Virus record (IMG/VR): IMGVR_UViG_3300017613_001354
Coordinates: 1-54,714 of that record
Reading direction: 5' to 3' (one strand)
Source of the DNA: a virus
Length of the DNA stretch: 54,714 bases
Every line of letters begins with the position of its first letter. Positions within the stretch are counted from its first letter, which is position 1. The position numbers and the translations under genes are program-made. The notes under the pieces were generated by a model that had not been told where the DNA came from, did not search any database, and was given only the letters and a program-made list of their open reading frames with translations. Below, in pieces: positions 1-54,714 of the stretch.

Positions 1-9700: not shown

Positions 9701-12700
9701 CTGAACCAACAACATGATGGAGAAGAGAGCGACCTTCTTGAATAATTCTCCAAATAGCGTTTCGTTGAGATGATCTTAGCGTAATGGTTGGGTTCGATCC
9801 GGCCAAGGTTAAGAATGAGCCGTCATATACCCGCTCAATATCGGTATTATATTTATCATTGTAAAGACGAACAGCTTGCTTCCGCCGATCTGCATCCTCA
9901 AATAACCAATCCCTGAATTCGGTTTGGATTTCCTGGATTCGTTGCTGTGCGGCTAAAGTGGCCACCTGATCCGTAATTTTTTTACCGTCAATCGTTCGTT
10001 GCTTTACGGGTGATCCATGATTTAAGGCATAAGCCACAAGGTCGCTGAAATAATAATCATTGGTTCCCTGGCTTGCGTTACTTCCCTGCCTTCTGTTATT
10101 TTGCGGCATTACAATCGACCACAAACCTAATTCAGATGAATGGCGAACCTCTACCCGGCCATAAACTCTTGTCTTTTCTTGAACAAAATTAGATACCCAT
10201 TCTCGTACTATCCATGGGGCGCTAAGTTTCGTGCTAATATCCTGGGCGCCAATATCTTCCGGTTGAACTTCTTGTAAAGCCTCTAAGTTTTTAGCCAAAC
10301 GTGGGTCTTCTTTGACCGATTCTTTAACAACCCTTAATTTATGTTTAACATTACCGGATAAATAGCGATCCGATGTTTCGTATTCGTTGCTTGTTCCAGG
10401 CAATAAATATAGAATATCGTTTAAATCTGAAACAATCTGCTCTTCATCGAATCCGGTTAATTCAACCATTCTATCCATATCAACCGATCCGGTTTCATTT
10501 AAAACAACATTTAGGGCTTCTTTAGATGTGCTAACGGATTCAACCCTAGAGGGTTTTACAATCACATCCTCGGTGAATATTTGGGTTTTTTTGGCTACTT
10601 CTTTATCTGAATCCCAATGTTCAAGAACCAAAAGCCTTGATTTTTCAGGATCATTAGTAAATAGATTTTTATTTTCCTTTAAATTAATAAACCCATATTT
10701 TTTTACAAAGCTATCATAGAACTGGTTTAATTTTTTCCTTTCTGCCGGAATTGATTTTTTATTATCCTGGTATTGGCTTTGTAGTACCCGTTTGACCTGA
10801 TCCCTTAATCCTATCAGCCCTTTTAATTGCCCGGTTTTGCCAGAAGGAACGGAGTATTTTTTTAATTCGTTGCCTTTTTTGGTATAAATTTTACCATTAT
10901 GGATAACAAAGCTACCCTCATGTAAATTTTCAGGCGCAAATATTTTTTCCTCTTCCTTGGCATCTCTCTTCTTCTTAGCGGCTTTCTTTTTATAAATATT
11001 GGCCGGCAATTTGGCCATGGCCTCGGTCAAGGCTTGTTCAAGCGGTCGCTTATCCGGTACAAGAGTCGGCTGTTTAGGTCCGTACATCGTACCTTCAAGT
11101 TTCATTTTCCCTAGCATCATATCTTCATTATTGATATAATACTCGTTTATGAACATTGGGGTTTCTTCTGAGCGGATATTCTTAGATTTTATCCATTGAT
11201 TAGCGATATAGCTTTCATATTTCGCCATAAGCTCGTCTAAGAATTCTTTTGCGGATTCGGTTGTTTTTCCGGGGATTTTCTTTCTTAGGAAGATAATGTC
11301 CGTGACCACTTCCGTCATAGCGTTTTTCTTAAAAGCATTGTTCGGCAAGCGGATAGCGCCCACAAAATCGGCACGTTCAGAAATATATCGCCTCATAGCG
11401 GCATTTTGTTTGTCCATGGTATAACGGGAAGTGATAAAAGCTACCATGCCACCAGGACGAACTTGGTCAATCGCTTTAGCAAAGAAAAAATCATGCAGTA
11501 CAAAATTATATTTTTCGTATCTCTTAGAAGGATCGTATGGTTTAACGTCACCAGCAAAAGGGACATTAGATATGGCTAAATCATAATAATCATCCGGGTA
11601 AGCGACTTTCTCATAGCCCCTTTGTTCAATCTTGGAATCAGGATATAAGGCGGCAGCGATACGGCTTGTGATTGAATCTAACTCGACACCGGTATAGGAT
11701 GTATTACGATTGTTAAAAATCCCCTCGGGCATTAATCCCCGGAAATGGCTAATCCCTGATCCGGGTTCAATGACTCGGCCACCCTTAAAGCCCATTCGTC
11801 CGATCATCTCCCACATTTTAGTAATAATCGTGGGTTCAGTATAATGAGCGTTTTGAGTGCTGGCTCTCGCTTCTCGGTATTCTTCTTCGGTTAAAAGTTT
11901 GTCGAGTTTGCCACCAATTTCACGCCTTAAAGTAGCGTTTGATCTTTTTTTAGATTCGTTTGAATCATATCTGTATTCAAAAACTTGTGGCAATCCGCCC
12001 CATCCAACATATTTGACCAGGATTTTCTTTTCGTCCTCGGTCGCATCACGTTGTTCGGATTCGATTCTTTTAAGGGTTCTTATGGCTTGAAGGTTTTGAC
12101 GAGCTTTTGTTATCGCTCCGCCGGCTGTAAGATCATCAGCCTCGGTTATGCGGTAGTCTCTTGACTTTCGGGGGGGAGTAGGATGTACCTCGGTAGGACG
12201 ATCTCCTCTGCGGTCCTCTTTATTGCGTTCATCTTCTGCAATCTCTCCAGATAACCCATATTCCTCGGGAATGTCGCTTGGACTTGATTCTCCATCTCTG
12301 TCATCTCGTCTATCGCTGTCTCGGCGGCTTCCTTTAGGGCGCTTCTTAGCTTCCCTTGGCTTTCCAGGTTTTTCACTAGGTTCGGAAGGTGTTCCTTCCA
12401 ATGGAGATACGCTTTCGCTTCCATCGGGTTTAGGTTCTCGACCTTCATCTTTGGCCTCCTTTGATTTTAAAGTACGCAGTTTTTCTCGTTCTGTCAACTT
12501 TTTCTTTATTTTTTCTAATTGAACACCGGGCTTATCGGGGTCTTTAATGATAAGATCGGTTGCAAATAATTTTTCTCCATCCGTTAAACTGTCAATGAAA
12601 CTATTGTATTTATCAAGGCTTATCTCTTTTTTCGTTTTCGCCTTGGGCGGAGTAGTGACCTTTTCTCCTGGTTTTTGAAATATTCGACCTCGGCTAGGCG

Positions 12701-13040
12701 CTTGTCGGCTTCCCCCTCTCGCTGATACGGCCCCCCCAGGTTTTTCCCTTTCTCGCTCAAGATGTGCCATCCGTCTTTTCTTTTTACCTTCACGGCGCAC
12801 CCCCTCTTTTTCAATTTGGTTATAAATAGAAGCCTGTTTTTTCTCAAGGGATTGTATTGATCTCTTAATGACCGGACTAATGGCCGTTGTAACGGCTTCC
12901 GTCATTGGTTGGTTAAGATCATAAGACCTTAAAGCCCTTATGGATTTGATTTTAGTTTCGATTTCCCTGGTAAGAAAATCGACTTCGGCCTCCGGTAATC
13001 CGGAGTCGAGCAGACATGACGCTACGCTTTTATTAGCCAT
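3702..13040 (-). CDS. Giant polyvalent protein: methylase, SNF2 helicase, metallopeptidase
   Basis: A 3112-aa protein. Residues 1-290 are charged low-complexity sequence. An N6-adenine methylase-like domain has VIEPGSGISHF near 420-430 and SNVPF near 493 (a variant of the NPPF/Y catalytic motif). A SNF2-type helicase follows: VGSGKT near 1110, FVDEAHNF near 1275, ATGTPISNT, and QRDGRIIRHGN near 1620. A zinc-peptidase motif HEVMHF lies near 2125. A long helical C-terminus has one hydrophobic segment near 2785. This order matches phage polyvalent proteins and DarB-like antirestriction fusions that are packaged and ejected with DNA to protect it from restriction. It is the last gene of the minus-strand late block and converges with the gene ending at 3701. 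Confidence 0.85.
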   Translation of the reverse strand: MANKSVASCLLDSGLPEAEVDFLTREIETKIKSIRALRSYDLNQPMTEAVTTAISPVIKRSIQSLEKKQASIYNQIEKEGVRREGKKKRRMAHLEREREKPGGAVSARGGSRQAPSRGRIFQKPGEKVTTPPKAKTKKEISLDKYNSFIDSLTDGEKLFATDLIIKDPDKPGVQLEKIKKKLTEREKLRTLKSKEAKDEGREPKPDGSESVSPLEGTPSEPSEKPGKPREAKKRPKGSRRDSDRRDDRDGESSPSDIPEEYGLSGEIAEDERNKEDRRGDRPTEVHPTPPRKSRDYRITEADDLTAGGAITKARQNLQAIRTLKRIESEQRDATEDEKKILVKYVGWGGLPQVFEYRYDSNESKKRSNATLRREIGGKLDKLLTEEEYREARASTQNAHYTEPTIITKMWEMIGRMGFKGGRVIEPGSGISHFRGLMPEGIFNNRNTSYTGVELDSITSRIAAALYPDSKIEQRGYEKVAYPDDYYDLAISNVPFAGDVKPYDPSKRYEKYNFVLHDFFFAKAIDQVRPGGMVAFITSRYTMDKQNAAMRRYISERADFVGAIRLPNNAFKKNAMTEVVTDIIFLRKKIPGKTTESAKEFLDELMAKYESYIANQWIKSKNIRSEETPMFINEYYINNEDMMLGKMKLEGTMYGPKQPTLVPDKRPLEQALTEAMAKLPANIYKKKAAKKKRDAKEEEKIFAPENLHEGSFVIHNGKIYTKKGNELKKYSVPSGKTGQLKGLIGLRDQVKRVLQSQYQDNKKSIPAERKKLNQFYDSFVKKYGFINLKENKNLFTNDPEKSRLLVLEHWDSDKEVAKKTQIFTEDVIVKPSRVESVSTSKEALNVVLNETGSVDMDRMVELTGFDEEQIVSDLNDILYLLPGTSNEYETSDRYLSGNVKHKLRVVKESVKEDPRLAKNLEALQEVQPEDIGAQDISTKLSAPWIVREWVSNFVQEKTRVYGRVEVRHSSELGLWSIVMPQNNRRQGSNASQGTNDYYFSDLVAYALNHGSPVKQRTIDGKKITDQVATLAAQQRIQEIQTEFRDWLFEDADRRKQAVRLYNDKYNTDIERVYDGSFLTLAGSNPTITLRSSQRNAIWRIIQEGRSLLHHVVGSGKTWTMVGAGMEMKRLGLINKPMYVVPNHMVEQFAAEALELYPGAKILTIGKDDIKENKRKLTTARITTQNWDAIIIRQSTFTKIGVTPEREAAYIQQQLDALYFALIEAKAQEQASGGRSVVKAIEKSIATKRAKLEKLGDRKSKDVHLYFEDMGIDYLFVDEAHNFKNLDFHTKMTRVSGLGKQGDVKKTQDMAIKVDYVQGLHGGKKGVTFATGTPISNTVAEMYLMLKYLTPVELSDAGLQHFDSFIGMYGEASAEYEWSIDNTGYTQRNRLRKFVNVGEMMQMYRSVADIITIKDIREILIKETGKDTFPKVKGGKPKMVEVEPSEQLLELNQTFSQLLADWKRDPQGTPDGNPLRITTMGKLAALDMRTIDEGLADDPNSKINIANENIYSIWERTKDAKSTQLVWLNSGVPNGAQYNLYQDVKDKLVAKGIPENEIKFAHDYPKDEQKQDLYKDMRLGKIRVLIGSTQKMGTGMNVQKKLIAAHHLEPDWRPSDLEQRDGRIIRHGNENAEVEIYWYSTKQSFDTFFWGTLETKAGYIGQVLKAGRTTREIEDTDKITANFAEAMAVTSGNPLVKEKIEIDAEVRKYEALKNEHEIKVFKAQDRTHIIKESRIPMSERYLGDLKKDVKKTEDLSKDKFKITIEGKEYTKRKEANAALLKLRDNLIAKGAGPVDGFRAVKFGKMAGFDIYSSFDYHGNPLMGIMSENREYDSFSTTALIDIVSALGTRVSEKWFQDRIGQVETQIKQYKEEIDSLIGPAGGKYKYEEELRTAKREQIRITEALAAAANNQAAQAGPTQETFYVRMDTGEFEERRGEDVSMEIHAMFNFYLHKETHATKDDEKYAITEANTGLSAGKGPTREQAIDTVRQRLKTEERVDKLLETIQTQIDEGKQSPWEKPTDTQYQLLNQNLHEGALANVDIDTLQENPRMAGAKITRNPDNTIEVRFKNGLGFKIEFVDTIETDSAIIKADYGQTQLLPGEKVGATYSHKNKTITITDAANIYSLEHEVMHFIEKSGLLKAWEIAVLNKYAKRAGFKQNTEGRANYVSEVLLDPDSKPSIVQSIVQSIIDFIDKIFNAIGVSTDYSVLRKVREGEVLKREAPGEYQLTPTDVDTATQYQVISPTMDAINAKFGAKPKKFSERVKEVTATIKEKKFWDKAATTIFDRLNPIKMYLGDFAYKLARNETGTQSIIAMFLRHGKLFFDPSGVLTSNERNKGFMSFIKEVGAEWDIFLKWTAARRAQNLEKEHREKWLTKDIRTLIFKEAGADKQGNHAKFEKYAKTLEAFNNNILDVAQQAGLINAKDRKKWAQEFYIPFYRLLEDKESREEFLKSPGKSQRIVHSGIKRLKGAKVKIGDLQENLMRNWFHLIHESQRNVSRFAAVKYAEQNDPNHLIIEPVKKVPKKNIWFVMRPDQKTGKLKRTWLTKKEFDKVLTYQKAGRPQSFMVHEPDVFNAMTGMNLKHFDNFVSRAFGAAKRLLTYSATFGPAFRIANLLRDTMHTALIEKSFVPFVDSWKGLLKSLREDQDYIKFAASGFAFGSSYVRADDPKSAAKFLKRISKKEGSGALDRIIDTPKKALDLWEKIGSASENAARVQLYTKLVKQGKTHLEAAFAARDLLDFTMRGESSVVGVLIQTVPFLNARMQGLYKLGRTVGKKETRANFAFRGAILTMASIFLWSLHKDDEEYKELEDWDKWSYYHFWIGSKHYRIPKPFEVGAVFSSLPVAFSDVLNDTEDGKHLMEFTTHTLRDTFSIDIPQLVKPLIEQWANKSFFTGREIVPERLQGLPAKMQKDTWTAELAILAGKLGVSPKRAEHLVRAYFSVIGMGILSGTDYLTHHTMDYPEDPTMRIGDYPLVGRFVKQKGPARHTKYQKWFYETFRELDGITRAVNDYKRKGEYEKFREYRQEHLEKIRDRKQFIATRRKVSKIRIQMDRIYRHTTMSASEKRKRINQLTQARNNHIKRLYDTIKQPTGIKETNNWNARARKDGRYKDIIY

Positions 13041-13050
13041 GATTTTTCCC

Positions 13051-13341
13051 TTACGGCTTAGTTATAATAATTATAAGCCCCGATGTAATATCACTTGCTG
13101 ATACGTCAAAGAATGGTGTAAATGCGGCTCCATCAAAATTTACTGTGCGGCTTTCGCCGGCAACGGACAATTCATGGAAAATTACCGCTCCGTCTTCGCT
13201 GCCGTCCTTTATATTGCAATAATCGGCTGTCGTTCCACCAGCAAAAGTAATGGAAACGATTTTCATTCGTTTCAATAAATGATCCGCATCTAAGGTTAAA
13301 ACGTTCCACACATTTCCTGTTTTAATTGAAGTCGTTGCCAT
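13051..13341 (-). CDS. Small beta-rich virion-type protein
   Basis: A 96-aa protein beginning MATTSIKTGNVWNVLTLDAD, rich in beta-prone Val/Ile/Thr. It sits between tail-fibre genes and the giant protein, so a structural or tail-associated role is likely. No family recognised. Confidence 0.6.
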   Translation of the reverse strand: MATTSIKTGNVWNVLTLDADHLLKRMKIVSITFAGGTTADYCNIKDGSEDGAVIFHELSVAGESRTVNFDGAAFTPFFDVSASDITSGLIIIITKP

Positions 13342-13365
13342 TTTATTTCTCCTTTAGTTAATAAT

Positions 13366-13557
13366 TTACAGCAAATCGGTTGAAGCTATAATGATTACCA
13401 GTATTTCTTCGTCTTCCTTTTTTAGTTTAAGTTTACGGGCATACTCCCTGGCATCTGGCTTTCTTGATCCTTCGGATTTAATGATAAGAACAACCGGCTT
13501 TATGCCGTATCCCCTTTGGATAACAAGGTTTGAACCATATCCCCTTGTGATTATCAT
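13366..13557 (-). CDS. Small hypothetical protein
   Basis: A 63-aa basic protein with a short internal repeat (RGYG twice within residues 5-18). Its start overlaps the stop of the preceding tail protein as ATGA, which supports real, coupled translation. Function unknown. Confidence 0.5.
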   Translation of the reverse strand: MIITRGYGSNLVIQRGYGIKPVVLIIKSEGSRKPDAREYARKLKLKKEDEEILVIIIASTDLL

Positions 13558-14756
13558 AACCGTTCCCGCATAATCGGATTTCCATCGGCATCTTTGGTAA
13601 TATCGAATCTAGCGACTTCGGTTGAATTATCATCCTTATAAAAAATCATCTGTGTCGCTGTTAATTCCCACTTTCCGCCCTCAATATCCTTCAAGAAGGT
13701 AATGTCCGTTTCAAGCCCGGTAATGTCTGTTTGAATATCTGCAATATCTGTCTCAATTCCTGAAACATCAGCCTTAAAATCATCGATATCGGTAACAGCC
13801 ACGCCCTTAACCTCTCCAACGTTGACTTCATCAGTATCAGGATCAAAAGCCCCCTGGGCGCCCTTGATACAACACAAATCTTCTCGGGCATATACGGGAG
13901 AACCGCCGCCGGTATCCCAAACGATCCCAACGGCGCCACTCGGCACGAAAGCATCCGGCACCCCATAACCGCCATTCCCCAGGTCCACAACATCATCCGT
14001 AGTACGCAGGGACGCATCAGAATTATCATTTTTGTAAAAACGATAACCGGTAGTGCCGATACCATCGTAATTATCACCAAAATCAGCTTCAAACCAATCC
14101 TGAGTAAAGCCGTTCGGATCGTAACCGCCTAACCACCAAGCATCATCAACTCTGATATTATCAATATAAAATGTTATGCCGTGACCGGTAATTTCCGGCC
14201 ATGAAGGGAATATAAAAGACCCTTGTTCGTGGTGTCCGGATGTTAATTGCCCACTCCACACAACCTCACCGTTGATACGAATTGCGTATAGATCGTTGGT
14301 ACTGTCCCATTTAACATCAAATCTATACTTTTCGCCTTCTACCGGTACGATCTCAGATATTACTCCATGTGGATTCCCATCGTAATGGATGGAAACATTA
14401 AAATGTGGTTCACTTATCCCCTGTACGATCTCAATTCCCCAACATATATTAGAGAGAGCATTGTCCCTGGCCCAAAGAATTTGAGCTTCATCGCCCTGGG
14501 CGATGAGATTTGATAAATCGGTAATTACGATCTCAAACGATGTGTATCGAACATCATCATCTCCATACTGAGAATAAAAATAATTTTGAACCCCACCGGC
14601 ATCGATTATCTTACAGCATTGGTCTTCCCAACCATCAGGGCTTCCAACATCTGCCGGATCGGCATCCCCATCGATGGTGCAGCCGGCGCCTACCGATGTG
14701 GTCCAGGACTCTTCATAGCCGGCACCTTCCCATCCTTCATCGAATATGATTGACAT
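13554..14756 (-). CDS. Tail protein with concanavalin-like N-terminal domain
   Basis: A 400-aa protein. Residues 1-215 have the look of a laminin G/concanavalin-like jelly roll (alternating aromatic and Gly-rich strands, ending ITFYIDNIRVDDAWW), a fold often used for glycan binding on phage tails. Residues near 330-365 form a heptad-like coiled coil with repeated DIxxxxTDI units, typical of trimeric fibres. The neighbouring fibre gene supports a receptor-binding or accessory-fibre role. Confidence 0.6.
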   Translation of the reverse strand: MSIIFDEGWEGAGYEESWTTSVGAGCTIDGDADPADVGSPDGWEDQCCKIIDAGGVQNYFYSQYGDDDVRYTSFEIVITDLSNLIAQGDEAQILWARDNALSNICWGIEIVQGISEPHFNVSIHYDGNPHGVISEIVPVEGEKYRFDVKWDSTNDLYAIRINGEVVWSGQLTSGHHEQGSFIFPSWPEITGHGITFYIDNIRVDDAWWLGGYDPNGFTQDWFEADFGDNYDGIGTTGYRFYKNDNSDASLRTTDDVVDLGNGGYGVPDAFVPSGAVGIVWDTGGGSPVYAREDLCCIKGAQGAFDPDTDEVNVGEVKGVAVTDIDDFKADVSGIETDIADIQTDITGLETDITFLKDIEGGKWELTATQMIFYKDDNSTEVARFDITKDADGNPIMRERL

Positions 14757-14775
14757 TACAGCTTACTCCAATATC

Positions 14776-15015
14776 TTACATTTTGTTAATCTGTTCCTGT
14801 AAATTGGCAATTTGTATTTTTGCCCTTGCTGTCAAATCTTGTTTGACAACCTCATAAACCTTTTTTCTGTTATCATCGTCCAAAACATCGACAACTTTTT
14901 GTAAATTAACCATAACGGTCTCATGCTGCGCTTGAAGTAACAAAAAAGCCGGCAATGTTTCCATTAATCTTTTAGATATCCTCGTTTCATCCATAAGTGT
15001 AAATGTGTCTTCCAT
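14776..15015 (-). CDS. Small helical protein of unknown function
   Basis: A 79-aa protein, almost wholly helical, with a possible C-terminal coiled coil. It lies between two fibre genes, which suggests a fibre chaperone or assembly factor, but no motif proves it. Confidence 0.55.
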   Translation of the reverse strand: MEDTFTLMDETRISKRLMETLPAFLLLQAQHETVMVNLQKVVDVLDDDNRKKVYEVVKQDLTARAKIQIANLQEQINKM

Positions 15016-15032
15016 GATCTCCGCCTCCTTTT

Positions 15033-16787
15033 TTATTTTATAAATTCTTGTCGTGATCCCATCGTATTGACCTCAAAATGCAAATCAAACTCCAAAAGCG
15101 CAGCAGAAGTGGTATAAGTATCTGTTCCATCAGAACCATTTCTATAAAGTCTAGCTGTCAACATGCTGCTTATTTGCATACCTGAACCGCTTATGCTCGG
15201 AAAAGCGGCCACTTGATCTTCCCCTAAAGTGCCATTACCAGCATCTAAAGCCTGTATTGTGGTAGTAGCACCTGTAAAAGCCTGTCCTATATTTTTCCAT
15301 TGATATTCCATTTTCCAAAGGACATTTCCCGTATTTGTACTTATGGGCGCCCAATGTAGATGAGGATATATGTCCGTTCCTTCTGTATAACTATGTGGAA
15401 TTTGCAAGGTTAAATAGACTTCATCATCATTACCTACTGTAAATAAGTAAACAGATATAGAGCCTACGAATGTTGCAAGGGTAGGTGGCGTAGCACCTGG
15501 AATAAGAGCGCCAATAGGTATGCGTAAATCTTCCCAAACCGTATTTTGAAGCTCTATTGTTTTATTCGCCCCACAAGCGATATCAATATCTGAGGCGGCT
15601 ACCAAGGATGAGTCTATTTGTAAATCGGCTCCGTCATAATATATCCTTGCATCACCACCAGCACCGCCGCCTAAAGCAAGCGCCTGATTATCATTAGGGA
15701 ATAACACATCACCTGAACCGACTAACTGTGAATCAATTACAAGGTCCGTATTATTATAATATATATGAGCATCCTTGCCGGCCCCGAAAACTATATCTGA
15801 GCCAACCCCATCACCAGCAAGCCATATCCCTTGCTTTATGGTTGAATTGGCTATATTTTGAGGATCGACTCGGATACCCGTAAGCGTTGTAAACCATCCC
15901 GTAGTTGCAGACGGTGTGTATACATGCACCCCCGTACAATCATCTGCCGTGACAGCGCCTATTGCACCAAAAATATGAGTAAAGGCATTAACTTGTATCC
16001 CTATAATATCTTTGGCAGTAACGGTACGGCCAAAGATATTAATTAAACCGCCGGTGGTTATGCCTAACAACCTCAGATTTGAATTGCCCCAATCAGTAGA
16101 ACCATGTTGATAATCAGGGGCAGGGTAAAATTGTAGAGCATTTATGTTGGAACCCGCCGCCCAATCATCACCACCAAAAAATACATTGCCTTGAACTCCA
16201 TACAAATTTCCCACCCCAGGGGAAGTCATAATATAAACAGGAAACATACCGACACCGACTTTGTTGCCAGTTCCGGTAAAATGCTCTGAACCAAGCAATA
16301 TATGACCCGTTGGCAAAGTAGTAGAGGACAGACCAAGTGCCGCATGGCCGGTAGTGCGTATGTTACCAGTAAATAAATGTTCATTAGTTCCAGCATATCC
16401 ATAATAAAAATCAGAACCATCAACATCGGGGATATCTATTGTTGTCCCATCATCTACCGCACCGGAGCCGCTAATATGAGTCCATCCACCATAAGGTACC
16501 CCGAATTGAGCGCCATTATCTAAATTGAAAGCGCCGGCATCATCAATATCGTTGCTGTCCATATCCAGATCACCGGTCATTGCCCTTGTGCCAGTAATCA
16601 ACAAGTATTGGGTATGATCGTCAGCTCCCAATAAATCTAAATCGGCATGATCTTTAGAATTAAGATCGGCAAGGTCTTTTGTGGCAAACCAAGTGTCGGC
16701 ACGACCTTCCGTTAAATAATTGGTGTGGTCATCATCCGATAACCCACCAAGCTGGTCATGCTCACTTATTATTAATCTTGCTGTCAT
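15033..16787 (-). CDS. Tail fibre protein
   Basis: A 584-aa protein. The N-terminus carries the repeated fibre motif GGLSDDDHTNYLTEGRAD, followed by LLGADDHTQYLL and the MTGDLDMDSNDI beta-helix entry typical of phage tail fibres. The middle has repeated GGGAGGDARIYYDGADLQI-type units (two close copies near residues 345-400). The C-terminus is beta-rich and probably contacts the receptor. It overlaps the upstream peptidase gene by 26 bases. Confidence 0.85.
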   Translation of the reverse strand: MTARLIISEHDQLGGLSDDDHTNYLTEGRADTWFATKDLADLNSKDHADLDLLGADDHTQYLLITGTRAMTGDLDMDSNDIDDAGAFNLDNGAQFGVPYGGWTHISGSGAVDDGTTIDIPDVDGSDFYYGYAGTNEHLFTGNIRTTGHAALGLSSTTLPTGHILLGSEHFTGTGNKVGVGMFPVYIMTSPGVGNLYGVQGNVFFGGDDWAAGSNINALQFYPAPDYQHGSTDWGNSNLRLLGITTGGLINIFGRTVTAKDIIGIQVNAFTHIFGAIGAVTADDCTGVHVYTPSATTGWFTTLTGIRVDPQNIANSTIKQGIWLAGDGVGSDIVFGAGKDAHIYYNNTDLVIDSQLVGSGDVLFPNDNQALALGGGAGGDARIYYDGADLQIDSSLVAASDIDIACGANKTIELQNTVWEDLRIPIGALIPGATPPTLATFVGSISVYLFTVGNDDEVYLTLQIPHSYTEGTDIYPHLHWAPISTNTGNVLWKMEYQWKNIGQAFTGATTTIQALDAGNGTLGEDQVAAFPSISGSGMQISSMLTARLYRNGSDGTDTYTTSAALLEFDLHFEVNTMGSRQEFIK

Positions 16788-17325
16788 TAAGTGGCTCCAA
16801 TGGCCTTATTAATTCATATTTATCTGGATTGTTTTGACAATATTTTCTAATATCGTCCGGCTGTCCTTCATTGGGGTATAGATCGAACGTTAATCCCTGG
16901 CTGTTATACCATTGAATTACCTTGCATGAACAAACGCTCCATGGTCCGATTTTACCCAATCGCCGGAATAGGTATAATCGGTTTCGGAAAAACAAAGCAT
17001 CCATGAATTGTGTAAAAAGATCAAAATACCCGTAAGCCTCTCCAACATCCTTAAAGGCTTCAATACAAATCAATGCCCTGGTAAGCTGAGATATGTTCTT
17101 GGCTCTCCATATTTCAATGGATGTATTTTTGTCATAGTAATTAGCATAGAATTGATGTTCGGTCACACCTTCCCATAAGGCTTCAATGGATGTAGTCAAG
17201 ACCAATGGCATATCATTTGAAATAATTCCACAATGATTGACTTCACCACCAGACCATTTTTGGACTTGCCTGGAAAGCCAGCTCTCACCCTTGGTAAAAA
17301 ATATATCTGATTGCTTTAGTTGAAT
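16762..17325 (-). CDS. NlpC/P60-like (permuted papain, YiiX type) peptidase with ATT start
   Basis: A 187-aa protein if translation begins at ATT 17325; the first ATG (17211) would remove 38 residues. The N-terminal part reads SDIFFTKGESWLSRQV, then EVNHCGI with the predicted catalytic His31. The nucleophile is expected in WSVCSCKVIQWY (Cys132). The ATG start would therefore delete the catalytic His. GGAG at 17336-17333 lies seven bases before the ATT, and the ATT shares a base with the preceding TAA (TAATT), like the TAATG overlap one gene earlier. Role: cleavage of peptidoglycan or another amide bond. Confidence 0.7.
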   Translation of the reverse strand: MQLKQSDIFFTKGESWLSRQVQKWSGGEVNHCGIISNDMPLVLTTSIEALWEGVTEHQFYANYYDKNTSIEIWRAKNISQLTRALICIEAFKDVGEAYGYFDLFTQFMDALFFRNRLYLFRRLGKIGPWSVCSCKVIQWYNSQGLTFDLYPNEGQPDDIRKYCQNNPDKYELIRPLEPLNDSKINNK

Positions 17326-17504
17326 TATTTATCTCCAAACAATTCCACCGAAACTTGGTTCGGCTTTGGTCCCGGCCTTGATATTCCCCATTCATTTTCA
17401 AAGACATGCCGAATGTGCAACCCTACGGGCGGAGCCGGGCTTTGTCCTTGAGAAACGGCAAAGGCGGCGGTTAATAATGTTAATATAATAATAAGGATTT
17501 TCAT
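17325..17504 (-). CDS. Small exported protein with signal peptide
   Basis: A 59-aa protein. Residues 1-18 form a clear signal peptide (MKILIIILTLLTAAFAVS), and the mature part is a Pro-rich tail of about 40 residues. It starts in a TAATG overlap with the preceding FnIII-like gene and ends in a TAATT overlap with the peptidase gene, so three exported or wall-active proteins are translationally coupled. Function unknown. Confidence 0.65.
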   Translation of the reverse strand: MKILIIILTLLTAAFAVSQGQSPAPPVGLHIRHVFENEWGISRPGPKPNQVSVELFGDK

Positions 17505-17965
17505 TACGGACCTTGATGTAAGTAAATCCCATCCGGCATCATCGGACCAAGGTATGAATCAAGGCCGAAAGTGTTACCGTCAGCACAAGCATCAGGGTTA
17601 TCACTCCAAGCCAAATAACTTGTGTATTCAAGCTCTGAGTCTCCGCCAATCCATCTGACAGCCTGAACAGCTACAAGGAATCTGCCCTCGGTTGAAATTG
17701 TAAAGGTATATTGAGCAACGGCAATATTATCAGCAACCAATGTCATTGGGGGATTATCATCTGCCCCTTTCATGTAGGTTCGATAAAAAACCGTATCAAT
17801 TTCTGGCACCGGATCACCGTTTGAAAGCTCAGTAACAGCGTCCCAGGCGACCGTTGCTTGATTTAACGGGTGCCATACCTGGGCCATTGACACGGCCACA
17901 GATAAAAGGATTACCATTACAAAAGCCAACATTGCGTAAGTAATTTTCAAGACTTTAGGAAACAT
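17504..17965 (-). CDS. Exported fibronectin type III-like protein
   Basis: A 153-aa protein counted from the ATG at 17965, chosen because AGGGAGGTG lies just upstream; a longer frame to 18004 has no such site. It has a hydrophobic signal segment (about residues 8-27, ending SMAQ). The mature part resembles a single FnIII/Ig-like beta sandwich (ATVAWDAVTEL, then YTFTISTEGRFLVAVQAVR). It probably binds glycans or proteins at the cell surface or virion. Fold assignment is by pattern only. Confidence 0.6.
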   Translation of the reverse strand: MFPKVLKITYAMLAFVMVILLSVAVSMAQVWHPLNQATVAWDAVTELSNGDPVPEIDTVFYRTYMKGADDNPPMTLVADNIAVAQYTFTISTEGRFLVAVQAVRWIGGDSELEYTSYLAWSDNPDACADGNTFGLDSYLGPMMPDGIYLHQGP

Positions 17966-17978
17966 TTCACACCTCCCT

Positions 17979-19037
17979 TTAAAGATTAAGATCAAATAGG
18001 TCAAAAATATGCTGAATTTTATTTGCGATTGTCATTGTTTCACTTCCGGCGAACAAGAGACCGGTTAGTCTGTTGCCTACCAGTATGGCCGATCCACTAT
18101 CACCACCAGCCCCGAAAGGAACATCTGGATCAGAATGTTCGATGATAAGTTGATCTTCAAACGTTGCCATATTAATCCCACCATAATTAACGGTGATATT
18201 CCCATCGATCCCCGTAATATAATCATGGGTATGACCGGTAGTACGTCCCGATTTGTGGACTTGCGCTCCTAATTCACCCTGAATCAAGCCGGTTGGGGCG
18301 CCTATCTCAATGATATCTGACAATACAAGATCATTCGTAAGTGGGACACCAATGGCAACATCCATTAAATTAGCGTCACCCTCTGCGACCGGTATGTATT
18401 TTTCGCTTATCCTTACAGGCCGTAAACGGGTATTGCTGCCAACCACCATGGCAAGGAAATTCGGAAACGCCGACACCGCTCCCGCCACCTTGCAAAGATC
18501 AGGGTTTACCATGAATTTAATTGGTTCAAACGTTAGAAGATTGGCTATATGCTCATTCGGCATTTTCCCGCCGTCATGCGGTCCAGGTTGTAACCATGCG
18601 TCACCAATGGCAGCATCGTTTGAATTGGCTCCGACATGATTATTTGTAACCATTACGGTCATATCGTCCATGTGAGCAACAAAGCCGAACGTCCCTGCCG
18701 TTATCGCAAAATGTCCCAAAGAACATCCAGGCTGCGCCGGGCGCATCTTATCAACGTTTTCAAAGGCATCAACCTGTAATTGTGGAAGTTGAAACGACTT
18801 GATTTCACCCCCCCTAACAACATCCGTAGGAATACCATTTCTTTCCTTTGGAATTCGGTCCTTTCTTTTTAGGGAATCAAGCGGTATTTTGTCTTTAACG
18901 CTGCAAACGATTGACAATTCACCCGTTGGTTTCCCGGCCACTTTTTTAAACCCAAGCCATGTACCATTCACGTTCTTTTTTTTAAGTAATTTTTTAGAAT
19001 GGCGCTTGTGGATGTATTTTGCTTCTGACATAGACAT
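17979..19037 (-). CDS. Trypsin-like serine protease
   Basis: A 352-aa protein with a complete chymotrypsin-fold triad: His134 in VTNNHVGAN, Asp226 in NLMDVAIG and Ser314 in GAGGDSGSAIL. The first 100 residues are basic and may be a propeptide or targeting region; no Sec signal peptide is visible. Trypsin-like proteases are uncommon in tailed phages, where prohead proteases normally belong to other folds. The position beside exported proteins and tail fibres suggests virion maturation or an extracellular target. The substrate cannot be inferred. Confidence 0.8.
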   Translation of the reverse strand: MSMSEAKYIHKRHSKKLLKKKNVNGTWLGFKKVAGKPTGELSIVCSVKDKIPLDSLKRKDRIPKERNGIPTDVVRGGEIKSFQLPQLQVDAFENVDKMRPAQPGCSLGHFAITAGTFGFVAHMDDMTVMVTNNHVGANSNDAAIGDAWLQPGPHDGGKMPNEHIANLLTFEPIKFMVNPDLCKVAGAVSAFPNFLAMVVGSNTRLRPVRISEKYIPVAEGDANLMDVAIGVPLTNDLVLSDIIEIGAPTGLIQGELGAQVHKSGRTTGHTHDYITGIDGNITVNYGGINMATFEDQLIIEHSDPDVPFGAGGDSGSAILVGNRLTGLLFAGSETMTIANKIQHIFDLFDLNL

Positions 19038-19040
19038 TTT

Positions 19041-20153
19041 TTATCCTCCTTGATGAGATTCTAAATTGTGATCCCCCCGGAAATTACCCATAATTTTATT
19101 TTCTGGAATCGATTCTAGTTCCGGGTTTAATTTTACAACAAAAGTGTTATCGTCTTTTTCGTGACCATGGCCACTCCAGCACATTACCCATTCACCGTTA
19201 TAACGGAATAAAGTGGCCGTAAAACATCCACTCCATTGACCGCCGTTTTGATGCCGTTCCATGGGCGGGGAGAATTTATATTCGTCAACTCTTTTAAATG
19301 GACCCATTATATGATCGGAAACAAATTGATAAATAATGCTTGTGGTCCAATCTCCCAAAAAGGCTACCCATTGATTTCTTTCCGGGAGATACGTTATTGA
19401 ACAAGTCGCAGCATATTCACTACGGGGACCAACAAGCCCCTGAACATCCCCAATATATTTAAACGTACTCAGGTCTTCGATATATCCCTGATACATCTTG
19501 ACGGGTGTTTTAAATTCGTTTGTTTTTTGCTTTTTCCATTCCAAACAACCTATCTGAACCTGTTTCCACTCAGGCGGACCCTCGGAATTGTAACCACGTT
19601 GAGCAAAGAACCAGTTCACACCCTTGGGGTTTAATACGCTTTGTAATGTTCTTGATTTTTTCCCGGTACTCCAATTTATAATTTGACAGTTTTGCGAACC
19701 AACCCAGGTTGACCCTTTCGGCGTTTGAAGCGACCAAAAAACCCCATTTTTGCAGATAGCGCCGTAAGCCTTTCCCTCAGTACCAAATTTTGGAATCCAG
19801 TTCGTTTTTACCGTGGGATCATTACCGGGAGAAAGATAATAATATCCGGTGCCATGCTTTTTCGTCCCGAAAAAAACATCACCGATTACATTCCAAGTGC
19901 CTTTTGCCTTGTCCTGGGTAGTTACGCCATTGTCTCCCCCCTCTATTATCTTGAAATGTTTGCCGTAAGGCTGCAATTTTTTTATTTTAGGAAGAAGCTC
20001 CGGTGGCGGATCAGGTTCAGGCTCCTCACTACACGCTGAATAAATACCCATGATCCCATCGGTAGCCTCTTTTATTAATTTTTCTTTGGCAAAATAAAAA
20101 AGAGGGGAATCCAATTCATCCATTACCTTTTCTTTCACACATTCCCTATTCAT
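19041..20153 (-). CDS. Possible beta-propeller surface or glycan-active protein
   Basis: A 370-aa protein. Residues 1-45 resemble the whole 44-aa product of the gene immediately upstream (positions 20146-20280). The rest shows repeated Trp/Gly-rich strands (NWSTGKKS, WVAFLGDW, WVMCWSGHGHE) resembling a five-bladed propeller of the DUF4185 or glycosidase-like kind. No catalytic residues can be assigned. Context of exported proteins supports a surface role. Confidence 0.5.
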   Translation of the reverse strand: MNRECVKEKVMDELDSPLFYFAKEKLIKEATDGIMGIYSACSEEPEPDPPPELLPKIKKLQPYGKHFKIIEGGDNGVTTQDKAKGTWNVIGDVFFGTKKHGTGYYYLSPGNDPTVKTNWIPKFGTEGKAYGAICKNGVFWSLQTPKGSTWVGSQNCQIINWSTGKKSRTLQSVLNPKGVNWFFAQRGYNSEGPPEWKQVQIGCLEWKKQKTNEFKTPVKMYQGYIEDLSTFKYIGDVQGLVGPRSEYAATCSITYLPERNQWVAFLGDWTTSIIYQFVSDHIMGPFKRVDEYKFSPPMERHQNGGQWSGCFTATLFRYNGEWVMCWSGHGHEKDDNTFVVKLNPELESIPENKIMGNFRGDHNLESHQGG

Positions 20154-20280
20154 TTTTGCAAGCCTCGTAAATTTCCATGATTTTATCAGTAATCATGCCG
20201 ATTATGGTTTCCATCATGTCTGAACCTTTTTCAAACTGTTCCCTAACCATTTTTTCAACGCAATCCCTTTCCATTTTCAT
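20146..20280 (-). CDS. 44-aa protein duplicated as the N-terminus of the next gene
   Basis: A 44-residue product with AGGGAGG directly before the ATG, overlapping the previous stop (ATGA) and the next start by eight bases. It shares the pattern R-x-C-V, T-D-x-I-M-x-I-Y-x-A-C with residues 1-42 of the following 370-aa protein, indicating a tandem duplication in which one copy became an N-terminal module. Role unknown. Confidence 0.6.
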   Translation of the reverse strand: MKMERDCVEKMVREQFEKGSDMMETIIGMITDKIMEIYEACKNE

Positions 20281-20483
20281 TCCTCCCTTTTTGGATAATG
20301 ACTATCATAATAATCAGACCCTTTTATTCTTGAATATTTGTTTTTAAGAGTCTTTTCTGACGGCGCTCTCCCGGCTTCATCACATTGTTTTAAAAACCAC
20401 GGAATAAACTCTACGCCGGCAAGTTTAATCCATGAAACCATTGTTTCAACCGCTTCTTCTGTCAACTTAAATGTAAAACTCAT
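20277..20483 (-). CDS. Small hypothetical protein
   Basis: A 68-aa protein with a helical N-terminal part and a charged C-terminus. It overlaps both neighbours by four bases and belongs to the lysis-adjacent cluster. Not recognised. Confidence 0.55.
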   Translation of the reverse strand: MSFTFKLTEEAVETMVSWIKLAGVEFIPWFLKQCDEAGRAPSEKTLKNKYSRIKGSDYYDSHYPKREE

Positions 20484-20893
20484 GGCTGCACCTTCTTATA
20501 ACCGTTTGCAATCATAAAAACTTTCATGTTTACCACTTGTTCTAAAATAACCCTGTAAATCCTTCGTATTTCTATTTCATATTCGTTTAGGCTTAACATC
20601 CCGGCCTGATATTCAAGCAAGGCATCTGCGGAATCTTCTTGCGCTTTCTCTGCTTTCACTTCAAAATCTTTTAAATATTTGTTAGCTTCTGGTGTTATAA
20701 CAAGAGTAGCATATAAAAAAGCCCTTGCTTCCATAGATAGAGAAGATGCTAAAAACAAAGCATCATCTTGTAAATCACCCATGCGGAGAACGGCATTTTT
20801 AGTGTTTTGAAACAAGCCGCATCCAGACAGCACGATAACGAATATTAACATAATGCTAAGATAGGTTACTATGGAGCCTTTTAATATTTTCAC
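20480..20893 (-). CDS. Lipoprotein of the lysis cassette (possible spanin-like)
   Basis: A 137-aa protein with a lipoprotein signal peptide: a hydrophobic stretch ending in VLSGC, with the lipidated Cys at residue 25. The mature part is helical. The position directly beside the predicted holin and lysin makes an outer-membrane spanin-type function possible, but length and sequence do not prove it. Confidence 0.55.
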   Translation of the reverse strand: MKILKGSIVTYLSIMLIFVIVLSGCGLFQNTKNAVLRMGDLQDDALFLASSLSMEARAFLYATLVITPEANKYLKDFEVKAEKAQEDSADALLEYQAGMLSLNEYEIEIRRIYRVILEQVVNMKVFMIANGYKKVQP

Positions 20894-20894
20894 G

Positions 20895-21209
20895 TTACCC
20901 CCTTCCCATTAATCGCTTGTAGGCAAACTTTGCGGGGATCAATGCGGCTAAAAAGATTGACAAAAAGGTTTTTAAGTTGAACTTAACCTCACCAATTTGA
21001 CCAGTTATAAACATCGAAAGGATAACGATAACCGCCAATAATCCCAGGACAAAACTTTGAGCCTTGGCACCCGAAAAACCAAAATAGGTTTTTAACCAAT
21101 TTAAAAACTTAACGCCGGCATTTTTATTGATAAAAATAACTGCAATTACCAGCATATTAATTAATTCGGTTGCCGTGTATCCTTGAAAAAATTCTTTTAA
21201 AAAATCCAT
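20895..21209 (-). CDS. Probable holin
   Basis: A 104-aa protein with three hydrophobic segments (about residues 15-28, 50-68 and 80-94), charged linkers and a basic C-terminus. Size, topology and position next to the M15 peptidase fit a holin that opens the inner membrane for the lysin. No family signature is visible, so the call rests on context. Confidence 0.65.
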   Translation of the reverse strand: MDFLKEFFQGYTATELINMLVIAVIFINKNAGVKFLNWLKTYFGFSGAKAQSFVLGLLAVIVILSMFITGQIGEVKFNLKTFLSIFLAALIPAKFAYKRLMGRG

Positions 21210-21229
21210 CGTTACCCCCTTTTAGGTTT

Positions 21230-21586
21230 TTAGCCCGACCATCGGGCTTTCTTGGTCCTACTGTCTACATGAATAAACGTTTGATATCTACCAATCCCAC
21301 AACAATAAGGGAATTGATCTTCAAGAAAATCAGCCACATCCTTTAACGGAATATCTTCAACCCCGATATCTGCGGCTTTTCCTTTAGGATGCTGGCTTGT
21401 ATCTTTGCTTCCTATTTTTCTATTATATTTAAGGCACCTATTTCCTGAGTTTATAAATATTCTTCGGTTAAAAACAACCCTTATCTTTTCAAGCATCATT
21501 ACAAGAAAATAATCAACGGTATCCTGGCCGCAACCGCATTTACATGAAAATTCGTGCCTTGAAAAATGTTCTGAAAGATCACCCAT
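21230..21586 (-). CDS. Endolysin, peptidase M15A (D,D-/L,D-carboxypeptidase-like)
   Basis: A 118-aa protein with the M15A zinc site: SQHPKGKAADIG (His66, Asp73) and FIHVDSR (His106), plus the N-terminal SEHFSRHEFSCKCGCG typical of phage and YcbK-like members. It cleaves peptide cross-links in peptidoglycan at lysis. There is no signal peptide, so release should depend on the adjacent holin. It overlaps the upstream TM/coiled-coil gene by eight bases. Confidence 0.9.
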   Translation of the reverse strand: MGDLSEHFSRHEFSCKCGCGQDTVDYFLVMMLEKIRVVFNRRIFINSGNRCLKYNRKIGSKDTSQHPKGKAADIGVEDIPLKDVADFLEDQFPYCCGIGRYQTFIHVDSRTKKARWSG

Positions 21587-22028
21587 TATTTATCTTCCCG
21601 TTAACTTTAGACATGATAAAACCTCCGCAGCTACCCGATTTTTGTAAAAGCCCTATCATTTTATCGACTTGGCTCCTGGCCTCTTCCCTCTTGTTGTCCA
21701 TTTCGTGCATTTGGGTTTTTATTTCAAACATTTGAGCATTTACGCTATCTATTTTTCTACAAAAAGTTACTTGGATATTGCGCCTAGTTTCCTTGCAAGC
21801 CGGGTCTCTTACAACATTCTCAAAATTCTTATGTAATTTTACAATCTCTTGTTTTATGGAAGCATGATCTTCTTTATTCTCTTTTAAATCTTCAAGCACA
21901 TACTTATTTTGATACTTAGAAGAAACGATCCCGGTCGTTATTGCTATAATAATTCCAACAACGGTTTGAATAAAACCAAAAAATAATATTAAAGTCGTTG
22001 TAACGTAGTTTAAATTACCCCAATCCAT
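21579..22028 (-). CDS. Membrane-anchored coiled-coil protein
   Basis: A 149-aa protein with one N-terminal membrane helix (about residues 9-35) and a long periplasmic or cytoplasmic coiled coil (about 45-130). The topology resembles an inner-membrane spanin (Rz-type) or holin regulator, and it sits at the 5' end of the lysis cassette. Function is inferred from topology and position. Confidence 0.55.
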   Translation of the reverse strand: MDWGNLNYVTTTLILFFGFIQTVVGIIIAITTGIVSSKYQNKYVLEDLKENKEDHASIKQEIVKLHKNFENVVRDPACKETRRNIQVTFCRKIDSVNAQMFEIKTQMHEMDNKREEARSQVDKMIGLLQKSGSCGGFIMSKVNGKINNG

Positions 22029-22040
22029 AAAAAAACCCCT

Positions 22041-22379
22041 TTAAACGGCTTTCGCTTTTACCTTGGTTAGCTCCCGCCTTTCGTTTCTTTCAATTTTAAA
22101 CTCCCAGGCGGTCGGTTTCTCAGGAACGGCCACATTAACGATGCTTTCTTTTTCGTGAATTTCTTTTAAAGAATCGATTATGGCTAAAAGTGAATTTATA
22201 ATTGATGTTATGGCTTCATCCGGCTTTGATGTTCTTTCAACAACGTCTAAAAGAGACCTGGAAATATGTTTTAATTCCCTGGCGGTCGGATCAATAACGG
22301 GAGCGACCTTTTTCAGTTTAGGCGGCGCATCCATCTTTCCGTCTTTTACAAGCTGTCTGATTTTTTCTTCGGTAAGCAT
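22041..22379 (-). CDS. Hypothetical helical protein
   Basis: A 112-aa helical protein. It is located between the large internal-type protein and the lysis genes. It starts one base from the stop of the 1064-aa gene, so it is co-translated. No family recognised. Confidence 0.55.
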   Translation of the reverse strand: MLTEEKIRQLVKDGKMDAPPKLKKVAPVIDPTARELKHISRSLLDVVERTSKPDEAITSIINSLLAIIDSLKEIHEKESIVNVAVPEKPTAWEFKIERNERRELTKVKAKAV

Positions 22380-25300
22380 TTATAATTTCACTCCCATACA
22401 GGCGGCTAATTCATAATGTTTATCAACCCGATCATTGATTTCTTTAACGGCCACTTCTGCGGCCTCGGTTACATCATATTCCTTATCCGGTGTCGCTGCC
22501 CTGCGTTCTTTATATGTTACCGTAATCCCTTTTAAATCAATATTTTCAATATTCGGCAGGGCTTCTTTTCTTCTCGCCGCCCTGGCCTTGACTTTCCTTT
22601 CGGTCATTTCGGCGTCTAAAGCGCCGGGTTCTCCTAAATTTTTAACGGCGGTAATGGTTTCATCGTATTTTTTTTCAATAAATTTAAAATCACCATGAGT
22701 AATTGGGCCTTCAACGACATTCCCGCTTTCATCAATTATCATCATGTGGCCGGCCTGGGTTTTATCGCCCCGCCACAACTCGTAATTTACACCATCAAAT
22801 TCATTAACCTTAACAAGAGTTGACGGATCATTAGATATGGATCGTTTTTCGCCTTTTTTGCTGAATAATTTTCGCCCTGGTTCGGCTTCTAATTTGCTGA
22901 ATTCCTCGACTTCCTCTTTGGTTAAGAATTGAGTTGATTTTCTTTTATATAATTCTTGTGGTGATATCGGTTCAACGGCCACGCCCTCTCTTTTTGGTAC
23001 AACCGGGACCGGTGCCTTTGATATGATCCCTGGGGCTTCCTCAACGCCTCTGACGCCATTTTCATCGACAACGATCTTTTGACCTTCGGCATTAACTCCA
23101 ACATCTTTCCATTTTGAAGGTGCCGGCTCTTCTTTCCCGATTAGTTTGGATATAACCTTTTCTTTTTTCTTGGGTTTTGGTTTTTCAAGCCCTGGCTCTT
23201 TAGCCTTTTTTTCTTCCTCGGCCTTTTTTTCTTCCTCGGCCTTTGTCCTTCTATACGCTACGACATGGAATCCCTCTCTAACCTTACCATCAGGAGTCTC
23301 GTCCCTGTAAGACTCTATCCTTAATTCCATGCCCTCGCCTAAATCAACCTCTTTTTTCAACCTCGTCATACCGGCTTTTGCTGCTGATTCGGTTTTAAAA
23401 AGAGTGCCGACTACGGGCTGGCTCTTACCTTCCGGCCACCTACCTTCTTTATTAATAACCGGTCTTTCTGCCGTTTCTTTTGCGCTTTGCCTTGCCTTTG
23501 TTCTTTGCCTTTTAAAAAACTGTCTGGCTTCTTTTGAGCTTTCAAAAACCTGTCCTTCAAAAACCTCGTTCCGGGTTCCCTGAAAAAATAGCTTATATTT
23601 ACCATCGGATTGTTTTCTGGCTGTAATCCTATCTTCCGAAATATTAGGTGCGGTCGCTAAGTCGCTTTTTTCCCAAGGTTCGGCTTTCTTCTCGGTTGGT
23701 TCCGCCGGCAATATCGGCGTTACCGGAGAAGGTTCTTTTTTGACCTCTTCACGCTTAGTCGGTTTCGCTTCTTTTTCCTCTTCCGGCTGCACGATTTCTT
23801 TTTCGGATTCAGTAGCGACCTTTTCACGTTCAATTTCCTCCTTTGCTATTTCTGCGGCTGTTTTTTCCTTCGGTTTTTCAGCTTGTTTCTGATAATCTTT
23901 TAGAAATTGAATTTCTTCATCGGTTGGAATCTCGCCGGTTTCCATTTTTTTGCCGATCTGCAATACACGATCATCAGCGTCAAGCTCTTCACCGGCTGTT
24001 GGCGGAGCCGGTGGCGGTCCTTTTGGCTTAACCGGAGTCGGCGCCGGCGCACCCGGCGTAGGCTCTTCCGGCTCTTCGGGCGCCGCTTTCGCTTGTTCCT
24101 GTCTAATTGCCTTACGGAGAACATCCATTTCGGCAACGGTCACACTTCCCGGACCTTCGGCGTTTATTTTCTCCATAATCGCCTGGGCCTCGGCCATTAA
24201 ACCGGCTTCTTTTTCATCTTTTGTCGGTTCTGCCGTTTCTCCAAGTTTTCCGCCGGCAATATCGGCGGCTGCATCGGTAGCCGGTTCCACCCTGGCATGA
24301 TCCAAAACCGCCCGGTTAGCGTCCGGATCGTTACCATCTGTTTGGTCATATTCATCAAAAGCATCTTGTTTGCTCAATACACCGGTCCCGGCGCCGAATA
24401 AAAGGCCAACCGCTCCGCCGGCTAAAGCGGATTCTCCAACCCTTTTAAGGTTTTCCATGGACAATATTTCAAAACCAGGATCATTATTAGCAACGACATG
24501 ATTGGCCAAAGCCAACGCTTCTTGAATACTTTCCTGGACGGCCTCTTCCGGTGCAGATTTCATAGCTTCCCGGAATACCCGGCTTACAAATTTAACGTCA
24601 CCCGGTTTGGCTTTTGCCCCACGAATACGATCAAGAATTCCAAAGAAAGCCCCGGTACTCTCTTTACCCATAATCTTGTTCATGGTTCGGACAGGAACAC
24701 CGCCCATGATTTCAACCATGCCGGCCAAAACACCAAGCCCAAGAGCGGAAACCGGATTATGAAAACCTTCATCGGCTCCCTCGCTATACATCCCGCCGGC
24801 TTCAAGTGCGGTAGTCGATGCCACGACACCGGTTTTTGCAGCGATATTTTGAATAACGGCTCTATCTGCGGCCTGTAATAATAATTTATCGTTTTGATTT
24901 AAAAGCTGCCGAGTGGTTAATTTTTTTAATATACCATTCCCGGCAAGCCGATTACGAACAGACTTCGATAAAACGCCGCCCAGGGCTTTCTGAACGACTT
25001 TATTCCCAACAACCCTACCCGCACCACCCACAATGCCAAAAACGCCGCCTGTACCCATAGCAAGGGCTATATTGGGGAGATTTTCTCCAAGTTGCTCCAA
25101 TGCCCATTGGCCGGCCTTGAAAGGCTTCATCAGCATAGGCGCATCTTGAATGTCCTGTAAGGTCGCACCCGGATATAAACTAGCGTCTTCAATCTGGTTT
25201 TTATAGGCTTCAAGCCCATAATCTTTTAAGGCGTCACTACCGACAAGATCACCAACAAGCCCCAGGGCGCCGCCTAACATGGCATGTGTCTGATTCCATC

Positions 25301-25574
25301 CCCTCGCCACGGACCTTGTGGCAAAATTCATGTCTTCAAGATTCTTTTGACGTTCAAGCGCCATTTCTCTATGATGCCGTTGCGCCATGACGTTTTGTTC
25401 GTCTTGATCCCAGGACGCCTTTAATCCATCCCTTTCCGCCCAATCATCTACATCTTTATAAGTGGACCGAAACCGTGGATTAAAATCAAGCAAATCCTGT
25501 GCGACTTCTCGCAAAGACGAATTTTCATAAAGATGCGGGTTCTTTTCCCGATATGCTGATATATCAAATGGCAT
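22380..25574 (-). CDS. Large probable internal virion/ejection protein
   Basis: A 1064-aa protein. Residues about 75-410 contain several long Gly/Ala-rich hydrophobic or amphipathic segments (ALAMGTGGVFGIVGGAG, ALGLGVLAGMVEIMGG, AGGAVGLLFGAGTG). The middle (about 430-860) is Pro/Glu/Lys-rich low complexity with EEEKKA repeats, and the C-terminus is mixed. Size, membrane-active segments and position among virion genes match podovirus internal proteins that are ejected and line the DNA entry channel. No enzymatic motif seen. Confidence 0.6.
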   Translation of the reverse strand: MPFDISAYREKNPHLYENSSLREVAQDLLDFNPRFRSTYKDVDDWAERDGLKASWDQDEQNVMAQRHHREMALERQKNLEDMNFATRSVARGWNQTHAMLGGALGLVGDLVGSDALKDYGLEAYKNQIEDASLYPGATLQDIQDAPMLMKPFKAGQWALEQLGENLPNIALAMGTGGVFGIVGGAGRVVGNKVVQKALGGVLSKSVRNRLAGNGILKKLTTRQLLNQNDKLLLQAADRAVIQNIAAKTGVVASTTALEAGGMYSEGADEGFHNPVSALGLGVLAGMVEIMGGVPVRTMNKIMGKESTGAFFGILDRIRGAKAKPGDVKFVSRVFREAMKSAPEEAVQESIQEALALANHVVANNDPGFEILSMENLKRVGESALAGGAVGLLFGAGTGVLSKQDAFDEYDQTDGNDPDANRAVLDHARVEPATDAAADIAGGKLGETAEPTKDEKEAGLMAEAQAIMEKINAEGPGSVTVAEMDVLRKAIRQEQAKAAPEEPEEPTPGAPAPTPVKPKGPPPAPPTAGEELDADDRVLQIGKKMETGEIPTDEEIQFLKDYQKQAEKPKEKTAAEIAKEEIEREKVATESEKEIVQPEEEKEAKPTKREEVKKEPSPVTPILPAEPTEKKAEPWEKSDLATAPNISEDRITARKQSDGKYKLFFQGTRNEVFEGQVFESSKEARQFFKRQRTKARQSAKETAERPVINKEGRWPEGKSQPVVGTLFKTESAAKAGMTRLKKEVDLGEGMELRIESYRDETPDGKVREGFHVVAYRRTKAEEEKKAEEEKKAKEPGLEKPKPKKKEKVISKLIGKEEPAPSKWKDVGVNAEGQKIVVDENGVRGVEEAPGIISKAPVPVVPKREGVAVEPISPQELYKRKSTQFLTKEEVEEFSKLEAEPGRKLFSKKGEKRSISNDPSTLVKVNEFDGVNYELWRGDKTQAGHMMIIDESGNVVEGPITHGDFKFIEKKYDETITAVKNLGEPGALDAEMTERKVKARAARRKEALPNIENIDLKGITVTYKERRAATPDKEYDVTEAAEVAVKEINDRVDKHYELAACMGVKL

Positions 25575-25577
25575 TAT

Positions 25578-26729
25578 TTATCTTGGCCTTGTGGTTAATA
25601 AGCTGCTGCTTTGGTTTACAAACGATCCCGCTCTTTGCCTGTCTTGCTCATAAAGGCTTTTTAGACGAGCTAAAATACCTTTTTGGCTGCGGCTTTTAGT
25701 TGATTCTCCAATTATTTTTCCTGATTCTTGCGTAGACGTATCAAACCCAGGTGCAACCGGTCCTAAATCAGCACCAAACCCACCACCGCCAGCCGCAGGG
25801 TCGGCAATTTTTGGCGCTCCCGGCGCTTCTTGTGGACGATCAGGCGGATCGGTTGCCGCCAAAGCGCTCGGAGTCCCAAGCACCGCATTTAATAATGATC
25901 CAACCATAGTATTAGGGTCTCTTAGCGTTCCAGGCAACCCGGATGGAATTGATTTTCCTCTTGGTCCTGGCACCCCACCTGTAAATTCAGCACCAAAACC
26001 GCCACCACCCGCCGCAAGGTCTAGGCCGGCTGTTTGAAACGGGGTTTTTTCAGGACCGCCCAAGGGTGACGGCGCCCCTCTTCCCTTTTGCGTTATGGTT
26101 TGGCTCGTACCGGGAGAAAGTAAAGACTTTACAGGTTCAATCGGTCTGAATTGTTGAAAATCACCGGGGATTTGTCCTTCGGTTTGAACCTCTTTGATAA
26201 AATCAGATCGGCCTTTTTTGTAATCTGAGGGTGTTCTAATTTGATACCCTACATCCCTACCAGGGACATAAACATTACCCTCACCATACCCAAAATCACC
26301 GGACGGTCGGCCTTTTACTTTTTCAATAACACCGCCGCCCTTATCCGTTGTCAATCTGCCGGTTCCTTCCGGTTTGCCGAAAAGCCCCTCGTATAAACTG
26401 GAAAGGTTTTGTTCCCCATATCCACCCCTTGGACGAACACCGGTATCAACATCGGCTCGGCTAGCTGAAAGCGCTCTTATCGCTTCCGTTGGGTCCATGC
26501 CGCCCTTAACGGCTTCTTGGAATATACCAGCTAAATTCTTATCTATTTCCGCCGGCTTTACCGGCGCCCGATTAAGTAAGCTGGCCGCTTGTGTAATCTC
26601 TTTTACTGGCCGTTGTATGGCCGGCGGAGCGACCGGCTCTCTTAGTTTAGCCCTGCCGTAAACAGCCGGCGCATTACCTTCCCTGGGTATTAATGTTCTA
26701 CGGGTTTTCTTTTCCTTTTCTCTTGCCAT
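25578..26729 (-). CDS. Gly/Pro-rich structural protein
   Basis: A 383-aa protein, basic at the N-terminus, with three AAGGGGFGA-type units (near residues 233, 310 and 315) in a disordered Gly/Pro background. It starts with a good context after the upstream gene and ends three bases before the 1064-aa gene. Likely a flexible virion or ejection component. Confidence 0.5.
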   Translation of the reverse strand: MAREKEKKTRRTLIPREGNAPAVYGRAKLREPVAPPAIQRPVKEITQAASLLNRAPVKPAEIDKNLAGIFQEAVKGGMDPTEAIRALSASRADVDTGVRPRGGYGEQNLSSLYEGLFGKPEGTGRLTTDKGGGVIEKVKGRPSGDFGYGEGNVYVPGRDVGYQIRTPSDYKKGRSDFIKEVQTEGQIPGDFQQFRPIEPVKSLLSPGTSQTITQKGRGAPSPLGGPEKTPFQTAGLDLAAGGGGFGAEFTGGVPGPRGKSIPSGLPGTLRDPNTMVGSLLNAVLGTPSALAATDPPDRPQEAPGAPKIADPAAGGGGFGADLGPVAPGFDTSTQESGKIIGESTKSRSQKGILARLKSLYEQDRQRAGSFVNQSSSLLTTRPR

Positions 26730-26739
26730 GATAGACTCC

Positions 26740-27219
26740 TTAGAATGATGTGCCGACCGGTTTAAACCCTAAAATGGTGATATTCAAGTCTAACAAATCA
26801 ACGGAAAAATCACCACCCCCAATATTCCCAACCTTAAAATCAAAATAGCGGCCTTCTAAATCTTCCGTTAATGGAATTTCATTTCCATGTTGTTTCATAT
26901 CTATTCTTACCGGTGGCATTGTGAATATGCGGCTATAATCATCATCTATGGTTATTTTTAAAAATAATGATCCTTCGGACTCGTAACCGACATATATTGT
27001 GTTCAATACCTTTTGTTTCGATGATCCAAAATCGGTTTTTATGATTCTGAAATATCCGTCAATATCCGATCCATCAGCATCGTTACACTCACAAATCGAA
27101 TAAATGCCATTCTCATTGGCGGCTAAATATTGTTCGCCTAAATTACCATAACTATTAAAATTCATTACGGTTGATTGAGTCGGCGCAAATTGCGTTATTT
27201 CTGTTATGATTGAAAACAT
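26740..27219 (-). CDS. Hypothetical tail protein
   Basis: A 159-aa beta-rich acidic protein. It directly abuts the 491-aa gene (adjacent stop and start). Position within the tail module suggests a tail component. Not recognised. Confidence 0.5.
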   Translation of the reverse strand: MFSIITEITQFAPTQSTVMNFNSYGNLGEQYLAANENGIYSICECNDADGSDIDGYFRIIKTDFGSSKQKVLNTIYVGYESEGSLFLKITIDDDYSRIFTMPPVRIDMKQHGNEIPLTEDLEGRYFDFKVGNIGGGDFSVDLLDLNITILGFKPVGTSF

Positions 27220-28695
27220 TTATACCTCAAATTCGGCTGGATCAAATTCTATTAAATAAGCCTCAATATTTCCAGGTAAAGCCCCATCGTCAAGAGCTTC
27301 TTGTTTTGTACTGTTTGTAATTAAAGAAACCACAGCAGCTTCTAATTCTGTATTCCTGACTTGATTTTTCGGATTGTGGTCAGTAGCTTCATCCGTAAAT
27401 TCTTCACACCCGGCAATGCATTTTACAACCATATCGTATATATTAGAACTGCCCGAAGCAGACGGATTATGCGGGTAATCATAATCATGAATGTATTCTT
27501 CCCAACCAGCCTGCGCAATTCTCATAACCATACCGGTTGAAATCTGATACATAATTTTCTTATAGAATCCAGAATTATCATGCTTTAAATAATGACTATA
27601 TGTTGTACTGATTTCTCGATCTCTTCTATGATAAAAAGGAATGGATACTTCTTGCTCATAATACCATCTTTCTCCTTTGTGCAAAGCCTCTGTCCCCAAC
27701 GGCGTAGTCATAGAGCTTTTTCTATCTAAAACCGTTGTTCTTTCAGCAAGAATAACAGTGTTAGCCCACCAACAATCCGGTCCTAATTGTGTCTCATAAT
27801 AGTCGTTACCGGTATAATCATAAACCGAATAAGGAAAACACGCACTTAGCCCATTTCCATTAACCGTCTGTATTTTAGCATATAAAGAACCCGTGCCGCT
27901 TATCGGTGGCTGATAGGATGGAAAATAATCATAATATTCTGTCCGGTAGATACCATCCATACCAAGATAAACACCTCTTGCTATTGCCGACCCATAATCT
28001 TCAAATTCTGTAAATCCCACCCGCTCCCTTCCATTTCGTCTAAGCACATATTCAGTCACGCCATCAGGTCTTACAAACGGTACTGAATTTTGATTATATA
28101 CATATTCATCAGGGCGTACTAACCAATACTTTCCTGGGTCATCAGGACATTCACCACCTGCACTACCAGACCCCACAAAACTTGGCTTTGAATAACTGCC
28201 AGAAATTGAGTTAATTCCATAATTAGCAAAATTATCATAACATGGCTTTTCCGCCGGCCGTTCTAATTCTAAAAGAACCCCGCCAACATCCCCCCATTCA
28301 TACACGTCTTGTTCTGAAAACCCCGGAATCGGCATGTAATCATTTTCTTGAATATTCCAAATAAAAACTTGATCGGTTGCATATTGAGAGCCTGAAGGAA
28401 TAAATCGTACCAAAAGAACAGGTTCTCCAATTGAAATAACTTCCCCTTCCGGTAAATCTTCAACCACCGGCATAAACACTTCAATTCTCGACAATGATCC
28501 GATGGCCTGAACAAAAACGTTTCCGCCGCCGGGTAAAGGAATAGTGTCCTGAGATTGAAAAATAGGTTCAAGCCCCATTTTCGTAGGCAATTCCATTCTT
28601 TGTCTCAGTTCATCTAAACATTTTTGACCAAAACGAACAAACCTTGCTGCCGCTTCTTCGTCACCGTCTAAAGTTATTCTGTGTTCAAAATCCAT
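27220..28695 (-). CDS. Hypothetical virion protein
   Basis: A 491-aa protein, Tyr/Gly/Pro-rich and beta-structured, with few charged clusters. It sits between helical and beta-rich tail genes and shares a base with the preceding stop. The composition fits a tail or appendage protein. No family is recognised. Confidence 0.55.
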   Translation of the reverse strand: MDFEHRITLDGDEEAAARFVRFGQKCLDELRQRMELPTKMGLEPIFQSQDTIPLPGGGNVFVQAIGSLSRIEVFMPVVEDLPEGEVISIGEPVLLVRFIPSGSQYATDQVFIWNIQENDYMPIPGFSEQDVYEWGDVGGVLLELERPAEKPCYDNFANYGINSISGSYSKPSFVGSGSAGGECPDDPGKYWLVRPDEYVYNQNSVPFVRPDGVTEYVLRRNGRERVGFTEFEDYGSAIARGVYLGMDGIYRTEYYDYFPSYQPPISGTGSLYAKIQTVNGNGLSACFPYSVYDYTGNDYYETQLGPDCWWANTVILAERTTVLDRKSSMTTPLGTEALHKGERWYYEQEVSIPFYHRRDREISTTYSHYLKHDNSGFYKKIMYQISTGMVMRIAQAGWEEYIHDYDYPHNPSASGSSNIYDMVVKCIAGCEEFTDEATDHNPKNQVRNTELEAAVVSLITNSTKQEALDDGALPGNIEAYLIEFDPAEFEV

Positions 28696-30005
28696 TAAGC
28701 CTCATGTTGATAGGTATGACTTTCCGAATAACTGTCACTTTCGCTTCGGCTGAATCTCCGACTTGTACCGTCAGACAATCCGGCATGTGTGTTCAATCCG
28801 CTCATTGCGCCGGCGGCGATCTGCGCCAAAATAGAAGCGATTGTTTTTGCCACTTCAATATTTAAACCAAGTGAGCTAAGATAGCCCTGCAAACCCACTT
28901 CCCATTCTTTAATGGCCAAACTGGTTTCGTTGTTGGATTGAGAAGTAAGCGCTTTCAATCGTTCGATTTTAGCGTCAACATCGATCCTGGCCTTGTCTAT
29001 ATCGGCGGCGAACCCGTTTATTTGAGCCGCATACACCTTGGCCAACCCATCAATGACACCAAGAACGGCGTCAATCTCGGCCTTGAATCTTGTTGTTTCA
29101 CCGACATTTTGATCGGTGATCCCCTTATTCATTGAGACATAGGCATCAATTTTTTTAGCTTCGGCATCTATCTCGGAAGTAATCCCCTGTAATCTGGCAA
29201 GATAAACCTGGACTTTCTTTTCAAAAATTGAATAGATCATTTCAACCGTTGTTTTTGCCGATTCAAATAGCCTTGATTGAACAGCATTGAAATGACCTGA
29301 TAAATTATTTTCAAGCGTTACCGATAAGGTATGAGCGAATTGGGTGTTGTTTTGAGCTAATTCGGCCTGAACCTTCATAATTTCTTGGTTCAAATCCTCT
29401 TCCTTGCGCTCAAAATCGGCATTAACCCGGCGCAATTTATAATCTTTTGGGCCAGATGGAATATTAAAACTCCTGGAAGAGTGGAAAGTATCGGCGTTTT
29501 CAAACGCTAATTCCCAGGCTTCGGTTAATCTCGTTCTCGCTCGGTCAAATATTTCCTCTTCAACCGCCGCCGTGAGTCCGGTGCCACCATCTAAAAGCCA
29601 AGTCAAGAGGGACGCTTTAACGGCATCTAAAAGGCTAGATTGATAAGGTTCTTCATTATATGAAAAATCATCATCCGGCGTTTCTTCGTCAAATCCGGGA
29701 ATGGCCGGGAATTCCGGCTCATTAAAATCAATTAATTCTTTTCTTTCCGGGGGGTCAACATCATCGGTATCCGGGAAAACAGGCGGATCAGGCCGCAGAT
29801 GGTCAATAGACGTTTCAATCTCATCGTCTATGTAATCATAATTAATACCTGGGTCTGCGGTACTTGCAGATGTAATCTCATCCCTTAAATCATTAAGCGC
29901 TTCATACATTGCTGCAAGGGCTTCATCGGCCTTATCTCTAAGATAGCTCATTTGGCTTTGAACTATCACACTTGATTCATTGGTAAAAAAGTCAGATAAA
30001 CTCAT
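28695..30005 (-). CDS. Helical tail/internal structural protein
   Basis: A 436-aa protein. Residues 50-130 are acidic and Pro-rich, 180-380 are long amphipathic helices, and the tail is Ser/His-rich (SRSESDSYSESHTYQHE). The helical rod and the position next to tail genes suggest a tail or ejection component. Family not recognised. Confidence 0.55.
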   Translation of the reverse strand: MSLSDFFTNESSVIVQSQMSYLRDKADEALAAMYEALNDLRDEITSASTADPGINYDYIDDEIETSIDHLRPDPPVFPDTDDVDPPERKELIDFNEPEFPAIPGFDEETPDDDFSYNEEPYQSSLLDAVKASLLTWLLDGGTGLTAAVEEEIFDRARTRLTEAWELAFENADTFHSSRSFNIPSGPKDYKLRRVNADFERKEEDLNQEIMKVQAELAQNNTQFAHTLSVTLENNLSGHFNAVQSRLFESAKTTVEMIYSIFEKKVQVYLARLQGITSEIDAEAKKIDAYVSMNKGITDQNVGETTRFKAEIDAVLGVIDGLAKVYAAQINGFAADIDKARIDVDAKIERLKALTSQSNNETSLAIKEWEVGLQGYLSSLGLNIEVAKTIASILAQIAAGAMSGLNTHAGLSDGTSRRFSRSESDSYSESHTYQHEA

Positions 30006-30006
30006 A

Positions 30007-31218
30007 TCAACACCTTGAATGTTTTAATATAATTGTTGGAAATACATTTTTAATTTGTGCATCAATTTCAATCATTGGTATTGTAAGTGATCCTTGGATT
30101 ATATTATTAAACCCAATGAGCGACTCTATTTCAATAAATGGAATTGTAATATCAACGGTTAAGTAATTCCCGCTCTTAATAATGCCGTCCACTTGGATCA
30201 TAGGAATTGTTATATCAGCATCAATGCTTATTGAGTGAATGATCTCAGCCGCCACCTGGATCATGGGAATAACAAGATCAACGGTTATTTCATCCCTTGG
30301 GACGATATCCGCATCGACCTGGATCATTGGAATGGTAATATCGACTTCCATCCCGAAACTGGTTTCAATCTGAATAAATGGAATTGTTACATCAGCGTCT
30401 ATGATAACGCTTGTGACTATAAGTTTTAAAGCATAACCCGGGGTGGAATAGTGAGAGTGATAACAGTCATGAACCGTGAGCGTGGTTGGCATACTCAGGG
30501 TGATATTATCAGCAAAATGCTCGTGGTAAGTATCATTAACCACCAACAAGGTAGTTGTTTCCAAGATTACATTATCGGCAAAATGCTCGTGGTAGGTGTC
30601 CTGAACGATAAGAGCACCAGCGAAAAGCGCTATATTGTCAGCAAAATGCTCATGGTAGCAATTATTGACGGTGAGTGTAGGCGGGCCCACCAAAACAACA
30701 TTATCGGCAGAATGCTCGTGGTAGGTGTCCTGAACAGTCAGGGACGAGGAGACATACTCTTCTATTTCAGCAACCTTACCGGAAGCCCCGCCGGCTCCAA
30801 AAGCAAATGTATTTGATGCCTCGACATTGACAACTTTAAAATATCTGGCAGTTTGGGAAGAACTAAATTCCAATCGAAAACCGAGACAATTTGAAATATG
30901 ATAAAAGATAGGGGGGCCATCCCATCCACTATCAACTTCCGTCCACGCACTATTATCTGATGATTTGAAAACTTTTGCAGAATCCATAGCTGAACTATAC
31001 CAGGTTGAAAGATCCCCGCCCGCATGGATGCAATAAACATCTAAACCGAATACTTCTTTGGATTCACCAAAATCGATACCGTAAGAATATTGACCGGACC
31101 AATAAGCACTTCTTGCCCCAGTACAATCAACCCCGTCAACAATATCAGACTCACCAGTGGTCATGGCTCCGCTGGTAAAAGGGCTTGAATCCGGTTCTAG
31201 GTATAGGCCGTCAGTCAT
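30007..31218 (-). CDS. Tail protein: discoidin-like domain plus two tandem repeat arrays
   Basis: A 403-aa protein. Residues 1-155 resemble an F5/8C (discoidin) beta-sandwich (DFGESKEVFGLDVYC, ARYFKVVNVEA), a common sugar-binding fold. Residues about 155-255 hold five repeats with the core YHEH-x-ADN, spaced about 22-24 residues. Residues about 262-395 hold six repeats with the core D-x-T-I-P-M-I-Q-V. Such arrays are expected to make extended virion fibres. The 5' end is duplicated (see the repeat at 31159). Confidence 0.7.
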   Translation of the reverse strand: MTDGLYLEPDSSPFTSGAMTTGESDIVDGVDCTGARSAYWSGQYSYGIDFGESKEVFGLDVYCIHAGGDLSTWYSSAMDSAKVFKSSDNSAWTEVDSGWDGPPIFYHISNCLGFRLEFSSSQTARYFKVVNVEASNTFAFGAGGASGKVAEIEEYVSSSLTVQDTYHEHSADNVVLVGPPTLTVNNCYHEHFADNIALFAGALIVQDTYHEHFADNVILETTTLLVVNDTYHEHFADNITLSMPTTLTVHDCYHSHYSTPGYALKLIVTSVIIDADVTIPFIQIETSFGMEVDITIPMIQVDADIVPRDEITVDLVIPMIQVAAEIIHSISIDADITIPMIQVDGIIKSGNYLTVDITIPFIEIESLIGFNNIIQGSLTIPMIEIDAQIKNVFPTIILKHSRC

Positions 31219-31282
31219 TTGGTCATGGCTCCGCTGGTAAAAGGGCTTGAATCCGGTTCTAGGTATAGGCCGTCAGTCATTT
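31159..31282. repeat. Perfect 62-bp tandem duplication over a gene start
   Basis: Positions 31159-31220 and 31221-31282 are identical. The unit contains the start and first 20 codons of the discoidin-like tail gene. Because 62 is not a multiple of three, the upstream copy encodes only a 20-residue peptide that ends in a TGA overlapping the real ATG. It could be a recent slippage event or an assembly artefact. Confidence 0.9.
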
Positions 31283-31664
31283 AAGCAACGTCACGGACTT
31301 CGATATCCCATGCCGGAATAGTTACCTGATTGCTGGCTACAAGCGCCTGGGTGTCACAGGTCGTGACATACAATAGCGTAGGTGTTGAAGCGACACTACC
31401 AACCAGGGCCACATGAGCGGCGCTACCGGACGAGTCAATAGAAACGTTTGCGGCTTCATCAACCGTTATTTTACGACCGGATGTATCACCCGCAGCCGGT
31501 CCAGTAAAATTACTTGAAGTCATGGCTTGATCGGCCAGGGCATAAGTGGCGGTTGCCTCGGTATAATTGGTCGGTTCAGTTGAACAAATAATCATTTCGT
31601 CACAATTAGCCGTAATATAAGCTAAAGCGGCGTCTAACATTGCATCATTTTGTGATTTGGCCAT
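31281..31664 (-). CDS. Conserved virion protein
   Basis: A 127-aa protein beginning MAKSQNDAMLDAALAYI, then EPTNYTEATATYALAD. This start is characteristic of a small protein found in many podovirus-like and metagenomic phage structural modules; the function is unknown. The C-terminal half is beta-rich. It overlaps the preceding gene's 3' end by 20 bases. Confidence 0.65.
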   Translation of the reverse strand: MAKSQNDAMLDAALAYITANCDEMIICSTEPTNYTEATATYALADQAMTSSNFTGPAAGDTSGRKITVDEAANVSIDSSGSAAHVALVGSVASTPTLLYVTTCDTQALVASNQVTIPAWDIEVRDVA

Positions 31665-32418
31665 TTTCTTTTTCCTCCTGATAAGTTACATAGGGCGGAT
31701 ATAGTGGATTTCCGCCGGTAAATTCGGAAACCGTTTGATCTCCCATCATAAAAGCATTGTGAATCCACAATCGGAATATGGTTGCGGCTCTATGATCCGG
31801 TTGTGGAAAATTCTTGTTATTAAACGTAATTAACTCTTCTAATGTTTTTTCTTTTAACTTGTCCTTTTCGGACATTTCCCATTTATCACTTGGTCCAAAT
31901 TTATGCTCAAACTCGGTGCATCCTCGCTTAATAATCGGCTTGATTGTTTCACCAGTAAACGGATTTTTTAACAATTCAATCCTACTGGCCGCATCTTGAA
32001 TCTGAGGTAGTTTTCTTTTAGCTTCGTCCAGGGACCGATTGTAAAAATATGCCCCGAACGTTCCAAAAACTGTTGGTCTGGCTTCCCATCCTATTTTGCT
32101 CGGAAAGTCCAGGTATTGCATGATATCGTGAAAATCAAACGCAGCTTTTATATTTGCCGGTCTAACGACTATTTTCCAGCAAGAATAGCAAGGTGTTGGA
32201 ATAAAATCGCAATGTTCAAAATAAACATGATGCCAAAGATAGCATTTTGTCGAACTCACGTTTTTAATGAATAACCATGGAGTTATGTCGCTCATTCTCA
32301 TATTTAATTCATAACTTCCATCATCTGCGCTTGTTATCCGTCCCGATCCAATGGCGCTTCTTAACATCCCGGTAGCGTCCATACGGGTAATGCTTAAATA
32401 GTCCTTGTTCTTAATCAT
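31645..32418 (-). CDS. Hypothetical protein of the tail module
   Basis: A 257-aa mixed alpha/beta protein with clustered Cys/His residues (CYLWHHVYFEHCDFIPTPC near 58-76), which may bind metal. It lies between beta-rich virion genes and has no recognisable family. Confidence 0.5.
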   Translation of the reverse strand: MIKNKDYLSITRMDATGMLRSAIGSGRITSADDGSYELNMRMSDITPWLFIKNVSSTKCYLWHHVYFEHCDFIPTPCYSCWKIVVRPANIKAAFDFHDIMQYLDFPSKIGWEARPTVFGTFGAYFYNRSLDEAKRKLPQIQDAASRIELLKNPFTGETIKPIIKRGCTEFEHKFGPSDKWEMSEKDKLKEKTLEELITFNNKNFPQPDHRAATIFRLWIHNAFMMGDQTVSEFTGGNPLYPPYVTYQEEKENGQITK

Positions 32419-32443
32419 CGGCTAATTTTCTCCCTGTTATTTG

Positions 32444-33172
32444 TTAAGCGACTTTCGGCTGCGTTATGTTAAATGAAGTAAGCGTATTAACAACACCGGA
32501 TGTAACTTGAGTGTGGGTAATCCCAAAGTCTTGGCTGGTTCCAACTCCAACACGGCCTTGGATTCTTGGGGATTGGAGGTTTACGCTATCATTACCCTCT
32601 ATGTAGCCGTTGTCATACAGCCGGCCATAATAGGCCGTATCAGTAACAAGCCCGGTTCCCTGAACCGTATCTCCGGAAGCAACCACAATCTTGCCAATGG
32701 AATCAAAATCCCATTGGATACCATTGGTAAGCGTCCCAGGCGTAAGCCCCCCATCGTCTACCGTCATTTCAAGCAATTTGGTTCCGGTGGCGGCAAGATC
32801 AGCATTAGCCGGTTCAGGTGATGTGTAAACCACAAAAATGCTGTATCTCAATGCTTCTTGCCAACCGAATCCATTTACAGCTAAAATGGTCGGTGTATCC
32901 ACGGCTGCGGCCTCGGTTGAAATTGTTGCCTCGCTAACAGTAATAACGCCGGCCACAAGACTCGCTATGGTCCAATATCCAGCGTTTGTACTGGCGCCGC
33001 CACTCACGACATTAATCACCATTCCCGGTCGAAACCCTGCGGTTAAAAAATCGCCCTGAGTTGTATTGATTAAATTTGGAGCGGTAAAACTTATTTGGCT
33101 TCCAGCATCAACGACACTAATGCCCTTGCCGATAATCCGATTCACCAAAGCGGTTGAAAGTGAAATAGCCAT
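32444..33172 (-). CDS. Beta-rich virion protein
   Basis: A 242-aa protein dominated by Val/Thr/Gly strands, ending THTQVTSGVVNTLTSF. This composition is typical of tail tube or decoration proteins of phages. It is preceded by a clean ribosome binding site. Specific role unknown. Confidence 0.55.
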   Translation of the reverse strand: MAISLSTALVNRIIGKGISVVDAGSQISFTAPNLINTTQGDFLTAGFRPGMVINVVSGGASTNAGYWTIASLVAGVITVSEATISTEAAAVDTPTILAVNGFGWQEALRYSIFVVYTSPEPANADLAATGTKLLEMTVDDGGLTPGTLTNGIQWDFDSIGKIVVASGDTVQGTGLVTDTAYYGRLYDNGYIEGNDSVNLQSPRIQGRVGVGTSQDFGITHTQVTSGVVNTLTSFNITQPKVA

Positions 33173-33183
33173 TTTTCTTTCTC

Positions 33184-34137
33184 CTATGTAAATGTTGATA
33201 TTAGTTTTTCGTTATTTACAACGATTGAAGCCCCATAGCTTGAATCCGGTAAATAGTTGTTTCCTTGTGCTGGTATTCTTCTGATAAGTTTATTAATCGT
33301 ATGGTTCTTGCAATATCCCCCAGGACCAAGAACGTAACATCCAAAATCAGACCAAGCGACAACAACTTCACCGGAAAAATCCATACCAATGTTTTCGGCC
33401 ATGCACCGTGAGCCGCTATTTTGGATAATCGATTTATCGCTTACTTTTCTAAGCGAAAACGAATTATCATCCCTGAGAATATCGCCGCCTGATAAAAAAT
33501 AGGTTGAATAACTGTCACCTACGAAAAGCCCATCGGCCATGTGTTCAAGGAAAGTAATTCTTCCAGGGAATATGATATAATTATGTTCCAGGTTAAATTT
33601 GCCAAAATCATGCGGTTCAGAAGCATAGATCGCATTATCCATGGCAATGTACATGCGGCCATTAAATAACGTTAGAAGGTGGCCATAGGGGGGATCGGCA
33701 AATTGCTTAGTTGTATCGGGACCGACATAATCAAGAGCTGTCCATCCATGAGAAACACGATTATAAACCTTGCCTTTTTCATGGCCGTTTAGATAATAGA
33801 TGTATTCTTTTTTTCCATCTGACGCTTTTTCGTAATCGATATAAGCATCGGTCATGTTTGCCCGGACGCTTAAAAGATCGCCACCAGGATCAACGGCCAT
33901 TAGGTTGTTCCCATTTCTGAGGACAAGCAAATATCCGCCACAATCGAACGGACATAAAGATTTGAATTCACCAGCGACTAATTCTGATAATCCTTGCTGA
34001 AGGCTAACCCTGCCGGTAGAATCAATTTCAACGTTAATCGCTTCGGATAATTCGGAAATCCCGGTTTCCGGATTAAAATTTAATCTTGTCGGATCTACGC
34101 GGTTGTTAAGACCTGAACTTCCTGAAAATATTCTCAT
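33184..34137 (-). CDS. Probable tail hub/DNA stabilisation beta-propeller protein
   Basis: A 317-aa protein. The N-terminus reads GLNNRVDPTRLNF, then EAINVEIDSTGRVSLQQGL, a pattern seen in propeller-like proteins that plug or stabilise the podovirus tail (P22 gp10-like group). Repeated blades carry the pattern (Y/L)LVLRNGNNLMAVD. It is encoded directly after the head-tail adaptor, as expected. Confidence 0.6.
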   Translation of the reverse strand: MRIFSGSSGLNNRVDPTRLNFNPETGISELSEAINVEIDSTGRVSLQQGLSELVAGEFKSLCPFDCGGYLLVLRNGNNLMAVDPGGDLLSVRANMTDAYIDYEKASDGKKEYIYYLNGHEKGKVYNRVSHGWTALDYVGPDTTKQFADPPYGHLLTLFNGRMYIAMDNAIYASEPHDFGKFNLEHNYIIFPGRITFLEHMADGLFVGDSYSTYFLSGGDILRDDNSFSLRKVSDKSIIQNSGSRCMAENIGMDFSGEVVVAWSDFGCYVLGPGGYCKNHTINKLIRRIPAQGNNYLPDSSYGASIVVNNEKLISTFT

Positions 34138-34140
34138 TTA

Positions 34141-34989
34141 TTAACCTCTAAAACCGTCGACTCGTAAAGTATGACCTTGTTGCTGAAACCTTATATCAGC
34201 AAGCCCCTGGTTAAAATGACGTAAATAATTGTCTCTATTTACCTTTGCACCATCGGCGCCCCTTTCAATAAGATCGAAAATTTTATAAGAAACGTAATAG
34301 ATCAATAAGTTATCGGCCATTTTATCGTCTAATCCGGTAAGATCATCCGGAGTGGCCGTTAAAAGAGTTATTGGAGTAGGTTTTTTAAAATAATGAAGAG
34401 TAAGTGTTTCAAGGGCATCATCGGCGGGAATATATTGATAATGAAGATTTGCTCCACGAATAGCGGCATCGTAAACCGCTCCCTCATCATCAAAACCATC
34501 ATGGTATTTCTTTCTTAGAAATTGAAGATTAGAATGAAGCTCGACTTCAATACCCTGGGTATCATTAAAACAAAAGAATAATTCACGGTGAAAATCATCC
34601 GGCAGCGCCACATAGGAAGTATCGGCAACCGTTTCAACCGTATCGTCAGCCTCTAAAGCGGGTAAATCGGCTTTCATGGCGATAAAATGGATCGCTTCGT
34701 TTACAAATTCAAGAAGCCTTGCCCCGATTATATCCCCCAGGACTCCTGTATATGTCCAAACGACACTCCCATCATTTACCGTTCCGGCACCCGGCCACGT
34801 TGGTTCGGCCAGGGCAGTAAAGCCGGCTGTTGTACAAATATAATAATTTCCATCGTCATTTTCTTCGGTGGGCTTAATGATTTGGCCAACAACATAGGGA
34901 AAATAACCCTTTCTCGTTTTTGGAAGTAACATTGAGAAATCCGGGACTATCTCGCTGACCGATATAATAATTCCATTTATTGTTTTCAT
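34141..34989 (-). CDS. Probable head-tail adaptor with carbohydrate-binding-like insert
   Basis: A 282-aa protein. Residues about 105-282 are helical with FVNEAIHFIAMKADLPAL and LYY/NYLRHFNQGL segments, as in podovirus adaptors placed between portal and tail tube. Residues about 30-85 (GNYYICTTAGFTALAEPTWP) resemble a small carbohydrate-binding beta module often found in phage structural proteins. Position next to the propeller protein supports the call. Confidence 0.6.
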   Translation of the reverse strand: MKTINGIIISVSEIVPDFSMLLPKTRKGYFPYVVGQIIKPTEENDDGNYYICTTAGFTALAEPTWPGAGTVNDGSVVWTYTGVLGDIIGARLLEFVNEAIHFIAMKADLPALEADDTVETVADTSYVALPDDFHRELFFCFNDTQGIEVELHSNLQFLRKKYHDGFDDEGAVYDAAIRGANLHYQYIPADDALETLTLHYFKKPTPITLLTATPDDLTGLDDKMADNLLIYYVSYKIFDLIERGADGAKVNRDNYLRHFNQGLADIRFQQQGHTLRVDGFRG

Positions 34990-34992
34990 TAA

Positions 34993-35385
34993 TTACCCCA
35001 TAGCGGCTTTGGTTATTTTAGTCCCTTCGGCCTTTTGAGAATAAAATTCTTTTGCGGTAGCTTCCTCTAAGCGCTCATAGGGAAACATGCGAATATGAGC
35101 GATATTTTTTCGATCCTCGCCCGGTAATTGCTTGAATTTGGTGTACCTTGCATGATCGGCACATTCCAAAAACCTTTCAGGCAAAGCGACTCTTTTTTCT
35201 CGTTGCAAAACCAGGGTTTCGCCGTTTACGGATAATTCCACATCGTCCTTATGAGTTGGGTCTGACTTAGCTTGAAATCGAACCCAAAAGTATTTCTCAT
35301 TCGGGACTTTGGATGTTTCCGGCGATTGTTTTTTCGCTCCTTCAGTAGCAACATACTTCGGTGTTTCTTCTTTAGTTGTAACCAT
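34993..35385 (-). CDS. Hypothetical head-tail region protein
   Basis: A 130-aa charged protein with a disordered N-terminal 30 residues and a beta-rich middle (VELSVNGETLVLQREKRVALPER). Similar small proteins lie next to N4-type capsid genes in other podoviruses. Exact role unknown. Confidence 0.55.
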   Translation of the reverse strand: MVTTKEETPKYVATEGAKKQSPETSKVPNEKYFWVRFQAKSDPTHKDDVELSVNGETLVLQREKRVALPERFLECADHARYTKFKQLPGEDRKNIAHIRMFPYERLEEATAKEFYSQKAEGTKITKAAMG

Positions 35386-35435
35386 TGTCTTTTCTCCTTT
35401 GCTCTTGGATTTTCTTGAAATCTCTTGGCTTTTGT

Positions 35436-35480
35436 AAAAAATTCAGGGGGGAAGGGTATAATTTTAATCCCCTTTCCCTT
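35436..35480 (-). terminator. Probable rho-independent terminator inside the late block
   Basis: Read on the minus strand, a G/A-rich arm (35478-35469) pairs with a C/T-rich arm (35456-35446), with an A/T loop between them and six T after the stem. It lies in the 150-base gap after the 153-aa gene, so it would separate the head operon from the downstream tail genes or attenuate it. Pairing has one bulge. Confidence 0.55.
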
Positions 35481-35538
35481 TTGGTTCTTAAAAAGTGTCC
35501 CAACCCGCCTGAATGAATGATAAGTTAAAAGTTATTGT

Positions 35539-36000
35539 TTACGGACCAGCATGTGAAATAATGCCGGAAGTCCAAACCTTACCGCCAATCAAAAGATTGA
35601 GGTAATAGTCTTCGGCGGCATCCTGGGTGCAATCAATATCAATATTGCCATCGGCTTCACTTAGGGCATGAAAAAACACCACACTATCCCCGCCGGACGG
35701 AAACATCGTCCCATCCGTTCCGATTGCAAGCGTGTCGGGCGCAGTTGTAGCGATAATATCCCCGATAGTATCCTCGGAGACCCAACCATGCACCATGGTT
35801 CGATAATCAATATTGTTTCCGTCTGCATCCCTTAATTGAGCGGCTATATTGATTACAGTTGCGGCCTCGACACCTACGGTAAACACAGCATCGTAAGGCG
35901 CCTTTAAGCCTAACTGGTCAGAAACCCCTTCTCTGAATTCCACAGGCCCATCGAATATAATTCGACCATTAAAAAGCCTGTCACTTGGTATTGTTAGCAT
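35539..36000 (-). CDS. Probable capsid decoration/virion protein
   Basis: A 153-aa beta-rich acidic protein downstream of the capsid gene. The C-terminal EDYYLNLLIGGKVWTSGIIS resembles short virion proteins near N4-type capsids. Function inferred from position. Confidence 0.55.
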   Translation of the reverse strand: MLTIPSDRLFNGRIIFDGPVEFREGVSDQLGLKAPYDAVFTVGVEAATVINIAAQLRDADGNNIDYRTMVHGWVSEDTIGDIIATTAPDTLAIGTDGTMFPSGGDSVVFFHALSEADGNIDIDCTQDAAEDYYLNLLIGGKVWTSGIISHAGP

Positions 36001-36047
36001 TTCGCAATCTCCTTCTTTTTCGATATCGAAATAGCGATATCGGCTAA

Positions 36048-36692
36048 TTAGGCGTGATTGCCAGCTTCAAAGAAACAAAGGGCATCATCGATGTTTGCCT
36101 CGGCGGTAGAGTCCAGGAAAAAGCCGGCTGGCATTACCTGGCCGGCGGAAGCTCCGATAAAGTCAAACATCCCATGCAGCGCATTGATAACACCGGACCT
36201 TGAGGGTGCAGCCTCGGAAAGAGTGACTTCATCAGCCGCCTCCCCGTTGCTGGTCAATGCTTCAACGGTGTACCATTTACCATCGATGCAAATCCGGCTA
36301 CCTTCGCCCACATAGGTTGTGTTACAAACATCGTTCCAATGACCAGTACGATTTGCGGCGGTGTCAAGCGTCCATTTGTCAATTTCAGCCCCGGCCCCGG
36401 AAGCTCGTTTATCCGGGAGAGGATCACGGACAAGATAAACCGTGCTGGCGGCTTCGATCAAATTTCCCCCTCGGAAAACACCGATACCAACCTGAGAGGC
36501 GTTAGCCGCCGCCCCAGGCGTATCATTGAAGGTTTTACCACCCGCCACCTCGGCGGAGCGCATATCCTTTGACCAATGATTTAGAGGAAAGGTTGCAGTT
36601 TCAAGATTGTAGACCTTCACCCAATCAGGAATAAAACCAATTCCTAAGTAAAGGTCTGCCCCGGTTCCATCGAAAGTACCTGTTGCTTTCAT
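36048..36692 (-). CDS. Probable head decoration protein
   Basis: A 214-aa Gly/Ala-rich beta protein (FIPDWVKVYNLE, then IGVFRGGNLIEAASTVYLV), directly downstream of the major capsid. Small proteins at this place are usually decoration or head-stabilising proteins. No catalytic motif. Confidence 0.55.
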   Translation of the reverse strand: MKATGTFDGTGADLYLGIGFIPDWVKVYNLETATFPLNHWSKDMRSAEVAGGKTFNDTPGAAANASQVGIGVFRGGNLIEAASTVYLVRDPLPDKRASGAGAEIDKWTLDTAANRTGHWNDVCNTTYVGEGSRICIDGKWYTVEALTSNGEAADEVTLSEAAPSRSGVINALHGMFDFIGASAGQVMPAGFFLDSTAEANIDDALCFFEAGNHA

Positions 36693-36760
36693 AATAATTT
36701 TCTCCTTGTTTATTAAAAGTATTTATCTGGTGATAAAATCTCCCTGTTTATTTGGTAAAA

Positions 36761-37777
36761 TTAAGCCGGGCTAGCGGTAGCTGCACACTCCATCCGGGCA
36801 AACCAAAGCTGATTAAGGATTGCGGCGGTTTGGTATGTTTTCCAGGATACCCAACCAATCTGACCAGCCGGATCGGTTTTACTCGGTTTCGGATTCACCA
36901 CCATCGGCGTGACCGCATTATACCCCTGCAAGGGGACAATGCCGTAAGCGTTTTGAGCGGTAAACAGAAGCGGGTAAACGTCACAATCGGCGGCGCTGGA
37001 AACCTCTACGCCACCTGAAAGGTAGGTTGTTCCGGACGCCCCGGCCACTTCCCACGGATCGAACATGGCGGTTAGAATAATACGGAATTGCTCAACTTTC
37101 CCAATCTCTCCGGGCAGCAATTTTGTAGAATCCGCATACTTTTCACCTTCCAGGAATCCGGTAAGGCCACGAATATCGGCGTCAAGATCGGTATGTCCCA
37201 TGCAAAAAAAGGCAGGGGCAACCGGCTCGGTTGAAATCCGATGTGAGGCTTTTATGATTTTCGATATTTGCCGGGCTTTGTTTCTCATAAAAGACCGATA
37301 AATTTTGCGAAAATCACTTCGGGTAGGCGGAGAATCAACCGTTGCACGGCTCGTTACACCATTGGCGTAAAAAACATTACTTCCGGCTTTCAGGATATTA
37401 ATCCGTAATTCTTCAACGGTCTCGGCGGATTGTTCCCCACAAAGGTCAACGGCTTCATTGAAAACGTTGTCTTCGTGAGTGTCCTTAATCACATCGGAAA
37501 TCTGAACCGCATCTCCGTATTGTTCCAGGGTCGCAGTAATATCGACCTTTGTTAATTTCTGACCTTGGGGCGGTACTCCCTCGGCCAAGGGCGCAGTTGC
37601 CCTGGGGAATGAATTGTACCGGCGCCACTTCACCGTCTTTGATTTGTTTTTCTGTTGTGGGTCGGTTTGCCCGAAACGTTCAATCACCATAAGATGCTGT
37701 CCACGTTTTAACAGGCGCTTCTTTGCGTAAGCTGCTGTTCTCGGAGAAATATCTCCGTAAGTAGTATAATTCGGCAT
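36761..37777 (-). CDS. Major capsid protein, N4 gp56 family
   Basis: A 338-aa protein. The features expected of the N4 gp56-like HK97-fold capsids are visible: the basic N-terminal FLxRG-like stretch KRLLKRGQHLMVIERFGQ, the strand KSKTVKWRRYNSFPRA, LAEGVPPQGQKLT and AEQYGDAVQISD-type E-loop and spine sequence. No prohead protease is found next to it. Its ribosome binding site (AGGAG at 37790-37786) lies in a 10-bp hairpin, so translation may be controlled. Confidence 0.85.
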   Translation of the reverse strand: MPNYTTYGDISPRTAAYAKKRLLKRGQHLMVIERFGQTDPQQKNKSKTVKWRRYNSFPRATAPLAEGVPPQGQKLTKVDITATLEQYGDAVQISDVIKDTHEDNVFNEAVDLCGEQSAETVEELRINILKAGSNVFYANGVTSRATVDSPPTRSDFRKIYRSFMRNKARQISKIIKASHRISTEPVAPAFFCMGHTDLDADIRGLTGFLEGEKYADSTKLLPGEIGKVEQFRIILTAMFDPWEVAGASGTTYLSGGVEVSSAADCDVYPLLFTAQNAYGIVPLQGYNAVTPMVVNPKPSKTDPAGQIGWVSWKTYQTAAILNQLWFARMECAATASPA

Positions 37778-37778
37778 A

Positions 37779-37830
37779 ATAAAGGCTCCTTGCTATTATT
37801 GTTTTCGATCATGCCTGTCTGAGCCTTTAT
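37779..37830 (-). promoter_or_regulatory. Hairpin covering the capsid gene ribosome binding site
   Basis: On the minus strand, ATAAAGGCTC (37830-37821) pairs perfectly over 10 bp with GAGCCTTTAT (37788-37779) around a 32-nt loop. The second arm includes the GAG of the Shine-Dalgarno sequence and ends one base before the ATG. When formed it should block ribosome entry to the capsid gene. The gene just upstream encodes a Com-like zinc finger, a family whose Mu member opens a similar structure at mom. Confidence 0.7.
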
Positions 37831-37874
37831 CATAGAGGGAAAGCGGCTTCTGCTGGTACGTTGATCTGTTTTAA

Positions 37875-38075
37875 TTAAATAACCATGAATTTCACTAACC
37901 GCCGGCATTTTGGCCGGCTGCATTTCACTTCTATTTGGGTTCCCTTACCCATCACGCCCTTGAATAGCAACACTCCACAATATGAACAGCGATGCTCTCG
38001 GTTTTCATTAATATGAACAACCGGCTTTAAATCATACTTGTACAGGGCGGTATCTTTTGTTTTAATCTTCTTCAA
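37875..38075 (-). CDS. Com-like zinc-finger regulator
   Basis: A 66-aa protein. Residues 29-62 match the Mu Com pattern: HRCSYCGVLLFKG, then IEVKCSRPKCRRLVKF, giving Cys30, Cys33, Cys52 and Cys57 as zinc ligands. Mu Com is a translational activator that binds mRNA and frees the mom ribosome binding site. Here the gene lies between scaffold and capsid, overlaps the scaffold's 3' end by 14 bases, and precedes a hairpin that hides the capsid ribosome binding site. Confidence 0.7.
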   Translation of the reverse strand: MKKIKTKDTALYKYDLKPVVHINENREHRCSYCGVLLFKGVMGKGTQIEVKCSRPKCRRLVKFMVI

Positions 38076-39009
38076 AAATTTCCTCTGCCTCGGCTTCCTC
38101 TTCTTTTTCTGTTTTTTCTTTCGACTTTCGGCCTTTTTTCTTTGACCTCATCGTGTGGCTGTGAAGATCGTCTTTTTTCTTTTTTTCTTTCCGGGCGGAA
38201 TCGTCATGGTCCTCGCCCTTCTTTTTGTCTAAATCCCATTTATAAAAATCAAGGCCAGCAATAAAGTTTTCAACCGCTTGCCGGGTATCACCGTCATTGA
38301 CAAAAAGGCGCTGAATAGCCTTTGGTTGATCGTTAATCCATGCGGCAAAATCTTCATCAACCAAATTCCCCTTATCGTCAATCTCGGTTATTTTTTCAGC
38401 ATCAGGGTGTTTCCTGGTAACGTCCAGCCTTAATTCTAATCGTGCGATTGTGTGGCCAAGCTCTTCCCTGGTAGCATAATCCGGCTTTTCCTTGTCGCTT
38501 TCTTTCGATTCAAGCATCCGGTTTGCAATGCCGGTCGCTATTTTTAAAATAGCATTATAATCTTCCGGGTAAGATTGCTTGTATTCTTTTAAATCAAAAT
38601 CATCATCATCAAGCTCAAGGTCTTCATCGGCCTTTTTGTCGCTCTTTTTCTTGGGAGAAGGTTTTTCCTCTTCCTCTTCCTCTTCTTCGTCCTCGTCTTC
38701 ATCCGATCCGATAAAATCAAGCAAGGGATTATTGGATTCGCCGGCTTTCTTTTTGTCTTCTCTCAACCCGGCCAGCTTTTCAGCTATTTGTTTGGGCGTT
38801 AATTCATCATCCTCGCCCTCTTCGTCCTCTTCATCATCCCCGGCATCATCATCATCATCGGATTCATCGTCTTTGGAATCTTTGGAGTCCTCGGAATCCT
38901 TTTTTTTGGTTTTATCCTCTTCGCCGTCTTCATCGTCAAATATTCCTTCGGCGTCCATTTCGTCCTTATCCTCTTGCTCTGCGATCTCTTTGTCATTATC
39001 GTCTGGCAT
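38062..39009 (-). CDS. Scaffold-type acidic protein
   Basis: A 315-aa protein with extreme Asp/Glu/Lys low complexity in residues 1-155 and 255-315, and one folded helical segment between (ATREELGHTIARLELRLDV, then AIQRLFVNDGDTRQAVENF). Composition and position before the capsid gene are those of N4-like internal scaffolds. No protease domain is present. Confidence 0.75.
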   Translation of the reverse strand: MPDDNDKEIAEQEDKDEMDAEGIFDDEDGEEDKTKKKDSEDSKDSKDDESDDDDDAGDDEEDEEGEDDELTPKQIAEKLAGLREDKKKAGESNNPLLDFIGSDEDEDEEEEEEEEKPSPKKKSDKKADEDLELDDDDFDLKEYKQSYPEDYNAILKIATGIANRMLESKESDKEKPDYATREELGHTIARLELRLDVTRKHPDAEKITEIDDKGNLVDEDFAAWINDQPKAIQRLFVNDGDTRQAVENFIAGLDFYKWDLDKKKGEDHDDSARKEKKKKDDLHSHTMRSKKKGRKSKEKTEKEEEAEAEEIFEED

Positions 39010-39010
39010 T

Positions 39011-39286
39011 TTATGTGTCTCCTTCGTCTATGTTTTCAATATATCGCTTTGCGTCCGGTGTTAATTGCTCAATCCATTCAAAAGCGGCCAACATTCCTAA
39101 TTTGTATCTTACATCTCGTTTTATTTCGTTATGAATCTCCGGTTTTTTAATCACATCAGACATAATCTCGCCTTTGCGCCTGTCAATCGCCTCTAAAAGC
39201 GCAACCGTTGGACCGGAATCGTAAGCATTTGCGATATTAATGATCCGGCGGCTGTCATTGTCTGAGTATTTTAAAAGATCGGCCAT
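39011..39286 (-). CDS. Hypothetical head-region protein
   Basis: A 91-aa helical protein between portal and scaffold. It is tightly packed (one base from the scaffold, start next to the previous stop). No family recognised. Confidence 0.6.
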   Translation of the reverse strand: MADLLKYSDNDSRRIINIANAYDSGPTVALLEAIDRRKGEIMSDVIKKPEIHNEIKRDVRYKLGMLAAFEWIEQLTPDAKRYIENIDEGDT

Positions 39287-39463
39287 TTATTTTTTCAAAG
39301 CGTCCATTTCCTGTTGCATACGTTTTCTGCGATTCTGAATCGCTCTTGAAGTGGGGTGTTTCGGATTTAGTTTTACTTTCGGTTTAGGCGGCATAGACGG
39401 AAACCTTTTAAAAATTCCTTCAAGTAAAGACTTTACAAGCGATTTTCTTTCAGGCTGCGGCAT
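39287..39463 (-). CDS. 58-aa basic protein between portal and scaffold
   Basis: A 58-aa very basic protein (MPQPERKSLVKSLLEGIFKR, then AIQNRRKRMQQEMDALKK) with GGAG seven bases before the ATG. The stop directly abuts the next ATG. It may bind nucleic acid or the portal. Function unknown. Confidence 0.6.
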   Translation of the reverse strand: MPQPERKSLVKSLLEGIFKRFPSMPPKPKVKLNPKHPTSRAIQNRRKRMQQEMDALKK

Positions 39464-39479
39464 GATTGTACTCCTTTTT

Positions 39480-41486
39480 TTAAGTTACGGCTTTGAGTTT
39501 ACGTTCTTTCGGTTGCTTCTGCTCTTCCCCGGCATCGGCATTTCTTACCCCGGCGGCGGATTCGGCCTCTTGAATCCTGATATCGGATTGGTTCTTTTCA
39601 GCCTCGGAATCCTCTTTCCTGGACCTGGACTCGTTAAATTTGGCCTCTGATTGAGTTTTGCTGCTTGCATCACTTATGTTTTGATCCTCAATCTGCCTTA
39701 CACGCTGTTGTTCCGCCTGGGCGGCTTCATCATCGGCCTGTTTCTCTTCCGGGCGCCTTAATGAGAGACTTGGATCAACCGAAAGCGCCATGGATATCTC
39801 ACGAATCATATCCCTAACGTTGGTTTCGATCAAAGTTGCGTCATTGTTAATAAGAATATTGAATAACTGTAACAGCTTTTGAAGCCTAATAACCTTGTCC
39901 TGATAAGATTTATATCCCAGGGCTTGAACAATCAGGTTTTGTTTCTGAATCGATAAATCAGGATCAAGCATGTTATAAACATAAAAAGACATAATGACCG
40001 GTTCAATCAGGTTTTCATCGTAATTGCGAACCACGCCACCAAGATACTTACCGGCATTGGTTTGAAGCTGGTTTAATTCAAAAGCCGTGTCGGCCTTTTG
40101 TTTCTCATGTATGGCACCTTGCAAAATCTTGGGTAATTGCGACTCTTCATCGGCGTATCGCTCAAATAACCCAATCCCGGATAAGAGACTTTCACCAACA
40201 TCGGGGATTACAACGGCATGTAACGCCTGGGCCGCATTATCAATGTCCTCGGATAACTTAATTCGCATACCAGGGGTTAAAGTGTCTCCCATTTTTTGAA
40301 AGAAACTCTCTTTAGCCGCTAATATGACATTTCCGGACAACTTTTTATTATCTTCAAAAGCCCGAACCATGCCGTTTAATACGGTCTGAGTCTGTTCAAG
40401 GTTGTCGGCTACGCCACAACCGCCCGGAAAATCAAGCCTAATTTCCCAAGGCGTCCAGAAATAAGGCCGCTCGTTCTTTTCAACTCTCGCATACCTGATA
40501 ATTTGATCGCCGGCAATCAAAGCCATTATCTCGACTTCATCACCATCATTCTGACTATTCTCATTAGTATAGATATAATCGCTTTTTTCACGATCTTTTT
40601 CAAATTCCTCGGCAAAAGCTCTCGGCACCCTGGCCCAAAACTCTTTCATGGGAATAACGCTGGTATAACGGGACATTTTTTGAGCGGCGGAAGCCGGGGG
40701 AGTGGCCCAATCAGGATCATAATCTTGATTATTGACTCCGGAAGTGCTTGACTCTGTTGTTTTTTGAGAAGCGTATTCGGAGATAACATCTTCAATCGTA
40801 TCTGGAAAAAAACCAGGATATTGCATAGATTGTCTTAACAAATAAGCCGATGAATAATCAACTTGACAAATACCGGCGCAATCCTGAATATCCTCAATCT
40901 CGTAATCCCTGAATATCGAAAAACAAGACACATATTCCCAACCGGGTTGATTGGCCTCGCTCGTTACCTGATCGAATCGGCCAAACTCGTTTTGCTGAAA
41001 ATTCACTCGCTGAATGGAATCTATGAACCGTTTTGCGTAGGATTCGCCGTAGATAGCTCCGGACATGACACACTTCATAAGCTCCCTGACAGCCTTGGTG
41101 TCCTTTAACTGTTGCCGGATCACCCTGGCCATGTCCTCAATGTCTTCTATAATGACGGCACGTTCTTCCCTGGGAAGGTCTTCAAGAACAATGTTGTCTG
41201 AGGGAGCGGGTTTTAAATCAAATGGGAATTTATCATCTTGGAGGAAAATGTCGATTACAATCGACCATGCAGATAGGATTTTTTGCTTTGTTATGCCAAT
41301 GAAAGTGTCTGAGCGCCAATCTTCCGTTTCCTCTTCTTTCCAGGTGTCTTTCCAAAAACGGCCTGAAATGCGCTCAAAAGCCTCCATGTTTCGGCGCCAC
41401 TTGTCTTCAAATATGGCGGCTCTATTGTGCTTCCAGTTAGAAAAATACTCTTCCAATAAAAAGGCGGCAAGCCCGGATGTCTCCAT
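39480..41486 (-). CDS. Portal protein (head-tail connector)
   Basis: A 668-aa protein. The N-terminal region (RNMEAFERISGRFWKDTWKE, then ITKQKILSAWSIVIDIFLQDDKF) and central strand-helix core (WTPWEIRLDFPGGCGVADNLEQTQTVLNGMVRAF) are typical of podovirus N4-type portals. A long Gln/Glu-rich coiled C-terminus follows (about 570-668). The size matches portals of this group, and it lies between the terminase and scaffold genes as expected. It forms the dodecameric DNA entry ring. Confidence 0.8.
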   Translation of the reverse strand: METSGLAAFLLEEYFSNWKHNRAAIFEDKWRRNMEAFERISGRFWKDTWKEEETEDWRSDTFIGITKQKILSAWSIVIDIFLQDDKFPFDLKPAPSDNIVLEDLPREERAVIIEDIEDMARVIRQQLKDTKAVRELMKCVMSGAIYGESYAKRFIDSIQRVNFQQNEFGRFDQVTSEANQPGWEYVSCFSIFRDYEIEDIQDCAGICQVDYSSAYLLRQSMQYPGFFPDTIEDVISEYASQKTTESSTSGVNNQDYDPDWATPPASAAQKMSRYTSVIPMKEFWARVPRAFAEEFEKDREKSDYIYTNENSQNDGDEVEIMALIAGDQIIRYARVEKNERPYFWTPWEIRLDFPGGCGVADNLEQTQTVLNGMVRAFEDNKKLSGNVILAAKESFFQKMGDTLTPGMRIKLSEDIDNAAQALHAVVIPDVGESLLSGIGLFERYADEESQLPKILQGAIHEKQKADTAFELNQLQTNAGKYLGGVVRNYDENLIEPVIMSFYVYNMLDPDLSIQKQNLIVQALGYKSYQDKVIRLQKLLQLFNILINNDATLIETNVRDMIREISMALSVDPSLSLRRPEEKQADDEAAQAEQQRVRQIEDQNISDASSKTQSEAKFNESRSRKEDSEAEKNQSDIRIQEAESAAGVRNADAGEEQKQPKERKLKAVT

Positions 41487-41556
41487 AGTTTAATCCTTTG
41501 AATGAACTTTATCATCTAACCGCCTCTTAATTGTGCAATCGCATATCAAAAATTAA

Positions 41557-42195
41557 TCAGTTTGTCAAGTACGGAATTTTATTATACCCGAATAACAAAC
41601 ATTGCAAAGCATGAATGGCCGGCTCGGCCTTTTTAACGGTTTTGTAGGTGTCAATCGCTCTTTGTAAGGGTGTGTCCCTGTTTATTAATAACCGCCGGGT
41701 CTTTAATAGCTGCCAAATAGCCAAGTAACCGTCTTCGTCTGTTCTCCAATCAACCGATACCAGGGTCGGCTTTGGCTCTATCATTACCGATCTTTGTATG
41801 TCTAATCGGTATTTTTGAACCATGGGGAGCGGTTGTTTCCAGTAATAAAGCCGGCAAAAATACTTCGACCATCCATCGTTCACAAAGTTACTAATGCCTT
41901 TGTATTCAATCGCTAAATCGTAATTTAGAATATTCTCAATCGTAAGATATTCTAATTGCTCATAAACCGTTACGGTTCCATTGGCTTCCCGCCCTGCAAT
42001 CAACAAGAATCCGCCGATCTCTTCACCTTTTAATTGAATCGGAGTCGGGAAACACAAGCCGCCCCGGACCTGGGAAACAATGGGAAGAGGCCGGGTTTTA
42101 TCGTAAAGGATAGATGCGTTTTGTTCCATATCCCATTCGACCGCCGTAATCTCAGGCTTTGGGATTATTATTTTCTTTTTTTGCTTTGACAACAT
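41557..42195 (-). CDS. Hypothetical protein between terminase and portal
   Basis: A 212-aa mixed alpha/beta protein without recognisable motifs. A similar unassigned gene is common between packaging and portal genes. It overlaps the upstream small gene by 44 bases. Confidence 0.55.
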   Translation of the reverse strand: MLSKQKKKIIIPKPEITAVEWDMEQNASILYDKTRPLPIVSQVRGGLCFPTPIQLKGEEIGGFLLIAGREANGTVTVYEQLEYLTIENILNYDLAIEYKGISNFVNDGWSKYFCRLYYWKQPLPMVQKYRLDIQRSVMIEPKPTLVSVDWRTDEDGYLAIWQLLKTRRLLINRDTPLQRAIDTYKTVKKAEPAIHALQCLLFGYNKIPYLTN

Positions 42196-42367
42196 CCTTC
42201 CTCTCTTCCCGGCGGCAATAATCCATTAAAGTGTTACATTCCTTGGCCTTTGACCGGTTCCCGCCTGATTTACCGCCCCAAATGACATGAGCATAACAAT
42301 AAACAAGATCGGCCTTATGATCGTAATCGGCGGCGGGACACGCCGTATCTGTATGGTTTTGCCTCAT
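42152..42367 (-). CDS. Small Cys/His protein
   Basis: A 71-aa protein from ATG 42367 (MRQNHTDTACPAADYDHKAD). The open frame extends upstream into the tRNA-Gln gene, so that longer start is not credible. CYAHVIWGG and C-terminal basic residues might bind metal or nucleic acid. The ribosome binding site is weak. Confidence 0.45.
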   Translation of the reverse strand: MRQNHTDTACPAADYDHKADLVYCYAHVIWGGKSGGNRSKAKECNTLMDYCRREERKDVVKAKKENNNPKA

Positions 42368-42388
42368 GGCTACAATTCCAAGTGTGTG

Positions 42389-42462
42389 TGGATGGGGTGA
42401 CAGGAATCGAACCTGTGTAACAGGGATCAAAACCCTGGGTCAAGCCACTTGACTACACCCCA
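42389..42462 (-). tRNA. tRNA-Gln (anticodon TTG)
   Basis: Minus-strand cloverleaf: acceptor TGGGGTG/CACCCCA, D-arm with GTC/GAC stem, anticodon stem CAGGG/CCCTG with loop TTTTGAT (anticodon TTG), T-arm with TTCGATT loop, discriminator T and encoded CCA. U1-A72 fits glutamine identity, but U73 is unusual since bacterial tRNA-Gln usually has G73. It lies between the terminase and portal regions. Confidence 0.9.
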
Positions 42463-42468
42463 AATTTA

Positions 42469-42684
42469 TTATTCAAAATCAAGGCCGTTAAGGTAATTTA
42501 CCATTCGTTTCGTTTTCTTAACAGCATCATGCTCGCGCTTTCCATCAAAACTTTTCTCAAAACTGGTCTTAACCACGGCAGATACATGACGCTGATTATC
42601 GTAAACACCATAACATCTTTGATAATAATCGATTAAATCAAGGTCTCTATCCTTAAACGGCGTCTGATTTATCCCATTAGACAT
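42469..42684 (-). CDS. Small hypothetical protein downstream of terminase
   Basis: A 71-aa basic protein overlapping the terminase 3' end by 16 bases. No motif recognised. It ends six bases from the tRNA-Gln gene. Confidence 0.55.
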   Translation of the reverse strand: MSNGINQTPFKDRDLDLIDYYQRCYGVYDNQRHVSAVVKTSFEKSFDGKREHDAVKKTKRMVNYLNGLDFE

Positions 42685-44207
42685 GCTTCGACATCCTCAT
42701 TATCGGTTAATGCTCCTGATTCTTCTATCAATCGTGCCAACCATGCCATTGAATCCACTTCATCATCATGTGGATGAACACCAAAGCCAACCATTTGATC
42801 CTGAACATCCTTCATCCAGGGCGCTTGCATCGGAAATAACCACAATCCCTGCCTCATTTGTCCCTGTAACGTCCTGGCCCTGGCCCTCTTGTCCTGAATA
42901 GGAACTAATAATTCGTAATTAAAATCACCAAGACGCTCCTTCTTGATCTGACTCATTAAATATGCCCATATCCCCTTGCGCTCCTTACCCTCTTCAAAGC
43001 CCCACAACAACGGGTGCCATTGCTTGTGAACATCGATAATCACCTGTGACACTTTGAATGAATCCGCATCTCCTTTGAAATTGTACGAATCTATCAACAA
43101 ATATCGTTGATCGGGTAATATTGCGGCTACTTTTATCGAATTAGAATCGTTCTCCTTCTTCTCACCTAACGCAAAGTCCATGGCCGCATAAATCTGAACA
43201 ATTCGATGCTCATTCATCAAGGCAAGATGGTTGCCGGCATCGATGAACCAATCCTTCGGAAAGAAAAGCCCCTCATCCGGGACCGGGTTTTGTCCAATCT
43301 GGCCGGCATAACCATACGCTCCCAGGTCAATCCTTAGTGATTCAAGGATAGATCGACTCAACCGCTTCGGGTCCAATAGCCCATCCTTATAGAATTTCCG
43401 GGCGGATTCGGGCTTGATTTCATACGAGTCCTCCCCAGGTAAACAGATATGATGCACCCTTTTACCCTTCGTTGACAGCCATTTCCCGGTTGGGTCTTCT
43501 AAATGTAAGCGCTGCTGAATTAAAAATGTGGACGTAACGGCCTTATCGACCTTACGAGTGGGGAGAGTTTGACTCATCCAATAAAGCGCCGTCTTCCTTT
43601 CGGCCTCTGACTTGGCACCTTCCGGATCAATCGGATCATCGATAATCAGGATGTGACCGTGCATCCCTGTGACCGTGCCACCTACCGATGTGGTGTGTCT
43701 GACGCCGCCGTACTCGTTCTTGAATCTGCCTTTGGCATCTGCATCGGCTCTGACGCTCATCTCAGGGAAATAGTGTTTGTATGTGTCTGATTTGATTAAA
43801 TCTCGGGAGATTGAAGAATGTTCAAGACTTAGATCGCCGGAATAGCTGGCTGTAATGAATTGAAGGTCTCTACCATAAAGGATTTTGCCGTTGTGTTCGA
43901 CCTGGGCAATCCAACACCATGCCGGAAAAGCAATGGTACAGGTGATTGACTTGGTTGATCCAGGCGGAACATTGGTGATTACCTCAAAAGGATTGTCTTC
44001 TCGCCTGATTACCCTCTCTGCTACCGCCTGTAATTCGTTGCAAATGTATTCGATATGCCAATTCCAGACAGGCTTCTCGGTCGATATCTCATGCCAAAGC
44101 TCTTGCAAGAAGAAGAAATAATCGGTCCGGCATCGATACGACATGACGTTATCAGGCGCTTTCTTGATATCCTGATAGATTCGATCCCTGGGCGCCTTAT
44201 CGGCCAT
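42669..44207 (-). CDS. Terminase large subunit
   Basis: A 512-aa protein. ATPase motifs: VPPGSTKS (80-87) as Walker A and HILIIDDP (about 185-192) as Walker B with the catalytic acidic residue. The nuclease domain has AAMDFALGEK (Asp near 342) and HDDEVDSMAW (about 478-487), an RNase H-like metal site. The enzyme cuts and pumps DNA into proheads through the portal. It overlaps the upstream small basic gene by 11 bases. Confidence 0.9.
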   Translation of the reverse strand: MADKAPRDRIYQDIKKAPDNVMSYRCRTDYFFFLQELWHEISTEKPVWNWHIEYICNELQAVAERVIRREDNPFEVITNVPPGSTKSITCTIAFPAWCWIAQVEHNGKILYGRDLQFITASYSGDLSLEHSSISRDLIKSDTYKHYFPEMSVRADADAKGRFKNEYGGVRHTTSVGGTVTGMHGHILIIDDPIDPEGAKSEAERKTALYWMSQTLPTRKVDKAVTSTFLIQQRLHLEDPTGKWLSTKGKRVHHICLPGEDSYEIKPESARKFYKDGLLDPKRLSRSILESLRIDLGAYGYAGQIGQNPVPDEGLFFPKDWFIDAGNHLALMNEHRIVQIYAAMDFALGEKKENDSNSIKVAAILPDQRYLLIDSYNFKGDADSFKVSQVIIDVHKQWHPLLWGFEEGKERKGIWAYLMSQIKKERLGDFNYELLVPIQDKRARARTLQGQMRQGLWLFPMQAPWMKDVQDQMVGFGVHPHDDEVDSMAWLARLIEESGALTDNEDVEACLMG

Positions 44208-44391
44208 TAGTCACCTTGTCTTCCCCGGCTGCGGAGCCTAATCTCGCTGCAATCTTGGCCTTTTGGTATTCAGCCCTTAATCCAATCGCCCTGATTTGCC
44301 GGGTTTTCTCGTTGATTGCATACCTTGTCTCTCTGTGTGCGTAATCGCCGTAGACTTGTCGCCTTAGTCTTTTCGCTTTGGTTCCCCTCAC
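44197..44391 (-). CDS. Small basic protein preceding the terminase
   Basis: A 64-aa protein rich in Arg/Lys (MRGTKAKRLRRQVYGDYAHR). It overlaps the terminase start by 11 bases and looks coupled to it. A nucleic-acid-binding accessory role is possible; family unknown. Confidence 0.55.
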   Translation of the reverse strand: MRGTKAKRLRRQVYGDYAHRETRYAINEKTRQIRAIGLRAEYQKAKIAARLGSAAGEDKVTNGR

Positions 44392-44931
44392 AAATCACCG
44401 CCTTTTTCATAATGTCATGGCCTCACCGGCTCTTTAGGAAGCCTATCACTCCCAAAAAGTCATGGTATGATAGCCATAAATCCGGGGTTATTGTCGCATT
44501 TTTGCCAATATCGTCCTCATCTGTGGTTAAAAATAGCCTTATTTTGCCGCCCTTCTCCGCTTTTGCGGCTTTAAATCGCCTCTCAGGTTTTTAAAATTAG
44601 CCATCCCTGCCTTATGTGATGGTTATGTTATCCACTTCATTTGAGCCACAACCGCCTGATATCATAGAGTATGGGCAAACACCCTGCGGTATGGTACTGT
44701 CAAACGTACTGTCAACCTGAGTTTTCACTATTCACAATCCGTTATCGCCTCTGAATATACCCACCTAATCCCGCCGAAACCATCTGGCCAAGGAGGAAAC
44801 CCCATGTCACCAGGGGATTCTAAGGCCATTTGGCAACGTGAACCCCAAACTATCCACGCTGATCCGGCACAAACCCACGAAACGGCCCAGGCGGAGGCGG
44901 AGTCACCTGAACCGTAGAAACCTTATCAACC
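44392..44931. other. Gap between the terminase genes with few signals
   Basis: This 540-base stretch has no convincing large gene. It contains a 21-codon minus-strand frame (44539-44604, basic peptide, weak ribosome binding site), two copies of TACTGTCAA twelve bases apart near 44695-44715, and the plus-strand frame at 44804. No clear promoter or terminator was seen. Confidence 0.5.
44804..44917 (+). CDS. Candidate 37-aa plus-strand peptide
   Basis: A 37-residue acidic, Pro/Gln/Glu-rich frame preceded by a strong AAGGAGG seven bases upstream of the ATG. It runs against the surrounding minus-strand genes, so it may be chance, but the ribosome binding site is among the best in the window. Confidence 0.35.
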   Translation: MSPGDSKAIWQREPQTIHADPAQTHETAQAEAESPEP

Positions 44932-45459
44932 TTACACACTTTCATCTTCAACCTGTTTAGCGGCCTCTCTCTTGGCCACAATGGCGTCAGTAATTTGCAC
45001 CAATTCTTCCCGACTTAACTCGGCGTACATATTTATGGAATTAACCACAACCGGCTTTTCGGTGTCCTTGTACATTCCCCGGACCTTGATCGCCATGTCC
45101 AGGTAACGGCGCTGTTCACCTATACAATCCCTTGGCTCTGACTCAATGATCTCGCCGGCATTGTGAAATAACTTAGTTTCCTTAACATTTAAGCCCTTTA
45201 CGATACGAGCTTGTAACTCATTTTCGGATAAAAGAACGTTGTCAAAAGCCTCGGTAATGAAATGTTTAAGCTTTACGAAATTCTGAACTCCGATGGTAGA
45301 AGCGCTCTCAATCGTACAATCATAGGCTCTCAATGCGGATTGTCTTTTGTTCAAGTATGTGGATTTATTGGAAGAGTCGCAATAAGCGGCTAACCACGCT
45401 TTTTGCTTAGTGGTGAGTGTGTTGTAATCGGTATAATCTACTTTGTTTGGATGGACCAT
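44932..45459 (-). CDS. Probable terminase small subunit
   Basis: A 175-aa protein. The N-terminal part reads LTTKQKAWLAAYCDSSNKS, then RQSALRAYDCTIESASTIGV, which matches the HTH pattern of small terminases (LTxKQxxFxxxYxxxxNxxxAAxxAG). The C-terminus is helical. It lies upstream of the large subunit in transcription order. It recognises the packaging site and recruits the large subunit. Confidence 0.7.
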   Translation of the reverse strand: MVHPNKVDYTDYNTLTTKQKAWLAAYCDSSNKSTYLNKRQSALRAYDCTIESASTIGVQNFVKLKHFITEAFDNVLLSENELQARIVKGLNVKETKLFHNAGEIIESEPRDCIGEQRRYLDMAIKVRGMYKDTEKPVVVNSINMYAELSREELVQITDAIVAKREAAKQVEDESV

Positions 45460-45461
45460 GT

Positions 45462-45713
45462 TTAACCGCCCCTTTTCTTACGAGCGATTAGGCGTGGTTT
45501 CCCTATCTTTTTAACCGTTTTTTTCTTAGTTTTGGTCCTTGGTTTAGGTTTATCCCTGGCTTTTGCTGCCGGTTTTGGTTGTGCAGCCGGCGCAATCATG
45601 GGTACGAATCCATCTTTTTGTCTACGATCCAGGCTTGTTTTTTTAAATCCGTTTTGTGATTTAGTTATCACATCTTTTGGATTCACATAGACGATAGTCT
45701 TTGAAATTGTCAC
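45462..45713 (-). CDS. Small Lys/Arg-rich protein
   Basis: An 83-aa protein; residues 45-83 are highly basic and Pro/Lys-rich, like histone-tail or DNA-condensing phage proteins. It is two bases from the small terminase gene. Function unknown. Confidence 0.5.
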   Translation of the reverse strand: MTISKTIVYVNPKDVITKSQNGFKKTSLDRRQKDGFVPMIAPAAQPKPAAKARDKPKPRTKTKKKTVKKIGKPRLIARKKRGG

Positions 45714-45798
45714 AGATTATCTCCTTTGGTTGGTTTTACTGCAATATTTAGAACGATAGAATGGATTCTAATCGTGTTATTTTTAATTTGTCAACCGT

Positions 45799-46302
45799 TT
45801 AATTTTCAAGCTCTTTTTTTCTCATTTCATTTTTAAAGTCTGTTATCATTTTATGGACCTCTTCCGGTGTTTTATACCCTGGGTCTCCTGGTTTTGGTTT
45901 TTTTGGCATATCGGACGGTTTGTATTTATGAGCTAATTTATAATTAACTGCTGCGGCTTTTGATTCCATTCTATCCTGTTTAGATGCTGGTTTATTATGT
46001 GGGAATCTTGGTGCGGCGTAGTTTTGTTCGATAGCTTCCCGAAAATAATAATTTGGATCGGGTGGATCGGTTGTTTGGATTGCTTTGGCCACGGATTTTC
46101 TAATGGCTTTATCCTGGGTGGGTGTGTATCGGTATCCGGCTTCTTTTTTATGGGTGAGGAATTGTTTCCATATTTCCGGGCTTGTTTTTGGTGGTGGTTT
46201 TTTTAAAGAGTCCCTTAAAAAATCATCCCCTAGGTTTAATCCCCTTTTTTCCCCCTTGGGGGGGGGTAGGGGGGGGTTTTTCTTTTCTTTTAACTTCTTC
46301 AT
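45799..46302 (-). CDS. C-terminal part of a split replication initiation protein
   Basis: A 167-aa frame. The segment SPEIWKQFLTHKKEAGYRYTP, then DPNYYFREAIEQNY resembles the C-terminal domain of phage replication initiators that recruits helicase or loader. Residues 1-20 overlap the upstream wHTH gene in another frame through the poly-C/G tracts at 46246-46277. One base shift would fuse the two genes into a protein of normal size. Confidence 0.55.
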   Translation of the reverse strand: MKKLKEKKNPPLPPPKGEKRGLNLGDDFLRDSLKKPPPKTSPEIWKQFLTHKKEAGYRYTPTQDKAIRKSVAKAIQTTDPPDPNYYFREAIEQNYAAPRFPHNKPASKQDRMESKAAAVNYKLAHKYKPSDMPKKPKPGDPGYKTPEEVHKMITDFKNEMRKKELEN

Positions 46303-46759
46303 TAGCTGCTAGATCGTTTGTGGATATTTGGACATCGTTTGTTGATATTTTGGAAATCGTTTGTGGATTTTTTAACAAAGCATTGTTGAATCGTTTGCCG
46401 TTTTTTATTTCCTCCGCTTGATATTGCTCCCAATTTAAGATAGTTATCAACCTTCCGCCCTTTGTGGATTCGTTTGTTAAAAATCCGACCATCGTTAGCC
46501 ACTTTATCGCCGTTCGTATGCTAGAATCTGACAATCCTTTGTCACATCGTTTGTGGATTGATTTTAGGGACGTTACCATCTGCCCCGGCTTTAAATGGTA
46601 AACTTGCCCGTTCCATTCCCAGGTGGCGTCTTTCCAATTTGCCATTAATAATAAGGTAATCATTACCACTTTCGTTTTAGGGGGCGCCTCTTTCCAGGCT
46701 CTCTTGGTTAATAAAACCCGATACAACCTTATCCATCCAGAATTATATTCAATGGCCAT
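46223..46759 (-). CDS. Replication initiation protein, N-terminal winged-helix part
   Basis: A 178-aa protein. GWIRLYRVLLTKRAWKEAPPKTKVVMITLLLMANW is the typical start of phage replisome-organiser/DnaD-like winged-helix proteins, followed by SIHKRCDKGLSDSSIRTAIKWL and FLTNESTKGGRLITILNWEQYQ. It ends in KPPPTPPQGGKKG at homopolymer tracts, where a +1 shift continues into the next frame. Upstream repeats may be its binding sites. Confidence 0.65.
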   Translation of the reverse strand: MAIEYNSGWIRLYRVLLTKRAWKEAPPKTKVVMITLLLMANWKDATWEWNGQVYHLKPGQMVTSLKSIHKRCDKGLSDSSIRTAIKWLTMVGFLTNESTKGGRLITILNWEQYQAEEIKNGKRFNNALLKNPQTISKISTNDVQISTNDLAANEEVKRKEKPPPTPPQGGKKGIKPRG

Positions 46760-46783
46760 GGCTCCGCTCTCCCTTCCCTGGTG

Positions 46784-46881
46784 GATTTTCTACCAGCCTG
46801 TCAAACTGGTAGATTTTCTACCAGCCTGTCAAACTGGTAGATTTTCTACCGGCTCGTCAATCTGGTAGGTTTTCTACCAGC
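46784..46881. repeat. 28-bp tandem repeats (3.5 copies), possible origin or operator
   Basis: Units start at 46784, 46812, 46840 and 46868 (partial). Each holds an inverted repeat CTACCAG/CTGGTAG around a 9-base spacer; the third copy has a few changes. They lie just upstream of the replication initiator gene in the divergent control region. This is typical of iterons or multi-site operators. Confidence 0.85.
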
Positions 46882-46891
46882 AAAAAAAAGA

Positions 46892-46961
46892 AAGCGCCTG
46901 GAACATGCACGGTGGGACCAGCCACCGCCGGGGGCTTACACCATCCGGATTCCAGACGCTT
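46892..46961. other. Folded element in the divergent control region
   Basis: An outer stem of 5 bp plus 6 bp with one mismatch (AAGCG-C-CTGGAA, 46892-46903, with TTCCAG-A-CGCTT, 46950-46961) encloses two smaller hairpins: GGTGG/CCACC (46911-46926) and CCGG/CCGG (46928-46948). No T run follows, so a plain terminator is unlikely. It could be an origin hairpin or a small RNA. Confidence 0.55.
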
Positions 46962-46987
46962 CCTTAAATTTGTATGGTTTGTATGAT

Positions 46988-47032
46988 CCGATTGCATAAT
47001 CGGATAATTACCACGATAAAAGAGAAAGTCAA
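46988..47032 (-). promoter_or_regulatory. Candidate minus-strand promoter with adjacent dyad
   Basis: On the minus strand, TTGACT (47032-47027) and TAATTA (47010-47005) are 16 bases apart and point at the replication initiator. A 16-base dyad CCGATT-GCAT-AATCGG (46988-47003) would overlap the transcription start, as an operator does. Sequence-based prediction only. Confidence 0.5.
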
Positions 47033-47215
47033 CACTTTCACGGTCGCTCTTGTTGTCAAAGTCTATAAAAAAACATAAAAACAGACCTTAGTTAAAATAA
47101 TTCATTTTTCTTTAAAATAGTTTTTTTAGCCTTTTATTAAATCAATTAAGGTATTTAATCCCTATTCTTAAAGGTTGTACCTAAACAAACCGTCAATTTT
47201 TTTTCGTTCCTTGGC

Positions 47216-47245
47216 TTGACATTGAAAATAAAGTCCTCATAATTA
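47216..47245 (+). promoter_or_regulatory. Plus-strand sigma70 promoter of the accessory operon
   Basis: TTGACA at 47216-47221 and TAATTA at 47240-47245, 18 bases apart; alternatively CATAAT at 47238 with 16-base spacing. It precedes the first plus-strand gene at 47305 and matches the promoter at 1932 at 27 of 32 positions. Confidence 0.65.
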
Positions 47246-47304
47246 GAGACCACAGGCAAAAACCCATGGCAAACAACCAAACAAAATGCAAAAGGAGTCA
47301 GACC

Positions 47305-47607
47305 ATGAAAAAAAGGCACATCAACACCGGTTGTCTCTATTCTAAGGACGGCCAAGAAATTACCATCATGGATGATCCAGACCTGGAATTAACCCACTTC
47401 ATCGACCATTCTCGGGGCATCTCCGGTTTCATAATGGGGATCGACCTATCAATCGCAGACGTTATCAAGGCTTACCTACGCAACGATTATTCCTGGTGCA
47501 AACTTAATCAAAACACCCAAACCCTGATCGATAACGATCACGAAAATAACGACCTTACCTTTATAGATTGGAAAAGCCAGTACAATCAAATGGGATCGTG
47601 TTTGTAA
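47305..47607 (+). CDS. Hypothetical protein, first gene of the right operon
   Basis: A 100-aa acidic protein. The ATG at 47305 is chosen over 47266 because AAAGGAG lies eight bases upstream. The leader (AATGCAAAAGGAG) is nearly repeated before the next gene. Not recognised. Confidence 0.6.
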   Translation: MKKRHINTGCLYSKDGQEITIMDDPDLELTHFIDHSRGISGFIMGIDLSIADVIKAYLRNDYSWCKLNQNTQTLIDNDHENNDLTFIDWKSQYNQMGSCL

Positions 47608-47640
47608 ACCAATAACCCAAAATGCAAAGGAGACCGACTA

Positions 47641-47856
47641 TTGAAATTAAAACACATCAAACTGAAACCGACCTATCTTACCTTGGCTGACCTGAACAAC
47701 GATGTTCCCTGGAATGGTGAAATCTTTGCCGAATTAATGGAAGAGCTTTTTAATACGGTCAAATTCGGTTTCGGCAATCTGAACATGCCGGCCTGGACAA
47801 CCAAACCGACCCACATCCGTTTCCTTAAACGTCAAATCAGACTCTTGCTGGCTTAG
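47641..47856 (+). CDS. Small protein paralogous to the N-terminus of the 49381 gene
   Basis: A 71-aa protein starting at TTG, with GGAG 9 bases upstream in a leader copied from the previous gene. It shares the framework HIKLK, then WF/IF-x-x-L-x-E-x-L, then LK-x-x-IR-x-LL with residues 1-85 of the protein at 49381, so the two are paralogues. Function unknown. Confidence 0.55.
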   Translation: MKLKHIKLKPTYLTLADLNNDVPWNGEIFAELMEELFNTVKFGFGNLNMPAWTTKPTHIRFLKRQIRLLLA

Positions 47857-47880
47857 ATGCCGAAAGGAACTCCAACGATT

Positions 47881-48111
47881 ATGACCGGACAAAAAAAAGT
47901 CGATTGCAATGTCAAGGCACGGAATCGAAATTGCATGGATTGTGGTAAGGCCATTAAGGCCAACATCGTAAACCGAAAGGAAAATCCCGTATTTTACTGT
48001 TTTCCTCATTTCAAAATGCGAAACCCTGGCCATTCCCGGCGTAATTATGCCATGTGGCCCAGGAAGGGAGCTGCGACCAAGTCATATTGGGATCGCAAAC
48101 CCGGCGCTTAA
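47881..48111 (+). CDS. Small Cys-containing protein
   Basis: A 76-aa basic protein with CMDCGKAI and YCFPHF, a likely zinc site. The ATG at 47881 (weak GGAA upstream) is preferred over 47857, which has no ribosome binding site. Its stop codon is part of the first arm of intercistronic RNA element copy A. Confidence 0.5.
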   Translation: MTGQKKVDCNVKARNRNCMDCGKAIKANIVNRKENPVFYCFPHFKMRNPGHSRRNYAMWPRKGAATKSYWDRKPGA

Positions 48112-48181
48112 CTTCTGCCAAGGCTCCCCGGCTCCGGTCGGGTGGCCTTATCGGTAAGTTAATCCAATCGAAAGGGGGTGA
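48108..48181 (+). promoter_or_regulatory. Repeated intercistronic RNA element, copy A
   Basis: Outer stem TTAACTT (48108-48114, including the upstream stop TAA) with AAGTTAA (48156-48162). The inner hairpin is AAGGC/GCCTT with CCCG/CGGG. The conserved tail AATCGAAAGGGGGTGA ends before the next start at 48189. Same layout as copies B, C and D. Confidence 0.7.
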
Positions 48182-48188
48182 CGAAAAC

Positions 48189-48425
48189 ATGAAAGGAACG
48201 GTAGCCGCAGATACACCGGTAGGAATCGTATCTCTGGACGGAATCCGGTTTAAGCCTTTTATTTTACCCAGGGTATTAACCAGGGGAAAGCGAAAAGGTC
48301 ATTTTGAAATTTTTCTAACCAGGGGCCGGAAAGACGGTAAGATCGTAATTGGCCAGAAAAAGATCGTAACTCGGAAGAACATCAAAACTCTTCCCTCGGA
48401 CTTCAAAGAAAAGGATGCAGAATAA
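48189..48425 (+). CDS. Hypothetical basic protein after RNA element A
   Basis: A 78-aa beta-rich basic protein. ATG 48189 follows GGGGGTGA, so the longer frame to 48054 is rejected. The stop overlaps the next start (TAATG). Not recognised. Confidence 0.55.
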   Translation: MKGTVAADTPVGIVSLDGIRFKPFILPRVLTRGKRKGHFEIFLTRGRKDGKIVIGQKKIVTRKNIKTLPSDFKEKDAE

Positions 48426-48952
48426 TGACCAAACGTGAAGCATTGGCGATATTAAAGCCAACAGATTGTAGCAAGGATGCGGTTCGATTGGCCTTTAGGA
48501 CCGAAGCCATGAACCATCATCCGGACCATGGCGGAGAAACCCGCCGTATGCAGCTTGTAAATGAAGCCTACACGACTCTTCTCAGGCACCTTGCTAACGG
48601 TTGGAACTGGACGACCTGGAATCAGAAACAGGCGAATACCGATGTTCCTTTGACCGAGACCGTTAATGCCATTTGGGAGAAAATCAAACATCTTCCCAAA
48701 ATCGACATTGAGCTTTGCGGTACCTGGATTTGGGTAAGTGGCTGCTCCAGGTCAAAAGAAGATGCGGCGCTTAGAAAAGCCCTGAAAGATGCTGGCTTTA
48801 ATTTTGCCCGGAAAAAGGAAAAATGGCAATGGCACCCGCCGGGGTACAAGAAACGGGGCAAGAAGACCTACTCCATGGATCAGATCAGGGAACACTACGG
48901 CTCCGTAGACCTGGACAAAGACGAACATAGCCAAGTAGGTGCGGCTGCGTAA
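48425..48952 (+). CDS. J-domain protein
   Basis: A 175-aa protein. The N-terminal J domain includes HHPDHGG (HPD at 32-34), flanked by the helices DAVRLAFRTEAMNHHP and MQLVNEAYTTLLR. The C-terminal part (about 85-150) is a separate basic alpha/beta region, KEKWQWHPPGYKKRGKKTYS. J proteins recruit host Hsp70 (DnaK), here perhaps for phage replication or assembly. Coupled to the previous gene. Confidence 0.8.
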   Translation: MTKREALAILKPTDCSKDAVRLAFRTEAMNHHPDHGGETRRMQLVNEAYTTLLRHLANGWNWTTWNQKQANTDVPLTETVNAIWEKIKHLPKIDIELCGTWIWVSGCSRSKEDAALRKALKDAGFNFARKKEKWQWHPPGYKKRGKKTYSMDQIREHYGSVDLDKDEHSQVGAAA

Positions 48953-48959
48953 ATTAAAT

Positions 48960-48988
48960 GGCAGGGTGAAAGCCCTGCCTTTCTTTTT
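48960..48988 (+). terminator. Rho-independent terminator after the J-domain gene
   Basis: A perfect 7-bp GC stem (48960-48966 with 48973-48979), a 6-nt loop and TTTCTTTTT. It ends the first plus-strand unit; the next gene starts 16 bases later with its own AAGGAGG. Confidence 0.75.
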
Positions 48989-49004
48989 AAAAGGAGGCGA
49001 CAAA

Positions 49005-49421
49005 ATGAAAGAGCGATTTTATTATATCCGAGACAAAAAAGAAGTCCCGGTCATAACGGTTTGTATTATAACAGACGGCGCACATCGATCAAGAGGGATC
49101 GCGCTTTGTTCTAAACTGGATATGCCCTGTAAAAAGGTTGGTCGGAAAATAGCGCGGGAACGAGCAAGATCAGCTATATTGGGAGGGAAGAGTCTTTGCC
49201 GGATTGGAAAATCAGAAAAAGATACCTTTAGTCATTTCGTTGATGCGCTTTGTTCCTGGAATTTAGATTCTATCTATATTTCAGGTTTGGCGCATGATTC
49301 TAACGATTACGATTTTTATAAAGGTCTCTTCAATCCATCATTTAGCGAATTTAAAGAAAAAATAATAAGTGGAGATAAAAATGAAAACCGCACACATCAA
49401 ATTAAAAAGCGACAATTTTAA
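49005..49421 (+). CDS. Hypothetical protein with HIT-like spacing but no motif
   Basis: A 138-aa alpha/beta protein from ATG 49005, supported by AAGGAGG. It contains VITVCIITDGAHRSRGIALCS and LCSWNLDSIYISGLAHDSND, with Cys and His spread over the protein. I do not recognise the family. The 3' end overlaps the next gene by 41 bases. Confidence 0.6.
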   Translation: MKERFYYIRDKKEVPVITVCIITDGAHRSRGIALCSKLDMPCKKVGRKIARERARSAILGGKSLCRIGKSEKDTFSHFVDALCSWNLDSIYISGLAHDSNDYDFYKGLFNPSFSEFKEKIISGDKNENRTHQIKKRQF

Positions 49422-49992
49422 TGGTGTTCATCCAGATTGCCGGGAATACACCAACCGAAGGTGGTTTAGCTCTTTACTTGAAGATTTACAAGAATTAGTC
49501 ATAGCCAACAGAGGCCCAAATTGTGGAGCTAAACATAAGCGGCTCGGTAACTTGCTGGCTCCGTGGGCGGATTACAGGTCAACCGTGGCCAGCTTGAAGA
49601 AAGATATCAGAAATCTTCTATTGCGGAAGTATCAACCGTTGGCCGACATAGATGCAGAAATTAAAATGCGAAAGGAAACCATGACCATGATTAGCTCTTG
49701 TGACATTGGATATTATACTATAATGACCGGTGGATATTATACTTTGGTTTGTAAAAACCGGGCTTTTGATAGAGCTTTTGAAAAGGAGACTAAAATGGCC
49801 GGATGCGGAAAAAAAATGGAAGAATACGTTCCAAGTGGATTTGACTACAAGAAGATCACGGTAAAATGCGGGAATACCTCACCATCGGGTGATCCCTGGC
49901 TATGTGACGATTGTGCCGAACGATATGCCGGGACGGATTGGCGCAGGGAAGCCGAACTCAATGGCGAAGCCTGGGGAGAGGATGATTATTAG
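49381..49992 (+). CDS. Two-part protein: HIKLK paralogue plus zinc-knuckle tail with its own start
   Basis: A 203-aa protein. Residues 1-85 are paralogous to the gene at 47641. Residues 139-203 begin MAGCGKKMEEYVPSG, then CGNTSPSGDPWLCDDCAERY, a Cys-rich domain often seen as a separate small phage protein. AAAGGAG lies eight bases before that internal ATG (49795), so a separate 65-aa product is likely. The fusion may be a recent loss of a stop codon. Confidence 0.55.
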   Translation: MKTAHIKLKSDNFNGVHPDCREYTNRRWFSSLLEDLQELVIANRGPNCGAKHKRLGNLLAPWADYRSTVASLKKDIRNLLLRKYQPLADIDAEIKMRKETMTMISSCDIGYYTIMTGGYYTLVCKNRAFDRAFEKETKMAGCGKKMEEYVPSGFDYKKITVKCGNTSPSGDPWLCDDCAERYAGTDWRREAELNGEAWGEDDY

Positions 49993-49994
49993 CT

Positions 49995-50070
49995 TTTGAT
50001 TTTATCCTGAATGACCGGGTGCCGGTCCGGTCATTTTGATGTAAAATCAAACTCAATCGGAAGGGGGTGA
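49995..50070 (+). promoter_or_regulatory. Repeated intercistronic RNA element, copy B
   Basis: Outer stem TTTGATTTTA (49995-50004) with TAAAATCAAA (50042-50051). Inner hairpin ATGACCGG/CCGGTCAT (50011-50034). Conserved tail CGGAAGGGGGTGA follows to 50070. TATCCTG and GATG between the stems are shared with copy C. Confidence 0.75.
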
Positions 50071-50075
50071 AAATA

Positions 50076-50321
50076 ATGATTTTATTGCTTGAAGATGAAA
50101 GCAAGGTGAAAGGAATTAAACTCAGGCCCGAGTCTGAACTTGACCTTGAAGATGTAAGGCGGTTCTTTTGTACCGTTATGGCTCATGTCGAAGTCCAAGG
50201 CGCTGCTCACATCCTGATTGACAACGGAAACGAACGAGTCAGCGAACCCAGGCACTTCATTTTGAAAAAAGCGAAAAATGTTACCCATCCAATAATAAAG
50301 GACAAAGATGAAAAAAGCTAA
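50076..50321 (+). CDS. Hypothetical protein after RNA element B
   Basis: An 81-aa protein. The ATG at 50076 is chosen because GGAAGGGGGTGA lies directly upstream; a GTG at 50067 lies inside that element. Overlaps the next frame by 14 bases. Not recognised. Confidence 0.6.
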   Translation: MILLLEDESKVKGIKLRPESELDLEDVRRFFCTVMAHVEVQGAAHILIDNGNERVSEPRHFILKKAKNVTHPIIKDKDEKS

Positions 50322-50523
50322 AGCCATTACCGATTTTGGCCGCTCTATGCCGATCACAAGCGTTAGAACCGGTAAGCCAAAGGGATACTTACCACGCTAC
50401 GCTGTTTGGGGCTATAACGGCTATTAGGACGGAAAGGACGAAGTGATTGCAACCGGGAATAGTCTTTACGATCTTAAACAGGAATTTGGCGATCTACCAT
50501 TACATCTAATAAAGGAGAGATAA
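50308..50523 (+). pseudogene. 71-codon gene interrupted by an in-frame TAG
   Basis: ATG 50308 follows AAAGGAC. The frame reads 39 codons ending YAVWGYNGY, a TAG at 50425-50427, then 31 open codons (DGKDEVIATGNSLYDLKQEF) to TAA 50521. The sequence on both sides reads as one typical small phage protein, so this is either a decayed gene or amber readthrough. TAG ends other genes here, so general recoding is unlikely. Confidence 0.55.
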
Positions 50524-50527
50524 TACC

Positions 50528-50953
50528 ATGTCAGAACCAATCATAGAATACATTGGAAAAAACGGAGTGATTAGTAATCCAGAAATAAGGCGGCTATATA
50601 TGCCGAAACCTGGGGATGTAATTGACTTTGGAGAATTTGAAGGAACCTACCCTTTTACATCCGGAAAATTTGGCCGGATCGATTCGGAAACCACTTTGCT
50701 GTATGATGATACAGACGTTCTTTCGGTTTGCTGCGGAAACGCAAGCGTCTTTTGGTGTAACAAAGACACCGTTTCAATCTCCGGGGGACCGTTCGGCGCC
50801 GTTCATAAGAACTGGCTTGATTTTATCGGTCTCAAAAAAGTAGGTTTTTGGAATTGGGGGGACAACAATCCGGGCGCTGACCAGGGTGTTCATTACTGGA
50901 TTACTCGGCCTTTGTTCCTTCTCAGCAAATATAACGAAAAAGAATTGGCTTAA
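50528..50953 (+). CDS. Hypothetical protein
   Basis: A 141-aa beta-rich acidic protein with many Trp/Gly residues (WNWGDNNPGADQGVHYW). AAAGGAGAG precedes the ATG. Its stop lies in the first arm of RNA element copy C. Family unknown. Confidence 0.6.
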   Translation: MSEPIIEYIGKNGVISNPEIRRLYMPKPGDVIDFGEFEGTYPFTSGKFGRIDSETTLLYDDTDVLSVCCGNASVFWCNKDTVSISGGPFGAVHKNWLDFIGLKKVGFWNWGDNNPGADQGVHYWITRPLFLLSKYNEKELA

Positions 50954-51026
50954 TTTTATCCTGTAATCGCCTGGGCGCAATCCGGGCGATTAGATGTAAA
51001 ATTAATCTAAAAACGGAAGGGGGTGA
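50950..51026 (+). promoter_or_regulatory. Repeated intercistronic RNA element, copy C
   Basis: Outer stem TTAATTTTA (50950-50958) with TAAAATTAA (50997-51005). Inner hairpin AATCGCC/GGCGATT (50965-50991). Tail CGGAAGGGGGTGA to 51026. Compared with copy B, both outer-stem arms change together and the inner stem is different but still perfect. Confidence 0.75.
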
Positions 51027-51031
51027 AGAAC

Positions 51032-51238
51032 TTGTATAATAGTGAACGGTTTTATGCGGCAATTCGCAAATCTGTTTACGACAATCGTGAATGGATCGAT
51101 TTAACAACGGCGTCTTACATGATAGAAATAACCGTTGAAAAGGCGGGAGAGGCCGAAAAACGCTTGCCTAATTGGGCAGTACAAAACCCAATGGTAAGGG
51201 TAGGCATTATGACGATGAAGGAGTTTAATAATGGCTAA
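51032..51238 (+). CDS. Hypothetical protein after RNA element C (TTG start)
   Basis: A 68-aa protein. TTG 51032 is preferred because copies A, B and D place the start 5-7 bases after GGTGA; the GTG at 51023 lies inside the element. Overlaps the next small membrane gene by eight bases. Not recognised. Confidence 0.55.
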   Translation: MYNSERFYAAIRKSVYDNREWIDLTTASYMIEITVEKAGEAEKRLPNWAVQNPMVRVGIMTMKEFNNG

Positions 51239-51389
51239 AACATTGCTTGGCGTCCTTTATGGCGCTGTTTCGGCATCGTTAGTGTGGAATCAAATACTGT
51301 GGCCAAGTGAGGAAGCGGTAATAGGCTTGGTATTTTGTTTCCTGGGCGGTCTGACTTATCTAATCGTTTGTGCAGTTATTGAAAGTTAA
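51231..51389 (+). CDS. 52-aa two-helix membrane protein
   Basis: Two hydrophobic segments (about residues 4-18 and 29-50) separated by a short acidic loop. GGAG lies seven bases before the ATG. It is too short to place in a family. Confidence 0.55.
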   Translation: MAKTLLGVLYGAVSASLVWNQILWPSEEAVIGLVFCFLGGLTYLIVCAVIES

Positions 51390-51408
51390 AAAAAAGGAGA
51401 CTAATAAA

Positions 51409-52131
51409 ATGGCTTACAGACACATCAATTATAACGAGTTACAGTTTATCCCATGTCCGGAATGGACGGAAACTTGGCACCCTATGTCTCACCATCAGGT
51501 TATTGTGTCCCTCGGGAAAGCGCTGGTGAATGAAGGGATCGGAATCCGTGACTATGATATCGTGGTCTCGGAAGATGGTAAGAAAATGTTTTCAACCTAT
51601 ACCCTGGACGTCAACCTTAACGGCGAAGGTTACGTTCAGATCGGCGTCAGACAGGCCACCGACAAGTCTTTTGCCCTGGGTGCAGTAGCCGGAATTCACG
51701 TTATTTGCTGCGAAAACCTGTGTTTTTCAGGCGGATACATCAATTTTAAGCGCCATACGAAGGGAATGGATGAAGATTCTTTACAAAAATTCCTAAAAGA
51801 AGCGCTTAAAACGGCTCTCAGCCGGTCAACGGATCAATGGGAATGGCAAAAAGCCCTTAGAAAGTGGTATGTCAGCCCGGATCAATTCAAGATTTTAACC
51901 TATGATCTGATTGACAAGGGAGTTATGCCGGCATCGAAGTTGAAACGGTATCAACTGGAAGTAGCGGAAGAAACCCGGTTGAATTTCAACTACCGGACCT
52001 TGTATCAAATCCACGGCGGCGTTACCCGGATGTATCGAAGCCGATCTATGGTACATCGATTACCGGGAATAACCGAACGGCTGAACGCTGCTTGTGACGA
52101 TTATGTGAACGAGTACAAGCTAGCGGCTTAA
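51409..52131 (+). CDS. DUF932-like phage/plasmid protein
   Basis: A 240-aa protein. The pattern HHQVIVSLGKALVNEGIGI, then VSEDGKKMF, then GVRQATDKSFALGAVAGIHVICCENLCF follows the DUF932 family, which is common in phages and plasmids but of unknown function. Start ATG 51409 follows AAAAGGAG. The stop lies in the first arm of RNA element copy D. Confidence 0.6.
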   Translation: MAYRHINYNELQFIPCPEWTETWHPMSHHQVIVSLGKALVNEGIGIRDYDIVVSEDGKKMFSTYTLDVNLNGEGYVQIGVRQATDKSFALGAVAGIHVICCENLCFSGGYINFKRHTKGMDEDSLQKFLKEALKTALSRSTDQWEWQKALRKWYVSPDQFKILTYDLIDKGVMPASKLKRYQLEVAEETRLNFNYRTLYQIHGGVTRMYRSRSMVHRLPGITERLNAACDDYVNEYKLAA

Positions 52132-52223
52132 CTGTTTATAGGGCTACCAGGGCGCTTCCAAGAGGCGGGGGGAGTGTCCTGGTGGTCTGAGTATGCAGTT
52201 AATCTAAAACAGAAAGGTGGTGA
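52128..52223 (+). promoter_or_regulatory. Repeated intercistronic RNA element, copy D
   Basis: Outer stem TTAACTG (52128-52134, including the upstream stop) with CAGTTAA (52196-52202). Inner stem ACCAGG/CCTGGT (52146-52183), longer loop. Tail TCTAAAACAGAAAGGTGGTGA precedes the start at 52230. Confidence 0.7.
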
Positions 52224-52229
52224 AAAAAA

Positions 52230-52433
52230 ATGGAAAGAATAGACCCGTTTGCCACTCTTGAAGAGATAAGCAAACATTTTGATAGCATAGATCAAACGGA
52301 CCCGGAGAGGCTTGTTGTGTTCCTTTCCGATGTTGTGACCAGGGGCTTTATGGAATGTTTGATGCAAGGTTCTCCGTATGAATGGGAACATGCAATCACA
52401 AAGGGAGAGGCCGCTATTTTGCAGCCAATTTGA
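52230..52433 (+). CDS. Hypothetical protein after RNA element D
   Basis: A 67-aa acidic, helical protein with start seven bases after AGGTGGTGA. Not recognised. Confidence 0.6.
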   Translation: MERIDPFATLEEISKHFDSIDQTDPERLVVFLSDVVTRGFMECLMQGSPYEWEHAITKGEAAILQPI

Positions 52434-52509
52434 GAAGTCCCAAAAAAAAGAAAAAAGCTAAAAAATGGAAAAAGGAGAAAGATAGGGAGGAAAAAAAAAG
52501 AGGAAAACC

Positions 52510-52674
52510 ATGAAGAAATTACTATTAGCTCTAAAGAACAGGCTCGACATTTGGAATCTTATTTATCACGATGTTTGGGAAACTCCGCTACCCTATGATC
52601 TGCGATTGTATAACGTAAATCGGCCAGGACATAGGCTCCACGGATCGACCCTCTCTTACAAGATTGCGAAATGA
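52510..52674 (+). CDS. 54-aa hypothetical protein
   Basis: MKKLLLALKNRLDIWNLIYH followed by a basic tail; AGAGGA lies upstream of the ATG. The next 180 bases (52675-52858) hold an AAGGGGGTGA sequence but no gene that I can support. Confidence 0.5.
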   Translation: MKKLLLALKNRLDIWNLIYHDVWETPLPYDLRLYNVNRPGHRLHGSTLSYKIAK

Positions 52675-52858
52675 ATAACAACTTATCACCGGTTCACTTT
52701 TTTAAACTCTCGCATTGCCGGCGGGGTTTAGGTTGAGATGAACGCACAACTTGTGACGTAAGTACCTGATAGGTTTCGGGTAGCCGGTGAAAGGGGGTGA
52801 ACAAGGGATTATCCAGGCAAGCCAGTTAATATTAACCACTATAAGAAAGGACAAAACA

Positions 52859-53398
52859 ATGAAGAGAAAACGAAACAGATGGATAGCGATCATGGTTGTG
52901 GTGTTTTTTTGGGGGCTTTTGTTCCATGTAGGCGCCCATGCAACAACGCCACCGGAATGTTACGAGTGTCCTCCAGGACCGCCGGGACCGCCGGGACCGC
53001 CGGGAAAAGGTGAAAAAGGCGATAAAGGCGATAAAGGTAATACAGGAGAAGCCGGAGCCGATGCAACGGGCGGCGGCGGAAGCTGCAAGCCCTGCACGAT
53101 CCCCCTTGCATTTTATGTAGATACAGGGGGTGGCCCGGTGTTCCGAGAAAACCGAGAATGGTGTCCTGTGGTGCCTAGATTAAACGATATTCTAAAGTTT
53201 GAAGATGATTTACAATGCACCGTGAATCAAGTAATATGGCAGGTAGAAGGTCGACCACTTGTCCATGTGTTCTGCACTACCTCGCCACCTGGGGCGCAAG
53301 CCGATCTTAGCAATTTATATACGAACGAAGAAAAGGCGGCAATCGCAGGGGTGGGGGTAGATGGAAGTCCATGTTTTATTGGATCGTTATTTGAATAA
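52859..53398 (+). CDS. Exported collagen-like protein
   Basis: A 179-aa protein. Signal peptide at residues 8-29 (IAIMVVVFFWGLLFHVGAHA). Mature part has a collagen-like run of Gly-x-y triplets (PPGPPGPPGPPGKGEKGDKG, then NTGEAG, about residues 38-66), then a Gly-rich hinge and a C-terminal beta-rich domain with several Cys. Phage collagen-like proteins usually form trimeric fibres; here the signal peptide points to export, perhaps to the cell surface. Confidence 0.7.
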   Translation: MKRKRNRWIAIMVVVFFWGLLFHVGAHATTPPECYECPPGPPGPPGPPGKGEKGDKGDKGNTGEAGADATGGGGSCKPCTIPLAFYVDTGGGPVFRENREWCPVVPRLNDILKFEDDLQCTVNQVIWQVEGRPLVHVFCTTSPPGAQADLSNLYTNEEKAAIAGVGVDGSPCFIGSLFE

Positions 53399-53430
53399 AT
53401 AAAAGAAAGATAAGATATGGTGCAGTATTA

Positions 53431-53458
53431 GAGCCACCCGCTTTCGGGTGGGTGGCTC
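53431..53458 (+). promoter_or_regulatory. Strong hairpin before the 53478 gene
   Basis: A 9-bp perfect GC-rich stem, GAGCCACCC (53431-53439) with GGGTGGCTC (53450-53458), between two genes. There is no T run, so it may stabilise the downstream mRNA or be a weak terminator. It does not match the A-D elements. Confidence 0.5.
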
Positions 53459-53477
53459 ATTTGAAAGGAGTATAAAA

Positions 53478-53816
53478 ATGGCATGGTGCAATATTTGTAA
53501 TGATTTTATGCTTTATCCGGATACTCATAAATGTCCACCAATCTTTGAAGTTTGCCAACATGAATATGATCCTGACTATTGGATGAAAATAAGGGCAAGA
53601 GATGAAGCAATGGCGGCGGAAAAGTGGGCAGAACAAGATGATTGTGAATCTTCGGAATATCAAATTGTAAGGGGAACTGATACCGAAGTGTGGGTGCGTA
53701 AATGGGGAGAGAGCGAAATTAAAAGGTTTATGGTAAGCGGGGAGTCTGTGCCTGAGTATACAGCAACACCTATCCACAAAAAGGAGAAATGCAAAAATGG
53801 ACATAAAAAAGTATGA
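53478..53816 (+). CDS. Zinc-finger-type small protein
   Basis: A 112-aa protein from ATG 53478 (AAAGGAG upstream; a longer frame to 53448 has none). N-terminal WCNICNDFMLYPDTHKC looks like a treble-clef or zinc knuckle. The rest is charged. Family unknown. Confidence 0.6.
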   Translation: MAWCNICNDFMLYPDTHKCPPIFEVCQHEYDPDYWMKIRARDEAMAAEKWAEQDDCESSEYQIVRGTDTEVWVRKWGESEIKRFMVSGESVPEYTATPIHKKEKCKNGHKKV

Positions 53817-54276
53817 ATCACATCCGGAATTCACCGGAGAACCGATTTTTGAAGTCGGGGAATATCTTAGCCGCTATGATTATGCTGCCACACTTTTAGA
53901 AACATTAATCGCATACACCTGTAAAGCGGCGCCCGACACTCACGACACAAAAACCTTTTTCAGAGCTATGCGAAAATCATTGAAAGACCTGGAAGGGCTT
54001 GAAAAGGCATTGCAGGGTAAGGGAAGAATCAAAAACCAAGAGAAGCCAGATATCTATGAAGTTATTAATTCTTTAAAGCTACGACAACAAATATTGTCAC
54101 GAAAAATCACGATGATCGAAGAGCTTGTTGGATCGGGAAAAAAGAAACCGAAAGATATCGTTAAAATCCTTGAGTTGTTGGATGAAACAAAAACCGACAA
54201 CAAAAAGCTCAAAGTTACTTTTAATCAACTGAAAAGAAAAACGCAGCTATTGTCTAAGCTGACAAAAATCGTCTAA
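53797..54276 (+). CDS. Helical coiled-coil protein
   Basis: A 159-aa protein, mostly helical, with Lys-rich coiled coils (about 60-155). It overlaps the previous gene by 20 bases. A recombination or nucleic acid role is possible since the next gene belongs to such modules, but nothing in the sequence shows it. Confidence 0.55.
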   Translation: MDIKKYESHPEFTGEPIFEVGEYLSRYDYAATLLETLIAYTCKAAPDTHDTKTFFRAMRKSLKDLEGLEKALQGKGRIKNQEKPDIYEVINSLKLRQQILSRKITMIEELVGSGKKKPKDIVKILELLDETKTDNKKLKVTFNQLKRKTQLLSKLTKIV

Positions 54277-54291
54277 TGAAAGGGGGCAGTT

Positions 54292-54714
54292 ATGTTTCAA
54301 GTTGTTGAAAAAATATTTGCAGTTAGAAAGTTAGAGGAAATATTTAGCCGGGAATTTCTTTTAGACCTATCGGTAGACCTTGGGAAAATGGCGAATGATT
54401 TTGAAATTGACCTTGAAACCGACAAAGGGCGCAAGGAGATAGCTTCCCAGGCTTACAGGGTTACACAATCCAAAACATTTATTGAAAAGCGGGGCAAAAA
54501 ATACAGCAAAATATTAAAGGCCCAGGCTAAAGTGGTTGATGAGGCCCGGAAAGAATTCAGGGAAAACATGGACGCTATAAGGGATGAAGTACGAAAGCCC
54601 CTTACAGATTGGGAAGAGGCGGAAAAGGAACGGATTGCGGCCAGGGAATTGGCCATGGCCATTGAATCAGATCACGAAGAAGCCCTACTAATGAACGGCG
54701 AATTTGACCGGCAA
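54292..54714 (+). CDS. Coiled-coil phage protein, partial (3' end outside window)
   Basis: A frame of 141 codons open to the window end, after AAAGGGGGC. The long helical region (RVTQSKTFIEKRGKKYSKIL, then VRKPLTDWEEAEKERI) resembles phage proteins of the DUF1351 type that are often encoded next to RecT/Erf-type recombination genes. Role unknown. Confidence 0.6.
   Translation, partial: MFQVVEKIFAVRKLEEIFSREFLLDLSVDLGKMANDFEIDLETDKGRKEIASQAYRVTQSKTFIEKRGKKYSKILKAQAKVVDEARKEFRENMDAIRDEVRKPLTDWEEAEKERIAARELAMAIESDHEEALLMNGEFDRQ

Follow-up and report, generated by a model that had tools for sequence, protein, structure and literature searches.

The closest described system is the Com/mom switch (TIS) of phage Mu (PMC6483171), in which a small four-cysteine zinc protein is encoded immediately upstream of its target gene and the start site of that target is buried in a stem. 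So far, Mu Com is the only phage zinc protein for which the melting of an mRNA stem has been studied, and it acts as an activator (PMC6483171). Its native target is GAAUGCCUGCGAGCAUCCC, and the motif obtained by SELEX is GAGNNCC(N)2-3GAGNNCC; the protein reads CC(N)2-3GAG in the hairpin loop, where the GA dinucleotide is crucial (PMC6483171). The Mu hairpin, GA-AUGC-CUGCGA-GCAU-CC, whose loop carries CC(N)2-3GAG, is of the same type as those described below. The Mu target is a DNA modification gene, whereas in the phages analyzed here it is the major capsid gene.

The deposited Com genes of KS5, B3, Chuche, UMP151, and JD024 resemble the locus described here in lying directly upstream of the controlled gene, but they precede genes for DNA methylases or Mom and never, in the examined records, a capsid gene. 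The same type of hairpin is found in four of these five deposited leaders (for example, GA-AGGC-CGAGA-GCCU-CC in UMP151); the Chuche leader has the CC..GAG motif and showed no 4-bp stem in a 4-bp scan. Downstream of a Com-like match in Moraxella phage Mcat1 lies GA-AGUC-CUAAGA-GACU-CA, identical to the hairpin in L009, one of the relatives considered below (all denoted by L numbers). Coat proteins of the MS2 type control translation through an RNA hairpin that holds a start site. They are similar to the proposed system in that a phage protein binds such a hairpin; however, that control is repression by a coat protein in an RNA phage, whereas here a tailed DNA phage is proposed to use a dedicated regulator as an activator. 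Among the open-access papers searched, none associates Com with a capsid gene; most of the subscription literature was outside that search.

The window, that is, the whole stretch of viral DNA that was analyzed, comprises positions 1 to 54,714 of the IMG/VR record IMGVR_UViG_3300017613_001354. On its minus strand, a 668-aa portal-like gene is followed by two small open reading frames (ORFs), an acidic 315-aa gene, a 66-aa ORF, and a 338-aa capsid gene, with the following features:

39009 to 38062, minus strand: acidic 315-aa protein in the scaffold place (putative scaffold)
38075 to 37875, minus strand: Com-like zinc-ribbon protein of 66 aa with a TTG start and four cysteines (ORF, PHROG, and family-level homology)
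37848 to 37822, minus strand: possible competing hairpin AGCC(gc)TTT / AAAGGCT, where relatives carry the Com hairpin; not above chance (p=0.63)
37834 to 37821, minus strand: 5' arm of the stem predicted to hide the Shine-Dalgarno (SD) sequence and start, TATGATAAAGGCTC
37791 to 37786, minus strand: SD sequence AAGGAG of the capsid gene
37788 to 37775, minus strand: 3' arm of the same stem, GAGCCTTTATTATG, containing half of the SD sequence, the spacer, and the capsid ATG
37777 to 36761, minus strand: 338-aa major capsid protein of the N4-gp56 type (matches to PHROG 1357, major head protein, at E=5e-59 and to PF25209)
36000 to 35539, minus strand: gene for a 153-aa protein, the second one downstream of the capsid gene

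The Com-like ORF thus sits between the putative scaffold gene and the capsid gene; its TTG lies 14 nt ahead of the end of the acidic gene, giving a 14-nt overlap. The scaffold name is inferred from gene position and the annotation of StenR_269. The window also contains two tRNA genes, at 42392-42462 (minus strand) and 3035-3105 (plus strand).

The capsid leader of the window contains a perfect 10-bp stem, ATAAAGGCTC (37830-37821) paired with GAGCCTTTAT (37788-37779), and the addition of two Watson-Crick and two G-U pairs extends it to 14 bp (37834-37821 / 37788-37775), pairing the capsid ATG itself. The original prediction, made from the sequence alone, had described a 10-bp hairpin whose 3' arm contains part of the SD sequence and reaches the base before the ATG. 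The perfect stem held, although the full stem is longer, and so did the overlap with AAGGAG (37791-37786), the last three bases of which lie within the 3' arm. The end of the arm had to be corrected: the perfect arm stops two bases before the ATG, and it is the 14-bp stem that pairs it. Since whole-leader folding energy and mean pairing probability discriminated only weakly, the energy required to open the region from SD to AUG was adopted as the measure, using an energy model for naked RNA at 37 C. This opening cost was 12.5 kcal/mol in the window, compared to a mean of 5.3 with the upstream leader shuffled (p=0.017), and was the highest among the 34 SD-bearing ORFs of the window (next 7.8, median 3.4). 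The whole-leader folding energy by itself is unremarkable (z -0.79); what is unusual about this leader is the location of the stem rather than the total folding energy. A transcription terminator was ruled out, as no U-run follows the stem, and no Rfam family was found for the leader.

Relatives were collected in IMG/VR scans with the capsid protein and its profiles and in one scan of bacterial genomes. Removal of duplicates left 140 distinct capsid starts, with start codons and leaders picked by a heuristic rule. A Com hidden Markov model (HMM) split these relatives cleanly, with 56 capsid proteins in the tree having a Com-like ORF just upstream. In the maximum-likelihood capsid tree, all 56 fall inside a single clade of 60 members (SH-aLRT 98), and all 72 capsid proteins outside this clade lack Com. 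Among the clade members without a Com call, the L337 contig is cut inside Com, L242 has a diverged Com-like ORF missed by the HMM, L233 keeps a Com-type hairpin without a readable Com, and L251 has another, peptidase-like ORF (HVISGCRCPTHN..) in the expected place of Com. The closest cultured capsid relatives, Y3, StenR_269, and Rollin (35-38% identity), have no Com ahead of the capsid gene.

In the window and in all Com-encoding relatives, the Com gene is directly upstream of the capsid gene and in the same direction. In the relatives, the Com ORF ends 41-316 nt from the capsid start and before the leader, whereas Mu com overlaps its target. At nearly all loci with a readable scaffold ORF, the Com start lies between -41 and about +12 nt relative to the scaffold stop. 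The choice of Com starts favored nearness to that stop; the first cysteine is nonetheless just 16-119 nt beyond it. On an unrelated contig (L092, 4001-4400), a Com-like ORF is directly ahead of a portal-like gene; a 17-bp hairpin lies between the two or at the start of the latter, which could possibly be another structural target of Com.

The original prediction of a 66-aa Com-type zinc finger held as regards the ORF and its two cysteine pairs, C30..C33 and C52..C57. Taken alone, however, this protein is only a weak match to Com (PHROG gpCom, E=0.0023) and has no Pfam Com match, so that its assignment is secure because of its relatives. Its second knuckle is of the Cx4C type (CSRPKC), with two extra residues compared to CPRC. 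A perfect inverted repeat, GCCGGC..GCCGGC, is found within the gene at 37901-37918, exactly at these extra residues. At the family level, the homology is clear. The alignment of the clade proteins matches Mu Com with an hhalign probability of 97.9% (E 5.8e-13); PF10122 (Zn_ribbon_Com, Mu-like Com) matches 21 of the 38 family members (best 7e-10), the PHROG "translational regulator" matches 32, and the gpCom PHROG 30. Across the 38 aligned sequences, the four cysteines are invariant and one glycine is nearly so, with nothing else invariant. These proteins therefore belong to the Com family, with both sequence homology to Mu Com and the four cysteines in two knuckles; binding of zinc is inferred. 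The C-terminal tail of Mu Com is absent from the clade proteins. An AlphaFold model of the Com-like protein (mean pLDDT 85) has four strands and gave no significant match in Foldseek, as expected for a tiny zinc ribbon. A tblastn search of the cultured phages with one clade Com (from L002) found no match. Two variants were seen among the relatives: the L045 protein (3585-3908) has two successive zinc ribbons, and the L249 protein has additional cysteines.

The predicted stem over the capsid start proved to be a property of the whole Com-encoding group. In 55 leaders of Com-encoding relatives, the mean cost of opening the SD-AUG region is 12.6 kcal/mol, compared to 6.3 in their shuffles, with 41 of the 55 individually at p<=0.05 (Fisher 3e-41). 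In 71 leaders of relatives without Com, it is 4.8, the same as in the shuffles (4.8), and the two groups of leaders are well separated (Mann-Whitney 1.6e-16). Chimeras that join the 5' part of one leader to the SD-AUG part of another have a cost of only 7.3, compared to 12.6 for the native pairs (Wilcoxon 1.6e-9), so the two arms of the stem must have changed together. Accordingly, a stem hiding the SD sequence and AUG, its structure predicted by the energy model, is conserved by position without conservation of sequence, as illustrated by UCAUAGAAUCUC/GAGAUUUUAUGA in L038, CCAUGAGAAC/GUUCUCAUGG in L032, and AGUCCUAAG/CUUAGGACU-AUG in L009. Because some relatives are near copies and the set as a whole is not independent, the family p-values are to be taken as indicative.

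In many of these stems, the 5' arm also contains a hairpin of the Com recognition type. The strict form, GA-[4 bp]-C..GA-[4 bp]-C, is present within the 5' arm in 33 of the 55 leaders with Com, in 12 different stem sequences, compared to 0.16 in the shuffles (maximum 2 in 200 rounds) and 1 of the 71 leaders without Com. The remaining 22 lack the strict motif, several of them carrying 3-bp or shifted versions. Using anchors defined by sequence only, full 4/4 pairing was found in 34 of 64, compared to 6% with swapped arms, and comprised 13 stem types, including AGUC/GACU, AGGC/GCCU, GAAC/GUUC, GUUC/GAAC, and GGCC/GGCC. At the sequence level, the layout of the clade hairpin is thus the same as that of the published Mu Com site with its CC(N)2-3GAG motif; there are no binding data. 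A scan of IMG/VR for the pattern GAAGTCC..GAGACTC returned mostly chance matches, and the only ones with Com precede the capsid gene of this clade; a second pattern scan showed no Com context among at least 120 hits. The window leader has no recognizable canonical Com hairpin, and the candidate AGCCgcUUU/AAAGGCU was discarded because it does no better than chance (p=0.63). It is possible that the window Com reads another site or that its site has drifted.

In all 32 leaders analyzed in this respect, the stem hiding the SD sequence uses bases of the Com hairpin (324 of the 428 nt of the 5' arm). As these bases are shared, just one of the two structures can form at a time. When the Com hairpin is imposed, the opening cost falls from 14.7 to 4.7 kcal/mol, as low as in the relatives without Com. 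The price is about 11 kcal/mol on average, so that Com would need either to act during transcription or to bind tightly. In Mu, the hairpin and the stem touch only slightly, and forcing the hairpin lowers the cost from 9.2 to 8.6, with the overlap in the clade being far greater. Given the lack of a large drop in this control, the forced-fold step is not a general signature of Com.

The following mechanism can be proposed. In the free mRNA, the long stem, predicted as a structure and shown to be conserved, would pair the capsid SD sequence and AUG with the upstream arm and keep translation low. Expression of the adjacent upstream gene, probably in translational coupling with the scaffold gene, would supply the Com-like protein; this coupling is inferred and made plausible by the start of Com near the scaffold stop. 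Com would then bind the small GA-[4 bp]-C..GA-[4 bp]-C hairpin in the upstream arm, capture being easiest on nascent RNA before the SD sequence is made. Bound Com would prevent the SD-hiding stem or open it, allowing ribosomes to start on the capsid gene; without Com, the stem would close. Both binding and activation are inferred from Mu Com.

The capsid leader is thus likely to be a Com-controlled translation switch, with the Mu-type mechanism acting on a new target, although there has been no experiment and the Com steps are inferred. The support is at the family level; for the phage in the window this is the probable interpretation, the Com step being inferred from the relatives because its own leader has no recognizable Com site. 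Turning to the broader claims of the original prediction, its preset refutation test, loss of the hairpin in relatives retaining the Com-like gene, was passed: the stems are far above the shuffles and are absent from the relatives without Com. Control of capsid synthesis at translation is supported by stem conservation, covariation of the arms, and the Mu Com motif, with no experimental data. The claim of the same parts as in Mu in the same order is also supported, with a stronger likeness in the relatives than in the window, which lacks the canonical site. This parallel needs one qualification, as the geometry differs: the SD-hiding stem and the Com hairpin are in competition for shared bases, which is hardly the case in Mu. 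The protein family and the inferred mode of action are known ones (Mu Com/TIS), and the target and geometry are new.

Among the alternatives, the one that survives best, albeit as an unlikely one, is that the stem is independent of Com and serves to set a low basal capsid rate, is opened by coupled ribosomes, or is a site for RNase III, with Com acting elsewhere. The short distance from the Com ORF end to the capsid start makes coupling thinkable in the shortest cases, and the window carries the stem without a recognizable Com site. However, the stem is limited to the Com clade, its 5' arm repeatedly holds the published Com hairpin, and the same hairpin precedes the Com-linked DNA methylase genes. 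It is very unlikely that the Com-like protein is instead a translational repressor or autoregulator that stabilizes the closed form for late shut-off of capsid synthesis. A zinc-ribbon RNA-binding protein encoded beside a leader would fit either sign, and the MS2-type coat repression provides a precedent; however, Mu Com is an activator (PMC6483171), and binding of Com should open the SD sequence because the Com hairpin excludes the closed stem. A chance hairpin next to an unrelated small zinc protein, a reading for which the modest values of the window by itself (stem, p=0.017; Com, E=0.0023) leave room, is refuted at the family level by synteny and by the stem in the Com-encoding relatives (Fisher 3e-41), and is all but excluded for the window.

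Under the switch interpretation, the finding of the same protein and RNA motif at a major capsid gene shows that the switch can be carried over to other targets, and it suggests that translation can be the step at which a tailed phage times the synthesis of its most abundant protein. The clade supplies dozens of natural Com-operator pairs with differing stems for studying how Com reads RNA, and the overlapping folds yield clear predictions for mutation tests.

Some members of the clade may have a second target. In 10 of 45 loci (L016, L306, L014, L323, L336, L004, L013, L303, L243, and L027), a strict hairpin is found 30-70 nt ahead of the second gene downstream of the capsid gene, at about +1.75 to +2.0 kb relative to the capsid start, compared to 0.06 in the shuffles; only 2 of 45 loci have one ahead of the gene adjoining the capsid gene. 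In L306, L243, and L004, the downstream leader also buries its SD sequence, with opening costs of 13-15 kcal/mol. In the window, the leader of the corresponding gene (35539-36000) has no Com-type hairpin. These hairpins support the idea that Com governs a small regulon of genes in the virion region in some members of the clade. A bolder reading, toward which the evidence leans slightly less than against, would make Com a regulator of head assembly. In this scheme, the dose of Com would report scaffold synthesis, as its gene overlaps the end of the scaffold gene, and Com would then allow the capsid gene (as well as, in some lineages, the second virion-region gene) to be translated via two exclusive folds, a checkpoint placing the scaffold before the shell. 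As a separate observation, strong GC-rich terminator-like hairpins, often with U-runs, lie just ahead of this second downstream gene in many relatives without the second Com hairpin (L024, L030, L037, L038, L241, L247, and others).
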